In this document: positions 1 to 64,000 of the stretch, piece by piece
Numbering within the stretch: the stretch's first letter is position 1
Layout of the letters: every line of letters starts with the position of its first letter
Origin: Acidimicrobiia bacterium
GTDB lineage: Bacteria > Actinomycetota > Acidimicrobiia > Spongiisociales > ZC4RG35
Length of the DNA: 64,000 nt
Assembly (NCBI GenBank): GCA_028285585.1
Contig: JANQOU010000010.1
Location: 1-64,000 of the forward strand
Reading direction: 5' to 3'
Notes under the pieces: generated by a model
The model's input: the letters and a program-made list of their open reading frames with translations, nothing else
Databases searched by the model: none
Told to the model about the DNA's origin: nothing
Made by a program: the position numbers and the translations under genes

Positions 1-88
1 CTTCCCGGCATGGGCAACCAGGGCTTCCGAGGCAGTCAGGCCGATGGGCGACAGTGCACAACCGGAGGATCCGTTCGAGGATCTCTGA
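1..88 (+). CDS. possible C-terminal end of an upstream gene (partial)
   Basis: A reading frame enters from the left edge and stops at TGA 86-88. It gives about 28 residues with an acidic end (EDPFEDL). The short spacing to sbcD and the shared strand would fit an upstream member of the same repair operon. The piece is too short to assign. In archaea the partner of Mre11-Rad50-NurA is the HerA helicase, so HerA is the obvious candidate to test, but nothing visible here proves it. Confidence 0.25.
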   Translation, partial: FPAWATRASEAVRPMGDSAQPEDPFEDL

Positions 89-130
89 CACTCCTCAAAT
101 CTGTCCCATGCCCCTTTTACGATCTGGCAT

Positions 131-1261
131 GTGGCAGTGAAGATCCTTCACACGTCTGACTGGCATGTCGGGCGGCGGATTAGGGGCCGTGACCGGTCCG
201 ACGAGCATCGCGCCGTCCTCGACGAGCTGGTCGGTATCGCCGACGACAACAAAGTCGACCTGACTCTCGTTGCCGGTGATGTCTTCGACACGTCCTCGCC
301 GGCCCCGGTATCAGAGGAGATCGTCTGGAAGACGCTGCTCGACCTGGCCGCGATCGCTCCTGTCGCTGTGATCGGCGGCAACCACGACAACCAGCGTCGT
401 CTCGATGCGGTTGCCCCTCTACTGGAGCGGGCTGGGGTTGCAATGGTCGGCGCTCCCAAGTCCCGAGCCAAGGGCGGGTTGATCGATCTGGACGACGCCG
501 GGATCCGGGTGGCGATGCTGCCCTTCGTTTCCCAGCGCGGCATCGTCAAAGCCGAGCACATCATGTCTTATGAGCCCGACCAGCACGCCGGGGCGTTCGA
601 CGACCGGCTCCGCCAGCTGGTCGAGCTGCTCACAGAGGAGATGACCACCGACACGGTCAACATCCTGATGAGCCACCTCACGGTCTACGGGGCGGTCGCC
701 GGTGGGGGCGAGCGGCAGGCTCACATCTTTGGCTATGCCATACCTGCTTCGGCGTTCCCCGGTCATCTCAGCTACGTGGCTCTCGGTCACCTCCATCGGC
801 AGCAGAAGATGCCCCATTCCGGAGCGGTCTGGTACTCGGGGTCGCCACTTCAACTCGACTTCGGAGAGGTGGACGACGCCAAGGGAGTGCTCCTGGTGGA
901 GGCCGAGCCCGGTCTGCCGGCCAAGGTGACCTCCGTGCCACTCAACGCCGGGAAGCGTCTCGCCACTCTCACCGGGACTCTCGCCGAGGTGGCGTCGAGG
1001 GCCGACGAGGTGGCTGATGCCTATGTGAAAGTGGTGCTCACCGAGTCGGCGCGGGTGGGGCTCGCCGACGAGGTTCGCTCGGTGATCCCCGGTGCGGTCG
1101 ACATCCTCCTCCAGGGTGCCGATCCGGTCAGGCAAACCCGTGAGCCGAGGCAGTCGCTGCAACCCCAGGAGGGGTTCAAGACGTATCTCGAAGAGAGAGG
1201 CAGCCATGACGAGCGTGTCGAGTCGCTGTTCGCCGAGCTGCTGGACGAGGTCTCGGTATGA
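131..1261 (+). CDS. sbcD: SbcD/Mre11-type exonuclease subunit
   Basis: Nuclease subunit of the SbcCD (Mre11-Rad50) complex, which trims DNA ends and opens hairpins. The metallophosphoesterase motifs are in order: SDWH at residues 9-12, AGDVFD at 48-53, GNHD at 83-86, then MSHL and GHLH, the metal-binding set of the family. Its 376 residues fit the family (about 340-420). It begins at GTG 131, and its TGA overlaps the sbcC ATG by four bases, so the two are translationally coupled. The C-terminal part is the expected capping domain. The assignment is firm. Confidence 0.95.
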   Translation: MAVKILHTSDWHVGRRIRGRDRSDEHRAVLDELVGIADDNKVDLTLVAGDVFDTSSPAPVSEEIVWKTLLDLAAIAPVAVIGGNHDNQRRLDAVAPLLERAGVAMVGAPKSRAKGGLIDLDDAGIRVAMLPFVSQRGIVKAEHIMSYEPDQHAGAFDDRLRQLVELLTEEMTTDTVNILMSHLTVYGAVAGGGERQAHIFGYAIPASAFPGHLSYVALGHLHRQQKMPHSGAVWYSGSPLQLDFGEVDDAKGVLLVEAEPGLPAKVTSVPLNAGKRLATLTGTLAEVASRADEVADAYVKVVLTESARVGLADEVRSVIPGAVDILLQGADPVRQTREPRQSLQPQEGFKTYLEERGSHDERVESLFAELLDEVSV

Positions 1262-3651
1262 GACCGGTGAGGATCCGCGCCGAGGGGTTCGCTGCATACC
1301 GCAAGCCGGTCGACATCGACTTCACCGACGTCGAGTTCTTCTCGTTGAGTGGCCCGACCGGCTCCGGCAAGTCGAGCCTCATCGACGCCATGGTGTTCGC
1401 CCTCTTCGGCCGGGTGCCTCGTCTCGGTGGCAACTCGGTCGCACCGGCGATAAGTGTCGGCATGGATGCCGCCAAGGTCGCCTTCGACTTCGAGGTCGAT
1501 GACGTCACCTACACCGCGGTGCGAAGAGCCGACCGCACCGGGTCGGGCGCTTCGGTCAAGGAGGCCCGTCTCCAGATAGGCGAGAAGGTGGTTGCCGACG
1601 GTGCTGCCGAGGTCACCGATGAAGTCGAGTCGGTCCTCCGTCTCCGCTTCGACGACTTCATCCGGACTGTTGTGCTGCCCCAAGGTGAGTTCGCTCGTTT
1701 CCTCAGTGCGGGGAAGGCGGAGCGCCAGGCTCTGCTGCGCAGCCTGCTCGGCCTCGACATCTACCAAGAGGTCCGCACGCTGGCCAGGTCGCGGGCCGAG
1801 GTGGCTTCCGAGCGCGCCTCCATCGCCAGCCAGTCTCTAGCCGGCCTCGCCGTCGCCACCCCTGAGGAGGCGGAAGAGGCGGAGAGCCGTCTCGAGGCGC
1901 TGCAAGATCTCGACTCCAAGATTGCCGATGAGGAAAGGTCCCTCGCTGAGAGCGAGGTGGCCGTCGATCAGGTGCGTGGTGAGCTGGAATCTCTTGCCGG
2001 TGCGATCAAGCGTCTCACCGCCATCGAGGCTCCCGAGGACCTTGCCGACATCGACCGGCTCACCGGCGAGGCCAGGGAAGCCGTGGGTATTGCCGAGGCG
2101 CAAGTAGCGAAGGTCACCGACGAGGTCGCTGCGATCGAAGATGAGCTGGGCCAGATGCTCAGTCTCGACCGGGTCAACGATCTGAAGTCGGACTTCGAGG
2201 AGCTGACGAAAGTGGAGGCCGAGCTGGCCGGCACCGATCTCTCCGAGGCTGTTTCAGGATTGGAAGCTGCGGAGAAGGGCCACGAGTCGGCGGTGGCCAC
2301 CCTCAGTTCGGCTAGGGAAAGGCTCGACCAGACCAGGGTCTCCCACGCCGCTCATGCCCTGGCCGAGACTCTTGTCGAGGGCGAGCCGTGCCCGGTGTGC
2401 AGCCAAACCGTGAGCACGGTCGGGACCTTGGAGACACCGGCCGTGTTGGAGCAGGTGGAGGCAGAGGTCGCCGCTGCTGATTCGGAGGTGGCGACAGCAC
2501 GGTCAAACCTGGACAAGGCCCGTGACCATCACAGCCGGCTCGAGGCCGTGGCCGGGCAGCTGACTGAACGCGTCAAGGCTCTCAAAGGTCGGGTTGCCGA
2601 GGCTCCTGCCTTGGACGCTCTCGCCAAGATCGAGCTTCGCCACACCGAGCTGACCAAGGATCTTGCCGGCAAGCGGGCTGCTCTTGGCGATGCCGGTGAT
2701 GGGTTGAAAGCGGCTCAGCGACGCCTCGAAGACCTGGCCGACTCGGCGAGACAGGTGGAGCGTCGGCTCACCGCGGCTCAGCTGGAAGTGGCCGACCTCA
2801 ACCCCCCGCTGTCCGAGTCGGACGATGTCGTAGTCAAGTGGAAAGACCTGATCCTCTGGCGCGAAGAGAAGTCAGAAGAGCTGAACAGGTCACACGGTGA
2901 GGCCACCAAGGCTCTCGTCGAAGCCGAGAAGACGGCGACAACTCTCAGGGTCGAGATAGTCGCTCGACTCGAGAAGCTCGGAGTGGAGCAGGTCGAGCCG
3001 TACTCGGCACGGGTCGCCGCCGCACGCGAACAGGCCCGGCAAGTGGTCGAGCAGCACAAGGCCGCTGCTGCCGAGAAAACTCGGCTCGAAGCCGAGATCA
3101 AAGAAGCCTCCGAGAAGGCGGCTGTCGCCGAATCCCTGGCCGGTCATCTCCGCTCGGACGGCTTCGAGCGGTGGCTGATGTCAGGTGCCATCACCGAGCT
3201 GGTCCACGGAGCCAACGACATCCTCGACGAGCTGACCGCCGGCGGGTACTCCCTCCACAGCGACGAAAGTGGTTCGTTCTCGATCGTCGACCATCGCAAC
3301 GCCGACGAGTTGCGCCCAGTGGCCACCTTGTCAGGAGGCGAGACGTTCCTCGTCTCGTTGGCGTTGGCCCTTTCCCTGGCCGAGACGCTGTCGGCGGCCG
3401 GCGGGGCGAAACTCGACACCATCATCCTCGACGAGGGCTTCGGCACCCTCGACGACGAGTCACTGGAGACGGTGGCATCGATACTCGAGGAGCTGTCCGG
3501 TGAAGGGCTGACCGTCGGTGTGATCACACATGTCAAAGAGCTTGCGGCTCGTGCCCCGGTGCGGTTCGAGGTGTCCAAAGAGCCCGACGGTTCGACTGTG
3601 AAAGACGTGTCCGACGATGTCGACGGGTCGAGAGTGAGGTCGGCCTCGTGA
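1258..3651 (+). CDS. sbcC: SbcC/Rad50-type SMC-like ATPase subunit
   Basis: ATPase partner of SbcD. Walker A (GPTGSGKS) is at residues 32-39. A long charged coiled coil fills the middle, with the zinc hook CPVC at residues 378-381. The ABC signature LSGGE is near 691-695 and Walker B with the catalytic glutamate (ILDEG) near 724-728. At 797 residues it is shorter than E. coli SbcC (over 1000), mainly through a shorter coiled coil. The last four bases overlap the next gene, so sbcD, sbcC and the nurA-like gene form one operon. Confidence 0.95.
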   Translation: MRPVRIRAEGFAAYRKPVDIDFTDVEFFSLSGPTGSGKSSLIDAMVFALFGRVPRLGGNSVAPAISVGMDAAKVAFDFEVDDVTYTAVRRADRTGSGASVKEARLQIGEKVVADGAAEVTDEVESVLRLRFDDFIRTVVLPQGEFARFLSAGKAERQALLRSLLGLDIYQEVRTLARSRAEVASERASIASQSLAGLAVATPEEAEEAESRLEALQDLDSKIADEERSLAESEVAVDQVRGELESLAGAIKRLTAIEAPEDLADIDRLTGEAREAVGIAEAQVAKVTDEVAAIEDELGQMLSLDRVNDLKSDFEELTKVEAELAGTDLSEAVSGLEAAEKGHESAVATLSSARERLDQTRVSHAAHALAETLVEGEPCPVCSQTVSTVGTLETPAVLEQVEAEVAAADSEVATARSNLDKARDHHSRLEAVAGQLTERVKALKGRVAEAPALDALAKIELRHTELTKDLAGKRAALGDAGDGLKAAQRRLEDLADSARQVERRLTAAQLEVADLNPPLSESDDVVVKWKDLILWREEKSEELNRSHGEATKALVEAEKTATTLRVEIVARLEKLGVEQVEPYSARVAAAREQARQVVEQHKAAAAEKTRLEAEIKEASEKAAVAESLAGHLRSDGFERWLMSGAITELVHGANDILDELTAGGYSLHSDESGSFSIVDHRNADELRPVATLSGGETFLVSLALALSLAETLSAAGGAKLDTIILDEGFGTLDDESLETVASILEELSGEGLTVGVITHVKELAARAPVRFEVSKEPDGSTVKDVSDDVDGSRVRSAS

Positions 3652-4559
3652 AGTTCACGGTCGAAGCCTGGGACTCCGACTACGGAGCCCCCACCGAAGC
3701 AGAGCTCGACGACGCCTCGCAGTCGGTCGACCCGAGTGTCGAGGTCGCCCCTGACGATTGGCGACCCTTGCTGCCAGAGACAGAGCCTGTCGATGACGTG
3801 CTCTTCGTCGACGGGGTGCGTCGTGTCGACGCCACCCTTTGGATCGACAAGCCACCCGACTTCCCTGCATTTGCCCTCGCCGCCACCTACGCCGCCGGTG
3901 CCGTCAGGTGCAACGGCTCGGCAGAGTTGGAGGTCGCCGAAGTGGGCCGGGGGCTGTTCACGTCCGCGCCCGCGATCGACATCGCCACCGGGGTCGGCAC
4001 CTACGAGGTGAAGGCGACCAAGGGTACGACCTCCGAGGAGCTGTGGCTGGGGATCCAGCAACGCATGGGCGACCTGGAGGCCAAGGTGGCCCGGGAGGCA
4101 GGGGGTGGCGAGCTGATGATCGTTGACGGCCCGCTGTCGCATGCCCGTGACATCGACAACGCCGTCGGCTACATCAAGACTCAGAAGGTCCAGTATCTGC
4201 CCGTGGAGCTCCGGTCGGTGCTGACCTCGCTCCCAGCCGGATACCGAACGCCGCTGTTCCTCACCACCACCTCGTGGAGCCGGTTCTCCTGGTATCTGCG
4301 GCTGGCCAACCATGCCGGGCCCGCCGGCGGCCTCGTCCGTTGTGAGGTCGACGCCAACCAGTCGGCTGCCGATGCGGCCCGGGTTGCGACCCGGGTCAGC
4401 GCGACTCTGCCCAGGTATGCGTCGGCCCGTCACAAGGACCCGCGTGCCCCGCAAAACCTCTACCCGATCGGCGGGTTGGAGCGTGAGCTACGTCGTCGTC
4501 TCGGCGACAAGGAGCTGGCGATGCGATCTCTCCGCCGGACTTCGACCCTCGTTGCCTAG
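3648..4559 (+). CDS. nurA: NurA-like DNA repair nuclease
   Basis: Probable 5'-3' nuclease of the NurA family, which in archaea works with HerA and Mre11-Rad50 in end resection. The family pattern is visible: FVDGVRR with an acidic residue at D55, then the strand-aspartate motif LMIVDGPLSH with D160, then GYIKTQ just after it, as in NurA proteins. Its length, 303 residues, is normal. It starts at GTG 3648, inside the sbcC stop region, so it is coupled to sbcC. It converges on the EamA gene with a four-base overlap. The family call rests on motifs, not on alignment. Confidence 0.75.
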   Translation: MKFTVEAWDSDYGAPTEAELDDASQSVDPSVEVAPDDWRPLLPETEPVDDVLFVDGVRRVDATLWIDKPPDFPAFALAATYAAGAVRCNGSAELEVAEVGRGLFTSAPAIDIATGVGTYEVKATKGTTSEELWLGIQQRMGDLEAKVAREAGGGELMIVDGPLSHARDIDNAVGYIKTQKVQYLPVELRSVLTSLPAGYRTPLFLTTTSWSRFSWYLRLANHAGPAGGLVRCEVDANQSAADAARVATRVSATLPRYASARHKDPRAPQNLYPIGGLERELRRRLGDKELAMRSLRRTSTLVA

Positions 4560-5461
4560 ATCTCCCGGCGCGACGCGAGGAACGCGCCGACGATCACCAG
4601 CGCCACACCTCCGATGGCGATGGGTGCGACCTGCTCGTCTCGGAACACCACGCCGAGGGCCAGGGCGACGACCGGGATGATGTAGGTGATGAAGGCGGCA
4701 CGGGTGGCTCCCACGCTTCCTGCCAGTTTGCCCATCATGTAGAAGGCGATCCCCGCTCCGGCGACGCCGACCGCGAGAGAGGCGAGCAGCGACGGCCACG
4801 CGAAAGACGACTGGGTCAGCCCGTAGATTCCGAAGGGGGTGACCAAGATCGTCGCCGTCCACAGGATGTATCTCATCACCGGCATCGACCCGTACTTCTG
4901 GGTGATGGGGGTGACCATGTTCAGTGAGACCGCATAGCAACCCGTGGCGGCGATCACCATCACCACACCGATGGCGGCTGTGGTGCTCTCGCCGGCCGAG
5001 GGGAGAGCGATGGCCACGATTCCAGCGAACCCCACCAGGAGCCCAATCATCTGAAGACGCCGGGGGAGGCTCTTGAGGAGGATCGTGGCGAGAAGGGCAG
5101 TGAGGATCGGTGTCGCCCCGTTGAGCATCCCGGCGACGGCCGAGTCGATCCACTGCTGGGCGATTGGGAACAGCGTGAGTGGGATCGCAACCCAGATCAG
5201 CCCGAGGGTGCGGACTTTCGGCAGGTCCTCACCGCTGATCCTGGTTTGCCGCGCCTGAGCGAACATGCTGATCGTGATGGCGCCGAAGCTGATCCTGATC
5301 CAGGTGACCAGGCCGGGGTGGAACGCGTCGAGGCCGATCGCCATGAGGAGGAACGAGGCGCCCCATATCAGCGACAGGCCCATGAACAGGACCCAGTCCG
5401 AAAGCGTGAACGCTGCACGGTTGGTGCCGTGTGAAGTTGAGATGAGAGGTGTTGAGGACAT
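4556..5461 (-). CDS. EamA/DMT-family membrane transporter
   Basis: Inner-membrane protein of the drug/metabolite transporter superfamily, usually a metabolite exporter. About ten hydrophobic segments are visible in 301 residues, arranged as two repeats of five. The first begins with the typical LIWGASFLLMAIGL and the second contains TPILTALLATILL-like segments. The substrate cannot be read from the sequence. It stands alone on the minus strand. Confidence 0.85.
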   Translation of the reverse strand: MSSTPLISTSHGTNRAAFTLSDWVLFMGLSLIWGASFLLMAIGLDAFHPGLVTWIRISFGAITISMFAQARQTRISGEDLPKVRTLGLIWVAIPLTLFPIAQQWIDSAVAGMLNGATPILTALLATILLKSLPRRLQMIGLLVGFAGIVAIALPSAGESTTAAIGVVMVIAATGCYAVSLNMVTPITQKYGSMPVMRYILWTATILVTPFGIYGLTQSSFAWPSLLASLAVGVAGAGIAFYMMGKLAGSVGATRAAFITYIIPVVALALGVVFRDEQVAPIAIGGVALVIVGAFLASRREI

Positions 5462-5508
5462 CGGTTAGTTGAACACCACCCGGTGGGCCCGGGTTGCGTG
5501 GCTTTCTG

Positions 5509-6141
5509 TCAACGCTGGTAACGCCGGAGATAGTCCGGAGTGTCAAGGCCTTCTTCGAGGTCGGATGACGGGATCGGTTCCCCTGCTACCTGTGACAGTG
5601 GGAGGACACCAGCCCAGACGCCGGTGCCGATGTCCTCTTCGTCGTCGATCGGGTCTCCTTCTCTCACCTTCGCCGACGATTCGTCGAGTGAGAGCCGTAT
5701 CACCGAAGTCTGCTTGACCTCGCTGGTGGTGTTGGGCCGGATGTCGTCGAGCCGGCCCGGGACGAGCGCCTCCACGATCACATCGAGTGCACGGGCGTGC
5801 TCATCACCTTCGAGGATCTCACCTTTGCCGTGGATCACCACGCTCCGGTAGTTGGCCGAGGAGTGGAACCCGGTGCGGGCGATGACCAACCCGTCGATAT
5901 GGGTCACGGCGACACTCAGCGGCGAGCCCTGGCGCACGGCCTTGGCGATGCCCATCGTGTTGGATCCATGGATGAGGACGTCGTCTCCGTCCCGTGCGTA
6001 GAGGGTGGGGATGACCACCGGCCTGTCTTCGATGACGTAGGCGACGTGACAGACGAATCCCTCGTCGAGGATCGCGTCGACGGTCTCACGGTTTGTTGTG
6101 CCTCGATCGGGGAGACGCCCGAACTTGGTCTTGTCACTCAT
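5509..6141 (-). CDS. pyridoxamine 5'-phosphate oxidase-type flavin split-barrel protein
   Basis: Small FMN-binding split-barrel protein of the PNPOx/nitroreductase-like superfamily. The line VIPTLYARDGDDVLIHGS followed by SPLSVAVTHIDGLVIAR and SVVIHGKGEI is the usual barrel pattern. The 210 residues fit the group with a C-terminal extension (GVWAGVLPL), which is common in actinobacterial members. Its start overlaps the gpsA stop by eight bases on the same strand, so it is probably cotranscribed with gpsA. The substrate is unknown. Confidence 0.8.
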   Translation of the reverse strand: MSDKTKFGRLPDRGTTNRETVDAILDEGFVCHVAYVIEDRPVVIPTLYARDGDDVLIHGSNTMGIAKAVRQGSPLSVAVTHIDGLVIARTGFHSSANYRSVVIHGKGEILEGDEHARALDVIVEALVPGRLDDIRPNTTSEVKQTSVIRLSLDESSAKVREGDPIDDEEDIGTGVWAGVLPLSQVAGEPIPSSDLEEGLDTPDYLRRYQR

Positions 6142-7135
6142 TCTCTGCTCGCGCCTCCCTGGTCATCAGGCTCAAGACGGCATCTCTCGGCGTCATGCCC
6201 TCGTACAACACCGCGGCCACATGCTCGGCTATCGGCATCTCCACGCCGGCGCGTCGAGCCAGGCCGAGCACACCTTTTGTCGTCTTCACCCCCTCGGCGA
6301 CCATGTTCATCTCGCCGATTATCTCATCGAGGGTCTTCCCTTCGGCGAGAGCGACACCGACGCGTCGGTTGCGGCTCAGAGACGAAGCGCAGGTGGCGGT
6401 GAGGTCACCCATCCCGGCGAGCCCAGAGAAGGTCTCCGGCCTGCCGCCGAGGCTGAGCCCGAGCCGGGTCAACTCGGCCAGCGCCCGGGTGAGAAGGGCG
6501 GCTCGGGTGTTGTCGCCGAACCCGAGGCCGTCGGACATCCCCGCTGCAAGCGCCATCACGTTCTTCATCGCTCCCGCCAGCTCACATCCCACGACGTCGT
6601 CGTTGGTGTAGACACGGAAGGTCGGTCCCATCAGCACCGTTTGAAGCTTGAGAGACGTCGACTGGTCGGCCATCGCGATGACCGCGGCAGTGGGCTGGCC
6701 CGCCATGATCTCGCCGGCCAGGTTTGGCCCAGTGAGCACACCGATCCGTGTCGGGTCGAGGCCGGTCGAGATGTGGGTGACCACCTGGGTCATCGTCGCC
6801 AGGGTGTCTTGCTCTATTCCTTTGGTCAGCGAGACCACCGGCGTGTCGTCGGCGATGTGCTCGGCCACGGACCCGTAGACCTCGCGGAACCCATGGGAGG
6901 GAACCGCCATGAAGATGGCGTCGGTGCCATCAACTGCTTCGGACAGGCTTGCGGTCACCGTGACTCCATCCGGCAGCTGGTGGTCGGGCAGGTAGTCGCG
7001 GTTTCGCCGGGTTCGGTTGATTGTCTCGGCAAGCTCCGGTCGCCTGGTCCACAGGGTGGTCGGTGTCGAGGCGGAGGCGAGTGAGGCGAGGGCTGTGCCC
7101 CACGACCCAGCGCCGACGACCGTGACCTTCTTCAT
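6134..7135 (-). CDS. gpsA: NAD(P)H-dependent glycerol-3-phosphate dehydrogenase
   Basis: Makes sn-glycerol 3-phosphate for phospholipid synthesis in the cytoplasm. The N-terminal Rossmann motif GAGSWGTALA is at residues 7-16. The family markers SLTKGIE, GPNLAGE and the catalytic-lysine region GAMKNVMALAAG all follow, with 333 residues as expected. It is transcribed divergently from ychF across a 52-base gap and runs into the flavin split-barrel gene. Confidence 0.95.
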   Translation of the reverse strand: MKKVTVVGAGSWGTALASLASASTPTTLWTRRPELAETINRTRRNRDYLPDHQLPDGVTVTASLSEAVDGTDAIFMAVPSHGFREVYGSVAEHIADDTPVVSLTKGIEQDTLATMTQVVTHISTGLDPTRIGVLTGPNLAGEIMAGQPTAAVIAMADQSTSLKLQTVLMGPTFRVYTNDDVVGCELAGAMKNVMALAAGMSDGLGFGDNTRAALLTRALAELTRLGLSLGGRPETFSGLAGMGDLTATCASSLSRNRRVGVALAEGKTLDEIIGEMNMVAEGVKTTKGVLGLARRAGVEMPIAEHVAAVLYEGMTPRDAVLSLMTREARAENE

Positions 7136-7187
7136 CGGCGCGACGGTAGCCAGCTAGTGGTCGGCGGCTTCCTAACCTGCCGTCGAG

Positions 7188-8270
7188 ATGAGCCTCTCCA
7201 TTGGGATCGTCGGCCTGCCCAATGTCGGCAAGTCCACCCTCTTCAACGCACTCACCAACGCCGGCGCTCTCGCCGCTAACTACCCGTTCGCGACCATCGA
7301 GCCGAACACGGGGATCGTCCCGATCCCGGACCCTCGGCTTGCTGCTCTGACGACACTTTTTGGCTCGGCCAAGACCACGCCTGCCACGGTCCGCTTCGTA
7401 GACATCGCCGGGCTGGTCAAAGGTGCCAGCGCAGGGGAGGGGCTTGGCAATCAGTTCCTGGGCAACATCCGCGATGTCAACGCGATCTGTCATGTGGTGC
7501 GTGCCTTCGAGACCGAAAGTGTGATCCACGTCGAAGATGCCGTCGATCCGATACGGGACATCGAGATCATCGAGACGGAGCTGGCCATCGCAGATCTCGA
7601 GACAGTGGAGAAGCGACTGCCGAAGCTGGAGAAGGAGGCCACCGCCGACCCCGAACTCAAGCCTCGGGTCGCCCTTCTCCAAGAGATCGCCGAGGTGCTT
7701 GGCGCGGGGAAGATGGTTTCGCGCGACAAGGGGCTGATGGAGCGGCGTGACCAGTTCGCCGACCTGCACCTGCTCACCGCCAAACCGGTCATCTACGTCT
7801 TCAACTCAGACGAGTGGGTTCTCGCCGATCCGGGGCGGAGAAGAGAGTTGGAGTCAGCGGTCGAGTCTTCGGTCGCTGTGTTCCTCGATGCTCAAATCGA
7901 GGCGGAGTTGACAGAGCTGGACCCCGAGGACCGTATCGAGATGCTGGCCTCAGTGGGCCAGAGCGAACCGGGTCTCGATGTGGTGATCCGCGCTGCCTAT
8001 CAAGCCTTGGGATTGCAGAGTTATCTCACGGGTGGCGAGAAGGAGACCCGTGCCTGGACGATCCGCGCCGGGGCCACGGCTCCCGAAGCGGCGGGGGAGA
8101 TCCACACCGACTTCGAGCGTGGCTTCATCGCAGCAGAGGTCATCGATTACGACCGTCTCATCGAGGCCGGCTCCTGGAACGAAGCCAAGTCCAAAGGCTG
8201 GATCCGCACCGAAGGCCGTTCTTATGTGATGCAACCCAACGACGTGGTGGAGTTCCGCTTTAACGTCTGA
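7188..8270 (+). CDS. ychF: Obg-family redox-regulated ATPase YchF
   Basis: Translation-associated P-loop ATPase of the Obg GTPase family. GLPNVGKSTLFNAL (residues 8-21) is the P-loop, FVDIAGLVKGAS is the switch II region, and the C-terminal TGS domain ends in DVVEFRFNV. The nucleotide-specificity motif is the divergent NSDE of YchF rather than NKxD of GTPases. Length 360 is normal. Its last 45 bases recur in diverged form at 20679-20723, which suggests the gene's 3' end served as an insertion site. Confidence 0.95.
   Translation: MSLSIGIVGLPNVGKSTLFNALTNAGALAANYPFATIEPNTGIVPIPDPRLAALTTLFGSAKTTPATVRFVDIAGLVKGASAGEGLGNQFLGNIRDVNAICHVVRAFETESVIHVEDAVDPIRDIEIIETELAIADLETVEKRLPKLEKEATADPELKPRVALLQEIAEVLGAGKMVSRDKGLMERRDQFADLHLLTAKPVIYVFNSDEWVLADPGRRRELESAVESSVAVFLDAQIEAELTELDPEDRIEMLASVGQSEPGLDVVIRAAYQALGLQSYLTGGEKETRAWTIRAGATAPEAAGEIHTDFERGFIAAEVIDYDRLIEAGSWNEAKSKGWIRTEGRSYVMQPNDVVEFRFNV
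8226..8270 (+). repeat. direct repeat, left copy (3' end of ychF)
   Basis: The last 15 codons of ychF including the stop. They match 20679-20723 without gaps at 35 of 45 positions by my count, in the same orientation, with stop codons aligned. Both copies run on with similar bases after the stop (TGACGG). I read this as the left boundary of an inserted island. Confidence 0.7.
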
Positions 8271-8274
8271 CGGC

Positions 8275-8847
8275 TCAGCTATCGCCTGTCGCCTCTTTGA
8301 TGATGGTCTCGACATATTGACCCAAGAATTCGTCTCTGGGAGCCTCGGGGTAGGCCAGGTGATATGCCGCGACGACATCCTGAACATCCTTGAAGCTGGT
8401 TTGCGGCCAGGCAAGGACAAGATCTTCCTGATCTCTGGCTCTGCTCGAATGGAGTTTCATCAGAAAAACCTGGTCGATTGGTGCTGCCAGGACCACCAGC
8501 CGGCCGTGGCTGAGGATCTCTTCACACTCGCTCTCATCGAGAGTGGCTGGCCGAAAGGCAGTGGCCCTTGCGTTGAGCCAGTTGTGCGCCAAACCGCGGC
8601 GATCAGCTACTACAGCGACCGCCGCCTTGAGCTCTTCTTCAAGTCGACGAGCGCTGTCGACATCATGGGTCCCATCTCGTAGTTCGTAGTGAGCCATTAG
8701 AGCGCCGCCGACCACGACGACCGTCATTTGAGGTCCGACAGTGCCTAGTTCCTCGCCCAGCTCATGGAGGTATCGCTCGATCTGTGAGCGACTTAGAAGC
8801 TCAGCCAATTGGCGTTGGGTCCCGCCAGAGGCTCTCTCTATCGACAA
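8275..8847 (-). CDS. nucleotidyltransferase-like toxin candidate (DUF6036/AbiEii-like)
   Basis: A 190-residue protein with the minimal nucleotidyltransferase pattern: VVVVGGALMAHY with the GG pair at 47-48, then RDGTHDVD giving aspartates 62 and 64, the usual metal-binding pair of this fold. It matches the DUF6036/AbiEii style of toxin, which modifies nucleic acid or protein with nucleotides. It starts at TTG 8847 inside the end of the upstream regulator gene (47-base overlap), the usual antitoxin-first layout. Its stop lies five bases from the ychF stop, at the island edge. The toxin role is inferred. Confidence 0.65.
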   Translation of the reverse strand: MSIERASGGTQRQLAELLSRSQIERYLHELGEELGTVGPQMTVVVVGGALMAHYELRDGTHDVDSARRLEEELKAAVAVVADRRGLAHNWLNARATAFRPATLDESECEEILSHGRLVVLAAPIDQVFLMKLHSSRARDQEDLVLAWPQTSFKDVQDVVAAYHLAYPEAPRDEFLGQYVETIIKEATGDS

Positions 8848-9385
8848 CTATGCGACGGGTTGCAAGCCGTTGGGGTGTCGCTGCCCGTCTTGCTTCAAGC
8901 ATTTTGGGGGTTCCCGGCGGGCTCCACTCCTGACTCAGAGGCTCGATTTGCCTTGCCCATTGCGGAGGGCGGTAGCCCTCTAGGTCAGCGATCGTCTCCG
9001 CTATCCCAGCCAACAGGTTGTTCATGACCGGGTAGTCGGAGATCTCAGGCTGCTTGATCGTGGCCGCACTCCTGTATTCGGGGTGAAGATCGAGCGTGTC
9101 GAGGAGTGCGCGTATGCGCGTCCAGTCGGGCCTTGCAGCCTCTTCGTTCCAAGCATCGTTCAGGCTGGCAATCGAAGGGATGTTGGCAGGAGCGTCTTTG
9201 CGTTCCAGTCCACAGGCAAGAAGAAGCCGGTCGATGGTCTCTGCCGATGGCGAAACCTTGTTGGCTTCGATTCTAGAAACGGTAGAGGCGGCAACACCAG
9301 CGCGTTCCGCTAGCGCCCTCATGGATAGTCCGACTTCCTCGCGACTTCGCCGTATGAGTTCTCCATATCTCACAACATGTAGCAT
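8801..9385 (-). CDS. XRE-family helix-turn-helix regulator, probable antitoxin
   Basis: A 194-residue protein with an XRE helix-turn-helix in the first 60 residues (LSMRALAERAG, then STVSRIEANK). The rest is helical and unassigned. I chose ATG 9385 because GGAG lies ten bases upstream and because the longer frame adds residues that look unlike a domain. It precedes and overlaps the nucleotidyltransferase gene, as antitoxin genes do, and would be expected to repress its own promoter. Confidence 0.7.
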   Translation of the reverse strand: MLHVVRYGELIRRSREEVGLSMRALAERAGVAASTVSRIEANKVSPSAETIDRLLLACGLERKDAPANIPSIASLNDAWNEEAARPDWTRIRALLDTLDLHPEYRSAATIKQPEISDYPVMNNLLAGIAETIADLEGYRPPQWARQIEPLSQEWSPPGTPKMLEARRAATPQRLATRRIVVDRESLWRDPTPIG

Positions 9386-9633
9386 ATGTGCAACACTCCA
9401 GGTTATCAAGGGTTCTTGAGTGTGTTGATCCCTGAAGGCGAGATCACAACCTGGCACTCAGTGTCCTTATGAGCGCAGATCGAGGTGTGTGCACGATGCC
9501 CTGGTCACCGACCAGAATCCAAGCGCGACCTTTCACGTCCAACGTCTGAGTGGTGGGATCAGGTCCCTTCTGGCGTCAGGTGCAGACGCGTATCCCCTGC
9601 CTTTGGCTTGTCTCCAGAGCAATACCAAGCCGT

Positions 9634-9655
9634 ACTGCCGTGATGATACGGTAGT
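9634..9655. promoter_or_regulatory. inverted repeat, candidate operator
   Basis: ACTGCCGT and ACGGTAGT are complementary at seven of eight positions and are separated by GATGAT. The right arm ends at the first base of the putative -35 box of the ABC operon, a position suited to repression. Which regulator binds is unknown; the GntR protein encoded downstream is one candidate. Confidence 0.4.
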
Positions 9656-9684
9656 TGACGGACGGGGGTTCCTTGATGCATACT
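9655..9684 (+). promoter_or_regulatory. putative sigma70-type promoter of the first ABC operon
   Basis: TTGACG at 9655-9660 and CATACT at 9679-9684 are separated by 18 bases, about 30 bases before the binding-protein start. The -35 box is close to consensus and the -10 box is weaker. Confidence 0.4.
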
Positions 9685-9714
9685 CAATTTGTTACCTCAA
9701 CTTGGGAGTCATGA

Positions 9715-11361
9715 ATGGTCGATCGATCGGTCCCTCAGAAAGGGATCTCGCACTTCAGAGGCATGCGTTTTCTCATCTTGCTGGCAGCGCTGATCATGGT
9801 TGTCAGTGCTTGCACGGGAGCTGAGTCGGAAGGAACCACCACGACTGGTGGGGACACTTCTGCCACTACTTCCGGCGGCAGTGGTGGCGGCGGAGACGAC
9901 ACGCCGACCACAGAGGGCAGCAGCGACAGCGATGAGCCCGAGACGCTGGTCATCGGGATGGGCTTCGCGACACGGAGCCTGTGGGCGAATAGTTCCACGA
10001 CACAGCAGGAAATCAATATCTCTGCTCAGATCACCGAGAAGCTGATCGAGTTCGGTCCGGAAGGCCAGTTCGAGCCGCGGCTTGCCGAATCTTGGGAGCA
10101 GATAGACGACACCACCCTCGAGTTGAAGCTTCGTCAAGGCGTCACCTTCACCAACGGTGAGCCTTTCAATGCGGAGAGTGCCGCGTTCAGCATCGACGTG
10201 ATGCTCAACTCTTTTGCCTACGGGACTTTCACGTCTGCGGTCGCAGGTGCTGAGGTCGTTGACGATCACACGCTTCACATCAAGACAGCCACGCCTACCG
10301 GCCTGCACATGCCGGCGTTGGCCGTTGGCTCGTTCCAGTATCCGATGGCGTACTTCGCAGAGATCGGTGAAGAGGAGTTCGGGAAGGCTCCCATTGGCAC
10401 CGGCCCGTATGTCCTCGAAGAGTGGGTCGTAGGTGAAGAAGTCAGACTGACTGCGAACCCCGACTATTGGTGGGGTGCCCCTGACATCGAAAACGTCATC
10501 TTCCGTGCCATCCCCGAGGAAGCTTCAAGGTTGGCAGCTCTCGAAACTGGAGAGATCGGGCTTCTTCTCGACCTTCCTCTGGATGCGGCGAGCCGTATCG
10601 AAGACAACTCGGATCTTCAGGTCATCGGTCGTCCCGGTAACCGTTTGTACGGGTTGACGATGAGCACGCTCTCGGACAGTCCTCTCGTTCAGCCTGAGGT
10701 TCGACAAGCTCTGAAGTACGCCATCGACATCCAAGAGATCATCGACGGGCCGCTCCAGGGTCGTGCAGTCGCCCTCAAGGACCAGCGGATGACTTCGGCA
10801 TACTTCGGGTTCGACTCAGGTCGTGACGTGATCGAGTACGACCCAGACAAGGCGAGGCAGATGCTTGCTGATGCCGGGTACCCCGACGGGTTCTCGATCA
10901 CCTTCAAGTACACGTCGGGTCGTTACACCAAAGATGCCGAGGTGGGTCAGGTCGTAGCTGCTCAGCTTGCTGAGGTTGGTATCGACGCAACCCAGGAGGT
11001 GTTGGAGCCGGGAACCTTCCTCGACCAGCTGAACGCGCTGGAGCTGAACGACTTGTTCTTCAGTGGGACGCTTCCCCCGCCGGACGCTCACTTCGTCTAC
11101 TTCCAGAACGAGTGTGAGTGGCGATACGCCTACTACTGCCGTGACGATGTCGACGCATTGATCGAGGCTGGCACCCAGACGGTGGACACCGACGAGAGGA
11201 TCGAGATCTACAACCAGATTCGAGCCATCTTCGATGAGGATCCCCCGCAGGTGAACATGTACGTCACAGAGGATCTCTACGGTGCCACAACAGCTCTGAG
11301 CGGGTTCGTGCCCTGGGGCAGCCAGTTCACCGATGTTCGAGCCTTCACTCTGGACGGCTAA
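9715..11361 (+). CDS. ABC transporter substrate-binding lipoprotein (family 5, peptide type)
   Basis: Extracytoplasmic binding protein of the Dpp/Opp type. An N-terminal signal ends in a lipobox (VVSAC) and is followed by a Thr/Ser/Gly-rich linker, as in actinobacterial lipoproteins. The family 5 signature region is visible: LEFGPEGQFEPRLAESWE, then LKLRQGVTFTNGEPFNAES. Its 548 residues are typical. I kept ATG 9715 because GGGAG lies at good spacing; an internal ATG at 9763 has a poorly placed ribosome site. The ligand cannot be inferred; neighbours point to an N-acyl or peptide-like compound. Confidence 0.9.
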   Translation: MVDRSVPQKGISHFRGMRFLILLAALIMVVSACTGAESEGTTTTGGDTSATTSGGSGGGGDDTPTTEGSSDSDEPETLVIGMGFATRSLWANSSTTQQEINISAQITEKLIEFGPEGQFEPRLAESWEQIDDTTLELKLRQGVTFTNGEPFNAESAAFSIDVMLNSFAYGTFTSAVAGAEVVDDHTLHIKTATPTGLHMPALAVGSFQYPMAYFAEIGEEEFGKAPIGTGPYVLEEWVVGEEVRLTANPDYWWGAPDIENVIFRAIPEEASRLAALETGEIGLLLDLPLDAASRIEDNSDLQVIGRPGNRLYGLTMSTLSDSPLVQPEVRQALKYAIDIQEIIDGPLQGRAVALKDQRMTSAYFGFDSGRDVIEYDPDKARQMLADAGYPDGFSITFKYTSGRYTKDAEVGQVVAAQLAEVGIDATQEVLEPGTFLDQLNALELNDLFFSGTLPPPDAHFVYFQNECEWRYAYYCRDDVDALIEAGTQTVDTDERIEIYNQIRAIFDEDPPQVNMYVTEDLYGATTALSGFVPWGSQFTDVRAFTLDG

Positions 11362-11372
11362 AAGTAGATCGT

Positions 11373-11401
11373 GTTGGGGGCCGTCATTGGCGGCCCCCAA
11401 C
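11373..11401 (+). terminator. intercistronic GC hairpin after binding-protein gene
   Basis: An 11-bp perfect stem (GTTGGGGGCCG / CGGCCCCCAAC) with a seven-base loop lies 11 bases after the stop. There is no T run, so it is more likely an mRNA-stabilising or attenuating element that keeps binding-protein message above transporter message. A similar hairpin follows the binding-protein gene of the second ABC operon. Confidence 0.65.
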
Positions 11402-11427
11402 AACACGAGACCAATCGAAAGGCCGAG

Positions 11428-12438
11428 TTGACCCCGCTTCTGAGCGTTCAGAGCTTGACGACAGAGTTTGCGGTCGAGGGCGGTGTGCTTCGCGCAGTCG
11501 ACTCAGTCTCTTTCGATCTACAAGCGGGAGAGTTGCTCGGAGTAGTGGGAGAGTCGGGGTCGGGGAAGTCGGTGACGGTGCTCTCTGCCCTTCGCCTGAT
11601 ACCGCAACCCCCAGCCAGGATCCGATCAGGCGAGGTCTGGTTCGGCGGCCAGGATCTGCTCAAACTCAGCGAGCGGGAGCTCAAGAAGATTCGTGGGCGC
11701 GACATCGGCATGATCTTCCAGGATCCGATGACCTCGCTGAACCCAGTGCTCAGCATTGGGCAGCAGATCGCCGAAGTGCTCGAGGCGCACAACCCCGAGC
11801 TTTCGAGAAGTGACGTGACGGAGCGATCGGTTGAACTGTTGGCATCTGTGGGCGTCCCCGATGCGAAGAGCCGCCTCAAGCAATACCCCCATGAGTTCTC
11901 CGGAGGCATGCGACAGCGGGCGATGATCGCGATTGCGATGGCAAACACGCCGTCGGTTCTGATCGCCGATGAGCCGACCACCGCGCTCGACGTGACGATT
12001 CAGGCACAGGTGCTGGACGTGCTCGAACGGTCCCGGTCCCAGTCGGGTGCCGCCACCATCCTGATCACTCACGACCTCGGCCTCATCGCCGAGATGGCCG
12101 ACAGGGTTGTCGTCATGTATGCGGGACGTGTGGTCGAGAGCGGCCCAACTGACGAGATTTTCAACTCGCCGCAGCACCCATACACAGTGGGGCTGCTCGG
12201 GTCACTGCCAAAGCTGGAAGGGGAGATACAGCGGTTGGTCTCGATCGATGGCACACCGCCAGATTTGGTCGCCCTTGGTGCCGGATGCCCGTTTGCCGAG
12301 CGTTGCGCCATGGCCGATTCGAGATCCATCTGCAACGACGAACGTCCAGCCCTCGAGCTCGTTGCTGATTCCCACGCTTCCGCCTGCCATTTCAGCAACG
12401 AGGTACAGGGATTTGCCCGCAAAGAGGGTGTCCTGTGA
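11428..12438 (+). CDS. peptide-type ABC transporter ATPase (DppD-like)
   Basis: First of two nucleotide-binding subunits. GESGSGKS (Walker A), FSGGMRQRAMIA (signature) and [12 protein letters not shown] (Walker B) are all present. The C-terminal oligopeptide-transporter extension carries the cysteine-rich segment GCPFAERC, which in the family can bind an iron-sulfur cluster. I chose TTG 11428 because AAAGG lies just upstream and because the longer frame would begin inside the hairpin. It overlaps the next ATPase gene by four bases. Confidence 0.9.
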   Translation: MTPLLSVQSLTTEFAVEGGVLRAVDSVSFDLQAGELLGVVGESGSGKSVTVLSALRLIPQPPARIRSGEVWFGGQDLLKLSERELKKIRGRDIGMIFQDPMTSLNPVLSIGQQIAEVLEAHNPELSRSDVTERSVELLASVGVPDAKSRLKQYPHEFSGGMRQRAMIAIAMANTPSVLIADEPTTALDVTIQAQVLDVLERSRSQSGAATILITHDLGLIAEMADRVVVMYAGRVVESGPTDEIFNSPQHPYTVGLLGSLPKLEGEIQRLVSIDGTPPDLVALGAGCPFAERCAMADSRSICNDERPALELVADSHASACHFSNEVQGFARKEGVL

Positions 12439-13436
12439 GCGACGGGATGCTGCTCAGTGTGAGAAACCTCGAGAAGCACTTCGACCAGTCAAAGGGTGCA
12501 TTCTCAGGGCCGGCTTCTCCGATCCGAGCTGTTGATGGAGTCAGCTTCGACATTCCCCGTGCCACCACGCTCGGCCTTGTGGGCGAGTCAGGCAGCGGAA
12601 AGACGACCACTGGCCGCTTGATAACGAGGTTGCTCGATCCGACCAGCGGTTCGATTGTCTTTGACGGAGACGAGATCACGAGCCTTTCGAGAGGGGAGCT
12701 GCGCTCGTTCAGGAGGCGGATGCAGATCGTCTTTCAGGACCCTTTCGCCTCTCTCGATCCTCGCATGAGGATACGTCAGATTGTCGAAGAGCCCCTTCGC
12801 TACAGCACCAATCTGAAAAGCAACGAGCGCCGGGAACGGGTGATGGAGACTCTTGATGTCGTAGGGCTCAACCCCGACCACGCTGAGCGTTACCCGCACG
12901 AGTTCTCCGGCGGACAGCGCCAGCGAATAGGGATAGCGCGTGCTCTCATCGTTCGGCCCGAGCTGTTGGTGCTGGACGAGCCCGTTTCTGCACTTGATGT
13001 CTCGATCCAGGCGCAGATTGTGAATCTCCTCGAGGACCTCCAACAGGAGTTCGGGCTCTCCTATCTCCTGATTGCCCACGATCTCTCAGTGGTGCGTCAG
13101 ATCTGTGACCAGGTGGCGGTCATGTACCTGGGAAAGATCGTGGAGCTTGGCGCTCGCGACGAGGTCTACGAAGGCCCTTCTCATCCATACACACGAGCCC
13201 TGCTCTCGGCCGTTCCCATCTCCAATCCGAGACTCAGGGGAACTCGTGAGCGGATCGTTCTCAAAGGGGACATCCCCAGTCCGGCGAACAAGCCATCCGG
13301 GTGCGACTTCCACACCCGCTGCTACATGGCCGGCGATATCTGTCGCACCGATTCTCCTGCACTTGAAGATTCGGGGAAGGAAGGCCACTTCGTCTCATGC
13401 CACTTCGCCGAAGGAAGACGTGAACACATCAAATGA
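12435..13436 (+). CDS. peptide-type ABC transporter ATPase (DppF-like)
   Basis: Second nucleotide-binding subunit of the importer, 333 residues. [27 protein letters not shown] and LVLDEPVSALDVS are intact. The C-terminal domain has the CDFHTRC motif of the oligopeptide family. It starts by a GTGA overlap with the preceding ATPase, which supports stoichiometric translation. Confidence 0.9.
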   Translation: MSDGMLLSVRNLEKHFDQSKGAFSGPASPIRAVDGVSFDIPRATTLGLVGESGSGKTTTGRLITRLLDPTSGSIVFDGDEITSLSRGELRSFRRRMQIVFQDPFASLDPRMRIRQIVEEPLRYSTNLKSNERRERVMETLDVVGLNPDHAERYPHEFSGGQRQRIGIARALIVRPELLVLDEPVSALDVSIQAQIVNLLEDLQQEFGLSYLLIAHDLSVVRQICDQVAVMYLGKIVELGARDEVYEGPSHPYTRALLSAVPISNPRLRGTRERIVLKGDIPSPANKPSGCDFHTRCYMAGDICRTDSPALEDSGKEGHFVSCHFAEGRREHIK

Positions 13437-13458
13437 GACCCAACAGAAAGGAAATCCC

Positions 13459-14496
13459 ATGACCTACTCCAGGCCGGTAAGCGAAGAGGCCTTGACTCTT
13501 CACCATGACTCGATAGTGATCGACGCCACGTCCTTCTTCTGCGAGGGACACACGGAGCTGCTCAGCACGGCGGGTGTCACCGCCTTGAACATGACAGTTC
13601 CCGATATCGAAGACGACGTTGGAGGCGCGACCAAAGCCATCGCAGAGCACTACGCCCTGATCAACTCGGACGAGAAGCTCGACTTCGTGTTCAGTGCCGA
13701 CGACATCCGTGAGTCGAAGCGCAACGGGAGCGTCGGCCTGATCGTCGGCGCCCAGAACGCGCGGCACATGGCTTCGAAGCCTTACCTCGTGGAGCTTTTC
13801 TATCGCATGGGGATGCGGGTCAGCCAGATCGCATACAACGACCGAAACTTCGCGGCCGACGGATCTGCAACAGGTGCCGACGCGGGGCTCAGCAACGAAG
13901 GCCGGGTACTCGTGGAGGAGATGAACCGGGTCGGCATGGTGCTGGACGTCAGCCATGTCGGTGCGCGATCCGCAGAGGAAGCCATCGCTCACTCGACTCG
14001 CCCATCCGTCGCTTCCCACGCCAACCCTTACGCCGTTGGAGCGAAGGTTCCGCGCAACCTCAGCGATGACCTCATGAAGGCCATCGCCGATGGCGGTGGT
14101 GTCATCGGTCTTTCGCCATTCCCTTCACTTGTTTGGCAGGGAGGAGACACTCCACCCAACGTGGAGGAGTACTTCGAGATCATGGACTATGCAGTCAATC
14201 TCGTCGGCGAAGATCACATCGGCATCGGGACAGACAAAGAAGCGACTGCCGGTGCATATCCACGAGAGGTGAGGATCCGGTTGCGAAGGAGGTTCGCCTT
14301 CTCGACAACAACTCCTCAAGGGTCGCTGGCCGACAAGTTCCCTGACGGGTTGCTGCCGGTGCTCGATGGTTTCGCAAGTCTCGCCGACTTCCCGGTGCTG
14401 ACACAAGGGATGCTGAGCTTGGGCTACTCGAACGAGCGGATCCAGAAGATCCTTGGCCTCAACTTCATGCGCGTGTTTGAGGACAACTGGAGCTAG
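13459..14496 (+). CDS. M19 (renal dipeptidase-like) amidohydrolase with incomplete metal site
   Basis: A 345-residue TIM-barrel protein of the membrane dipeptidase family, here without a signal peptide, so cytoplasmic. Visible family elements are DVSHVG (H166), SHANPYAV (H187) and GIGTD (D259). The usual N-terminal HxD is replaced by VIDATSFF, and the usual bridging glutamate appears as glutamine in VGAQNARH. One of the two zinc sites may therefore be missing or changed. The start ATG 13459 has AAAGGAAA upstream. It sits between ATPase and permease genes, so it probably acts on the imported compound. Confidence 0.8.
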   Translation: MTYSRPVSEEALTLHHDSIVIDATSFFCEGHTELLSTAGVTALNMTVPDIEDDVGGATKAIAEHYALINSDEKLDFVFSADDIRESKRNGSVGLIVGAQNARHMASKPYLVELFYRMGMRVSQIAYNDRNFAADGSATGADAGLSNEGRVLVEEMNRVGMVLDVSHVGARSAEEAIAHSTRPSVASHANPYAVGAKVPRNLSDDLMKAIADGGGVIGLSPFPSLVWQGGDTPPNVEEYFEIMDYAVNLVGEDHIGIGTDKEATAGAYPREVRIRLRRRFAFSTTTPQGSLADKFPDGLLPVLDGFASLADFPVLTQGMLSLGYSNERIQKILGLNFMRVFEDNWS

Positions 14497-14521
14497 GGCT
14501 CGCGTACCAAGCACTGGGCCA

Positions 14522-15439
14522 ATGACACGCTTTGTCCTCCGGCGGATCGCTCAAACGATCCCGACTTTGATCGGCATCTCGATCGCCGCGTTCCTGCTGG
14601 TGAGGCTCACTGGAGATCCGGCGGCATTGATGTTGCCGCCGGAGGCTTCACAGGAAGCGATCGACGCCTTCAACGTGAAGTTCGGGTTGGACCAGTCTTT
14701 GCCTGTCCAGTACTGGAAGTTCATCGCGGCTGTGGTGACCGGGGATTTGGGAACGTCCATAAGGTTCAACATGCCCGTGTGGGACCTGTTCGTCGATCGC
14801 ATGCCGGCAACCGTGGAGCTTGCAGCCGCGGCGATGAGCATCGCGCTAGTGGTCGGCTTGCCGGCGGGGATCGTTGCGGGGCTCAAGAACAGGTCTTGGG
14901 CCGATGCGGTGATCCGGTTCTTCGCATTTCTGGGCCAAGCGGTCCCTGGGTTCTATCTCGGCTTGATGTTGATTGTGATATTCGCGGTCCAATTGCGATG
15001 GCTGCCGACTGGTGGCAGGGGAACGTGGCAACAGTTGATCCTCCCTTCGGTGACACTGGCCGCGTACCTCATCGCTCTGCTCGTCAGGTTCACGCGGGGC
15101 GCGGTTTTGGACACGAAACGTCAGTTGCACATCACAACGGCCAGGTCCAAGGGCTTGTCGTCGTGGTTGATCCTTCGGAGTCACATTCTCAAGAACTCCA
15201 TGATCCCGATCATCACGATCATCGGTCTTCAGGTTGGGGCAGTGCTGAGCGGGACTGTGGTGACTGAAGTGGTGTTCAACTGGCCCGGGATCGGTCGGAT
15301 GATGGTGGATGCCATCTACACGCGCGACTTTCCCGTGGTTCAGGCGATGGTGATGATCGTGGCGGTCATATTCATCGTTGTGAACCTCATCGTCGACATC
15401 GCCTATTCGTTCTTCGACCCGAGAATCAGGAGGGACTAG
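14522..15439 (+). CDS. peptide-type ABC permease (DppB-like)
   Basis: Inner-membrane permease subunit of 305 residues with six hydrophobic segments. Typical features are the N-terminal RRIAQTIPTLIGISIAAFLL, the LTGDPAALMLPP loop and the coupling region around ARSKGLSSWLILRSH. The C-terminus VDIAYSFFDPRIR is the standard DppB ending. I chose ATG 14522 because the MTRFVLRR start is the family norm. Confidence 0.9.
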   Translation: MTRFVLRRIAQTIPTLIGISIAAFLLVRLTGDPAALMLPPEASQEAIDAFNVKFGLDQSLPVQYWKFIAAVVTGDLGTSIRFNMPVWDLFVDRMPATVELAAAAMSIALVVGLPAGIVAGLKNRSWADAVIRFFAFLGQAVPGFYLGLMLIVIFAVQLRWLPTGGRGTWQQLILPSVTLAAYLIALLVRFTRGAVLDTKRQLHITTARSKGLSSWLILRSHILKNSMIPIITIIGLQVGAVLSGTVVTEVVFNWPGIGRMMVDAIYTRDFPVVQAMVMIVAVIFIVVNLIVDIAYSFFDPRIRRD

Positions 15440-16321
15440 GTGGTCGAGCGTCAGACCAGATCGCAGAGCTCATCTACGAGCGTGGCGCGAAAACGTTGGC
15501 CGTTGACAGCCTTGGCCAGCGGAGTTGTCTTGCTGTTCGTGGTGCTCATGGCCTTCTGGCCTCACGGCTGGCTTCCGAACGATCCCATACAGATCGAGCC
15601 GGCCCTCCGATTCCTCCCCCCAGGCTTCATGGAGGGTGGGGATCCCCAGTATTGGCTGGGTACCGACGTGCTCGGCCGCGACATCTTCGGTCAGATGATT
15701 GCCGGTGCCCGAGCCTCGCTCCTAATAGTCGTGTCTGCCGCTCTGCTTTCGTTGATCATCGGTGTCGCTGCCGGGTTGGTGGCCGGCCACTTCGGCGGTC
15801 GAATCGACTCGGTGATGATGCGGTTGGTTGACGTCCAGCTGGCGTTTCCCGTCCTGGTATTGATCATCGCGGTAGTGGCGGTATTCGGTCCTTCGATTCC
15901 GAACCTGATCCTGGTGCTGGCACTGGCGAGTTGGGCGACTTATGCCCGGCTGGTGAGAGGTCTCGTGCTTTCCCTGAAGGAGCAGGAGTACATAGATGCG
16001 GCGTGGGCATCAGGCGCCTCTCATGGGGCTGTTCTGATCCGACATTATCTGCCCAACGTCGCCACTTCGATCGTGATCTTCACGACTTTCGAGCTCGCAC
16101 GGCTCCTGCTGGTGGAAGCGGCGCTCTCTTTCCTCGGGTTGGGGGTACAACCTCCGACTCCGAGCTGGGGCCGGATGATCTCTGAAGCCCGAAACTACCT
16201 CTTCGAGGCGTGGTGGGCTTCTGCCCTTCCCGGAGCTCTGATCGTTGCAACGGTCCTGGCATTCAATCTTCTCGGCGACGAATTCCGCGATCGGCTGGAC
16301 CCCCATAGGGACAAAGCGTGA
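15440..16321 (+). CDS. peptide-type ABC permease (DppC-like)
   Basis: Second permease of the importer, 293 residues. LGTDVLGRDIFGQMI is the hallmark DppC loop, and ASGASHGAVLIRHYLPN is the EAA-like coupling helix. It begins at GTG directly after the DppB stop, with AGGAGG upstream. It completes a five-subunit importer into which the M19 gene is inserted. Confidence 0.9.
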   Translation: MVERQTRSQSSSTSVARKRWPLTALASGVVLLFVVLMAFWPHGWLPNDPIQIEPALRFLPPGFMEGGDPQYWLGTDVLGRDIFGQMIAGARASLLIVVSAALLSLIIGVAAGLVAGHFGGRIDSVMMRLVDVQLAFPVLVLIIAVVAVFGPSIPNLILVLALASWATYARLVRGLVLSLKEQEYIDAAWASGASHGAVLIRHYLPNVATSIVIFTTFELARLLLVEAALSFLGLGVQPPTPSWGRMISEARNYLFEAWWASALPGALIVATVLAFNLLGDEFRDRLDPHRDKA

Positions 16322-16327
16322 ACGCGG

Positions 16328-16356
16328 TTGTAGCTCCGCCACTGTCGCACTAATGT
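16328..16356 (+). promoter_or_regulatory. putative promoter of the acylase pair
   Basis: TTGTAG (16328-16333) and TAATGT (16351-16356) are separated by exactly 17 bases, about 45 bases before the first acylase gene. The -10 box overlaps a palindrome described in the next entry. Confidence 0.5.
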
Positions 16357-16368
16357 ACTAGCACGTTA
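16351..16368. promoter_or_regulatory. 18-bp palindrome over the -10 box, candidate GntR operator
   Basis: TAATGTACTAGCACGTTA is symmetric around CTAG, with 14 of 18 positions matching. The core GTnCTAGnAC resembles the GT...AC layout of GntR-family sites. Lying on the -10 box, it would block transcription when bound. The GntR gene two genes downstream is the natural candidate. Confidence 0.45.
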
Positions 16369-16398
16369 TCACGCCAACAAAGGGACGAGGAGAGTCGT

Positions 16399-17454
16399 TT
16401 GCCCACGTCGAGCATCGGCATGACCATCAATGGGACCCGAGTAGGGCTCGACAGCAAAGAGATCGTTGAGATTCCGATCACGACTGGACTGAACGGGACA
16501 GCCATCAAATTGGTCGTGCATGCGATCGTAGGAGCCGAGCCCGGTCCAGTTCTCTGCATCATCAACACGATTCATGGGGGTGAGTGGTACGCAATCGAGC
16601 CTCTCCGCAAGATCCGGGAGACCCTCAGCACCTCAGACATGGCCGGCGCTGTTCTCATCGTTCCGGTAGTCAATCCGGCGGCTTTTGCGCTTGACATAAG
16701 AAACGTGCCGGATCAGGTGGATAGCCCGGACATGAACCGCATCTTTCCCGGACCGCTCACCTCAACCGGTGACCAGATCATCGCTGCGCTTACCAACGAG
16801 CTGATATCCCAGTCAGATGCGTTGATCGACTTTCACATGGGCCCCAAGGGAGCAGCGTTCACCGATGCTTTGGCCGGATCGGACTTTCCTGGCGACCTGT
16901 CTGCGAGATGCCTCGAGCTTGCCCTGGCTTTCGGTTCGCCGATCGTTCGCCACTCTCCGATGATCGGCGGCTTTCCTGGCCCAAAGTCGTCCAAGCCGTA
17001 TGCGGCCGCCGTTTTGGGAATCCCTGGATTTGGCGGCGAGGTTGGCGGTGCCGGTTTCGGACCGAAGCTCGATCAAGTCTGGCATGGCCGGACAATCCGT
17101 GGGATACACGGTGTGCTCGGGTCAATGGGGGTCATCGACGTGAACAACGATCACCTTCCCGAGAAACAGCTGGTATATCGCTCAGCTCACCGGATCAATC
17201 CTCGGGTGGGAGGAATCCTTCGCCCCGAGCTCAGTGGTTTCGAGATGGGATCCGAGGTTGAAAAGGGCCAGTTGTTGGGGACGATGATCAGTCCTTACAC
17301 GGGTGAGACGCTCGAAGAGCTTCGCGCACCTGCAAACGGCCTCGCTTACTACGTGGGCCGTGAGCACCCTGTCTATCCGGGTGGCTGGGCATTTGGACTC
17401 GCCGAGATTGACGACGATGCCCATTGGGTGGCAAATGGGGAGGCCGTTCACTGA
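16399..17454 (+). CDS. succinylglutamate desuccinylase/aspartoacylase-family zinc hydrolase 1
   Basis: A zinc carboxypeptidase-fold (M14-like) deacylase of 351 residues. The zinc ligands are visible as HGGE (H59, E62) and DFHMG (H146), along with the substrate-binding DMNRIFPG near 111-118 and a GGEVGG segment. Family members remove acyl groups from N-acyl amino acids such as N-succinylglutamate, N-acetylaspartate or N-acetyl-diaminobutyrate. It starts at TTG with GAGGAGA upstream. It overlaps the next, homologous gene by one base. Confidence 0.8.
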   Translation: MPTSSIGMTINGTRVGLDSKEIVEIPITTGLNGTAIKLVVHAIVGAEPGPVLCIINTIHGGEWYAIEPLRKIRETLSTSDMAGAVLIVPVVNPAAFALDIRNVPDQVDSPDMNRIFPGPLTSTGDQIIAALTNELISQSDALIDFHMGPKGAAFTDALAGSDFPGDLSARCLELALAFGSPIVRHSPMIGGFPGPKSSKPYAAAVLGIPGFGGEVGGAGFGPKLDQVWHGRTIRGIHGVLGSMGVIDVNNDHLPEKQLVYRSAHRINPRVGGILRPELSGFEMGSEVEKGQLLGTMISPYTGETLEELRAPANGLAYYVGREHPVYPGGWAFGLAEIDDDAHWVANGEAVH

Positions 17455-18452
17455 TGACCGCTGCACAGCTTTCGGACAAAGGGCGAGCAGTGAGGCGTTT
17501 GCCGGTCACGACCGACCTCGACGGTTCCGAGATCGAGATCGTCGTGAATGAGCTGAGAGGATCGGAACCCGGCCCAACCCTTGCAATAGTGTCGGCACTC
17601 CACGGATCCGAGTGGCTTGCTCCGATCGCCAACATCGATCTCTTGTCACATGTGGACTTAGACACTCTGCACGGGACGCTTCTCGTCGTCCCCGTCGCAA
17701 ATCCCATCGCTTTCGCTTCTGGTACACGCAACATTCGCGACGAGTCCGACTCCCCGGACCTGAATCGTTCTTTCGGAGGTAAGCAAGCCTGGCTGGCCGA
17801 TCAAATGGCTCGGGTCTTGTCGGAGCAGGTGCTGGCCGAAGCCGATGCTGTGATCGACTTCCATTGCGGCCCTTGGGGAGCCGCGATGGATGTGGTGGGA
17901 TGCCCGTCCGACTACAGCGACACCGAGCTGAACGACAGAGCTCTTGGTCTCGCCAGAGCATTCGGCCGACCATTCATCAGGCGGGTGCCGATGGTTTCAG
18001 AGTTTCCCGGGCCGAAGAGCATGATCGGATACGCCGGCGAGAAGCTAGGAGTCCCAGCGATAGTGGCCGAAGTAGGTGGGGTGGGCTTCGACGCGGAAGT
18101 GGAGTCGGCTTGGAAGCAAATGCTGATCGACGGAGTGCTTGGCGTAATGGTTCATCTGGGGATGCTCGACTGGGCACAGATCGAGACAACCGCGGAGTTC
18201 GTCGGTGCGGCACATCGAGTAAATCCAACGCGGGGAGGCATGGTTGAGCCGGTCCTTGGAGCAGAGCGACTGATGAAGCCGGTCGAGGAAGGCGAGCTAC
18301 TTGGGCGTGTTTGGAGCCCCTATTCGTTTGCAGTGATCGAGGAGCTGCGCTCTCCCGTCAGCGGAGTGTTGGGGATGGTGCCCACAGCTCACCCAGCGCG
18401 GCCCGGGGACTGGGCATATCTGGTTTTTGAACGGTCGTCATGGGCCGGGTGA
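17454..18452 (+). CDS. succinylglutamate desuccinylase/aspartoacylase-family zinc hydrolase 2
   Basis: A paralogue of the preceding gene, 332 residues. It has the same zinc pattern HGSE (H50, E53) and DFHCG, and DLNRSFGG in place of DMNRIFPG. The changed loop (FGG for FPG) and different flanks suggest another substrate or a heteromeric pair. It starts at the TGATG junction, so it is coupled to the first gene. Two tandem acylases in an importer operon suggest stepwise or paired hydrolysis of the imported compound. Confidence 0.8.
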   Translation: MTAAQLSDKGRAVRRLPVTTDLDGSEIEIVVNELRGSEPGPTLAIVSALHGSEWLAPIANIDLLSHVDLDTLHGTLLVVPVANPIAFASGTRNIRDESDSPDLNRSFGGKQAWLADQMARVLSEQVLAEADAVIDFHCGPWGAAMDVVGCPSDYSDTELNDRALGLARAFGRPFIRRVPMVSEFPGPKSMIGYAGEKLGVPAIVAEVGGVGFDAEVESAWKQMLIDGVLGVMVHLGMLDWAQIETTAEFVGAAHRVNPTRGGMVEPVLGAERLMKPVEEGELLGRVWSPYSFAVIEELRSPVSGVLGMVPTAHPARPGDWAYLVFERSSWAG

Positions 18453-18554
18453 AGGTAGCTGCTGGAAGTATGGTGGTTTTCGAGTGCGGCCTAGCTGATC
18501 TGGGTCGTGTGCCCTAAACCGTAGATTGGAACCTAGGAGAAAAGGGGGTGTGGT

Positions 18555-19619
18555 GTGACCGAGCCGAGTCGCGAATCAGAGCCAGATCACGATGCTCCCA
18601 GGCAGGCGGACCGAAGCGTTTTCAGTCTCACACTCGACCGATCCAGCGCGATCCCAACTTATCAACAGCTCAAGTTCCACATCATTCATGCACTCTCAAC
18701 GCGGAGGCTTCGCGCGGGAGATGTCATGCCCTCAGTTCGTGAGGCATCTCAATTGCTTGGGCTCGCACCTGCAACGGTTCAACGCACCTATGGCGAGTTG
18801 CGCCAGGAGGGCTTTCTAGACAGCAAGCCCGGCCACTACGTGTTTGTTGCGGGCATTGATGAGCGCAAATCCCGACAGGTCGACGAAGACAGGAGCGCAT
18901 CGTTGAGAGACGTGCTTGTGCCGGTATATGTCAACGCCAGATCGATGGGATTCTCCGATACCGAGATCATCAGCACCCTTGAAGGGCTCACCGCCGACGA
19001 AGAGGTAGAACGATCGAAGCCAAGACTCGTATTCGTAGGGAGGGGCCAGGACGTAGTTGAGAAGTATGTCCCTTTGCTTGCGGATTCTCTTTCCAGCATC
19101 GGTGCAGAAGTCATCGGTGTCGACTTGGAAGAGTTCGTCGAGTCTGACGTAGCGCTGTTGCGACAACGAGATCCGGTGCATCTGATCGTTTGCCTGGTGT
19201 CTTGGCTCAGTGAGGTACGTGAGATAGGGGTCCGGCATGGCATCCATACTGTGGGCCTGCTCGTTGAGCCGTCTCCTGAGACCAAGCGGGTGTTGGCGTC
19301 CTACCCATACGGAACGAAAATCGGCCTGATAACCGAGCCGCAATATGTCACCAACGTTGCAGCGATTATCGAGCAGCTCTGTGGCCCTCAGGTCGAAGTG
19401 GTGACGGTCGTCGATGACTCGGCTTTATCAAGAGAACTCCTCGAAGGTTGCGATGTCTACGTGAGCACGTTTCGGGCCAGTGACATGGCCGAGTCTTTGG
19501 TTGCGCCAGGCGTGGAAGTGACCGAGTTTCGTGTGTTGCCGGTCCAGGCTTCGCTCGAGCACACGGAATCTCTTTTGCTGCAAAGCTGGCTGGAGAGCGA
19601 GGAGAAAGCGTCCAGGTGA
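18555..19619 (+). CDS. GntR-family transcriptional regulator with a large effector domain
   Basis: The winged helix lies at about residues 36-98: PTYQQLKFHIIHAL, MPSVREASQLLGLAPATVQRTYGEL. It is followed by about 230 residues of alternating strands and helices resembling a periplasmic-binding-type sensor, not the usual FadR or HutC domain. The start is GTG 18555 with AAAGGGGG upstream. The gene is coupled by a GTGA overlap to the LLM oxidoreductase. It probably senses the imported substrate or a breakdown product and controls the island promoters. Confidence 0.8.
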   Translation: MTEPSRESEPDHDAPRQADRSVFSLTLDRSSAIPTYQQLKFHIIHALSTRRLRAGDVMPSVREASQLLGLAPATVQRTYGELRQEGFLDSKPGHYVFVAGIDERKSRQVDEDRSASLRDVLVPVYVNARSMGFSDTEIISTLEGLTADEEVERSKPRLVFVGRGQDVVEKYVPLLADSLSSIGAEVIGVDLEEFVESDVALLRQRDPVHLIVCLVSWLSEVREIGVRHGIHTVGLLVEPSPETKRVLASYPYGTKIGLITEPQYVTNVAAIIEQLCGPQVEVVTVVDDSALSRELLEGCDVYVSTFRASDMAESLVAPGVEVTEFRVLPVQASLEHTESLLLQSWLESEEKASR

Positions 19620-20656
19620 CTTTCAATGGGGCCACACGCCACTCGGTGTTGGCTCTGTCGGATCTGCCACATGCCGAGCTTTTCTCGTACGCGGGTCAGA
19701 TCGAGAGCCTCGGTTTCGACGGCCTCTGGTATGCGGACGAGCGTTTCTATCACGAGCCGTACGTTGGGCTGACGGTGATCGCCGCTGCGACAAGCAGGAT
19801 TTTCTTGGGGCCAGGCGTCACCGATCCTCGCTCCCGTCATCCAGCCTTGACTGCAGCTGCGATCAACTCGATCAACGAAGTCTCAGGTGGACGAGCTGTT
19901 CTAGGACTGGGTGCCGGAAAGTCCGGTTTCAGCAATCTCGGCATCAGCCGGCAAAAGTCAGCGGTAGCTCTCGAGGAGGCAGCTCTCGTTATTCGAAGCC
20001 TGCTAGCCGGCGAGACGGCCTCGTTGGACGGGAAGGTGGTCTCGATCAATGACGCTCAGATGAAGGTCCCGGCTGAACCAGTCCCCGTTTGCATCGCTGC
20101 CAACGGTCCTCTGACTCTGGAAGCCGCCGGTGCGGTCGCCGACATGGTCATGATTCCCCATTGCAGGTCTCTTGATCTGCTCTCACACAAGCTGATGAGT
20201 GTTTCAAAAGGGGCGGAACGTGCCGGTCGTGCTTCCGTGCCAGAAGTGATCCTTCGACTTGATACGGCAATTGCCGAAGAAGGCGACCTGGCTCGCATGA
20301 CGGCGAAGTCAAGGCTGGGGCGCACGCTCTGGGCCGCCTACCCCAACATTGCGTTCTTGGACGTCTTGGGTTTGGCGTTGCCGGAGGAACTGGATCGCCG
20401 CCTCGAGGAGGCTGGACCGTTTCAGTACACCTTCGACCTCTCCGTGTTCGAGCGATTCGCCGATGCGATTCCTGACGAGATTCTTGACGCGACGTGTTTG
20501 GCAGGAACGCCAACTCAGGTGGCGTCTCAGGTTGCCGAAATCGCTTCCGCGGGCGTGGCCGAAGTCAATGTTCTTCCGGTCCCACACGGTGGACAGAGCG
20601 CAGCAGCGGTTGTCGACCTCTATGCCTCGGAGGTCATCAAGGCTCGAAACGGCTAG
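19616..20656 (+). CDS. LLM-class flavin/F420-dependent oxidoreductase
   Basis: A luciferase-like TIM-barrel oxidoreductase of 346 residues. Recognisable parts are YAGQIESLGFDGLWYADERFYHEPY, ATSRIFLGPGVTDP and the GGRAVLGLGAG turn, as in methylene-H4MPT reductase-like, F420-using actinobacterial enzymes. Whether it uses FMN or F420 cannot be decided here. It is translationally coupled to the GntR gene and ends the island cluster, so it probably acts on the released product. Confidence 0.8.
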   Translation: MTFNGATRHSVLALSDLPHAELFSYAGQIESLGFDGLWYADERFYHEPYVGLTVIAAATSRIFLGPGVTDPRSRHPALTAAAINSINEVSGGRAVLGLGAGKSGFSNLGISRQKSAVALEEAALVIRSLLAGETASLDGKVVSINDAQMKVPAEPVPVCIAANGPLTLEAAGAVADMVMIPHCRSLDLLSHKLMSVSKGAERAGRASVPEVILRLDTAIAEEGDLARMTAKSRLGRTLWAAYPNIAFLDVLGLALPEELDRRLEEAGPFQYTFDLSVFERFADAIPDEILDATCLAGTPTQVASQVAEIASAGVAEVNVLPVPHGGQSAAAVVDLYASEVIKARNG

Positions 20657-20678
20657 CCATTTCCTTGCGCCCGAGAGT

Positions 20679-20723
20679 GTGATGCTTGCCACTGACATGG
20701 TGGAACTCCGCCTCAACGTCTGA
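20679..20723 (+). pseudogene. second, diverged copy of the ychF 3' end
   Basis: Fifteen codons reading VMLATDMVELRLNV then stop align without gaps to the ychF end VMQPNDVVEFRFNV then stop. Nucleotide identity is 35 of 45 by my count. No upstream ychF sequence is attached, so this is a displaced tail, not a gene. It marks the right end of the putative island. Confidence 0.7.
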
Positions 20724-20901
20724 CGGGTTCAGATGATCGCCGAAGTGATACTTGTCACCGGCACCACCGAGGTCGTCGTCGCCGACTACGGCATGTCTGT
20801 CCGCAGTCTCCGTCGGTCTTCTCCGTCGAGGACTTTGGTGTCGTCGAAGTTCAGCTTTGGCTGAGCGGATAGACGGCTGAGGACACCCCCGTTTCGGGAC
20901 T

Positions 20902-22254
20902 TCAGTCGTCGGTAGTGGGACGAGATCCACGATCCGTTCCTGGTTCGACTCCGGTCTCCTCGACCAACCCGTCCCACTCCGCTTCGCCTCGTCTGACTGT
21001 TTTCAAGGTGTATTGGTTGATGAAGATCCCTATGTACTGGTCCGGATGAACGTGTTCCGTCATGAGCCCGAGAGAGTCGTCGACTGAGAGGAAGTCGATG
21101 GGCACGTATCCGCTGGCGCTGCTCGGTGCCCCCCGGCGCAAGGCACCTTCCACCATGGATCTTGTCTGGAGGTCGCTGCTGCGACGGAGCCAGTCCTGTT
21201 CGTCCTCGGTGCCCATGTACTCGTCGATCTCTTCAGCCGCGGTACGGGGGCCGTCGCCCTCTTTGCGGCCCACGGCTTTGAAGCCGAACCAAGCGGCCAA
21301 CCCGGCCAGTGTCCCGCCGGCGACGACCGGGATCCACGGGAAGCCGCCTTCGGCCGTCGGTTGTGGAGTGGTCGGATCGTCTTGTGATACCGGTGGCGTC
21401 GGGTCGCCCGCCGTGTCGACTTGGATCAACTGGAAGCTCGTTGCGGCGAGGTCTTTGATCGTGATGGTCTCCAGGTACGGCATAGGCACCGTGGCCGGCC
21501 AGGTCGTCTGCACAGTGGTCCATCCGTATGTGGTGGTGAAGTCGAAGTTCGTCTCCGACTGCGCTGCGGTCACCGTGACCGGGCCGTCGAAGGTGGGTGG
21601 GGCACCGGTGAAGATGACGGTGGCCACCTCACCATCGTCTTTGTATTGAATGCCCCCTCTTGATTGGAACGATTGGTACTGGCCGTCGACCACCTCGAGA
21701 TAGAAGGCTTCCGGCACGCAGTTGTTGAGAGCAAAGGACAGCTGGACGTTGTTGCCGATGCCGGGGTTGCCGACGAACACGTCGTTCGACTCGAAGACCG
21801 GCAACCCGGGACGTGCCATTGACACCGCCACCTCGCGCCGCACCCCCTCGCACCCGTGTCTCATCGAGTCGGTTTGCACCGCCACCAACCGGAACTCGTC
21901 TGTCGGGAGATCGTTGGAGGTCTCCACGCCCGCATAGAACAGCGGGTCGCTGCTGAAGGACCCGGGTGGGACGAGTTCCGAGGGACCGACAGACGTCGCG
22001 CTGGTTTCCCAGGTGATGAGACCCGCCCCCACGGGCTGCCAACCCTCCGATGGCTCCAACTCGTAGAACTCACCCGACTCGTCCACGAACAGGTCGGTCT
22101 CGGTGAAGTCGAGTACGTCCGAATCGGCCCAGAGGATCTCCTCGATCAGGTTCTTTACCAGTTCGTCTTCTGAGACACTGACAGCCAACACCGGCAAGGC
22201 TGTAGCGACGACGAACACCAACGCAAGGAGAAAACTCCACCTGGATCTGACCAC
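20902..22254 (-). CDS. secreted protein with C-terminal membrane anchor, unknown function
   Basis: A protein of 450 residues. An N-terminal signal (SFLLALVFVVATALPVLAV) leads into about 290 extracytoplasmic residues rich in beta structure, with a few cysteines (HGCEG, NNCVPE). A Pro/Thr linker, one membrane segment (WIPVVAGGTLAGLAAWFGF) and an acidic cytoplasmic tail of about 110 residues follow. I recognise no family. It lies next to another unknown membrane protein on the same strand, so the pair may work together. Confidence 0.7.
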   Translation of the reverse strand: MVRSRWSFLLALVFVVATALPVLAVSVSEDELVKNLIEEILWADSDVLDFTETDLFVDESGEFYELEPSEGWQPVGAGLITWETSATSVGPSELVPPGSFSSDPLFYAGVETSNDLPTDEFRLVAVQTDSMRHGCEGVRREVAVSMARPGLPVFESNDVFVGNPGIGNNVQLSFALNNCVPEAFYLEVVDGQYQSFQSRGGIQYKDDGEVATVIFTGAPPTFDGPVTVTAAQSETNFDFTTTYGWTTVQTTWPATVPMPYLETITIKDLAATSFQLIQVDTAGDPTPPVSQDDPTTPQPTAEGGFPWIPVVAGGTLAGLAAWFGFKAVGRKEGDGPRTAAEEIDEYMGTEDEQDWLRRSSDLQTRSMVEGALRRGAPSSASGYVPIDFLSVDDSLGLMTEHVHPDQYIGIFINQYTLKTVRRGEAEWDGLVEETGVEPGTDRGSRPTTDD

Positions 22255-22307
22255 GCCCCCAACTTAGGCGAATGGTCTGAGGCCGTGTCAGCGGTGGAGG
22301 CCGCTGG

Positions 22308-23003
22308 CTAAAGAATGGAGCTGGTGCGGCGTCTCGCCGGCGATGGTGTCGGGGTGAGCTGCTTTTCGACCTTCGGCCACTCTTCGGCGAAGTTTGTGAT
22401 GTTCATCGAAGGGCCACCGGCGATAGCCGCTGCGATGAGTCGTGCCCCTTTCAGCGTGTCCGACTCGCTCTCCGGTGCTGCTTCCGTGAGAGCGAAAGTC
22501 GTTTTGAGGCTTCGGTAGCCGTAGACAGCAAGCAGGGCCAGCACCACCATGCCCACCCAGAGCCAGGCGTCACCTTCCATGATCTCGTTGGCGTTCAGCG
22601 CCAGTACCAGGCCTTCGAAGCTCGCTGCCGTGAGAGTGACGATCGCGGCGACGAACAACCCCGCCGCGGTCACATGGCCATTGGTCGAGACAGAGGCCTT
22701 CACGATGAGAGGCGCGATGGCAACGAGCCCGGCAGCGACTGCCGAAGCCACTACGACAACACCTAGGACGTCCGCCTCGTCGCCCAGGACGCTGGCGACC
22801 ACATCAGATGATCCCAACACGGCGAGCAAGGCTGCGGACGCCACGGTCACGTTCGAGGCCCAGCTTTCGGAGAAGCTCCAACTCGGGTCGAGGCCGAGTA
22901 GCTCGCCCCTGACTGCGTCGCTGCGATACCAGGCCGCTAGCACGACGATGAACGATCCGATCAGGCATCCCCCGAGTACCTGCCCTAGGTCTTGTAACTC
23001 CAT
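22308..23003 (-). CDS. membrane protein of unknown function
   Basis: A 231-residue protein with five or six hydrophobic segments and a hydrophilic C-terminal tail. It starts cleanly at ATG with AGGGAGG upstream on the minus strand. It is the upstream neighbour of the signal-anchored protein, 53 bases away. No catalytic motif is visible. Confidence 0.65.
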   Translation of the reverse strand: MELQDLGQVLGGCLIGSFIVVLAAWYRSDAVRGELLGLDPSWSFSESWASNVTVASAALLAVLGSSDVVASVLGDEADVLGVVVVASAVAAGLVAIAPLIVKASVSTNGHVTAAGLFVAAIVTLTAASFEGLVLALNANEIMEGDAWLWVGMVVLALLAVYGYRSLKTTFALTEAAPESESDTLKGARLIAAAIAGGPSMNITNFAEEWPKVEKQLTPTPSPARRRTSSIL

Positions 23004-23080
23004 GTGACTCCCTCCTTGGACCCGCCGAAGCTACTCAGTTGCTTGACGGCGAGCTTCGCGAATCCGGATTGGGGGTGTCC

Positions 23081-23749
23081 TCAGAGTCGTTGCAGCCGGT
23101 CTTGTATCAACCTGTTGAGCACTCCGGTCATCGGACGATGGTCGCCGGTCATCGATGCGTAGCCGGCCTGTGCGTAGGCAGATCCGGCCGGTCGAGGCTT
23201 GAGTGTGAGGGCCGCCGGCAACCCGTATCTCATGAGAGACCAGTTTGCCCACACCCTGGCAGTGCGTCCGTTGCCGTTTGCGAAGGGGTGGATACGCACC
23301 CATTCGCCGTGAACCTGCGCAGCAAAGGTGACCACCGATCCCAGTATCCCTTGGTCTTCTGGGGCGTCACCTGGGGTTATCCGATCATCCAGCAGATTGG
23401 TCGCGGCCAGAGCCTGTGCTTCGAATCGCCGTAGATGTTTTGGGACGTCGCGCGCCCGTACGCTGTGATGTGGTCCCACGCGGACCTCATAGTCGATCAG
23501 TTCCGGGAAGGCGTCGTCCGTGTCGCGGATCTCGCCCGCGTAGTAGGGGACCGGGATGTCGCAGCCGACGAAGAAGTCGCGATGCCACTGTTGCGCCATG
23601 GCGACTGTGGGGAGTTTCCGCCGCTTGGCACTCGCTCTTGCGTCCCTCAGGACTTTGAGCGCGTTCTCTCGTATGCGTGGGCGGTCGTCCGCGTTGTCAT
23701 CTCTCCACGGGGTGGACAAAGATCTCTCCCACGCCTGCCGAGTCGGCAA
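23081..23749 (-). CDS. Fic-domain protein (putative AMP-transferase toxin)
   Basis: A 222-residue protein with the Fic core HPFANGNGRTAR starting at H154, which is the full catalytic motif. Fic enzymes transfer AMP or related groups to target proteins. I see no inhibitory motif (S/TxxxE[G/N]) in this protein or its neighbour, so control must come another way. It starts at TTG 23749 inside the end of the upstream gene (53-base overlap), giving an antitoxin-toxin layout. Confidence 0.85.
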   Translation of the reverse strand: MPTRQAWERSLSTPWRDDNADDRPRIRENALKVLRDARASAKRRKLPTVAMAQQWHRDFFVGCDIPVPYYAGEIRDTDDAFPELIDYEVRVGPHHSVRARDVPKHLRRFEAQALAATNLLDDRITPGDAPEDQGILGSVVTFAAQVHGEWVRIHPFANGNGRTARVWANWSLMRYGLPAALTLKPRPAGSAYAQAGYASMTGDHRPMTGVLNRLIQDRLQRL

Positions 23750-24041
23750 ACTCTGTCATGGTTGAGCGAAGCGGGTCGCGTTCGGATGCCTCACCTTCGG
23801 CGAAAGCGATGGCGTCTTTCTCGAACTCGGAGTCCGTGTACTCCCATCCTCGTAGGCGTTCGATGGTCTCCCGCAGTTCCCGCTCGGCGTCGGCGGCGAG
23901 ATAGTCGAGGCCTTGTTCGATGACCGTCTCGGCGACTTCGTTCATCGATGCTCCGATGACCTTCGAGACCTCCTTGAGCCTCCTATGCGTAGACGGCTTC
24001 TTGAACCGCAAGGTCAGGACCGGCCGTTTCACTTGTGGCAT
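23697..24041 (-). CDS. small DNA-binding-like protein, probable antitoxin partner of Fic
   Basis: A 114-residue protein with a basic start (VLTLRFKKPSTHRRLKEV), then SMNEVAETVIEQGLDYL, similar to ribbon-helix-helix repressors, and an acidic C-terminal half. It precedes and overlaps the fic gene. Cognate FicA antitoxins carry an inhibitory helix; that motif is not seen here, so this may instead be a transcriptional repressor. Confidence 0.6.
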   Translation of the reverse strand: MPQVKRPVLTLRFKKPSTHRRLKEVSKVIGASMNEVAETVIEQGLDYLAADAERELRETIERLRGWEYTDSEFEKDAIAFAEGEASERDPLRSTMTEFADSAGVGEIFVHPVER

Positions 24042-24196
24042 GGCAGGCCTCCTTCAGGAGTGCTGTCAATAGAGCGAAATGATAGCACCTAAGGGGACTT
24101 GTCAGTGCGACAGATTCAACTGCTCGCCGCTGTCCGGGAATCGGGAATAGGCCCGTTTCTCGACTCAGGGACCTACCGCACCCACGCTGACGAGCC

Positions 24197-25183
24197 CTAA
24201 AGCTCGTTGCCCGACCGCTCGCCCTTACTGAACGCCGTGATGTTGCCCAATGTGGTCTCGGCGATCTGCGTCAGGGCCTCTTCGGTGAAGAAGGCCTGGT
24301 GGCCGGTCACCAACACGTTCGGGAAGGTGAGGAGACGGCTGAACACATCGTCGGTGATCACCCGGTCGGAGAGGTCCTCGAAGAAGAGGTCCGCTTCCTC
24401 CTCGTAGACGTCGAGGCCGAGATGACCCAGTCGGCCGTCTTTGAGTGCCTCGATGGCCGCCTCTGTGTCGACCAGCGCACCACGGCTGGTGTTTATCAGC
24501 ATCGCTCCCGTCTTCATGTTCCCGAGAGCGTCTTCGTCGATCAGGTGGTGGGTGTCGGGGGTGAGCGGGCAGTGCAGGGTGATGATGTCCGAAGCGGCAA
24601 GCAGCTCGTCCAGGTCGGCGTACTGAACGCCCAACTTGGCTGCCTCGTCGTTCGGGAACGGGTCGTAGCCCAGCAGATCACAGCCGAAACCCTTGAGGAT
24701 CTCGGCGACCACCAGCCCTATCTGGCCGGTGCCGACGACGCCTACGGTTCGGTTGCGGAGGTCGAACCCTGCAAGCCCTTCCAGGGAGAAGTTGCCTTCC
24801 CGGACCCGGGCGTGGGCACGGTGGTACTTGCGGTTCAGGGCCAGGATCATCCCAACCGTGAACTCGGCCACTGCATGTGGCGAGTAGGCGGGGACCCTGG
24901 CCACAGTCAGGCCGAGGTCGCGCGCTGCGTCCAGGTCGACATGGTTGAAGCCGGCCGAGCGCAGCGCCAGCATCCGTGTGCCGTCGGCGGCGAGTTGGGC
25001 AAGCACCGGTTCGGAGCAGTCGTCGTTGACGAAGGCACAAACGACTGGTGCCCCTCCGGCGAGACTCGCCGTGGTCTCGTCCAGCCGTGGCTCGAGAAAC
25101 ACCAGCTCGTGGTCGTGGTTGGCATTGGCGGCAGCGAGATGTGTCTGGTCGTATCGCTTGCTGGAGAAGACTGCCACCCGCAT
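24197..25183 (-). CDS. D-lactate dehydrogenase-type 2-hydroxyacid dehydrogenase
   Basis: A cytoplasmic NAD-dependent D-2-hydroxyacid dehydrogenase of 328 residues. GTGQIG is the Rossmann motif, with catalytic Arg in NTSRGALVD, Glu in DVYEEE and His in GHQAFFTEEAL. The segment EEEADLFFEDLSDR is typical of fermentative D-lactate dehydrogenases (LdhA type). I chose the internal ATG 25183 because the core fold begins there (MRVAVFSSKRYD). Confidence 0.9.
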   Translation of the reverse strand: MRVAVFSSKRYDQTHLAAANANHDHELVFLEPRLDETTASLAGGAPVVCAFVNDDCSEPVLAQLAADGTRMLALRSAGFNHVDLDAARDLGLTVARVPAYSPHAVAEFTVGMILALNRKYHRAHARVREGNFSLEGLAGFDLRNRTVGVVGTGQIGLVVAEILKGFGCDLLGYDPFPNDEAAKLGVQYADLDELLAASDIITLHCPLTPDTHHLIDEDALGNMKTGAMLINTSRGALVDTEAAIEALKDGRLGHLGLDVYEEEADLFFEDLSDRVITDDVFSRLLTFPNVLVTGHQAFFTEEALTQIAETTLGNITAFSKGERSGNEL

Positions 25184-25237
25184 GGTCGACACGATACGGG
25201 ACCGCCAAGCCATCCCGGCACTCGGCACGAATCGACC

Positions 25238-25243
25238 TATGAT
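25238..25243 (+). promoter_or_regulatory. gcvP: possible -10 box for gcvP leader
   Basis: TATGAT lies about 25 bases before the riboswitch aptamer, where a promoter is needed. I see no convincing -35 box, which is common for high-GC promoters. Confidence 0.35.
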
Positions 25244-25263
25244 GGTTCCAGAGCCAAAGACAC

Positions 25264-25345
25264 CGACGGGAGAGCCTCGACACGAGGCGCCGAAGGGGCA
25301 ACGCCTTCCCGGAAACTCTCAGGCACGTGGACCGCTCGGTCGAGG
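25264..25345 (+). ncRNA. glycine riboswitch (single aptamer)
   Basis: The conserved aptamer core is plain: GGGAGAG at 25268-25274, CGCCGAAGGGGCAA at 25288-25301 and AACTCTCAGG at 25314-25323. A small hairpin (GACCGCTCGGTC) follows. Only one aptamer is visible, instead of the frequent tandem pair. It lies in the leader of gcvP, which degrades glycine, so glycine binding should switch the gene on. Confidence 0.9.
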
Positions 25346-25399
25346 CTTCGCTGGAGGTGACGACAGCAGGGAAGGGCAGATTCCGCTACCGGAGACAAG

Positions 25400-28219
25400 A
25401 TGCCCCACCCAGACGAGACCTTCGCAGACCGGCACATCGGCCCCAGGCAGTCCGACATCGAGAAGATGCTGGCCACAGTCGGCGCAGCATCCCTTGACGA
25501 CCTGGTGTCTCAGACCGTCCCGGAGTCGATCCATGACGAGACACTCGACCTGCCCGAGGCTCTCAGCGAAGTCGAAGTCATCGACCTGCTCCGGTCGTTC
25601 GCCGATCAGAACAAGGTCGTTCCATCTCTGATCGGACTTGGCTATCACGACACCATCGTTCCGCCCGTCATCCAGCGAAACGTTCTCGAGAACCCCGCTT
25701 GGTACACCGCTTATACCCCTTACCAACCCGAGATCAGCCAGGGCCGGCTCGAGGCTCTTCTCAATTACCAGACGATGGTCTCCGACCTCGCCGGGCTCGA
25801 CATCGCCAACTCCTCCCTGCTCGACGAGCCCACGGCCGCTGCCGAGGGGATGGCCATGGCCAACCGCCTCCATCGAGGCAAGCAGAAGGTCTTCTACGTC
25901 GACACTGACGTCCACCCACCGACTCGGGCGGTGGTCGAGACCAGGGCGAGGGGCGTTGGAATCGAGGTGAAAGACCTCACCGACGATTTCGATCCCAGCG
26001 AGGCTTTCGGAGTTCTTCTCCAGTATCCGGGGAGCAGCGGAGCCATCCCCGACCACCGCGCCACAGCAGAGGCCTTTCACGAGGCCGGCGGGTTTGTGGT
26101 GGTCGCATGCGATCTCCTCGCTCTTACCCTGATCGAGGCACCAGGGGAGTGGGGCGCTGACATCGCCGTGGGCTCGGCGCAGCGGTTCGGCGTTCCACTG
26201 GGATACGGCGGCCCCCACGCCGGTTTCATCGCCTGCAAGGAAGAGCATGTGCGGGCCTTGCCGGGGCGCCTGGTCGGAGTCTCCACCGACAGCGAAGGCC
26301 GCATGGGCTACCGGCTCGCCCTGCAGACCAGGGAGCAGCACATCCGCCGTGAGAAAGCCACCTCTAACGTCTGCACGGCCCAGGTGCTGCTTGCCGTGAT
26401 GGCCGGCCTCTACGGCTGCTGGCACGGGCCCGAAGGGCTCAAAGGCATCGCAGGTGAAGCCCATCGTCTCGCATCGAGCCTTGCCGGAGCGCTCAACAAT
26501 GCCGGGATGACCACCAACGGCACCTGGTTCGACACGATCACTGTCGAGGTGCCTGGCCGAGCCGCCCAGATCGTTGCCGACGCCCTCGAAGCCAGCCTCA
26601 ACCTGGGCCAAGTCGGTGAAGACCGTGTTCGAGTCGCCTTCGACGAGACGTCCGACGATGTGACCCTCGCCAAAGTGCTAGCGGCCTTCGGTGTCGAGCC
26701 CTTCGAGTCGGTGACCAGCGGGATACCCGAGCACGCCGAGCGCACCACCGGGTACATGACCCACCCTGTGTTCAGCTCACACCAGTCGGAGCACGAGATG
26801 CTCCGCTATCTGCGACGCCTCGCCGACCGAGACCTGGCCCTGGACCGGACCATGATCCCCCTCGGATCCTGCACCATGAAGCTCAATGCCACCACCGAGA
26901 TGGTGCCGATCACCTGGCCTGAGTTCGCCGGGATCCACCCCTACGCCCCGGTGGACCAAGCCTCCGGGTATGTGGCCATGATCAGAGATCTGGCCGACCT
27001 CCTCGCCGCTTCGACCGGCTATGACGCGGTCTCGCTTCAACCCAACGCCGGGTCGCAAGGAGAGCTAGCCGGGCTGCTCGCCATTTCCGCGTATCACTCA
27101 TCGCGAGGCGACGATCACCGCGATGTCTGCCTCATCCCGGCGTCCGCCCACGGGACCAACGCTGCTTCAGCGGTGATGGCCGGGATGCGAGTGGTCGTCG
27201 TCGCCAGTGACGACGGAGGCAACATCGACATGGACGACCTCCGGATCAAAGTCGAGAGGCACAAAGACGATCTGGCTGCGGTAATGGTCACCTACCCGTC
27301 GACTCACGGTGTCTTCGAGGAAGACATCGTCGAACTGACCGACCTCGTCCATGAGTACGGCGGACAGGTTTACGTCGACGGCGCCAACCTCAACGCTCTG
27401 CTGGGCCTGGCGCAGCCCGCCCAGTTCGGTGCCGACATCGGCCACCTCAACCTGCACAAGACGTTCACAATCCCCCACGGAGGCGGCGGTCCTGGAGTCG
27501 GGCCAGTAGGAGCCAAGAGCCATCTGGCACCGTTCCTGCCCAACCATCCGCTGCTTACAGAAGCCGGCCCTGAGACTGGGATCGGTCCGATCTCTGGCGC
27601 CCCATTCGGGTCTGCCGGCATCCTTCCTATCCCATATGCCTATCTGCGGCTGATGGGTGCTGACGGCCTGCGCCGAGCCACCAAGGTGGCGATCCTCTCC
27701 GCGAACTACATCGCACGACGCCTCGACCCGTACTTCCCAGTTCTCTACACGGGGAGGGGCGGGCGAGTCGCTCACGAGTGCATCATCGACCTCCAGCCGA
27801 TGACACGGGACACCGGGATCACAGCCGAAGACGTGGCGAAGCGTCTCGCCGACTACGGCTTCCATGCGCCAACCCTCTCCTTCCCGGTGGCGGGAACCCT
27901 CATGGTCGAGCCCACCGAGTCGGAGAGCCTCGCTGAGATCGATCGTTTCTGTGAGGCGATGATCGCCATCCGGGGTGAGGCCGACCGGGTCGGCTCCGGG
28001 GAATGGCCGGAGGACGACAACCCGCTGCGCAATGCCCCGCACACCGCCACAGATGTGGCTGTCGACAAGTGGGATCACGGGTACGGCAGGGAGATCGCGG
28101 CATTCCCGGTCGACCATCTCAGGTCCGACAAGTACTGGCCGCCGATCAGCCGTATCGACGGTGTGGGTGGCGATCGCAATCTTGTCTGTGCCTGCCCGCC
28201 GCTCGACGCATACGTCTGA
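25400..28219 (+). CDS. gcvP: glycine dehydrogenase (decarboxylating), P-protein
   Basis: PLP-dependent P-protein of the glycine cleavage system, full length at 939 residues with both halves fused. The N-terminal motif [14 protein letters not shown] is standard, and the PLP lysine is K687 in [15 protein letters not shown]. It decarboxylates glycine and passes the aminomethyl group to the H-protein. gcvT and gcvH are not in this window. Expression is probably controlled by the glycine riboswitch in its leader. Confidence 0.97.
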
Positions 28220-28293
28220 TTGGCTTGACAATCCCGGGTGTAGTGGGATCGTGAGCTGGAATCCCTAATCCAGCCGACAAGGGGGTCCAACGG

Positions 28294-29367
28294 TTGAGGT
28301 TCACCGGCGAGCTACGCGTGCCCGAGATAGATCACCCGGGGGTGCCGGCCACGTTCGTAGTCGATGACAACCAGGCAGAGATCCGGCTCGAAGACGAGTC
28401 TTTGGGCAGATGGTCCCTCTTTGACGTCCATGTCAGCCGACTGATCGCCAGTGCCTTCCAGGTCGATCTCGCCGGCGAAGAGGTGACTTTTCTTGCGGAC
28501 GACCCGGTCGACTTCGCTTACAAAGGCGTCGAGCACATGGCCGAGGCCTGGGCTCGGTACAAGTCGATGACCCTGCCACGGCGTGTGGTCGCCGTAGCCC
28601 GCTCCCGGCGTCGCACCAGCGAGTCACGCATCGATGAGTTCCGTCGCGTGATGGAGCAAAACCTGATTGCTCACCGAGAAGCCGAAGAGTTGGAGAAGGT
28701 CGAGGCTGCCAATCCGCCGCCCCCCGACCTGAGCCGTGACCTGCCGCCGACACTCATCGAGCAGGCTTCGGTCGAAGAGACGAACACGCCTGCTGCCGAG
28801 GTCCCAACTGCCGATTCAGCCGCACATGTTCGCGATGAGCAGAAGTGTCTCCAGGAAGAGCGGGCAGCGTTGGAAGCGGAGAGAGCACAGCTCGAGCAGC
28901 AGAAGCTGGCCTTGGAAGAGGCGTTAGCCGAAGCCGAACGCCTCGAGAGGGAGCGGCTCGAAGCCGCGGCGCGTGACGTCGAGAAGATCGAAGAGGAGCG
29001 ACGGGCTCTAGATGAGCGGATCGCCAGCACGGAAGCGCAGGTCGAAGCAGCTGAAGAGGTAATCGAGGCGGAGGTCGGAGACCCGGAGGAATCCAAGGAG
29101 ATGGTCGTCGATCTAGGTGAGTTCGAGGATGAGCCCCCAAGTGAGGAACCGGTGGTCGAAGAGACGAAGCCTCCTTCACCACCACAGCCTCCACCCGAAC
29201 CAGCCTTGACCGGCACCGAGGAGAAGTCGGGATTGATGGGTGCGGTGCGGGCAGCTTTCAACCGCACCTCGCGAGATCACGTCCACGACTTCACCGAAGC
29301 CCCCGGTGGGATCGGGATCGTCCGCTACATCTGCCGCGAGTGCGGCTACGTGTCGATATCGACCTGA
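28294..29367 (+). CDS. coiled-coil protein with C-terminal Cys/His zinc-like end, unknown function
   Basis: A 357-residue protein in three parts. A folded N-terminal domain of about 110 residues is rich in beta structure. A Glu/Lys/Arg/Ala coiled coil (about 175-265) is flanked by Pro/Glu linkers. A short end, HVHDF...RYICRECGYVSI, pairs His and CxxC like a zinc ribbon. The start is TTG with AAGGGGG upstream. I know no family with this whole layout. The neighbours give no functional clue. Confidence 0.65.
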   Translation: MRFTGELRVPEIDHPGVPATFVVDDNQAEIRLEDESLGRWSLFDVHVSRLIASAFQVDLAGEEVTFLADDPVDFAYKGVEHMAEAWARYKSMTLPRRVVAVARSRRRTSESRIDEFRRVMEQNLIAHREAEELEKVEAANPPPPDLSRDLPPTLIEQASVEETNTPAAEVPTADSAAHVRDEQKCLQEERAALEAERAQLEQQKLALEEALAEAERLERERLEAAARDVEKIEEERRALDERIASTEAQVEAAEEVIEAEVGDPEESKEMVVDLGEFEDEPPSEEPVVEETKPPSPPQPPPEPALTGTEEKSGLMGAVRAAFNRTSRDHVHDFTEAPGGIGIVRYICRECGYVSIST

Positions 29368-29408
29368 TCGAGTTCCTGAACTCCGGAAAGGGTGCCGGTT
29401 AGGGTCGC

Positions 29409-30440
29409 TTGGTGGCTGCGACACGCCCTGTAATCCTCTCCGGAGGGTCAGGAACCCGGCTTTGGCCGATTTCGACACCAGCATTTCCCAAGCAGTTCGC
29501 CGATGTGGTGCCAGGAGGATCACTGTTCTCCAGGACCCTGCGACGAATCAGTGCCGTAGACGGAGTCGGCGCACCGGTGATAGTCACCGGAGCCGCTTTC
29601 ACCGACCTTGCTCTCGACGATGCCCGAGAGCTTGGTGTCGAGCCCGATCTCACCATCGTCGAGCCGGTCGGTCGTAGCACGGCACCGGCGTTGGCGGCCG
29701 CGGCTTTGGTTTCGGAGCCCGAAGACGTCCTCGTCATCCTCCCTTCCGATCATCTCATTCTCGACCGGGAGAGATTTGAGACAATGGTCCGCCAAGCCGT
29801 CGACGCAGCACGATCCGGGACAATTGTGACCTTTGGGATCACGCCATCCCGTGTCGAGACCGGATACGGCTACATCGAGATGGGCAAGGAGTCGGGGCCC
29901 GGGCATGAGATCGTCCGATTTCATGAGAAGCCCGACCCGGCAAGTGCTGCGACTTTCACCAAGTCCGGCGCTCACGTGTGGAACTCGGGGATGTTCGTCG
30001 GCACGGCTCGAACGTTGTTGGAGGAGATAGAACGACACGAGCCAGACCTGTTGGTCAAGGTTCGATCGGCGTTGACCGAGCCCGTCGACCGGTTGGTTCG
30101 ACTCAACGACAGCTTCGCGGAGGTGCCCGCCATCTCGTTCGATCACGCAGTGATGGAAAAGACCGAAAGGGGAATCGTCATGCCGGGTGACATCGGATGG
30201 ACAGACGTCGGCTCGTTCGAGGCCCTGTGGGATGTCTCCGAGTCCGACCAGAAGGGCAACGTGGTCTCTGGCGATGTCGAGCTGGCTGACGTGTCGAACT
30301 CGCTGATCCGCTCGACCACTCGGCCGGTGGCCGTTCTCGGGGTCAGCGACGTCGTGGTCATCGAGACCGAAGAGGGTGTTCTGGTCATCGCCAAGGACCG
30401 GGCACAGGACGTGAAGAATCTCAAGCTCGATTTCGATTAA
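29409..30440 (+). CDS. mannose-1-phosphate guanylyltransferase (ManC-type)
   Basis: Nucleotidyltransferase that makes GDP-mannose for glycans. The motif SGGSGTRLWP is at residues 11-20, with PKQF at 27-30 and SPxDH-type LPSDHLI further on. FHEKPD and WNSGMFVG are also characteristic. The 343 residues give the transferase domain alone, without the C-terminal isomerase domain of bifunctional enzymes. It starts at TTG 29409 or GTG 29412. Confidence 0.9.
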   Translation: MVAATRPVILSGGSGTRLWPISTPAFPKQFADVVPGGSLFSRTLRRISAVDGVGAPVIVTGAAFTDLALDDARELGVEPDLTIVEPVGRSTAPALAAAALVSEPEDVLVILPSDHLILDRERFETMVRQAVDAARSGTIVTFGITPSRVETGYGYIEMGKESGPGHEIVRFHEKPDPASAATFTKSGAHVWNSGMFVGTARTLLEEIERHEPDLLVKVRSALTEPVDRLVRLNDSFAEVPAISFDHAVMEKTERGIVMPGDIGWTDVGSFEALWDVSESDQKGNVVSGDVELADVSNSLIRSTTRPVAVLGVSDVVVIETEEGVLVIAKDRAQDVKNLKLDFD

Positions 30441-30472
30441 CTCTGAGCATCCGACTGTTCGTACGATCACAG

Positions 30473-30781
30473 GTGATGAGAAAGGCGGTGCCCGTCCTCC
30501 TCTTGCTCCTGGTTGCCGCCTGCTCGGTCTCCAGGCCTGAGCCGGATGCAACAGGTGAGGAGATCTACACGCAGCTCTGCGCCAATTGCCACGCCGCGGA
30601 TCTCTCCGGCGCGCTGGGTCCGCCGCTAGGCCCCGAGTCCAACTCCTCGGTGCAGCCGGATGCCTTCTTGGAGATATCGATCAAGCAGGGCCGTGGCCGG
30701 ATGCCTTCGTTCTCGTCAGCACTCGACGACGCACAGTTGGGTCGTCTCGTCGCCTACATCCGCGAGGTGCAGAGCGGATGA
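30473..30781 (+). CDS. small cytochrome c lipoprotein
   Basis: A 102-residue c-type cytochrome. The lipobox is LVAAC with Cys 17, the heme motif is CANCH (C36, C39, H40), and the probable axial Met is in GRMPSF. It is membrane-anchored on the outer face and carries electrons. It overlaps menC by four bases, so it is tied to the menaquinone genes. The start may be GTG 30473 or the next codon, ATG. Confidence 0.85.
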   Translation: MMRKAVPVLLLLLVAACSVSRPEPDATGEEIYTQLCANCHAADLSGALGPPLGPESNSSVQPDAFLEISIKQGRGRMPSFSSALDDAQLGRLVAYIREVQSG

Positions 30782-31737
30782 GCGAGATCCTCGAGACACT
30801 GGAGCTGTATCCGGTGCGGATCCCGATGCGGCACCGTTTTCGACATGTCGACCATCGTGAGGCGGTCCTGATCCGAGGGCCCAACGGGTGGGGTGAGTTC
30901 TCGCCTTTCCCCGACTACCCGCCACAGGTGACGACACGATGGCTGGCGGCGGCGCTCGAGCTGGCCTGCACCGACCTGCCCGAGCCGAGACGGGCCACGG
31001 TTCCTGTGAACGTGACCATCCCCGCGGTGAAGCCCGATGACGCCTCCAAGCTCGTCACCGAGTCCGCGGCGACAACCGCCAAGGTGAAGATCGGCGACCC
31101 CGGTGACGACGAGCAGGCCGACTTCGGCCGGGTGGCTGCAGTCCGTGATGCCATCGGCCCACACGGGAGTGTCCGCGTAGACGTCAACGCGGTTTGGGAT
31201 GTCGACACGGCGGCCCAGCGGCTGTCGTCTTTGTCCGAGTTCGATCTCCAGTACGCCGAGCAGCCGGTGTCCACCGTCGAAGACATGGTCGAGCTGAGGA
31301 AGCGTGTCGACGTGCCTCTTGCCGCCGACGAGTTGGTCCGGCAAAGCCCTCACCCTCTGCAAGTCATCGAGGCTGGGGGTGCCGATGTGCTCGTCATCAA
31401 AGTCCAGCCGATGGGTGGTGTAGCCAGGGTTCTGGATTTGGCCGGACGTGCCGAGATCCCTGTTGTCATCTCATCCGCGGTCGAGACATCGGTTGGCATG
31501 TACGGCGGACTTCTCGCAGCTGCGCTCCTGCCCGAGCTGCCCTACGCCTGCGGCCTCGGCACGGTGTCATTGCTTCAAGGCGATCCAACCGGCGAACCGT
31601 TGATCGCCAGCGGGGGAGAGCTAGAGGTGCGTCGCCCCGAGCCCGACTTCGAGCTTCTCGAGCAATGGCGACCGGAGCGAACCCGTGCTGCGGAGATGCT
31701 GCGTCGGGTTCGTGCCGCGGCCGAGGTCCTGACTTGA
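30778..31737 (+). CDS. menC: o-succinylbenzoate synthase
   Basis: Enolase-superfamily dehydratase of menaquinone synthesis, turning SHCHC into o-succinylbenzoate. Its 319 residues carry the lysine in AKVKIG, metal ligands in DVNAVW, YAEQP and AADE, and the second lysine in VIKVQP. The start ATG 30778 overlaps the cytochrome stop. It is coupled to menD, which strengthens the specific call over other muconate-lactonising-type enzymes. Confidence 0.88.
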   Translation: MSEILETLELYPVRIPMRHRFRHVDHREAVLIRGPNGWGEFSPFPDYPPQVTTRWLAAALELACTDLPEPRRATVPVNVTIPAVKPDDASKLVTESAATTAKVKIGDPGDDEQADFGRVAAVRDAIGPHGSVRVDVNAVWDVDTAAQRLSSLSEFDLQYAEQPVSTVEDMVELRKRVDVPLAADELVRQSPHPLQVIEAGGADVLVIKVQPMGGVARVLDLAGRAEIPVVISSAVETSVGMYGGLLAAALLPELPYACGLGTVSLLQGDPTGEPLIASGGELEVRRPEPDFELLEQWRPERTRAAEMLRRVRAAAEVLT

Positions 31738-33404
31738 GTCAGCCCAACCCGTCGACAGCGATGGCAAGGGCCATCGTCGACCAGCTCTGGCGCGGCGGGG
31801 TCAGCAGGTTCATCGTCTCGCCAGGATCCCGGTCGGCGGCGTTGACCATCGCCGCCGCCGAGCACCCCCACGTCAGCACCACCGTCGTCCTCGACGAGCG
31901 ATCGGCCGGATTCCGCGCTTTGGGAGCGGCCAAGGCGGATGGGAGCCCAGCAGCCGTCATCAGCACTTCGGGCACGGCGCCGGCCAACTACCTGCCTGCC
32001 GTGGTCGAGGCCGATATGTCGATGACGCCTCTGGTCGTCCTCTCGGCAGATCGCCCCGAGGAACTGCGCGGGGTGGGGGCCAACCAAACCATCGACCAGG
32101 TCGCCCTGTACGGAGACCGCGTTCGCTTTTTTGCTGACATTCCCGCACCATCCGCCGACGAAGACTCGAGCTTCGAGTGGCGGCGTCTCGCACAGCAAGC
32201 CGTTGCGGCAGCCCTCGGCAGCGAGGCTGGTCCGGGCCCGGTCCATCTCAACGTCGCTTTCCGCGAGCCGACAGTCCCCGTTACCAACGACGGAAGAACT
32301 TCTTCGTCTCCGTACCCCTTCTCCATCGGCGATCTGCCCGAGGCGAGCGAAGCAGGTATAGCTGCGAGCCGGATCGATGTGGATCTGCCTGCCAGCAGCC
32401 GGGGGATGGTCATCGCCGGCGACGGGGAGTATTCACGCTCTGAGCTGGCCGCGGCGGTGAGTCGGCTCGGCTGGCCGGTGCTCGCCACAGCCCAATCCGG
32501 GTTGCGTGACCACTCTGTGGTCACCGCGTATCACCATGTCCTCGCCGGTGGTGTCCCTGACGACTTGAGACCTGAAGTGATCGTTGCCGTGGGAGCCATC
32601 GGTCCCAGTCAACGGCTCGAAGACCTTGTCGCCACCGCCGACACTCGAGTTCGTGTCGACGCCTGGGGCCGGACCATCGACCCGAGGAGCAACGCGACAG
32701 CAATCGTCGCCGGTGATCCGGTGCAACTCCTCCAGAGCGTCGAGGCCCACGGTGACAGCGAGTTCGCTGAGGAGTGGTCAGAGGCAGACACGGCAGTCCG
32801 ATCAGTCATGGAGAGCCACCTCTCTGAGATCCACGAGAACACCGGACCGGGAGCCGTGCTCCAGATCAATGAAGTGGACTGGCCGGCGCTAGTGGCCGGG
32901 TCGTCCTTGCCAATCCGCGACGTTGACGCACACCTCTCCCGGGGTGGCGGTGTGATCGCCAACCGGGGCGCCTCCGGGATCGATGGCTTCAACTCCACGG
33001 CCCTAGGTGTCAGCGATGTCATCCCCGGAACGGTGGCTTTGACGGGAGACCTCGGCTTCCTCCACGACTCCAACGCCTTCATCGGGGACACGCCAGCAGG
33101 CTGCGTGTTCGTGGTGATCGACAACAACGGCGGCGGGCTGTTCGACGCTCTTCCACCGGCACGGCACGCCCCCGACTATGAGCGGCTCTTCGTCACTCCG
33201 CATCATCGTCGTCTCCAGCTGCTCGCCGAGTTCCACGGTCTCGACTACAGGCTGGTCGACGCCCCAGACGAGTTGGCGTCTGCGGTTGCGGAGAGCATCG
33301 GGTCGCCGACAACCGTGATCCATGTGCCCGTGGATCGGGCGAAGGACCTGGAGACCAGACGTCAGCTCGATGAGCTCAGCCGCCACTGTGTCGCGTCTAG
33401 GTAG
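31734..33404 (+). CDS. menD: SEPHCHC synthase (menaquinone synthesis, ThDP enzyme)
   Basis: ThDP-dependent enzyme joining 2-oxoglutarate to isochorismate. SPGSRSAALTIAAAEHP and DERSAGFRALGAAK are strong MenD signatures in the N-terminal domain, and the ThDP site GDLGFLHDSNAF is near the C-terminus. The 556 residues fit. The start TTG overlaps the menC stop by four bases; an ATG nine codons on is possible. It lies upstream of a toxin-antitoxin pair and menF. Confidence 0.93.
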   Translation: MSQPNPSTAMARAIVDQLWRGGVSRFIVSPGSRSAALTIAAAEHPHVSTTVVLDERSAGFRALGAAKADGSPAAVISTSGTAPANYLPAVVEADMSMTPLVVLSADRPEELRGVGANQTIDQVALYGDRVRFFADIPAPSADEDSSFEWRRLAQQAVAAALGSEAGPGPVHLNVAFREPTVPVTNDGRTSSSPYPFSIGDLPEASEAGIAASRIDVDLPASSRGMVIAGDGEYSRSELAAAVSRLGWPVLATAQSGLRDHSVVTAYHHVLAGGVPDDLRPEVIVAVGAIGPSQRLEDLVATADTRVRVDAWGRTIDPRSNATAIVAGDPVQLLQSVEAHGDSEFAEEWSEADTAVRSVMESHLSEIHENTGPGAVLQINEVDWPALVAGSSLPIRDVDAHLSRGGGVIANRGASGIDGFNSTALGVSDVIPGTVALTGDLGFLHDSNAFIGDTPAGCVFVVIDNNGGGLFDALPPARHAPDYERLFVTPHHRRLQLLAEFHGLDYRLVDAPDELASAVAESIGSPTTVIHVPVDRAKDLETRRQLDELSRHCVASR

Positions 33405-33414
33405 GCAGTAGGTA

Positions 33415-33436
33415 CTACCGATGGTAGGATTCAGGT
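33415..33436 (+). promoter_or_regulatory. operator palindrome and leaderless promoter of the mazEF-type pair
   Basis: CTACC-GAT-GGTAG (33415-33427) is a perfect short palindrome. TAGGAT (33425-33430) fits a TAnnnT -10 box six bases before the ATG at 33437. This suggests a leaderless transcript whose promoter is covered by an antitoxin operator. Confidence 0.5.
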
Positions 33437-33655
33437 ATGAAAATCAGCGTCAGCCTGCCAGACGAGGACGTCGAGTTCCTAGACAGCTACGCACTAAATC
33501 AGGGTTATGAGTCGCGGTCTGCGGTCGTTCACACCGCTGTGCGGATGCTCCGTTCGTCGAAACTCGGTGATGCGTATGCCGATGCATGGCTCGAGTGGGA
33601 GCAGTCCGACGATTCTGAACTTTGGGACAGGGCTACTGCGGACGGCATGGCCTGA
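33437..33655 (+). CDS. ribbon-helix-helix antitoxin (MazE/ParD-like)
   Basis: A 72-residue protein starting MKISVSLPDEDVEFLDSYA, then SRSAVVHTAVRML. This is the ribbon-helix-helix pattern, followed by an acidic tail (EWEQSDDSELWD) suited to bind a basic toxin. It directly precedes and overlaps a MazF-type gene by one base. It probably represses its own promoter. Confidence 0.85.
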   Translation: MKISVSLPDEDVEFLDSYALNQGYESRSAVVHTAVRMLRSSKLGDAYADAWLEWEQSDDSELWDRATADGMA

Positions 33656-34002
33656 TGCTTCGCGGAGAGATCAGGCGGGTTGACTTTGGTCAGGCGTTGC
33701 CTATCGAATCTGCGAGTCAGAGGCCTGCTGTAATCGTCAGCAACGACGGAGCCAACTCAACGGCCGCTCGGCTCGGCAGGGGTGTGGTCACCGTTGCACC
33801 GATCACGTCCAACACCGCCCGGGTTTACCCGTTTCAGGTCTTGTTGAGAGCACGAGAAAGCGGCCTTCAACAAGACTCCAAAGTGCAGGCAGAACAGGTT
33901 CGGTCCGTTTCCGTGGATCGAGTCGGACGAAGCCTCGGCTCGGTGCCGGCCCCGGTGATGCTCAGTGTTGATGAAGCATTGAGACTCCACCTATCCCTCT
34001 AG
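33655..34002 (+). CDS. MazF/PemK-family endoribonuclease toxin
   Basis: A 115-residue protein with the MazF fold. RGEIRRVDFG is the N-terminal strand, QRPAVIVSNDGAN carries the conserved RPxVIVS, and VAPITSN and VQAEQVRSVS match the later strands. Family members cut mRNA at short motifs. The ATG 33655 uses the last base of the antitoxin stop. The pair splits the menaquinone genes menCD and menF. Confidence 0.88.
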   Translation: MLRGEIRRVDFGQALPIESASQRPAVIVSNDGANSTAARLGRGVVTVAPITSNTARVYPFQVLLRARESGLQQDSKVQAEQVRSVSVDRVGRSLGSVPAPVMLSVDEALRLHLSL

Positions 34003-34056
34003 AGACAAGCGGGAAGGGACGACCCGGAACAGGCCACTGACGGTCCGTGAGCTGCT

Positions 34057-35082
34057 CTATTCCAGGCCTAGCGCCTGAAGCATCGGCCGAAGCTTCAACT
34101 CGGTCTCGGCGAACTCGCCGACCGTGTCTGACCCATCAACCAACCCTCCGCCGGCGAAGAGGGTCACATGGTCCGACTCGAAGAGACCGCACCTGAGAGC
34201 GAGGGCAAACTCGCCTTCACCGTCCCGGTTGAACCATCCCACCGGACCGGCATAGCGACCACGCGACGCTGGCTCGATCTCTCGGATCAGGTCGAGTGCC
34301 TTCTCCGTCGGAGTGCCGGCGACAGAAGCGGTTGGGTGGAGGGTGGCAAGGAGGTCGAGGACGCTGGCGCCGTTGCGAGCCGGGCCACTGAACCTGGTTG
34401 CCAGGTGCTTGATGTCGCCAAACTCGAGGATGGTGCGCGCCGGTGAGTCCAGCACTGAGACATGGTTGGAGATCCCATCTCGAACCGAATTGGCGGCGAG
34501 GACGTGCTCGCGGGTCATCTTCGCCGATGCGAGGCTTTCGTCGGTTACGCCGGTCCCGGCGAGCACCAGTGATGTGATCACTCCTTCATCGAGTGAGGCG
34601 AGAAGCTCGGGGCTGGCACCTATGAGCCCGTCGACTGAGAAGACGTAGCAGCCTCTCTGCTGATCGATCAGACGGCTGGCCACGGTGGTCGCTTCGAGGT
34701 CGTGGTCGAACCCGACGGTCACCTTGCGGGTGAGCACTACCTTGTCCAGGTCTCCGGCTTCCAATGCAGCCAAAGCGCGGTCGATCCCGTTCTGCCAGGT
34801 GCTCTTGCCGTCTGACAGCACTCTTCCCGATGGCACAGTTCCACCCAACGGAACCGAGCCGTTTTCCTCGACTGAGTCTGGAATCAGAAGCACGCTGCCT
34901 TCGAGAGTGGGGTCAAAAGTGAACGATGCGAATGCCACCTGGGCGTCGGTCTCTACCAACAGGTCGTGCGCTCGCTGGTATCGATCAGGCCCGGTCCCAG
35001 GGTCGAGACGGGTCACCGACCCTGTCCCCATCAGCGTCTTTCCGCGGCGAGACCAGAGTGGAAGGCTTGTGCTCGCGTTCAC
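34057..35082 (-). CDS. menF: isochorismate synthase
   Basis: Chorismate-using enzyme of menaquinone synthesis, 341 residues. The chorismate-binding fold is clear: KVVLTRKVTV, GASPELLAS, LAGTGVTDESLASAKM, ATLHPTASVAGTP, GRYAGPVGWF and the ending GGGLVDGSDTVGEFAETELKL. It lies opposite menD, across the toxin-antitoxin pair. It overlaps murI by four bases on the minus strand and follows it. Confidence 0.92.
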   Translation of the reverse strand: MNASTSLPLWSRRGKTLMGTGSVTRLDPGTGPDRYQRAHDLLVETDAQVAFASFTFDPTLEGSVLLIPDSVEENGSVPLGGTVPSGRVLSDGKSTWQNGIDRALAALEAGDLDKVVLTRKVTVGFDHDLEATTVASRLIDQQRGCYVFSVDGLIGASPELLASLDEGVITSLVLAGTGVTDESLASAKMTREHVLAANSVRDGISNHVSVLDSPARTILEFGDIKHLATRFSGPARNGASVLDLLATLHPTASVAGTPTEKALDLIREIEPASRGRYAGPVGWFNRDGEGEFALALRCGLFESDHVTLFAGGGLVDGSDTVGEFAETELKLRPMLQALGLE

Positions 35083-35849
35083 GATGGGAAGGGTAGAGCG
35101 GGGGAGACGGTGTCCAACTTCGCGAGTGTGGCAGCGAGACCCTCGAATTCGGTCGGGTCACCAGATGCAGCCATCACCAGCCGGCCGGAGCCTTCGGTTG
35201 TTGTGGCCACGCGGCGGGTTTGGGCAGCCACCGCCGGTGCCGGGTCGATCACGTCAACATCGTTGCCGGCGATCTCTCGGATCAGCGGTTGCAGGAAGCT
35301 GAAGTGGCTGCAACCGAGCACCAATGTGTCTGCTCCCCGTTCCAGGGCAGGCACCACATGCTTCGCAACGGACTCTCTTGCTCGTTTGTTGTCGAGTTGT
35401 CCCGACTCGACCAGCTCCACCCACTCCGGGCAGGTGACCTCGATCACCTCGACTTCGCTCCCGTGCCTGGCCAGGAGCGACTCGAACAGCCGGCCTTGGA
35501 TGGTGGCTTCGGTGGCGAACACCGCGATCACCCCGTTCCGGCTGGATAGGGCTGCTGGTTTCACCGCCGGCTCCATCCCGACGAAAGGGACTTCAGGATG
35601 CTCAGCTCGGAGGACTTCGATGGCGGCGGCCGAAGCCGTGTTGCACGCGATGACCACCGTGTCACAGCCCTGATTGATCAACCAGCTGCTGACGTGGCGT
35701 GAGATGTCTCTGACCTCATCGAGTGGCCTGGGCCCGTAGGGGGCTCGCTCCCGGTCCGCCACATAGAGGAGGTCTGCGTCCGGTATCTGAGCCCGGACCT
35801 CGGTGAGCACGGAGAGACCGCCCACCCCCGAGTCGAAGAGTCCGATCAT
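35079..35849 (-). CDS. murI: glutamate racemase
   Basis: Supplies D-glutamate for peptidoglycan. DSGVGGLSV at residues 6-14 is the family start. The two catalytic cysteines lie in VIACNTASA and VLGCSHF. The 256 residues are normal. It leads a two-gene minus-strand unit with menF. Confidence 0.95.
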   Translation of the reverse strand: MIGLFDSGVGGLSVLTEVRAQIPDADLLYVADRERAPYGPRPLDEVRDISRHVSSWLINQGCDTVVIACNTASAAAIEVLRAEHPEVPFVGMEPAVKPAALSSRNGVIAVFATEATIQGRLFESLLARHGSEVEVIEVTCPEWVELVESGQLDNKRARESVAKHVVPALERGADTLVLGCSHFSFLQPLIREIAGNDVDVIDPAPAVAAQTRRVATTTEGSGRLVMAASGDPTEFEGLAATLAKLDTVSPALPFPS

Positions 35850-35883
35850 CGGTTAGTTTCGCCTCTGCTTCGATGGAGGTCCA

Positions 35884-36654
35884 ATGCAGGTCAAGGAAAG
35901 CGTCGCACTTATTACCGGCGGAGCGTCCGGTCTCGGCTTCGGAGCTGCCTCACGGTTCGTCGCCCGAGGCGGGTCGGTGGTCGTTGCCGACATCAACGAG
36001 GCTCGTGGTGCCGAAGCAGTGGCAGAGCTGGGGGAGCAGGCCCGTTTCGTGGCTTGTGATGTCTCCAACGCCGACGATGTCGCCGCTGCCGTCCAAGGTG
36101 CGTCCGAGGCGATGGGCCGGATCGACATCCTGGTCAACGCGGCTGGGGTGGCTCCAGCCCAACGCGTCATCTCGCGCGACGGAGACCTCTTCGATCTCGA
36201 GCTGTTCAAGTTCACCGTCGGAGTCAACCTCATCGGGATGTTTGACGTTATTCGCAACGTCGCTGGAGTCATGGCAGCCAACGACCCGGGGCAGGACGGT
36301 GAGAGAGGCGTCATCGTCAACGTGGCGTCGATAGCCGCCTTCGAGGGTCAGATCGGGCAAGCCGCCTATTCGGCATCGAAGGGCGGTGTTGTCGGAATGA
36401 CGCTGCCGATCGCCCGCGACCTCGCCGGGATCGGGGTTCGCTGCAACACGATCGCACCGGGAGTCATGGACACGCCGCTACTCGCCGGCGCTCCTCAGGA
36501 GCTGCTCGATTCCCTGGCCAAGCTCCACGTCTTCCCGCAGCGTCTCGGCAACGCCGAAGACTTCGCGCATCTGGCTCAGGCGTTGATCGAGAACCCCTTG
36601 ATCAACGGCGAAGTGGTGAGGCTGGACGCCGCGGCGCGGATGCCTCCGAAGTAG
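35884..36654 (+). CDS. short-chain dehydrogenase (HSD10/3-hydroxyacyl-CoA dehydrogenase type II-like)
   Basis: NAD-dependent SDR of 256 residues. TGGASGLGFGAA is the cofactor motif, VNAAGVAPA the NAAG element and YSASKGG the YxxxK active site. GVMDTPLL and the ending FPQRLGNAEDFAHLAQ...NPLINGEVVRLD are typical of HSD10-like enzymes, which oxidise branched 3-hydroxyacyl-CoA. It converges on an acyl-CoA synthetase gene three bases away. Confidence 0.85.
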   Translation: MQVKESVALITGGASGLGFGAASRFVARGGSVVVADINEARGAEAVAELGEQARFVACDVSNADDVAAAVQGASEAMGRIDILVNAAGVAPAQRVISRDGDLFDLELFKFTVGVNLIGMFDVIRNVAGVMAANDPGQDGERGVIVNVASIAAFEGQIGQAAYSASKGGVVGMTLPIARDLAGIGVRCNTIAPGVMDTPLLAGAPQELLDSLAKLHVFPQRLGNAEDFAHLAQALIENPLINGEVVRLDAAARMPPK

Positions 36655-36657
36655 CGA

Positions 36658-38589
36658 TCAGCCGGCAAGCCCGGCGAGGCTGTCTGGGTTCTCCAAGCTG
36701 GTCAGGTCACCTGGGTCCTTGCCCATAGCCACTGCTTTGACCACTCGTCTCATGATCTTCTGAGATCGGGTGCGGGGCAGGTCATCGACCCAGCGCACGG
36801 CTTGAGGCCGGAAGGCCTTGCCTAGGGTCTCGTCTGTTACCTCGATCACTCGAGATGTCAGTGACTCGTCCGGATCCACAGCGGGAGCTGGCACCAGGTA
36901 GAGGGCGATGACCTCGCCTTTCACCTCGTCAGGCAGCCCGATGGCGGCGGCCATCATCACCTCGTCCATTGCCACGGCGACCGACTCGATCTCCGCAGGC
37001 CCGATGCGCTTGCCGGCGATGTTGAGCGTGTCGTCTGAGCGGCCATGCAGATACCAGAAGCCGTCCTCGTCTATCGAAGCCCAGTCGCCGTGGACCCAGG
37101 TGTCGTCGAAGCGGGACCAGTAGGTGGCCAGATAGCGATCAGGCTCATCCCAGAAGCCGCGAGTCATGCCGGGCCAGGAGCCCCGGATCACAAGCTCGCC
37201 GACCTCTCCACGCACCGGCGCTTCGGCATCGTCGTAGACATCGGCGTCGATGCCCAGTGACGGGCCGCCCAGCGACGTCGGCTTGATGCCCTGGAGCAGG
37301 TTCACACTGAGAAAACATGCGCCCACCTCGGTGCCACCCGAGATGTTCACGATGGGGACACGGGACTGTCCAACGTCTCGGAACAGCCACCACCACGGCT
37401 CGGGGTTCCAAGGCTCGCCTGTCGACCCGAGCACCCTGAGCCGCGACAGGTCGTGTTTGTGCGCCTCCGCTTCGCCATGAGGCTGGAGCGCCCGGATCAG
37501 AGTCGGTGAGATTCCCAAGACTGTGAGCCCAAGCTTCGACGCCACCTGCCAGAGCCGGTCTGGTCCCGGATAGTCGGGTGCGCCGTCGTAGGTGGCTATC
37601 GCTGCGCCGTTGGATAGTCCGGCGATCACCATCCAAGGCCCCATGATCCAACCCATGTCGGTGGCCCACATGAGCACGTCGTCGCGTTGCACATCGAGTT
37701 GGAACGCAGCCTCCTGGGCGATCTTCACGGTCAAGCCTGCTTGGACGTGAACCGCCCCCTTAGGTCGTCCCGTCGTGCCACTGGTGTAGGCGATGAGCAA
37801 CGGGTCTTCCGAGTACGTCGAGACGGCGTTGGCCGGCTCCGCCACAGCGAGTGCGTCGTGCCACCACATGTCGCGACCCGCTGTCATCGGCGTCCGCTCA
37901 CGGTCGACGTAGTCGACGACGATCAACGACTCGATGCCGCCGGCCAATTCGACGGAGGAGTCCGCGATTTCCTTCATCTCGATGAGTGATCCGCGTCGCG
38001 TGAACCCGTTGGCGCAGACCATCACTTTGGGCTTGGGGTTCTCCAATCTGGTGGCCACAGCGTCCGCTCCGTATCCCGAGAAGACCGGGATGAAGACCGC
38101 TCCGATGCGTGCGACGGCCAGCAGGCAGACCACAGCTTCCTCCGACATCGGGAGGTACACGGCGACAGCGTCACCGCGGCCGACACCGGCCGCACGCAAG
38201 GCTCCGGCCGCCAGCTCGACTTTGGACAGAAGCTCTCCGTAGCTCAGCTCGCGTGTGTCGCCGGTCTCCTTTTGCGAGCGCAGGGCTAGGCGATCAGGGT
38301 CTTCGCCAGTCCAGCGATCCAGGCATGCCTTTGAGAGGTTGAAGCTTGCGCCGTTGAACCAAGTCGCCCAAGCGTGGCCCCGCGAAGTGTCTCTGATCGA
38401 GGCCCACGTCGAGTCGAACGGGATGCCGAGGAAGTCGACGACGGCCTCCCAGAACCACTCGGGATCCTGCTGTGAGCGTGTCACCAGCTCCTCGTAGGAG
38501 TCGATTTGGTGGGCGACCATGAACTTGGAGGTGTTGGTAGCCGCTGCGGTTTCCTGGTCTGGCTCCCAGGCGATCTCAAATCGATCCAT
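36658..38589 (-). CDS. AMP-forming acyl-CoA synthetase (acetyl/acetoacetyl-CoA synthetase-like)
   Basis: A ligase of 643 residues that activates a short acid with ATP and CoA. YTSGTTGRPKG is the AMP-binding motif, WATDMGWIMGPW is typical of acetyl-CoA synthetase relatives, and the acylatable lysine is in PRTRSQKIMRR. The internal ATG 38589 is preferred because the segment before it looks non-coding. The exact acid is unresolved; the HSD10-like neighbour hints at branched-acid metabolism. Confidence 0.85.
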   Translation of the reverse strand: MDRFEIAWEPDQETAAATNTSKFMVAHQIDSYEELVTRSQQDPEWFWEAVVDFLGIPFDSTWASIRDTSRGHAWATWFNGASFNLSKACLDRWTGEDPDRLALRSQKETGDTRELSYGELLSKVELAAGALRAAGVGRGDAVAVYLPMSEEAVVCLLAVARIGAVFIPVFSGYGADAVATRLENPKPKVMVCANGFTRRGSLIEMKEIADSSVELAGGIESLIVVDYVDRERTPMTAGRDMWWHDALAVAEPANAVSTYSEDPLLIAYTSGTTGRPKGAVHVQAGLTVKIAQEAAFQLDVQRDDVLMWATDMGWIMGPWMVIAGLSNGAAIATYDGAPDYPGPDRLWQVASKLGLTVLGISPTLIRALQPHGEAEAHKHDLSRLRVLGSTGEPWNPEPWWWLFRDVGQSRVPIVNISGGTEVGACFLSVNLLQGIKPTSLGGPSLGIDADVYDDAEAPVRGEVGELVIRGSWPGMTRGFWDEPDRYLATYWSRFDDTWVHGDWASIDEDGFWYLHGRSDDTLNIAGKRIGPAEIESVAVAMDEVMMAAAIGLPDEVKGEVIALYLVPAPAVDPDESLTSRVIEVTDETLGKAFRPQAVRWVDDLPRTRSQKIMRRVVKAVAMGKDPGDLTSLENPDSLAGLAG

Positions 38590-38649
38590 CGGCCCTTGAG
38601 GGTATCGGATATACCGAGGATGGGGTCTGCCCCTCTTTACCCTCGCTGC

Positions 38650-39735
38650 ATGGCCTCGGCCGATCAGCGAGCAGCCGACAGACTGGTGATGCGTCGTGCC
38701 GTTTACGGTGCGATAGCGCTGCTCGGCGTGGCTGGTCTGCTTTGGCTCGCTTTCAACCTCCGCACCCTTCTCTTCTACGTCTTTGTGTCGGTGTTCGTCG
38801 CCGTGGCCTTCGAGCCACCTGTCCACTTTCTCGCCAAGAGAGGCTGGCGAAGGGGCCTAGCCACCGGTGCGGTTTTTCTCGCCGCGTTGATCTTGGCCGT
38901 CGCCTTCGTCTGGTCGCTGATGCCGCTGTTCGTCAGGCAGGTGGAGCAGCTGATTGCCGCTGTGCCTGAGATGATCGACGGCCTGTTCGCCTGGTTGTCG
39001 ACCACATTCGGGTTCGACTTCTCCGAGTTCGACATCGACAACATCGGTGACGACCTGCTCGGGTACGTGCAGAGCGCCGGTGGCACCATTGCCGGCGGGA
39101 TCCTGTCGGTCGCCGCTTCGATCGGCAGCTTCCTGATCCTCGCCACCACCGTCGCCCTGTTCTCCTTCTACATGGTTGCCGAGCTGCCACAGCTGCAAAG
39201 GACCGTTCTCTCGGCCATGCCGAAAGAAGAGCAGCGCCAGGCGATGCGAATCTGGGACATCGCGGTCGAGAACATGGGTGGCTACATCTACTCCCGGCTC
39301 ATCCTCGCCATCGTCAGCGCCACTTTGACCACAGTCGTGTTGAGTCTCCTCGAGGTGCCGTTTGCCCTCTCGCTCGGGGTGTGGGTCGGTGTGCTCAGCC
39401 AGTTCATCCCTGTGATCGGCACTTACTTGGCGGCGATCCTGCCGGCGATCGTCGCGCTCACGTTCAACGACTTCCAGACGGCTCTGATCGCCACCATCTT
39501 CTTCCTCGCCTACCAGCAGCTCGAGAACTACGTGATCTCGCCGCGGATCACGAAACGGACCATGGAGATCCATCCCGCTGTGTCGGTGGGGGCGATTCTC
39601 GCTGGTGGAGCGCTGATGGGAGGCATCGGCGTGGTGCTGGCTCTGCCCATGGCCGGGATCATCCAGGCGATCATCTCCGAATCACGGAAGCGTCACGACA
39701 CCATCCTCGACGAGGCCGATCCCGCTCCGGCCTGA
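38650..39735 (+). CDS. AI-2E-family membrane transporter
   Basis: Polytopic protein of 361 residues with seven or eight membrane segments. The family motif GVWVGVLSQFIPVIGTYLAAILPA is present, followed by FFLAYQQLENYVISPRI. Members include AI-2 exporters and sodium/proton antiporters; the substrate here is unknown. It stands alone between the synthetase and the second ABC operon. Confidence 0.85.
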   Translation: MASADQRAADRLVMRRAVYGAIALLGVAGLLWLAFNLRTLLFYVFVSVFVAVAFEPPVHFLAKRGWRRGLATGAVFLAALILAVAFVWSLMPLFVRQVEQLIAAVPEMIDGLFAWLSTTFGFDFSEFDIDNIGDDLLGYVQSAGGTIAGGILSVAASIGSFLILATTVALFSFYMVAELPQLQRTVLSAMPKEEQRQAMRIWDIAVENMGGYIYSRLILAIVSATLTTVVLSLLEVPFALSLGVWVGVLSQFIPVIGTYLAAILPAIVALTFNDFQTALIATIFFLAYQQLENYVISPRITKRTMEIHPAVSVGAILAGGALMGGIGVVLALPMAGIIQAIISESRKRHDTILDEADPAPA

Positions 39736-39838
39736 TTCAGCAAACGGGCATAACTTTGAGCGCTCGTTTAGGGTGTCCGCCGCACGCCTCCCCGACCGGG
39801 GAGAACGTGTTCAAACCCCTAGTTCGGAGGAAACTCAA

Positions 39839-42007
39839 GTGAAAGCAACAAAGCCCCTCGGGCTTAGGTTGTTTGCACTGCTCGCCGTTTTTGCTCTGGT
39901 AGTCGCGGCATGCTCAGAAGCTGAGCCTGCTGACACAACCGAAGCTACCGGCGGGACCACTGCAACCACTTCCGGTGACACCGGCAGTGGCGGTGGTGAT
40001 GGAGAAGGTGGAGACGGCGATGGTGCCCCTGTTGCAGGTGGCGCTTTCAACGTCGGATTCATCTCGAACATCACGACCGACAACTGGTGGGCGGCTCTGG
40101 ACACGCTCAGCTCGACGTACAACCAGGCATACCTTGGTAATGCGAAGACTGCGCTGTTCACGCTGACCAACCCCGGTTTCGTATACGTCCCAGCTGCTGC
40201 TGCGACCGATGAGCCGGTACCTGCTGTTCAAGAAGGCGACATCTGGGTTGTCGAGCAGCCCGTGCGCACCGACATGACATGGTCTGACGGTGAGCCGGTT
40301 ACTGCTGGTGACCTGGCCTTCTACTTCGAAGTGGTCCGGGAGTTCAATCTCGGAAGCAACCACGCCGCCAACTTCGTCCCGGATGTGCTGAGCGTCACCG
40401 CTCCGTCCGACGATCTCGTTCGCATCGAGTTCGCTTCGCAGCCCGGTCTGGCCACTTGGCAGAACGGCGTCGGCTTCGCGGCCTTCGTCCCGGCGCACTT
40501 CTGGGGACCTCACGTCGAAGAGGCGCGTGCTGCCGCGGCTGACCTTGCCGCCAGCATCACCGATGAGGACGCCACTCAGGCTCTCATCGACGCGTCACTC
40601 GCAAACGAGGACCCGGATGACGACAAGACGGCCGAAGACATCACACAAGAGGACATCGACGCCTACATCAGCGACTCGGTCGCCAACGAGGCTTTGACGG
40701 TTCTCTATGCGGTTGAGGCTCCGATGGAGCCGTCGTCCAGCTCGCAGGTCTTTTCGCAGTGGGAGCCGGGTGCGTTCGCCGCAACCACGTCCAACGCCGA
40801 CTACTTCGATGCCGGCACCGAGAACACCTACTACGCCGACGGATCCTTCCGTGTCGCAAACGCCAACCGCGGTGAGGACGCTGTCTACGGCGGTGAGGGC
40901 TCGGGCGACGCGATCGCTCAGTACGTCGAGGGCCCGTTCGTCTCGGAGATCCTCTGGGTCGAGCACGGCACCAAGGACGCTGCCTACGAGAAGCTGTCCG
41001 CCGGTGAGGTCGACTACGTGTACGACCCGACTGGCATCACCAGCGCTCTTCGCAACGAGCTGGCGACCAACCCGGATCTGAACTTCTCCGTCAACCAGAC
41101 GGAAGGTTTCCGGTACCTCGCCTTCAACTTGCGCAAGGCCCCGATGTCCGACTTGGCTTTCCGTCAGGCCGCGGCGACGGTGATCAACAAGGAGCTGGTG
41201 GCTGACACCGTCCTTGCTGGCGCTGTGTTCCCCGGTTACACCGTCATCCACCCGGATCTGACCTCCTTCTACAACGCCGACGTGCCACGCGCAGGTTGGG
41301 GTGACGAAGGGCCGCTGTCCGAAGCAGACCGCTACGTGACAGCCGTGCAGATCCTCAAGGATGCCGGTTACACCTGGACCTCAGAGCCGGTCATCGACGT
41401 CGAGAACCCCGATCCGGTCACAACACCTGGTGAAGGGCTGACGATGCCGAACGGCACACTTGTGCCTGAGCTGTCGATCCTGGCCCCTGGCCCGGGTTAC
41501 GACCCGTTCCGCGCCACCTTCGCCATCTGGATGGAGCAGTGGCTCAACGATCTCGGTGTGCCTGTGGTTGCAGAGCCGACCGACTTCAACGCCATTGTCT
41601 CGGCGGTCTTCCCGCCACAGACAGAGGAGTCAGCGCAGTCGTGGGACATGTACATGCTCGGATGGGGTGGTGGCGACGTGTCACTCCCCGGCACCTCGCA
41701 GGTGGCTTTCTTCCACTCACGTGAAGATGCCGTGACCGGTGGTGGTTTCAACACCCCCGGCTACATGAGCGAGCGTTTCGACGCTGCTGCTGATGCCTTC
41801 GAGTCGGCAACCGACGTGGCCACCGCTGCGGAGCTCACCAAGGAGATGGACTTGATCCTCGCCGAAGAGCTTCCGTACGTGGTGCTGTTCCGCACACCAA
41901 TCATCGAGGCCTTCCGCGGGAGCGTTCAGTTCCCGGCGCAGGTCATCATGGGTGGCCACTCCGGCTTCCCGAATGGTTGGCCAAGCTCAGTGCAGGTCAG
42001 CGAATAG
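39839..42007 (+). CDS. ABC transporter substrate-binding lipoprotein (family 5), unusually long
   Basis: Extracytoplasmic solute-binding lipoprotein of 722 residues, against the usual 530-600. The lipobox is LVVAAC, followed by a Thr/Gly/Asp linker. VRTDMTWSDGEPVTAGDLAFYFEVV is the family 5 entry motif. An acidic extra stretch around residues 240-290 (LANEDPDDDKTAEDITQEDI) accounts for part of the excess length. It starts at GTG with GGAGG upstream. It opens the second ABC operon. Confidence 0.9.
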   Translation: MKATKPLGLRLFALLAVFALVVAACSEAEPADTTEATGGTTATTSGDTGSGGGDGEGGDGDGAPVAGGAFNVGFISNITTDNWWAALDTLSSTYNQAYLGNAKTALFTLTNPGFVYVPAAAATDEPVPAVQEGDIWVVEQPVRTDMTWSDGEPVTAGDLAFYFEVVREFNLGSNHAANFVPDVLSVTAPSDDLVRIEFASQPGLATWQNGVGFAAFVPAHFWGPHVEEARAAAADLAASITDEDATQALIDASLANEDPDDDKTAEDITQEDIDAYISDSVANEALTVLYAVEAPMEPSSSSQVFSQWEPGAFAATTSNADYFDAGTENTYYADGSFRVANANRGEDAVYGGEGSGDAIAQYVEGPFVSEILWVEHGTKDAAYEKLSAGEVDYVYDPTGITSALRNELATNPDLNFSVNQTEGFRYLAFNLRKAPMSDLAFRQAAATVINKELVADTVLAGAVFPGYTVIHPDLTSFYNADVPRAGWGDEGPLSEADRYVTAVQILKDAGYTWTSEPVIDVENPDPVTTPGEGLTMPNGTLVPELSILAPGPGYDPFRATFAIWMEQWLNDLGVPVVAEPTDFNAIVSAVFPPQTEESAQSWDMYMLGWGGGDVSLPGTSQVAFFHSREDAVTGGGFNTPGYMSERFDAAADAFESATDVATAAELTKEMDLILAEELPYVVLFRTPIIEAFRGSVQFPAQVIMGGHSGFPNGWPSSVQVSE

Positions 42008-42029
42008 CTTGACTCGCACAGGATTGTGA

Positions 42030-42057
42030 GAGTGGGGGCACCTATGTGCCCCCACTC
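42030..42057 (+). terminator. intercistronic GC hairpin after the second binding-protein gene
   Basis: A 12-bp perfect stem (GAGTGGGGGCAC / GTGCCCCCACTC) closes a four-base loop, 22 bases after the stop. No T run follows closely. It resembles the hairpin after the other operon's binding protein and probably protects or partly terminates the upstream message. Confidence 0.65.
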
Positions 42058-42083
42058 CTCTCATCCTTCTCAGGAGTGTTGTT

Positions 42084-43247
42084 TTGCTGAGATTCATCGG
42101 TCGTCGGCTGGTGCAGATGTTCTTTCTGTTCCTGCTGTTCCTGACGCTGCTCTTCTTTCTCTTGGACGCGCAGCCCGGTGACATAACCTCACAATTTCTA
42201 GACCCCACCATCCCCGCTGAGATTCGCGCCCAGCTCGCCGAGCGTCTGGGCCTCGACGGAAGCGTTTGGTCGCGCTGGTGGAATTACATGACCAACTTTC
42301 TGACGGGGAACCTCGGGTTGAGCTTCCAGCAATACCCGCGCACGGTCACAGATGTGATCGCAGAGCGCATTCCCCGGACCCTCTTCCTCTTCACGTTCGC
42401 CACGCTTCTCTCCTACGTCCTCGGCTTCGCCCTGGGCAAGCGGCTCGCCTGGAGAAGGGGCGGATTCAGCGAGCACGCGGTGACTATCAGCGGCGTGCTG
42501 CTCTACACGGTGTTCTACCCGTGGTTCGCCATCATCATGATCCTCATCTTCTCGTCCGGTCTCGGCTGGTTCCCGATCAACGGATTCCTGACTCCCGAGC
42601 TGTGGCGCAACGCACCGTTCACCGGCAACGAGGTGTTCGGGCAGATGATCCTGTCCCTCGTCATCGCCGGGTTGATCCTGGTCGCCGGCTCATACTTCTC
42701 ACGGCGGCAACAAGAGCGGCGCCCCGCCCAGATCATCCGACTCGTCGGCTACGGCAGCGCCATCCTGTTCATGACCATCTTCTGGGCCCTCAAACCAGAG
42801 ATGCGCCCGTTCGCTTCGAACATCCTCCACCATTCCATTCTCCCCGTGGTGACTCTGGCCCTGGTCGCCTTCGCCGGCGTGATGCTGCTGACTCGGGGCT
42901 CGATGCTGGAGACCCTGAAGGAGGACTACATCCTCACCGCACAGGCCAAAGGAGTCCCTGAGCGGGACATCCGCGACAAGCACGCTGCCCGCAACGCTCT
43001 TCTTCCCGTGACCACCTCGTTCGTGCTGGGCCTTGCCTTCATCATCGGGGGAGGCATCATTACCGAGACCGTCTTCTCCTGGCCGGGGATGGGTGCTCTG
43101 CTGCTGACGTCGATCGTCTCGGAAGACATCCCGGTGGCCATCGGAGCTCTCGCCTTTACCGGTGTTCTCGCCCTGGTGGCACACCTCCTCGTTGACATCC
43201 TCTACGCCGTGCTGGATCCCCGAATCCGCATCCAGACAGGGAACTAG
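42084..43247 (+). CDS. peptide-type ABC permease (DppB-like) with extra membrane insertion
   Basis: Permease subunit of 387 residues. The start MLRFIGRRLVQMFFLFLLFL and the end LVDILYAVLDPRIR are standard DppB. Between the third canonical segment and the coupling region is an inserted stretch (about residues 165-245). It has two further hydrophobic segments around a basic loop (FSRRQQERRPAQ), so eight rather than six segments are predicted. The start is TTG with CAGGAG upstream. Confidence 0.88.
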   Translation: MLRFIGRRLVQMFFLFLLFLTLLFFLLDAQPGDITSQFLDPTIPAEIRAQLAERLGLDGSVWSRWWNYMTNFLTGNLGLSFQQYPRTVTDVIAERIPRTLFLFTFATLLSYVLGFALGKRLAWRRGGFSEHAVTISGVLLYTVFYPWFAIIMILIFSSGLGWFPINGFLTPELWRNAPFTGNEVFGQMILSLVIAGLILVAGSYFSRRQQERRPAQIIRLVGYGSAILFMTIFWALKPEMRPFASNILHHSILPVVTLALVAFAGVMLLTRGSMLETLKEDYILTAQAKGVPERDIRDKHAARNALLPVTTSFVLGLAFIIGGGIITETVFSWPGMGALLLTSIVSEDIPVAIGALAFTGVLALVAHLLVDILYAVLDPRIRIQTGN

Positions 43248-43258
43248 GAGGGCCGCAG

Positions 43259-44356
43259 ATGGTGACACAAGAGAAAAGGCCCGAGGCCGAGGTCGAGCCC
43301 GTCGAGCAGATCGTCGAGGCGTTGTGGCGAGTGCGTCTCCGGCTGGCGTGGTCGGGTTTCAAGCGCAACTGGAAACTGTTTGCCGAGAACAAGATCGGCC
43401 TGATGGGGTTGGGCATCATCATCTTCTTCGTCCTGCTCGCCCTCGCCTACCCAGTCATGAGGACCTGGGGGCCTTGGCAAGACGGCACCATTTACGACCC
43501 TGTCATCGGATACGACGCACCGGTCGAGGACTTCGAGATAGTCGAAACCGAGGCAGAGGTCCTCGATCCCGACACTCAGATGGACGCCTTCACTGCACAG
43601 CTCTGGTGTTTTGGGGCAGTGGCCGGTGACACCTGCTCGATCCCGCTTCAGCCGGCACCGCCGGGCAACGGCCACATTCTCGGCACCGACCCGCTGGGCC
43701 GGGACATCGCATCCCAGCTCACCTTCAGCACCCGCGCCGCCTTCATGCTCGGCCTGATCGCCGCCTTGGTCACAGTCGTCGTCGCCACGACCGTCGGCTC
43801 GATAGCCGCCTTCTACGGCGGCTGGATCGACAGCTTCTTCATGCGACTCGCCGACTTGGTGTTGCTGATGCCGCTCATTCCGATCCTCATCGTCATGTCG
43901 GGGTTGTGGGAGGTGACGTTGCCGCGTCTTGGCGTTCTGATTGGGATCCTGTCCGGCTTCGGCGGCACTGCGATCGTCCTCAAATCGCAGGCTTTGTCAG
44001 TCAAGGTGAAGCCGTTCATCGACGCCGCCCGAGTCTCCGGCGGCTCCAACATGCACCTGATCTTCAAGCACATCGTCCCCAACGTGCTGCCGCTCAGCTT
44101 CCTCTACATGATGTTCACGGTCACCGAGGCAGTCTCGCTCGAGGCGGTCCTTTCGTTCTTCGGGCTGCTCAACGTCAACATGAGCTGGGGACTGATGCTG
44201 CAAACAGCCCAGACCCAGGGCTACCTGCGCACGGGCCTCGAGTTCTGGTGGCTCCTCATCCCCGCCGGCGTCGCCGTCACTTTGCTGGCCGCCGGGTTCT
44301 TCTTCGTCGGCCGCGCGATGGATGAGGTCGTCAACCCGAGGCTGAGGTCGCGATGA
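43259..44356 (+). CDS. peptide-type ABC permease (DppC-like) with large outer loop
   Basis: Second permease, 365 residues against about 290 in typical DppC. After the first segment, an outer loop of about 75 residues, acidic and with two cysteines (LWCFGAVAGDTC), precedes the hallmark LGTDPLGRDIASQL. The coupling helix SGGSNMHLIFKHIVPN is normal. The ATG has AGGAGG upstream. It overlaps the next gene by four bases. Confidence 0.88.
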   Translation: MVTQEKRPEAEVEPVEQIVEALWRVRLRLAWSGFKRNWKLFAENKIGLMGLGIIIFFVLLALAYPVMRTWGPWQDGTIYDPVIGYDAPVEDFEIVETEAEVLDPDTQMDAFTAQLWCFGAVAGDTCSIPLQPAPPGNGHILGTDPLGRDIASQLTFSTRAAFMLGLIAALVTVVVATTVGSIAAFYGGWIDSFFMRLADLVLLMPLIPILIVMSGLWEVTLPRLGVLIGILSGFGGTAIVLKSQALSVKVKPFIDAARVSGGSNMHLIFKHIVPNVLPLSFLYMMFTVTEAVSLEAVLSFFGLLNVNMSWGLMLQTAQTQGYLRTGLEFWWLLIPAGVAVTLLAAGFFFVGRAMDEVVNPRLRSR

Positions 44357-45405
44357 CGGACACCCGGACCAGGAGCAGCAGAGAGTCGATCCTCGAGGTC
44401 AAGAACCTCGTGATGAATTACGAGCTCAAGGACGGCGGGATGGTCTCGGCCGTTGAGGACGTGTCCTTCGAGCTGAAGAAGGGCCAGTCACTGGGCTTGG
44501 TGGGCGAGTCCGGATGTGGCAAGACATCGGTGGCTCTCACTTTGCTCCAGCTACAGGCGGCAAACGCGAGGGTGCTCGGCGGCGAGATCAATCTCGACGG
44601 CATCAACTTGCTGGAGCTGAGCCCCGAGGAGATGCGCCAGCATCGCTGGACGGACATCTCGATGGTGTTTCAGGGGGCGATGAACTCCTGGAACCCGGTC
44701 TACACGGTGGGGGAGCAGATCAGGGAGGCCATGGACCTCCACTGGGACCCCAAGCCAACCGCAGCCGAGGCTTATGAAAAGATCGTCGAGCTGTTCAACC
44801 TCGTCGGCATCAACCCAGAGATGATCGAGCGCTATCCCCACGAGTTCTCGGGCGGTATGAAGCAGCGTGCGGTCATCGCGATGGCACTCTCCTGTGACCC
44901 CAAGGTGATCATCGCCGACGAGCCCACCACAGCCCTCGACGTCATCGTCCAGGAGCAGATCCTCGAAGAGCTCAAGAAGATCCAGGACGAGCTGGACATG
45001 AGCATCATCTACATATCCCACGACATCGCAGTGATCGCCGAGATCACGGATCTGATGGGCGTGATGTATGCGGGCAAGCTCGTCGAGATCGGCCCGACCG
45101 CCGAACTGTTCGCCAAGCCCCGTCACCCGTACACGTGGCTGATCCTGTCTTCCACACCGTCGATAACCGGGCCGAGGAGAGCTCTTGCCCCGCTCGAGGG
45201 TGAGCCGCCCAACCTTCTCGACCCCCCGTCAGGATGCCGGTTCCACCCGCGGTGCCCCTTCGCCACCGACAAGTGCTCTCAGGAGGAGCCACCGCTCTCA
45301 GAGATCGGCGAAGGTCACATGATCGCCTGCTGGAACCACGAGCAGGTGCCGGTGACCCTTGCCACGGCCGAAGATGATTCGAGGAGTGCCAATGGCAGCC
45401 AGTAA
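44353..45405 (+). CDS. peptide-type ABC ATPase (DppD-like)
   Basis: Nucleotide-binding subunit of 350 residues. [27 protein letters not shown] and [13 protein letters not shown] are intact. The C-terminal cysteine motif RCPFATDKC is that of the oligopeptide transporter domain. It starts by an ATGA overlap with the DppC gene. Confidence 0.92.
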
Positions 45406-46453
45406 CGGAGACGCCAGGGTCCGGGTCACCGACCTCGAGAAGCACTTCCCGATCAGCAAAGGTCTTTTCCGCAAGAGTACCGACTTCGTCCATGCCGTCG
45501 ACGGGGTCAGCTTCGAGATCAAAGCCGGAGAGAGTCTCGGTCTCGTCGGTGAGTCGGGTTGTGGGAAGACCACAACGGGCCGGATGCTGGTCAAGCTCGA
45601 CGACGCCACCGATGGAACCATCTTCATCAGGGACGCCGAGACGGACGAGATGATCGACGTCACCGAGGTCAAGACCAAGGTGGAGCAGAAGGAGTTCCGC
45701 AAGAACGTCCAGATGATCTTCCAGGACCCTTATGAGTCGATGAACCCTCGCCGGACCATCTTCGACATCGTTGCCGAGCCGCTCGTCGTCCAGAACATCG
45801 GGACCACTGAGGAACGAGAGGAGCGGGTGATCGATCTGCTTCGCCTGGTTGGGCTCACGCCGCCCGAGCCCTTCTTGTTCAGATACCCCCATGAGCTCTC
45901 GGGTGGCCAGCGGCAACGGATCGCCATCGCCAGGGCGCTGGTCATGGAGCCGGCGTTTGTGGTGGCCGACGAGCCAACTTCGATGCTCGACGTCTCCATC
46001 CGGATCTCGATCATGCGTCTCATGCTCGAGCTGGCCGAGAAGCTCGGCGTCACGTATCTCTACATCACCCATGACCTGGCTGTAGCTCGCTACATGTGTG
46101 ACCGGATCGCCGTCATGTACCTGGGCAAGATCGTCGAGATGGGCCCAACAGAGGAGTTGCTGGCCAATCCGATGCACCCCTACACGCGGGCGCTTCTCTC
46201 GGCGGTGCCTGTGCCCGACCCCTCGTACAAGCGGCCCGACGTCGAGATCGAGGGCGGGGTGGCGAGGGCGGTCAACCCTGCCCCGGAGTGTCGGTTCCTC
46301 GCCCGGTGCCCGTTTGCCGTTGAGCAGTGCCGCACCGCAACACATCCCGAGCTGTATGACCGGGGCAGCGAGCACTTCGTCGCCTGCCACCTGGTCGGTT
46401 CGGACGGAGAGTGGCACGGCAGCGAGCGCTCCGTGCTCGAACTTCGGTCCTAA
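45392..46453 (+). CDS. peptide-type ABC ATPase (DppF-like)
   Basis: Partner ATPase of 353 residues. [29 protein letters not shown] and [14 protein letters not shown] are present; the usual SALD is SMLD here. The C-terminal RCPFAVEQC motif is present. I chose ATG 45392 because GAGGAG lies eight bases upstream; it overlaps the previous gene by 14 bases. Confidence 0.92.
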
Positions 46454-46503
46454 CAGGCGCAAATCCCAGGTTTAGCAACCGATCGACGGTTTTATCCCTG
46501 GTG

Positions 46504-48186
46504 ATGAAGCGTTGGTCCCGCCTCACGCTCCTATCGGCCGTTGCCGCATTGGCGATTTCGGCTTGTTCCGAGCAGGCCGCCGAGCCCACGACGACGACAG
46601 CCACGTTGCCCGTCGTCACCACAACGATCCCTGCCGTCACCACCACAACCATCGACCCGACTCCTTGCGACAGCGTCTTCTGTGTCACCTACCGGATCCG
46701 GCCCGAGGCCAACTGGTCCGATGGAATGCCAGTTACCTCTGCCGACTTCGTCTACACCCTCGAGCTTCTCACCGACCCCTTGGCCGACTCAACGCCAGTC
46801 GGCTACGACCGGATCGTCGAAGTTGTTGTGGTGGACGACAAGACCCTGACTGTCGGGTTCGACGATGTGTACGGGCCGTGGCGGACCCTGTTCGACGTGG
46901 TGCTGCCAGCCCATGTAGGAGACCCCTCCGATTTCTCGGTCACCGCAGGGCCGTTCCAGCTCGAGGAACGGGTTGAGGGCGATCGGATCGTGCTCCGCCG
47001 CAACACCAACTACTGGGCGAGTGTCGACCCGGCATCGGGCGAGGACGTAGGCGATGTCGAAGAGCTGGAGTTCGCCATTGTCGAGTCGGTTCGCGATCGG
47101 CTCGCCGGTCTCGAAGATGGTGAGCTTGATGTGATCAACCCCACACCTCTCGACTGGGTGGTGGAGGAAGCCCAGGAGACGCCGGGCGCCGTCGCCGTCG
47201 TCACCCCGGGTGCCTTCTGGGAGCACATCGACTTCAACCACGACGATCCGCTGCTGAGCCAAACTTGGGTTCGGAGGGTGATAGCCATGGCTGTTGACCG
47301 TGAGGCGATCCTTGCGGCAACGGTGGAGCCGATCGACGCCAACGTCACGCTGCTCGACAACACGATCTGGATGACGCAGGCCGGCGACTATCAGGCCAAC
47401 TACTCGGTCGAATACGACCCGGTTCGAGCAGAGGAGATTCTCAACGAGCGTTTCTGTGACAAGTCCGATGACGGCATCTATGACTGTCAGGGGCGTCGGA
47501 TGTCTTTCGTGTGGACTACAACTCTCGGAGATGATGCCCGGGAGACCGTGGCCGGCATTGTCCAAGAGTCGTTGGCGGAGATCGGCATCGAGCTGATCAT
47601 CGACCTGCGCACCCCTTCCGAGTTGTTCTCGACGGAGGTCTTCTTCGGCGGGCCCAATGTGTGGCAGATGATCCACTTCTCGTGGAAAGCAGCTGCCGAT
47701 CCTCATCTGGGCAACTCGATCTTCTACTGCTCTGGAGACGGCCCGGCCGGCTTCGGAGCTTTGAACGTCAACCGCTACTGCAACGACGATGTCGAGACGC
47801 TGATCCGGTCAACCGACACCGTCGTCGGTGCCGACGAGAGGGTGTCGATCTACAACGAAGCCGACCGGTTGTACCTCGACGACATTGCGGTGATCCCGCT
47901 CTATCAGAAGCCGGCGCTGCTCGCCTGGAACGCAGGGTTGAAAGGGCTGCAACCCAACATGTCCGACGCCACGGATGTGTGGAACCTGGCTTCATGGGCG
48001 GGATTGGGCTCGGTCGTCTTCGCCCTGGGCACCGAGCCGGCCGAGTTGGAGCCGTTTGGCCCGTGGAACCAGGACACGGCCCTGGTGATGCGCTCGCTGG
48101 TCAGCGGTGCTTTCACCATCACTCCTGACCTCCGCTTCGTCCCGGTTCTGATCGAAGATGCCGAGACCTGGGTCAGAGAGGGCTGA
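46504..48186 (+). CDS. second ABC substrate-binding lipoprotein of the operon (family 5)
   Basis: A lipoprotein of 560 residues with lipobox ALAISAC and a Thr-rich linker. The family 5 entry pattern is YRIRPEANWSDGMPVTSADFVYTLEL. It is only weakly like the first binding protein of the operon and lacks its acidic insertion, so the transporter may use two ligand specificities. It starts at ATG 46504 or the GTG before it. Its stop lies one base from the next gene. Confidence 0.88.
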   Translation: MKRWSRLTLLSAVAALAISACSEQAAEPTTTTATLPVVTTTIPAVTTTTIDPTPCDSVFCVTYRIRPEANWSDGMPVTSADFVYTLELLTDPLADSTPVGYDRIVEVVVVDDKTLTVGFDDVYGPWRTLFDVVLPAHVGDPSDFSVTAGPFQLEERVEGDRIVLRRNTNYWASVDPASGEDVGDVEELEFAIVESVRDRLAGLEDGELDVINPTPLDWVVEEAQETPGAVAVVTPGAFWEHIDFNHDDPLLSQTWVRRVIAMAVDREAILAATVEPIDANVTLLDNTIWMTQAGDYQANYSVEYDPVRAEEILNERFCDKSDDGIYDCQGRRMSFVWTTTLGDDARETVAGIVQESLAEIGIELIIDLRTPSELFSTEVFFGGPNVWQMIHFSWKAAADPHLGNSIFYCSGDGPAGFGALNVNRYCNDDVETLIRSTDTVVGADERVSIYNEADRLYLDDIAVIPLYQKPALLAWNAGLKGLQPNMSDATDVWNLASWAGLGSVVFALGTEPAELEPFGPWNQDTALVMRSLVSGAFTITPDLRFVPVLIEDAETWVREG

Positions 48187-48187
48187 C

Positions 48188-49321
48188 TTGGGACCGCTCG
48201 AAGGAGTCAAGGTGATCGAGCTGGCCGGATTGGGACCAGCCCCGTTCTGCGGGATGGTTCTAGCCGACCTCGGTGCCGAAGTAACCGTGGTCGATCGGGT
48301 GTCGGCTGTTGACGGCGGAGGAGCAACCGGGCACGAGCTGCTCGACCGCGGCAAACGCTCGATCGGAGTGGATCTGAAACACGACGACGGCGTCGGAGTC
48401 GTGCTGGAGTTGGTCGCCAAGGCGGATGCGTTGATCGAAGGGTTTCGTCCCGGAGTCACCGAGCGGCTCGGTCTCGGGCCCGAGGATGCAATGGCCGTCA
48501 ACCCTGGGTTGGTTTACGGAAGGATGACCGGTTGGGGCCAAACCGGTCCCTTCGCCTCGATGGCCGGGCACGACATCAACTACATCGCCCTCTCTGGCGT
48601 GCTCGGTGCCGTCGGGCCGGCGGACCGGCCGATCCCGCCACTCAACCTCGTTGGCGACTTCGGTGGCGGTGCCATGTTCCTCGCCCTAGGGGTGGTGTCT
48701 GCGTTGCTGCACGCCCGGTCCACGGGTCAAGGACAGGTCGTCGACGCAGCGATGGTCGACGGCTCGGCGCTGCTGGCGATGATGCAGCACTCGATGCTCA
48801 ACGGTGGCAGCTGGACCGATGAACGGGAATCCAACCTGCTCGACGGTGCCGCGCCGTTCTACACCACATACGAGACCTCCGATGGGAAGCACGTTGCGGT
48901 GGGCGCCCTCGAGCCACAGTTCTTCGCCGCTCTGCTCGAAGGTCTCGGCGTCAATCCAGAAAGTGTTGGTGCGCAGACCGACCAGGATGCCTGGCCGCAG
49001 ATGCGCCAGGTCTTCGCCAGCCGGTTCCGCGAGCGCACCCGTGACGACTGGGCGGACCACTTCGGTGGAGAGGATGCCTGCGTCGCACCGGTACTGACCC
49101 TCTCGGAGGCAGGTGAACACCCGCACAACGCTGCTCGTGGCACCTTCGTCGAAATCGACGGTGTCAGCCAGCCTGGACCTGCCCCGCGTTTCAGTGTCAG
49201 CGCACCGGACACACCGCCTTCACCCGGCGCTCCCGGAGCTGATACGAGCCAGGTCCTCACCGCCCTCGGCTATAGCGAGGACCAGATCGGTATGCTCCGA
49301 GAGGCCCACATAGTTGCCTGA
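48188..49321 (+). CDS. family III CoA-transferase / alpha-methylacyl-CoA racemase-like
   Basis: A protein of 377 residues of the CaiB/BaiF/AMACR family. GPLEGVKVIELAGLGPAPFCGMVLADLGAEV is the family start. GRMTGWGQTGPFASMAGHDINYIALSGVL is specifically racemase-like, including the His/Asp that serve as bases in AMACR. It would interconvert R and S 2-methylacyl-CoA or transfer CoA. It begins at TTG one base after the binding-protein stop, tying importer and acyl-CoA genes together. Confidence 0.88.
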   Translation: MGPLEGVKVIELAGLGPAPFCGMVLADLGAEVTVVDRVSAVDGGGATGHELLDRGKRSIGVDLKHDDGVGVVLELVAKADALIEGFRPGVTERLGLGPEDAMAVNPGLVYGRMTGWGQTGPFASMAGHDINYIALSGVLGAVGPADRPIPPLNLVGDFGGGAMFLALGVVSALLHARSTGQGQVVDAAMVDGSALLAMMQHSMLNGGSWTDERESNLLDGAAPFYTTYETSDGKHVAVGALEPQFFAALLEGLGVNPESVGAQTDQDAWPQMRQVFASRFRERTRDDWADHFGGEDACVAPVLTLSEAGEHPHNAARGTFVEIDGVSQPGPAPRFSVSAPDTPPSPGAPGADTSQVLTALGYSEDQIGMLREAHIVA

Positions 49322-49333
49322 CCTGGAGGTGTC

Positions 49334-51172
49334 GTGACCGACCATGCAATCCTCGCCGAGAGAGCCGAGATCGACGCTGTTGTCGAAGGTAAGACCCTGG
49401 TCGACTACTTCAATCGCAACGCCGACACGCGTGGCGATCAGCCGGCGATCCACTGGAAGAACGGCGAATTCCATAGCCTGACCTGGTCCGAGTATCGCAC
49501 CGCGGTCCACGAGGCGGCCGCCGGGTTCCAGACGCTCGGAGTGGGCGAAGGTGAGTTCGTCGGGATCATGTCGGGCAATCGCCCCGAGCACGTGATCGCC
49601 GATTTCGGCGTTGTGCATGCAGGTGCGACGCCGGTGACGATCTACTCGACTCTGGCGGCGGCAGAGATTCAATACGTAGCCGACAACTGCAAGGTCACTG
49701 TCGCAGTTCTCGAAGATCTCGAGTTCATGAAGCGCTGGGAGGAGATTCGGTCCGAGCTGCCCAATCTCCGCTATGTCGTCCTCATGTCAGGTGCCGAGAA
49801 CTACGAGACACTGGAGTGGGTCCTTGGCTGGGATGAGATGATCGCCAAGGGAAAGCAGAGGCTCGTTGACGACCCTCAAGCCGTTGAGCGTTCGTCATCA
49901 GCGGTCACCCCGGACACGCTGGCGACCTTGGTCTACACCTCAGGCACTACCGGCACGCCCAAGGGCGTGATGATCGACCAGCAGAACGTGATGTTCACGT
50001 TGGAGAGCCTTCGTAGAGCAGCAGAGGTCGATCTGGGCCCGCGGATGGTCTCGTACCTGCCGCTGGCGCACATCGCCGAGAGGCTGGCCAGTCACTACAT
50101 GGGCACCTACCTGGCAGGCCAGGTTTGGTACTGCCCCAACATCTCCGACGTTCTCGAGTACATCCAGGAGGCGCGGCCGACCCTGTTCGTCGGAGTGCCC
50201 AGGGTTTACGAGAAGTTCCACGCCAGGCTCACGGCCGGCTTCGCAGATGCCGAAGGCGTTCAGAAGAAGCTGCTCGACCTGGCCCTGGCGCAGAATGCCA
50301 AGCGTGTCGAGGCGGAGATGGAAGGCAAGCGGGGGCCGCTGCTTGCAGGCCTTCTCGACGGGATCGTTCTCTCCAAGGTGCGCGGGCGTCTCGGGATGGA
50401 TGCTGTCGACTTGGCCATCACCGCAGCCGCTCCGATCGATGGCGACCTCATCAAGTTCTTCCACACCATCGGGGTGCCCCTATACGAGATCTACGGGATG
50501 TCGGAGAACACCGGCCCGGCCACGGCGACGATGCCCGGCCACAACAAGTTCGGTTCGGTGGGCAAGCCAATACCCGGCGTAGAGGTCAAGACAGAGGAGG
50601 ACGGCGAGCTCCTGATGCGTGGGGGCATTGTCACCCGCGGCTACTGGAAGCTCGACCAGGCGACCCGGGAGAGCTTCGATCCCGATGGCTGGCTCCACAC
50701 CGGTGACTTGGCACGCATCGACGAGGACGGCTTCGTCTGGATCGTCGGCCGCAAGAAGGAGATCATCATCACCGCCGCCGGCAAGAACATCGCCCCGGCC
50801 AAGTTGGAGACGCGGCTGGGCAACCACCCGCTGATCTCCAAGGCATGCATGGTCGGCGACCAGCGCAAGTTCTTGACGATGGTCATCGCCTTGGACGCTG
50901 AGGAGGCTCCGGTTTGGGCCGAGGCCAATGGGCTCGAATTCAGCGACCTGGCCAGCTTCTCCGACAGTCCGGAGGTCCGCGCCGAAGTGGAGCGTGCGAT
51001 CGAGGCCGCCAACAACGAGGTTGCCCGTGTCGAACAGATCAAGAACTGGGTGATCGTGCCCGACGAGTGGAGCCCGGACTCAGGAGAGGTCACGCCGTCA
51101 CTCAAACTCAAGCGTCGTGTGGTGATGGAGAGATACGCCGACGTGATCGAAGCGATGTATGCAGGGGCCTGA
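49334..51172 (+). CDS. long-chain fatty acyl-CoA synthetase (FadD15/COG1022-type)
   Basis: A ligase of 612 residues that activates long-chain or cyclic acids. YTSGTTGTPKGVMIDQQNV is the AMP-binding motif, and LPLAHIAER, YGMSENTGPAT and GWLHTGDLARIDEDGF are typical of the long-chain group. The lysine GKNIAPAKLE is near the C-terminus. It starts at GTG 49334, 12 bases after the preceding gene. Confidence 0.92.
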   Translation: MTDHAILAERAEIDAVVEGKTLVDYFNRNADTRGDQPAIHWKNGEFHSLTWSEYRTAVHEAAAGFQTLGVGEGEFVGIMSGNRPEHVIADFGVVHAGATPVTIYSTLAAAEIQYVADNCKVTVAVLEDLEFMKRWEEIRSELPNLRYVVLMSGAENYETLEWVLGWDEMIAKGKQRLVDDPQAVERSSSAVTPDTLATLVYTSGTTGTPKGVMIDQQNVMFTLESLRRAAEVDLGPRMVSYLPLAHIAERLASHYMGTYLAGQVWYCPNISDVLEYIQEARPTLFVGVPRVYEKFHARLTAGFADAEGVQKKLLDLALAQNAKRVEAEMEGKRGPLLAGLLDGIVLSKVRGRLGMDAVDLAITAAAPIDGDLIKFFHTIGVPLYEIYGMSENTGPATATMPGHNKFGSVGKPIPGVEVKTEEDGELLMRGGIVTRGYWKLDQATRESFDPDGWLHTGDLARIDEDGFVWIVGRKKEIIITAAGKNIAPAKLETRLGNHPLISKACMVGDQRKFLTMVIALDAEEAPVWAEANGLEFSDLASFSDSPEVRAEVERAIEAANNEVARVEQIKNWVIVPDEWSPDSGEVTPSLKLKRRVVMERYADVIEAMYAGA

Positions 51173-51184
51173 CACGCAACACAA

Positions 51185-52333
51185 ATGAACCGGACGATCT
51201 TCGACACAGATCACGACCTCTTCCGGTCCACGGCCCGCGAATTCACGGAGAGGGAGGTGACCCCCAACGTCACCAAATGGGAGCACCAGGGGATTGTTGA
51301 CCGGGACATGTTCAGCCTCGCCGGCCAGGCGGGTCTTCTCGGCATGGCCATCCCAGAGCGGCACGGCGGTGGAGGAGTCGATGATTTTCGTTTCAACGCG
51401 GTGCTGGTCGAGGAGCTGGTCAAGGGCGATGCGATGGCGTCGGGGATGTGCATCACGCTTCACAACGACGTGGTGTTGCCTTACTTCCTCGAGTTGACCA
51501 CCCCGGAGCAGGCGGAACGCTGGCTGCCCGGGATGGCTTCTGGTGAGTTGATGTCTGCGATCGCCATGACCGAGCCGGGCGCCGGCTCCGACTTGGCCGG
51601 AATCACGACGACGGCGATTCGCGACGGCGACGACTACGTGGTCAATGGGTCGAAGACGTTCATCACCAATGGGATCAACAGCGATGTCATCGTCACCGCG
51701 GTCAAGACCAACCCAGAGGAGCGTCACGCCGGGATGAGCCTCCTCGTCATCGAGGAGGGCATGGACGGCTTCACACGGGGCAGGAACCTCGACAAGATCG
51801 GCCTCCACGCACAGGACACGGCTGAACTGTTCTTCGACGACGTGCGGGTGCCGCGCGACAACCTGCTCGGCGAAGAGGGCAAGGGCTTCCTCCATCTCGT
51901 CGCCAATCTCCCACAGGAGCGGCTCGGCCTGACCGTGGCTTCGGTGTCGCACGCCCAGGTCGCCTTCGATTGGACTCTCGAATACGTCAAAGAGCGCGAG
52001 GCGTTCGGCCAGAAGATCGGCGGGTTCCAAACGGTCAAGCACACGCTTGCCGAGATGCGGACCGAGCTGGACATCGCCCAGGTGTACGTGGATGCCCAGA
52101 TCATGGCGTTGGTCAGCGGTGAGCTGACCGCTACCGATGCGGCCAAAGCGAAGTGGTGGGTGACCGAGTTGGAGAACTCCGTCATCGACCGTTGCCTTCA
52201 GCTGTTCGGCGGCTGGGGTTACATGGAGGAGTACCCGATCGCCCGTGCGTTCCGGGATGCCAGAGTGCAGAGAATCTACGGAGGGACCACCGAGATCATG
52301 AAAGAGATCGTCGGCAAGTCCCTCGGCCTATGA
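51185..52333 (+). CDS. acyl-CoA dehydrogenase
   Basis: FAD enzyme of 382 residues introducing the alpha-beta double bond. AMTEPGAGSDLAGITTTA is the FAD-binding signature. QLFGGWGYMEEYPIARAFRDARVQRIYGGTTEIMKEIV holds the catalytic glutamate region. It lies in the acyl-CoA operon directly before the multifunctional-enzyme-like dehydrogenase. Confidence 0.93.
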   Translation: MNRTIFDTDHDLFRSTAREFTEREVTPNVTKWEHQGIVDRDMFSLAGQAGLLGMAIPERHGGGGVDDFRFNAVLVEELVKGDAMASGMCITLHNDVVLPYFLELTTPEQAERWLPGMASGELMSAIAMTEPGAGSDLAGITTTAIRDGDDYVVNGSKTFITNGINSDVIVTAVKTNPEERHAGMSLLVIEEGMDGFTRGRNLDKIGLHAQDTAELFFDDVRVPRDNLLGEEGKGFLHLVANLPQERLGLTVASVSHAQVAFDWTLEYVKEREAFGQKIGGFQTVKHTLAEMRTELDIAQVYVDAQIMALVSGELTATDAAKAKWWVTELENSVIDRCLQLFGGWGYMEEYPIARAFRDARVQRIYGGTTEIMKEIVGKSLGL

Positions 52334-52347
52334 CGGAGGAAACCCCA

Positions 52348-53256
52348 TTGAGTGACCCAATAACTTTCGACGGACGTGTCGCGGTCATCACCGGAGCCGG
52401 AGGTGGCCTGGGCACGACTTACGCCCTCGACTTGGCGAGACGCGGAGCCAGAGTAGTTGTCAACGATCTCGGTGGTGCCGTTGACGGCACCGGCGGGTCG
52501 CAGTCAGCCGCCGACCTGGTTGTCGCCGAGATCGAAGAGGCTGGGGGAGAGGCCGTGGCCAACTACGACTCGGTGTCTACCGAGGAAGGCGGAGCTGCGG
52601 TCATCCAGACCGCCGTCGATGCTTTCGGAGGTGTTGACATCGTGGTCAACAATGCAGGGATCCTCCGTGACAGGTCGTTCGCCAACATGGAGATGGCAGA
52701 GGTCGAAGCCGTCATCGACGTGCACCTAAAAGGTGCTTTCTACGTCTCCTCGCCGGCCTTCAAGATCATGAAGGAGAGCGGCTACGGGCGGTTTGTGTTT
52801 ACATCATCCGCCGCCGGCCTCTTCGGCAACTTCGGCCAGGCCAACTACGGAGCGGCCAAGCTCGGCCAAGTCGGGCTATCCAACGTGCTCGCGATCGAAG
52901 GGGCGAAGTACAACATCAAGTCGAATGCGATCGCCCCGATCGCCCGGACCCGAATGACGGAAGAGATCCTCGGTCCCTTTGTCGAGATGGTGGACCCCAA
53001 CCAGGTGACCCCGCTCGTGGTCTACTTGTGCTCGGAGGCGAACGAGCACACCCACGAGATCTTTGCAGTCGGCGGCGGTCGCTACGCCCGTGTCTTCATC
53101 GGCACCAACGCTGGCTGGTTCGCCGGCGCTGGAGCCGTGCCTTCCGCCGAGGAGGTTGCCGAGAGCATCGACGAGATCCGGGACATCAGCGAGTACATCG
53201 TCCCTGGCAACATCAACGAGGAGATGGTGTTCCTCGGGCAGATGCTCGGCGGCTGA
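52348..53256 (+). CDS. SDR dehydrogenase, MFE-2/17beta-HSD4-like
   Basis: NAD-dependent 3-hydroxyacyl-CoA dehydrogenase of 302 residues. TGAGGGLGTTYAL and VVNDLGGAVDGTGGS match the dehydrogenase domain of peroxisomal MFE-2, with YGAAKLG as the active site. In MFE-2 it acts on (3R)-hydroxyacyl-CoA, often branched or steroid-derived. I chose TTG 52348 because GGAGG lies eight bases before it; ATG 52330, overlapping the previous stop, is the alternative. Confidence 0.88.
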   Translation: MSDPITFDGRVAVITGAGGGLGTTYALDLARRGARVVVNDLGGAVDGTGGSQSAADLVVAEIEEAGGEAVANYDSVSTEEGGAAVIQTAVDAFGGVDIVVNNAGILRDRSFANMEMAEVEAVIDVHLKGAFYVSSPAFKIMKESGYGRFVFTSSAAGLFGNFGQANYGAAKLGQVGLSNVLAIEGAKYNIKSNAIAPIARTRMTEEILGPFVEMVDPNQVTPLVVYLCSEANEHTHEIFAVGGGRYARVFIGTNAGWFAGAGAVPSAEEVAESIDEIRDISEYIVPGNINEEMVFLGQMLGG

Positions 53257-53262
53257 GCCCTT

Positions 53263-54066
53263 TCAGGCTCTGATCTCGACCGGTGTGCCGATCGGCACGA
53301 TGCCGTGAAGCAAAGTGATCACGTCGTTGGGGAGCCGCACACAGCCCAGCGACGCGGCATCTCCGATCGAGGCTGCGTTGTTGGTGCCGTGGATCCCGAT
53401 GATCCCGTCCCCACCGTTGAACTCGGTGATCGTCTCTGACCGGGCTGACAGTCCAAAAGCGTGCGGGCCCCAAGGGCTGTTGGGGTTGGACAAGGTGACG
53501 TTGTCGGTGATGTAGAAGCTGCCGGTGGGTGTTGGGTTGGCCGGCGATCCGATGGCGACTGTGGTCGACACGATCTCGTCGTCGCCGATCGTGTAGGTGA
53601 GGGTCCGATCGGAGAGATCGACGGTGATCAGGCCGTCGATCGCGTAGAGATAGACATCCTGGCTGCGGACGAAGCCCGTGGAGCCGTTCGGCCGGATCGG
53701 CAAGAGCACTTCAACCCAGTGCTCCGACACCTCTTCGACAACGGCCAGCACCGTCCTCGTCCTCAGGATGGTCTTGGCCTCGAGCGTCAGCTTCGGGCTG
53801 TCAGTCGACGCCGTCTCGAACACCTGGATCTGGCCTTTGACCACCGCCACCAGCTGGCTGGTCTCCTGAGAGAGCGAGCCGAAACCTTGGTATGCGGGCC
53901 GGTCGTCGATGAAAGGCTCCCATGCCGGGGCTTCGACCATCAAGGTGTTGGCCGTCATCAAGGTGTTGGCCGTGGCGGCGTTCGATTCGGGCTGCTCAGA
54001 CGTCGCGTCTTGGCCACAGGCGACTATTGCCAGTGCAACGATGGCTAGAGCGGCGGTCTTGTGCAT
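53263..54066 (-). CDS. L,D-transpeptidase (YkuD-domain) lipoprotein
   Basis: A cell-wall cross-linking enzyme of 267 residues. The signal ends in a lipobox (AIVAC). An SH3-like middle part leads to the YkuD domain with IHGTNN (H226) and SLGCVRL (C242), the catalytic His and Cys. Near the N-terminus TANTLM occurs twice through a tandem DNA repeat. The start ATG 54066 was chosen to give the signal peptide. Confidence 0.92.
   Translation of the reverse strand: MHKTAALAIVALAIVACGQDATSEQPESNAATANTLMTANTLMVEAPAWEPFIDDRPAYQGFGSLSQETSQLVAVVKGQIQVFETASTDSPKLTLEAKTILRTRTVLAVVEEVSEHWVEVLLPIRPNGSTGFVRSQDVYLYAIDGLITVDLSDRTLTYTIGDDEIVSTTVAIGSPANPTPTGSFYITDNVTLSNPNSPWGPHAFGLSARSETITEFNGGDGIIGIHGTNNAASIGDAASLGCVRLPNDVITLLHGIVPIGTPVEIRA
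53939..53973. repeat. 18-bp tandem repeat inside the L,D-transpeptidase gene
   Basis: ATCAAGGTGTTGGCCGTC occurs twice head to tail (the second copy complete to 17 bases). It keeps the frame and doubles the peptide TANTLM in the linker after the lipid anchor. Slippage could change the linker length in steps of six residues. Confidence 0.8.
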
Positions 54067-54114
54067 TATGAGGAGAATATCGGGTGAAACCGCCGAGCTG
54101 TTTAGCCTCGTCTT

Positions 54115-55065
54115 GTGTCCCAAGTCTTTGTCACCAGAGCGCTTCCGGCTGGCCTTCTCGAGCCGCTGGACCGGTTCAACACCTCGGTGTGGGAGCGCGA
54201 TGAGCCGATTCCCAAGCCGGAGCTGCTCGATCGGGCCGCCGACGCCGATGGCCTGCTGTGCATGCTGACCGACTCGATCGACCGTGATCTGCTGGATCGG
54301 GCACCAAAGCTGCGTGTCGTCTCTCAGATGGCGGTTGGTGTCGACAACATCGACCTCGACGCATGTGCCGAGCGTGGAATATCGGTCGGCCACACCCCAG
54401 ATGTCCTGACCGAGACAACAGCGGACCATGCGTTTGGGCTGCTCGGGGCGGTGGTCCGTCGGATTCCCGAGGGACAGTCGGAGGTGTTGCGGGGGGAGTG
54501 GGGCCCGTGGGCTCCCTTTCATCTCACCGGCGGTGACCTTCATGGGACGACGCTAGGAATCGTCGGCATGGGCCGTATCGGGCAGGCCATCGCCAGACGG
54601 GCCTCGGGGTTCGACATGACTGTTGTGTACACGTCACGAAGCCCGGTTCCCGGTGTCGATGCTCGACGGCTTTCCCTCATGGAGTTGCTGGAGGTCTCTG
54701 ACCATGTTGTTGTCTCGGTGGCGTTGACTGAGGAGACACGGGGGTTGATCGGCTCTGCCGAGCTTGCCGCGATGAAGACGTCTGCCTATCTCGTCAACGT
54801 GGCCAGAGGGCCGGTCGTCGACACATCGGCTCTCGTGCGAGCTTTGTCTGAAGGTGAGATCGCGGGCGCCGGCCTCGATGTCACCGACCCGGAGCCTCTT
54901 CCGGCCGATCACCCATTGCTCGATCTGCCCAATTGCCTGGTCGTCCCGCACTTGGGTAGCGCTTCGGTGGCGACGCGCAACGCCATGGCTCGTCTTGCCG
55001 TGTCGAACCTCGTCGCCGGCCTTGACGGCTCGCCGATGCCGGCGCGGCACCCCGACGGGGGCTAG
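54115..55065 (+). CDS. D-isomer 2-hydroxyacid dehydrogenase (glyoxylate/hydroxypyruvate reductase-like)
   Basis: NAD(P)-dependent dehydrogenase of 316 residues. GMGRIGQAIARRA is the Rossmann motif, VNVARGPVVD holds the catalytic Arg, and VVPHLGSASVATR contains the His. AVGVDNIDLDACAERGISVGHTPDVLTETTADHA is typical of GRHPR-type reductases. It starts at GTG and ends overlapping the convergent thiamine gene by four bases. Confidence 0.88.
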   Translation: MSQVFVTRALPAGLLEPLDRFNTSVWERDEPIPKPELLDRAADADGLLCMLTDSIDRDLLDRAPKLRVVSQMAVGVDNIDLDACAERGISVGHTPDVLTETTADHAFGLLGAVVRRIPEGQSEVLRGEWGPWAPFHLTGGDLHGTTLGIVGMGRIGQAIARRASGFDMTVVYTSRSPVPGVDARRLSLMELLEVSDHVVVSVALTEETRGLIGSAELAAMKTSAYLVNVARGPVVDTSALVRALSEGEIAGAGLDVTDPEPLPADHPLLDLPNCLVVPHLGSASVATRNAMARLAVSNLVAGLDGSPMPARHPDGG

Positions 55066-55685
55066 CGGGGGAACACGGCGAGCAGCGACCCGGATTCGAG
55101 CCGGATGTCGGTGACTGGGCTCCGCATCACATTGGACACACCCCAGGTCTGGCCGGGAGTGAACGTCGCATCCGTCAGATCCCACTTGAGGCCCGTGGTG
55201 GTCAGCCCTGTCACGTTCCCGCCGATGGGTATCAAGCTGAGAATGGCGCCCACGTCGCCGTGCAGGGTGCGGGGCTCTCTGATGACGTGAGACCGAGCCC
55301 GGCCGTTGATCCAGTCGATCTCGGTGGGGGGCCAGCGGTCGGAGCAAAGGAGCCCCGCTATCGCGAGCTCGTGGTCGAGTCTGCCGCCCGAGCCGCCGAC
55401 CACCACCATCCGGAGCGGTTGCTCTCTCAGACAAAGCTCTAACGCAAGCTCGAGGTCGGTCTGGTCCTTGTCGCTGGGATGACGCTCAATGACGACGTGG
55501 TCCGGGATCTCGGCCGTCACCGAGTCCATGTCACCAACCAGGACATCGACTCTGTATCCGAGGTCGACGGCGATGTCATATCCGCTGTCGGCAGCAATCA
55601 CCATGTCGGCTCTGGGCAGATCGTCCACGATTCGGCTGTCGGGCTGGTCTCCGCCGGTGAATATCAGGAACAGGTCGGTGGCCAT
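55062..55685 (-). CDS. thiN: thiamine diphosphokinase
   Basis: Makes thiamine diphosphate from thiamine and ATP; 207 residues. AADSGYDIAVDLGYRVDVLVGDMDSV is the family core, followed by DKDQTDLELAL and GGSGGRLDHELA. The ATG 55685 is preferred over a TTG three codons upstream. menD in the same window needs its product, but there is no physical link. Confidence 0.88.
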   Translation of the reverse strand: MATDLFLIFTGGDQPDSRIVDDLPRADMVIAADSGYDIAVDLGYRVDVLVGDMDSVTAEIPDHVVIERHPSDKDQTDLELALELCLREQPLRMVVVGGSGGRLDHELAIAGLLCSDRWPPTEIDWINGRARSHVIREPRTLHGDVGAILSLIPIGGNVTGLTTTGLKWDLTDATFTPGQTWGVSNVMRSPVTDIRLESGSLLAVFPR

Positions 55686-55697
55686 AAATGACAAAAT

Positions 55698-55724
55698 CGT
55701 CTTACGCGCATTTGCGCGGGTAAG
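55698..55724 (-). terminator. hairpin between ATP-grasp gene and thiN, possible terminator
   Basis: CTTAC-GCGCA pairs with TGCGC-GTAAG, with a two-base bulge and a tight loop. On the minus strand a short T-rich stretch (ATTTTGT) follows. It lies just after the ATP-grasp gene and before thiN, so it could separate the two. Confidence 0.45.
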
Positions 55725-55751
55725 AGTTAACCCTCAAGTTGAGCTTTAGCC

Positions 55752-56939
55752 TCACGAAATCACCACTTGTATTGTGCTCATGGCCGTTCTCAGAGCCGTT
55801 TCCACCATGTCTGGGCTGTTTCCACGGGCATAGACGAACCCCAGGTAGGCGTCACCTTCGGGAAGTGCGGTGACGTTGCTTCCAGGGTGTGCCGAGAGGT
55901 CGTGACCGGTGATACCCGGGATCTCGGTTGCTTGGTCCAGCCCGTCGATTCGCTCCAGGCGCCCGGAGGCCGCGATTGGGATCATCAGCACGCCGGAAGC
56001 GTGGGGCTCCTTCTTCAACTCCGGCTTGTCCATTCCGAGGGCATTGCGAAGGATGAGCGTCTCCAGGGAGGTGTTCATCAGCCCGAAGCTGAGGCTCCTT
56101 GAGCAAAGACCGCCAATCGACCTGGCGGCGATCTCGATCACGTGCGCTCGCCCCGACTCTTCGACCTTCAACTCGACATGGACAGGGCCGTGGGTCAAGC
56201 CCAGAGCCCGGCAGGCAGCTTCGGCGACACGGGCGCATTCGGCTTGGACCTCTTCCGGAAGACGTGAAGGGGTGACGAAGATGGTCTCCGGGAAGACGGG
56301 GCCTTCGCGTGTGTCCGGCTTGTCGAACAGGGCGAGAACGGTCAGCTCGCCATTGCGGAGGATGCCTTCCACCGCCAGCTCGTCGCCGGCGACGTACTGC
56401 TCCACGAGGACGGGAGCGTCTTGGCCGACGATGCTCCTGATTCGGGTGACCGTCGCGTGGAGACCTTCAGGGCGGTCGACGCGAATGACGCCTTGGCTCG
56501 CCGAGCGGTCGAGCGGCTTGGCCACCACCGGGTAGTTGAGGTCGACTTCATCCGATGTGGTGACCACTCGATAGTCGGGCTGACTCACCTCGGAGCGGGC
56601 AAGCATCTCTCGCATTTTCGCCTTGTCTCGTGTGGCTCGAGCCGCGTCGGGCAGGTTGCCGGGAAGGCCGAGTTTCGCGGTGACCGCAGCCGCGATCACG
56701 ACGCCGGCATCATCTGCTGCCACCACTCCGTCGAGCGGGACTGTGTCGCCCAAAGCTGCGATGGCCTGGGATGCCGACTCGGGGTCTGAGCAGTCGATCT
56801 GGACGAAAGCCTCGTCGTCACCCACTGGCAGGGCCTCTTCGATGGCGACCACCAGGTCCACTCCCAGAGCCGTTGCGGCTTTGACGAAGTCGCTTGCCCG
56901 ATAGGTGTTGGTGGGTAGTACGACGACGGCTCGGGGCAT
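55752..56939 (-). CDS. ATP-grasp ligase, substrate unknown
   Basis: ATP-grasp protein of 395 residues, probably a carboxylate-amine ligase. A Rossmann-like N-terminal part (VVVLPTNTYRASDF) is followed by ATP-binding motifs VAKPLDRSASQGV and LVEQYVAGDELAVEG and the metal-binding stretch VHVELKVEESGRAHVIEIAARSIGG. Related enzymes join amino acids or build peptides. I chose the internal ATG 56939. It is divergent from the NifU-type gene. Confidence 0.8.
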   Translation of the reverse strand: MPRAVVVLPTNTYRASDFVKAATALGVDLVVAIEEALPVGDDEAFVQIDCSDPESASQAIAALGDTVPLDGVVAADDAGVVIAAAVTAKLGLPGNLPDAARATRDKAKMREMLARSEVSQPDYRVVTTSDEVDLNYPVVAKPLDRSASQGVIRVDRPEGLHATVTRIRSIVGQDAPVLVEQYVAGDELAVEGILRNGELTVLALFDKPDTREGPVFPETIFVTPSRLPEEVQAECARVAEAACRALGLTHGPVHVELKVEESGRAHVIEIAARSIGGLCSRSLSFGLMNTSLETLILRNALGMDKPELKKEPHASGVLMIPIAASGRLERIDGLDQATEIPGITGHDLSAHPGSNVTALPEGDAYLGFVYARGNSPDMVETALRTAMSTIQVVIS

Positions 56940-56973
56940 GGATTGACCTGTTGGCGAGTTACCATCCTTACAG

Positions 56974-57588
56974 ATGTCCGATCCCAAGGTTCTCGACGTC
57001 GAGTCCACAGCTCTCGACATGATCCTTCAACTCCGGGACAACGAGCCCGGGGATGAGGAGTTCGCGCTGTCAATCGAGGTGACCGGGTTCAGCGGTCCCC
57101 AGTTCTCCTATGAGCTGGCGTTCATTCCGCTTTCTGACAAGAAGGAAGGCTGGGTGGAGGAGCGTCATGGTGGTCTCGCCGTCGTCTTCCCCAAGGCCGA
57201 CACCGGGAAGCTCACGGGTGCGACCCTCGAGCTGACCGACCAGGGCTTGGCGATGAACAACCCGAATGCGCCGGCTTCACCTGAGATATCCGCCCCAGCT
57301 GGGGACCTGAGCGGGCCGCTCGTGGAACGGGTTCAGCAGGTACTCGTCGAGCAGGTCAACCCTGCCATTGCCTCACATGGAGGTGGAGCAGAGCTGGTCT
57401 CGGTGGACGGCACCATCGCCTACCTTCGCCTCTTCGGCGGCTGCCAGGGGTGCGGGATGGCTCAGGTGACCCTCAAACAGGGGATCGAGCGAATCCTGCT
57501 CGAGTCGATCGAAGAGTTGACCCAGGTTGTCGATGTCACCGATCACGCTTCAGGTGACAACCCGTACTACGAGTCTCAGAAGAAGTAG
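56974..57588 (+). CDS. NifU/NfuA-type iron-sulfur carrier protein
   Basis: A 204-residue protein. The first 95 residues resemble the degenerate HesB/IscA-like domain of NfuA. The C-terminal NifU domain carries GGCQGCG with C157 and C160, which bind a shared 4Fe-4S cluster between two subunits. It probably delivers clusters to target enzymes. The start has no strong ribosome site and lies close to the divergent ATP-grasp promoter region. Confidence 0.88.
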   Translation: MSDPKVLDVESTALDMILQLRDNEPGDEEFALSIEVTGFSGPQFSYELAFIPLSDKKEGWVEERHGGLAVVFPKADTGKLTGATLELTDQGLAMNNPNAPASPEISAPAGDLSGPLVERVQQVLVEQVNPAIASHGGGAELVSVDGTIAYLRLFGGCQGCGMAQVTLKQGIERILLESIEELTQVVDVTDHASGDNPYYESQKK

Positions 57589-57879
57589 GCGCTCCGGCGG
57601 CTTGATGGTTGCCGTTGGGGGTGTCCTGCTGAACTGGCCAGTCCGCACGCAGCGAGCCATTTGGGCAATCAGTGTCGACACGCAGAAGCCGAGGAGGAAG
57701 GCGGTTGGCTGCGGTTCGTTTGCCCATCCGCTACTTGTTCTCGCTCGCAGCGTTCGGTTCGGAACGGTGCGGATGGACGCCCTCGGCCGTGTGCTGGCTG
57801 GAGTCTCAATGGTCGTCTTGGGAGCGTTCGGTCTCCTGCGCTCTTAGAGGGGGTGATCGTTCACAAGTCTGAGCGGGAG
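57589..57879. other. region with no convincing gene
   Basis: Nearly 300 bases after the NifU-type gene. Short frames exist, but none shows a domain or a coherent start. The right part runs into a broken acetyltransferase, so some of this may be decayed coding sequence. Confidence 0.4.
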
Positions 57880-58058
57880 AAGGTCAACCGGATCTAGCTC
57901 AACATCACCCTGAGAACCTGGCCTCGAAGAAGGTTGCGGAGAAGTCAGGGTTCACCTTCGAGAGCATCATGCGTGAGTGCTGGTTCCATGCTGGCGAGTA
58001 TCACGACCTCGAGATCTGGTCACTGATCCGGAGGGAGTGGCAACCCTCTTCCGGCTGA
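57880..58058 (+). pseudogene. GNAT (RimJ/RimL-type) acetyltransferase fragment
   Basis: The last part reads PENLASKKVAEKSGF, then MRECWFHAGEYHDLEIWSLIRREW and stop. This is the C-terminal half of a RimJ/RimL-like N-acetyltransferase. Just upstream, VNRI-stop-LNI in another frame fits the strand that normally precedes it, so one TAG stop and one frameshift break the gene. The N-terminal half is not recognisable. Confidence 0.7.
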
Positions 58059-58083
58059 GACACCTGGCGGCTCAGGACTCTCG

Positions 58084-58539
58084 CTAGTCGTGTCGCCCCG
58101 CTACCTCTGGTGTCTTGAGAACCATAGGGACCCCGACCCACGTAGCGATGCCAATGAAGGGGAGCAGCAAGTACTGGAGGTAGCCGACTCGGAAGATCGC
58201 CATCAGAAGGATGTAGGAGCCGATGATCGACGCAGCGGTGACAACTCGGCGGACACTCGACCGTTTCGGGGTGGACGCTCCCAGCCAAATGGCCATCAGC
58301 ACGCCAAGTATCAGACCGACTGCTGTTCCCAACGTCGCAGCGACGATCGCCGCCAGCATCAGCCAGTCGATCGATGGCTCCGTGAGCAGTGCGAGCATGG
58401 CTCCCATCGAGGCCCCGGACAACAAGCCGGCCGCTATCGAGCGGAGGACGACTTTTCCCGCACCTGGGTAGGGCAGTGTTTCCGGGTTGGACAAATCGGA
58501 CAACCTTCTCAAGGCTGGCTTGTCAGCGCTGTCGCTCAT
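58084..58539 (-). CDS. small membrane protein, unknown function
   Basis: A 151-residue protein with four hydrophobic segments (for example GLLSGASMGAMLALL, AAIVAATLGTAVGLILGVLMAIWL, IIGSYILLMAIF) and a charged N-terminus. I preferred the internal ATG 58539, as the longer frame adds only a short unstructured start. No family recognised. It is divergent from the DNA glycosylase gene. Confidence 0.6.
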   Translation of the reverse strand: MSDSADKPALRRLSDLSNPETLPYPGAGKVVLRSIAAGLLSGASMGAMLALLTEPSIDWLMLAAIVAATLGTAVGLILGVLMAIWLGASTPKRSSVRRVVTAASIIGSYILLMAIFRVGYLQYLLLPFIGIATWVGVPMVLKTPEVAGRHD

Positions 58540-58583
58540 CGAGTTTGTCTCATGACATCGGGGGCTTACGTTATTGACCCACA

Positions 58584-59147
58584 GTGGCATTCACTCGAGA
58601 ACAACTCGAAGAGTTCAAAGACGCGACCGTCCCTGATCTGATTGGGGAGGACGTCAAGCTTCTCTTCGTAGGGATCAATCCGGGGCTTTGGACCGCGGCC
58701 ACCCAGACGCATTTCTGCCATCCGTCGAATCGGTTCTATCCGGGACTGCGCCGCGCCGGCTTCATCGACTGGGACGTGGACACCTCGGTTGGCATCACAG
58801 ATGAGCAACGCCAGGACTTCGTCGGGCGGGGCATGGGCATCACCAACCTGGTGAGCCGGGCGACGGTGCGTGCCTCTGAGCTGGGACCAGCCGAGCTGCG
58901 TGCAGGTGGGGAGAGGTTGGTCGAGACAGCCGAGAAGGTGAAACCTCGAGTGGTTGCCGTTGCCGGGGTCACCGCGTATCGGACCGCTTTCGGTGAGTCC
59001 AAAGCGGCGATGGGCAAGCAGGAGAGCTGGGGCCGGTCGGGTCAGCTCTGGGTGATTCCAAATCCCAGCGGGCTCAACGCCCACGAGACGATCGACAGTC
59101 TCGCCGATTGGTTTCGGCGTGTTGCCGAGGAGGCGGGTCTGCCGTGA
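58584..59147 (+). CDS. mug: Mug-type G/U mismatch-specific uracil-DNA glycosylase
   Basis: Base-excision repair enzyme of 187 residues. FVGINPGLWTAAT (GINPG at 30-34) and the C-terminal IPNPSGLNAH are the two active-site motifs of the MUG/TDG family, with THFCHPSNRFYPGL between them. It removes uracil or thymine-like bases from mismatches. The start is GTG; it overlaps the next gene by four bases. Confidence 0.92.
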   Translation: MAFTREQLEEFKDATVPDLIGEDVKLLFVGINPGLWTAATQTHFCHPSNRFYPGLRRAGFIDWDVDTSVGITDEQRQDFVGRGMGITNLVSRATVRASELGPAELRAGGERLVETAEKVKPRVVAVAGVTAYRTAFGESKAAMGKQESWGRSGQLWVIPNPSGLNAHETIDSLADWFRRVAEEAGLP

Positions 59148-59395
59148 GCGAGCCGACACCTAGGCAGGTGCTCTACGCCTTAGTGGCGAGCGGTTTCCTG
59201 GTCGTGGTCCTCGTCCTGGTGGTCGGCTCCGCGGTCGCCGAGTTAACCCCGGCGTGGTGGACGATCACGATGTCATCCAGCTTGGGCCTCGTCATCTTCT
59301 GGTCAGTGGCCAACTGGCGAAAGACGGCTCCAGTGTTGCTCTTGTCGATCGGGATGCTGGTGATCTGGACCGTCGGGACTCTGATCGTCGCCTAA
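59144..59395 (+). CDS. small membrane protein of unknown function
   Basis: An 83-residue protein with about three hydrophobic segments and almost no other features. It starts by a GTGA overlap with the mug gene, so it is cotranslated. It converges on the DUF3179 gene with a four-base overlap. Confidence 0.6.
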   Translation: MSEPTPRQVLYALVASGFLVVVLVLVVGSAVAELTPAWWTITMSSSLGLVIFWSVANWRKTAPVLLLSIGMLVIWTVGTLIVA

Positions 59396-60588
59396 CCCGA
59401 CCAGACGTCCGAGTCCGGGAAGAACGCCTGCCAGGCGAACCAAAACTCATTGCGATGAGGGACCAGCTCGAGGGAGCTTCCCTCCAACTCGCCAGCCGTC
59501 GCCTGGCCGAGAATGGACCAGGTCGATCCGGTCTCCGCGTCCCTGAACTCGGTGTCCCCGACGGCCTCGAAAGTGAGGGTCCGGCCGTCCACCACGGGGT
59601 TGTAGGCGACGCCGGTGCCAATGGCCACAGCGGCTGCGATCTCGCCGCTGTCCAAAGCATCGGCCGTGTCCGCAGCACCCCAGAACACCACGACCGGCTG
59701 CCCTGCGACGGTGTCGTTGACCACCCGTGCTTCTGTGATCTCCGAGAACGGGTATGCCTTGTCGACATCACCCACGGTGACTCCGACCACACGCTCCAAC
59801 GCCGGGTAGCGGTCGTCGATCTCTCCTTGGAAGAAGCCGTAGGGCTCTGACCGGCTCGAGTAGAACTCGTAAGGATTGAAGCCGTAGCCGGTCCCGAAAC
59901 CTTGATTGCGGGTGAGCACCTGCCCCTCGGGATGAGTCGTCTTGAAGTCACCCCACCGGACGATGGCGGAGCCGACGACATCCAGCTGAGATCCTGCGTA
60001 TTCGCCCACGATGGCTTCACCCGTGATCTGCTGCCACAGAGAGTGGGTCTCGCTGTCCCACATCACCAGATCGGAGTTGCGGAGCAGGCCCGAAACCCCG
60101 AGTCGAAGCACAACATCCTGGAAACGCCTGTCGAACGTGACTGCCGTGTTGCACAGCGGGCAGTAGGTGACTGCGACGGGCACGTCACCGAACTCGTCGT
60201 TGACGATCTCGTGCCTGGTCAGAATCGAGAGTGGGTAGAAGCGAGCATCGCCGTCGATGTCGACCAGAACGCCGGGCTCGCGGTCAGCGAGCCAGTCGCT
60301 CGAGGTCACCTGCTCGAAGGTTGGGTTGTCGATGGGAGGTATCGCGTCACGAGGGTCAGACGCGGGGATGCCGACGAGCAGCTCGTTGAGGTCGATCGTG
60401 GTCTTGCTGAAGTCGGTGTCCCACGCCGCCTGCATCGTCCTGAGACGGTCCGGCACGCTCACGGTGCTGTCTTCCGGACTACTCGGCTCGCTGGTTTGCT
60501 CCGACGTGGTCGTCGTGGTGTTCGCCGTGCCGCCACAGGCCGCTACGACGAAAGCCAGGCCGGCAAGCAGCAGAAGATGTCGCTTCAT
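59392..60588 (-). CDS. DUF3179 domain lipoprotein
   Basis: A lipoprotein of 398 residues. The lipobox is VVAAC, then a Thr/Ser linker, then a domain containing YPLSILTRHEIVNDEFG and the hallmark TYCPLCNTAVTFDR of DUF3179. The CxxC may bind metal or be redox active. WDSETHSLWQQITGEA and a repeat-like second half (AYPFSEI...VVFW) also fit the family. The function is not established. Confidence 0.85.
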   Translation of the reverse strand: MKRHLLLLAGLAFVVAACGGTANTTTTTSEQTSEPSSPEDSTVSVPDRLRTMQAAWDTDFSKTTIDLNELLVGIPASDPRDAIPPIDNPTFEQVTSSDWLADREPGVLVDIDGDARFYPLSILTRHEIVNDEFGDVPVAVTYCPLCNTAVTFDRRFQDVVLRLGVSGLLRNSDLVMWDSETHSLWQQITGEAIVGEYAGSQLDVVGSAIVRWGDFKTTHPEGQVLTRNQGFGTGYGFNPYEFYSSRSEPYGFFQGEIDDRYPALERVVGVTVGDVDKAYPFSEITEARVVNDTVAGQPVVVFWGAADTADALDSGEIAAAVAIGTGVAYNPVVDGRTLTFEAVGDTEFRDAETGSTWSILGQATAGELEGSSLELVPHRNEFWFAWQAFFPDSDVWSG

Positions 60589-60655
60589 GTCCTCTGTTTG
60601 AACGGGTTAGGCCCGCTGCTTGTTTCCGGCTCGACTCAAAATGTCGTCGTTCTGA

Positions 60656-61471
60656 CTATTTGCCGGGTTGGTCCAGGAAGAGTGTCTGTGTGGTTCGCCC
60701 CAGAACGCCTTCCTCGTCGAAGAGGGTGCCGGTGGCGATGCCACGCCCGATGTCCGAGTAGTAGCTCACGGCTTCGAGACCGGCCCACTCACCCTGTGGG
60801 TATCGCATCAGGTGGACCGTGAGGTCTGGGTTCATGAACACCCAGTTCTTGTCGAGCTCTCGCGAGACTCCGTTGGGGAAGTCGGCGACGGCGATGGCAC
60901 GTTGGGCAGGTGTCACAGGTTCGCCGGCGATGATCGGCTTCACGATCCGGGCCCAGATCGCTCCCGGCCCGGCCTCGCTGAAGCTTCCGTAGATCTCGCG
61001 TATCTCGATGGCATGGCGATGGAACATGACCTTCCCCGGCTCTCCGATGCCCCACTGGTTCGAGTCGAGTGCGGGGATCTCGAGCGGCGGGGTGTGGTCG
61101 TGGGCAGTCCGGTCCTGCTCAGGTGTCGGGCGATCGTCGACTCGAAGACGCTGAACCGCGGCCATCGCCAGAAGCAGGCCGTCGGTATCGGTCAACTCGG
61201 CGGTCAACACTTGGATCTTCTTGCCTTCGCGCACAATGCGGGATGTGATCGTCAGCGGGACGATTGGCACCACGCGGTGCAGCTCTACGGTGACACGCGA
61301 GATCTCCATCTCAGTGAGAGTCGGAGTCGCCTCCAGGTGGGCGACGACCAGGGCTGAGACCGCACCGCCGTGCTGTCCATTGTCGTACCAGCCGGCCGAG
61401 GCCAGTGGAGTCGACTCGTATGTGTTGGGGTCCGATGTGGGCAGATAAACGCCCGGGTGGTCCACACTCAC
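60656..61471 (-). CDS. acyl-CoA thioesterase family protein (double hot-dog)
   Basis: A 271-residue protein with two hot-dog domains. The first has GWYDNGQHGGAVSALVVAHLE and the second ends VHLMRYPQGEWAGLEAVSYYSDIGRGIATGTLFDEEG, as in actinobacterial TesB-like thioesterases. It would hydrolyse acyl-CoA, which fits the many acyl-CoA genes in the window. No operon partner. Confidence 0.82.
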   Translation of the reverse strand: MSVDHPGVYLPTSDPNTYESTPLASAGWYDNGQHGGAVSALVVAHLEATPTLTEMEISRVTVELHRVVPIVPLTITSRIVREGKKIQVLTAELTDTDGLLLAMAAVQRLRVDDRPTPEQDRTAHDHTPPLEIPALDSNQWGIGEPGKVMFHRHAIEIREIYGSFSEAGPGAIWARIVKPIIAGEPVTPAQRAIAVADFPNGVSRELDKNWVFMNPDLTVHLMRYPQGEWAGLEAVSYYSDIGRGIATGTLFDEEGVLGRTTQTLFLDQPGK

Positions 61472-61509
61472 AGCGGCGGCACGCTACCGGAGCACTGGAG
61501 ACGGTGGCA

Positions 61510-62376
61510 ATGTGGGATAACATTTCCGGCGTGACGAGCGAGGTCAGGACCCCGGAAGAGGCGAAGCCACGTCCGGGGACTCGAATAAGCCCGGCGTTGG
61601 TCGTCTCCTCCGTCCTCGCTTCCACCCTTGGGATCGTCATCGCCCAATTCCTCGACGATCTGGGGGACGGGCTGCTTGCCATGATCCTCGGAGGTCAGGC
61701 TGTTCTCTACAACAACCGCGTCGAGATAACCGGTGCTGACGATCTGGCATGGGCTGGTGGTTTCGTTCTCTGTCTTCTCGTCGGGTTCCTCGCCCTGTTC
61801 GCGTACCCGACGGCGAGAGGTCACGGGGTGCCCCGGCTGGTGTTGTTGTGGATGGTTCTCCACGTGCTTCGCCAGGCGCTGACCCAAGCGATCGTTCTCC
61901 CCTTCGACGACGACAGTCAGCTTGCTCTGGCATATGGCACCTTCGAGTCGACACCCCCTGGCCTCGATGTGGTCATCGGAGCCGCCGGTGGGGTTGGCCT
62001 GCTGTTGATCGCGCTGACTGCTGCCTCGGCTTTCCTGGCTTTCGCTCCTCACAGATCGCTGCTCAGCAACGCCCGTCGTCGCACGACATCGGCATTGTGG
62101 ATAGCGCTTGTTCCCGCTGTGGCTGCGGCGTTTCTGGCCATCCCGTTCTTCCTACCTGCTGGAGAAAGCCCAGTCATCCAATCGCTGCCGCTCACCGCAG
62201 TCATGTTCCTGGCGACTCTCGCTGCTGCCCCGGGAACGACAACGGTTCAAGGCCCAGAAGACGAGCGGGACATCCTGTGGCCCTGGGGTTTGGCCGTGAC
62301 CATGGTGGCGGTGCTCGTTTTCTTCCTCGGCGTTCTTCAAGGCGCCGTCAACCTCGACCCTCGGCTGTGGGGGTAG
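61510..62376 (+). CDS. polytopic membrane protein, unknown function
   Basis: A 288-residue protein with about seven membrane segments and a hydrophilic start. I used ATG 61510; GTG 61531 is also possible. There is no catalytic motif. Its stop overlaps the MoaB/MogA gene, so the two are transcribed together. Confidence 0.65.
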   Translation: MWDNISGVTSEVRTPEEAKPRPGTRISPALVVSSVLASTLGIVIAQFLDDLGDGLLAMILGGQAVLYNNRVEITGADDLAWAGGFVLCLLVGFLALFAYPTARGHGVPRLVLLWMVLHVLRQALTQAIVLPFDDDSQLALAYGTFESTPPGLDVVIGAAGGVGLLLIALTAASAFLAFAPHRSLLSNARRRTTSALWIALVPAVAAAFLAIPFFLPAGESPVIQSLPLTAVMFLATLAAAPGTTTVQGPEDERDILWPWGLAVTMVAVLVFFLGVLQGAVNLDPRLWG

Positions 62377-62852
62377 ATCCGAAGAGCGCCGTTGTGGTCA
62401 CCGTCAGCGACGGTGTCTCGGCCGGTGTTCGTGATGACGGCTCCGGTGATGCTCTCCAGGAGATGCTGTCCGATCGAGGCTTCGGTGTTGAACGGAAACT
62501 GGTTCCTGATGAGGCTCATCAGATCGCCGGGGCGATCCTCGGCTCCGCAGGTGACGCTGCCCTCATCGTCACCACCGGCGGCACCGGCTTCGGGCCACGT
62601 GACGTGACCCCCGAAGCCACGGCAAGCGTCCTCGACCGGGAGGCACCTGGCCTGGTCCATGCGATGTTGGCGAAAGGCTTGGAGTCGACTCCGATGGCTG
62701 CACTGACCAGGGCACGCGCCGGCGATGTGAACGGGAGTCTTGTGCTCAACCTGCCTGGCTCGCCACGTGGTGCCACCGAGAGCCTGGAGGCCGTGATCGA
62801 CTTGCTGCCGCATGTGTTGCAACTGCTGTCAGGGGACACCAAACACGACTGA
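62367..62852 (+). CDS. MoaB/MogA-family molybdenum cofactor protein
   Basis: A 161-residue protein of the molybdopterin adenylyltransferase/MoaB family. VTVSDGVSAGVRDDGSG opens the fold, VTTGGTGFGPRDVTPEAT is the central binding motif, and NLPGSPRGATESLEAV is at the end. It prepares molybdopterin for metal insertion. The start GTG 62367 lies inside the upstream gene's end. A CoxG-like gene follows, which fits a molybdenum hydroxylase. Confidence 0.9.
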   Translation: MGVDPKSAVVVTVSDGVSAGVRDDGSGDALQEMLSDRGFGVERKLVPDEAHQIAGAILGSAGDAALIVTTGGTGFGPRDVTPEATASVLDREAPGLVHAMLAKGLESTPMAALTRARAGDVNGSLVLNLPGSPRGATESLEAVIDLLPHVLQLLSGDTKHD

Positions 62853-62922
62853 GTTGAGCGACTGGGGTTAGGCCACGGGCCGCGGCTACCGTTTTCCAAG
62901 CTGCTGTTCCCGAGGGAGAGCC

Positions 62923-63480
62923 ATGAAGATCTCACAAGAGTTTGTCGTCCCGCGTCCCACGCACACAGTCTGGGAGTTCTTCCAAGACGTGCCTTCGGTC
63001 GCCGACTGTCTCCCTGGTGCCGAGCTGACCGGGCAGGCAGAAGACGGCTCGTACCAAGGGAAGCTCACGGCGAAGATGGGGCCGATGACAGCGACCTTTG
63101 AAGGGACCGCGGTGGTGACTCCAGATCCCGGAACCATGACCGCCTCGATATCCGGCAAAGGAGTCGACAAGCAAGGCGGCTCCCGCGGCCAGGTCAAGGT
63201 CGATTACGCCATCACGGAGGAAGCTGAGGGGTCCAAGGTGACTGTTGACGCGGACGTCACGTTGTCGGGACCCGCAGCTCAGTTCGGCCGAACCGGGCTC
63301 ATCAACGAGATGTCGAAGCGGTTGATCGCTGACTTCGTCACCTGTCTCGAAGCCAAGCTTGCGGCCACCACCGAAGAGGAGGCCGAGTCGGTCAAGGCGG
63401 GCGAAGTCAAAGGTCTCTCCCTCTTCATCAGCTCGCTGTGGTCGTGGCTCACGGGCCTGTTCAAGAGGAACGATTCTTGA
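62923..63480 (+). CDS. CoxG-like SRPBCC protein (CO dehydrogenase subunit G)
   Basis: A 185-residue START/SRPBCC-fold protein. The start VPRPTHTVWEFFQDVPSVADCLPGAEL is the CoxG signature, followed by GKLTAKMGPMTATFEGTAVV. A hydrophobic C-terminal helix (FISSLWSWLTGLF) may attach it to the membrane. CoxG proteins recruit molybdenum CO dehydrogenase or related enzymes to the membrane; no such enzyme lies in this window. Confidence 0.88.
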   Translation: MKISQEFVVPRPTHTVWEFFQDVPSVADCLPGAELTGQAEDGSYQGKLTAKMGPMTATFEGTAVVTPDPGTMTASISGKGVDKQGGSRGQVKVDYAITEEAEGSKVTVDADVTLSGPAAQFGRTGLINEMSKRLIADFVTCLEAKLAATTEEEAESVKAGEVKGLSLFISSLWSWLTGLFKRNDS

Positions 63481-63854
63481 AGAGATGGCTGTTCGTCTTG
63501 GCGGTCCTGGCTGCCCTCCTGGTCTCCGCATGTGGGGGAAGAGGGGGACAAGGCTCCAAGATCGAAGGTGAGCATGTCGACGTGCTGATGTTCGACAACC
63601 GGTTCGAGTTCACCGAGATCAGGATCCCTGTCGGTGGGTCGGTCAATTGGATCGGTGCCGGTGCCAATCCGCACAATGCCGTCGAGGCCAACGAGGAGTG
63701 GTCGACCGAGACCGTCTTCGGGAACCTCGAGCAGCTCGATGGAGATGAAGCGGTTCTCACCTACGACAAACCCGGAACCTACGTTTTCTTCTGTACATTT
63801 CACGGCAACGCAGAAGGAGCAGGGATGGCCGGAACTCTGATTGTTGGACCGTGA
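63477..63854 (+). CDS. cupredoxin (plastocyanin-like) lipoprotein
   Basis: A 125-residue blue-copper protein. The lipobox is LVSAC. The copper ligands are His in NPHNAV, then Cys and His in FFCTFHG, and Met in GAGMAG, the complete type 1 set. The start TTG overlaps the CoxG stop by four bases. It would carry electrons outside the membrane, and is coupled to the CoxG-like gene. Confidence 0.88.
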   Translation: MKRWLFVLAVLAALLVSACGGRGGQGSKIEGEHVDVLMFDNRFEFTEIRIPVGGSVNWIGAGANPHNAVEANEEWSTETVFGNLEQLDGDEAVLTYDKPGTYVFFCTFHGNAEGAGMAGTLIVGP

Positions 63855-64000
63855 GCAAGAGACTGCTGTTCTTCGCCGCCGGAGCCATGCTGGCCCTCAG
63901 TGCCTGTGCTCCGGCACCTGGCGTTGATGCATCACCGGCGGCGACCGGAGACCCGACCAACCGGGCACCGGCCCAGTGGTCCGGAGTCACACGCAACGTC
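63851..64000 (+). CDS. lipoprotein, N-terminal part only
   Basis: Fifty residues are visible before the window ends. GTG 63851 overlaps the cupredoxin stop. The start MSKRLLFFAAGAMLALSAC is a lipoprotein signal. The remainder (APAPGVDASPAATGDPTNRA) is a linker, so the protein's function cannot be told. It continues the CoxG-cupredoxin operon. Confidence 0.7.
   Translation, partial: MSKRLLFFAAGAMLALSACAPAPGVDASPAATGDPTNRAPAQWSGVTRNV

Follow-up and report, generated by a model that had tools for sequence, protein, structure and literature searches.

A predicted herA-sbcD-sbcC-nurA operon with archaeal gene order and bacterial-type proteins in an acidimicrobial chromosome

Gene arrangement at the locus

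The stretch of DNA analysed here, called the window, comprises 64,000 nucleotides and is contig C12 read from base 1, in a source genome of 2.59 Mb assembled into 14 contigs. Near its left end lie three genes on the forward strand: sbcD for an Mre11-type nuclease (131-1261, GTG start, 376 aa), sbcC for a Rad50-type ATPase (1258-3651, 797 aa) and nurA for a predicted NurA nuclease of bacterial type (3648-4559, 303 aa). Their junctions are 4-base overlaps, ATGA and GTGA, and the three reading frames lie where the first-pass annotation had placed them. A gene for an EamA-family transporter (4556-5461, reverse strand; present in the open reading frame list and matching PF00892 at 1.2e-27) stands tail-to-tail with nurA, which makes nurA the right boundary of the operon.

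Ahead of sbcD, an open frame of 28 codons and a stop occupies bases 1-88 of the forward strand, 42 bases before the sbcD start at 131. It had been noted as the tail of an unseen gene, possibly a missing helicase to the left of the window. The frame is real and matches HerA across all 28 residues; in relatives it forms the C-terminus of a protein about 555 residues long. The assembly holds nothing to the left, as base 1 of the window is also base 1 of the contig, and the complete herA gene (559 aa) was found on another contig, C11, on the minus strand (G000:C11:12-1691). Window positions 1-99 are identical to the reverse complement of the final 99 bases of C11, and the herA stop lies 11 bases inside the C11 end, from which we infer that C11 and C12 are neighbouring contigs of one assembly graph. 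Spanned by no single contig, the herA-sbcD junction in the source genome is based on this overlap and on synteny in relatives, where the four genes were adjacent, on one strand, on unbroken single contigs. Read in this way, the locus is a predicted chromosomal operon, herA-sbcD-sbcC-nurA, with archaeal gene content and order and with proteins of bacterial type. The overlaps and the 42-base gap are compatible with co-transcription of the four genes. On C11, herA is adjoined on the opposite strand by a mannosylglycerate synthase gene for compatible-solute synthesis (L051:1716-2885).

Identity of the four proteins

SbcD passed its bacterial model TIGR00619 with 176.7 bits (E 7e-52, cut-off 77.65), against 51 bits or less with archaeal models, and the phosphoesterase motifs DxH, GDxxD, GNHD, SH and GHxH were all intact. 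SbcC matched TIGR00618 at E 4e-80, its 270 bits staying under the cut-off of 478.5 for a protein of 797 aa on a model of 1043 positions; its motifs were complete, with Walker A at residue 32, a CPVC zinc hook at 378, the LSGGE signature at 691 and Walker B at about 723. One genome carried sbcD twice, with 66 and 63% identity to that of the window, and herA ends likewise twice (G001:C228 and C254), representing either a duplication or mixed strains.

The third protein, read at first pass as NurA-like, exceeded the cut-off of Pfam NurA PF09376 (25.7 bits against 21). In phmmer comparisons it aligned over nearly its full length with Deinococcus radiodurans NurA (7f6d; E 4.7e-20) and matched Thermotoga TM1739 at E 1.3e-5. 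Its AlphaFold model, of moderate quality (mean pLDDT 75.5, the five models uneven), had 7f6d and 1zup as best structures, with an RNase H-like NurA fold in 7f6d_G (E 1.8e-16, TM 0.69) and E 3.9e-15 for 1zup. Residues D55, K177 and R266 aligned with D53, K201 and R309 of Deinococcus NurA, as mapped by hand counting with a PDB chain offset of 20; the latter are the residues mutated in the Deinococcus study (PMC9960219). All three, as well as Trp8, were invariant in ten aligned sequences. By sequence and predicted fold, the gene product is a NurA nuclease.

The HerA of a relative (L040), 87% identical to that of the source genome, matched D. radiodurans HerA (7f6d_B) over nearly its whole length at E 2.6e-143. 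The source genome's own HerA carries the P-loop GISGVATKTS and the Walker B DE as in the solved Deinococcus enzyme, in which K175, T176, D487 and E488 are the P-loop and Walker B residues and the P-loop lysine touches phosphate (PMC9960219). By these alignments, the upstream gene is herA, an ortholog of the Deinococcus gene. Archaeal HerA models gave E values of only 0.004-0.09, and the archaeal-type equivalogs NF040819 (15.9 bits, cut-off 970) and NF040937 (14.9 bits, cut-off 800) scored far too low. For the N-terminal HAS-barrel, PF09378 reached 16.5 bits at best (cut-off 25.2); this region aligned with the Deinococcus N-terminal domain. Pfam and NCBIfam models did not call HerA in this protein, and Pfam DUF87 matches elsewhere in the source genome were rejected as not being the true HerA. 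At one locus (L102:7015-8806, G284:C5) herA was broken into several frames by gene decay or sequencing errors, while sbcD, sbcC and nurA beside it were intact.

Distribution and gene order

The gene set was surveyed in 60 related genomes, mostly Acidimicrobiia, 43 of them of good quality. Own profiles were used, since Pfam NurA was too insensitive across the class (5 of 148 genomes). NurA and HerA were each found in 51 of the 60. In the good-quality genomes, HerA and a strong SbcD were both present in 35 and both absent in 8 (G023, G028, G030, G032, G033, G048, G053 and G054), a count that leaves out weak partial SbcD matches in four of the eight. The double absences sit in four genera and therefore represent several independent events rather than eight. 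NurA accompanied the other two in 34 of the 35 genomes; the exception, G027, may perhaps be explained by a contig break.

In a sample of 296 genomes from the phylum, 91 passed the HerA search, 67 of them strongly and outside family f47, while the 24 divergent ones all belonged to f47. The SbcD model was positive in 64 of the 67 genomes with strong HerA against 56 of the 229 others. Both divergent f47 loci that were read (L091, L092) contained a full nurA-herA-sbcD-sbcC set, strongly diverged, and in at least one f47 genome the SbcD of the set was missed by the model. One genome, G313, harboured two four-gene sets (L096 on C33, L097 on C15), the second far more divergent in all four genes.

The survey of the operon across genomes, as proposed at first pass, showed the arrangement to be a recurrent one: all four genes occurred in 41 of the 51 loci read, and most of the remainder were cut by a contig edge or by the edge of the retrieved region. 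HerA stood alone in three. The four genes were on the same strand in most loci, and some had at least one unrelated gene between herA and sbcD. Distance matrices of the four genes agreed (Spearman 0.70-0.90, no permutation as high), for which a shared species history alone would suffice.

Two gene orders predominated, nurA-herA-sbcD-sbcC in 22 loci and herA-sbcD-sbcC-nurA in 19. On the HerA tree, which was midpoint-rooted, had some long branches and was built from bacterial sequences, few order changes were needed (two in the simplest count), and nurA-first was spread across the deeper branches. In Thermus and Oceanithermus nurA also precedes herA (PMC5448004). The order of the window thus seems to have derived within bacteria from nurA-herA-sbcD-sbcC, with nurA moved from front to back.

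Beyond the phylum sample, the complete set was found in Nonomuraea, in the cyanobacterium Sphaerospermopsis, where a conjugative plasmid carries it, and on a plasmid of Streptomyces sp. BB1-1-1 (L107:1-15447), where herA-sbcD-sbcC-nurA runs divergently from an adjoining Wadjet-type locus (JetA and JetB models) and an ImmA/IrrE-family gene. Marinitoga camini virus 1 has a nurA-herA pair without sbcCD beside it (L110:2639-5347).

The source genome also encodes AdnA and AdnB, a pair matching the mycobacterial structures, and the PDDEXK_1 domain, of the AdnAB/RecBCD enzyme class, was detected in each of the 60 relatives, whether HerA was there or not. HerA-NurA as a replacement of AdnAB/RecBCD was ruled out on these two grounds. 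Since AdnAB is present, the four-gene set would not be the sole end-processing machine of the cell, and would act beside AdnAB.

Discussion

Of the likeness to archaea that the first-pass annotation put forward, a resection machine of archaeal design, only the gene content and order stand up; for HerA, NurA and SbcD, bacterial-type relatives are much better matches than the archaeal models. The herA-mre11-rad50-nurA operon, described in Sulfolobus (PMC4351679, PMC2288612) and kept by heat-loving archaea, shares with the window the four protein kinds, their order, the single strand and the tight spacing. The operon of the window differs in that it combines SbcD and SbcC with HerA and NurA of Deinococcus type, coexists with AdnAB and has an order apparently derived within bacteria. 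The identity between archaeal and bacterial forms of these proteins is under 20% (PMC9960219). Identical content and order could mean that this bacterium acquired the archaeal operon recently, and one paper does propose an archaeal source for the herA-nurA of Deinococcus-Thermus (PMC12977600). We nevertheless rejected transfer as very improbable because of the profile scores, in which SbcD reached 177 bits with the bacterial model and HerA about 1e-143 with the Deinococcus enzyme, far beyond the archaeal models; the variable order within bacteria and the broad distribution speak against it as well. As the order seems to have been derived within bacteria, the archaeal likeness is probably convergent.

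Bacterial relatives of the system are partly known. In D. radiodurans (7f6d; PMC9960219) HerA is orthologous and shares the unusual P-loop, and the key residues of NurA match; published accounts give that operon as a nurA-herA pair, in a phylum without RecBCD/AddAB, whereas the window has SbcCD in the operon and AdnAB in the genome. Oceanithermus profundus likewise has a bacterial four-gene cluster, nurA-hepA-sbcD-sbcC, but with nurA first and in another phylum; sbcD and sbcC downstream of hepA were reported there in one sentence (PMC5448004). Our literature search, which covered few subscription papers, found no other published bacterial four-gene precedent, and a prior actinobacterial description is possible. 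The antiviral Sir2-HerA, DUF4297-HerA and TdpAB systems are similar in that a HerA-type motor drives a partner nuclease; they differ in the partner, which is another nuclease or NurA-like but divergent, and in having a HerA only weakly related to that of the window. To our knowledge, SbcCD is not part of any of them.

The four protein identities, the intact catalytic motifs, the conserved clustering and the shared pattern in which HerA and SbcD are present or missing suggest that the operon probably encodes a machine of bacterial proteins for processing DNA ends and hairpins. SbcCD would bind and open blocked or hairpin ends, a HerA hexamer would then pump the duplex into a NurA dimer, and the dimer would digest the strands, so that either a 3' single strand is left on which RecA can act or the DNA is cleared. 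We infer the hexamer, the dimer, digestion coupled to translocation and co-operation with SbcCD from studies of D. radiodurans and archaea. The known activities of the parts favour end and hairpin processing by SbcCD plus HerA-NurA, with each step of their co-operation putative. Direct binding of Mre11 to HerA was reported in Sulfolobus (PMC2288612). A role of the set in resection is likely. Against the end-processing reading counts the deletion of nurA and herA in D. radiodurans, which made the cells more tolerant of mitomycin C and UV, with weak resection in vitro (PMC9960219), and a recent archaeal study doubts the resection role (PMC12977600). The gene losses among relatives, moreover, represent few independent events.

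The four genes might also stay together by tradition only, SbcCD and HerA-NurA being co-expressed while serving separate pathways. The Thermus nurA-hepA pair, whose genomic surroundings have no link to DNA metabolism (PMC5448004), the Marinitoga virus pair with no adjoining sbcCD, and the 56 sampled Actinomycetota that have SbcD without strong HerA are in line with this, whereas a linkage that survived rearrangement of the gene order and the coupled occurrence of HerA and SbcD in relatives are not, and we regard it as unlikely. We find it similarly improbable that the HerA-NurA pump and SbcCD serve in defence, breaking down invading or abnormal DNA instead of making chromosome ends ready for recombination. 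Bacterial antiviral systems do pair HerA with nucleases of other kinds (PMC12977600), the HerA studied here gave weak matches to the PADLOC HerA and mad8 models, the NurA model weakly matched a chain of the solved TdpAB complex (8wfd, E 1e-4), and quartets sit on the cyanobacterial conjugative plasmid and, next to the JetA/JetB-matching genes, on the Streptomyces plasmid. In the lineage of the window, however, the set is mostly single-copy and syntenic, with concordant gene distances, and is kept across genera and families; its downstream neighbours are ordinary (EamA, gpsA, ychF), and NurA matched no PADLOC model. The end-processing reading is the one that we prefer.

According to published accounts, NurA-HerA occurs in only a few bacteria without RecBCD, Deinococcus-Thermus among them, and has a controversial role (PMC9960219, PMC11442139). 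The set stayed hidden because curated models miss HerA and mostly miss NurA; in one Streptomyces the pair is annotated as 'ATP-binding protein' and 'hypothetical protein'. It is conceivable, though we hold this wider claim only tentatively, that HerA, NurA and SbcCD make up a single, obligate machine of four proteins in much of Actinomycetota and on some cyanobacterial plasmids, beside AdnAB, that the archaeal order arose separately in bacteria, and that the published view of the pair as a rarity of Deinococcus-Thermus bacteria without RecBCD is wrong. In many Actinomycetota, a range wider than in the literature found, the NurA-HerA pair and SbcCD lie in one cluster, and the genomes checked for AdnAB encode it too.
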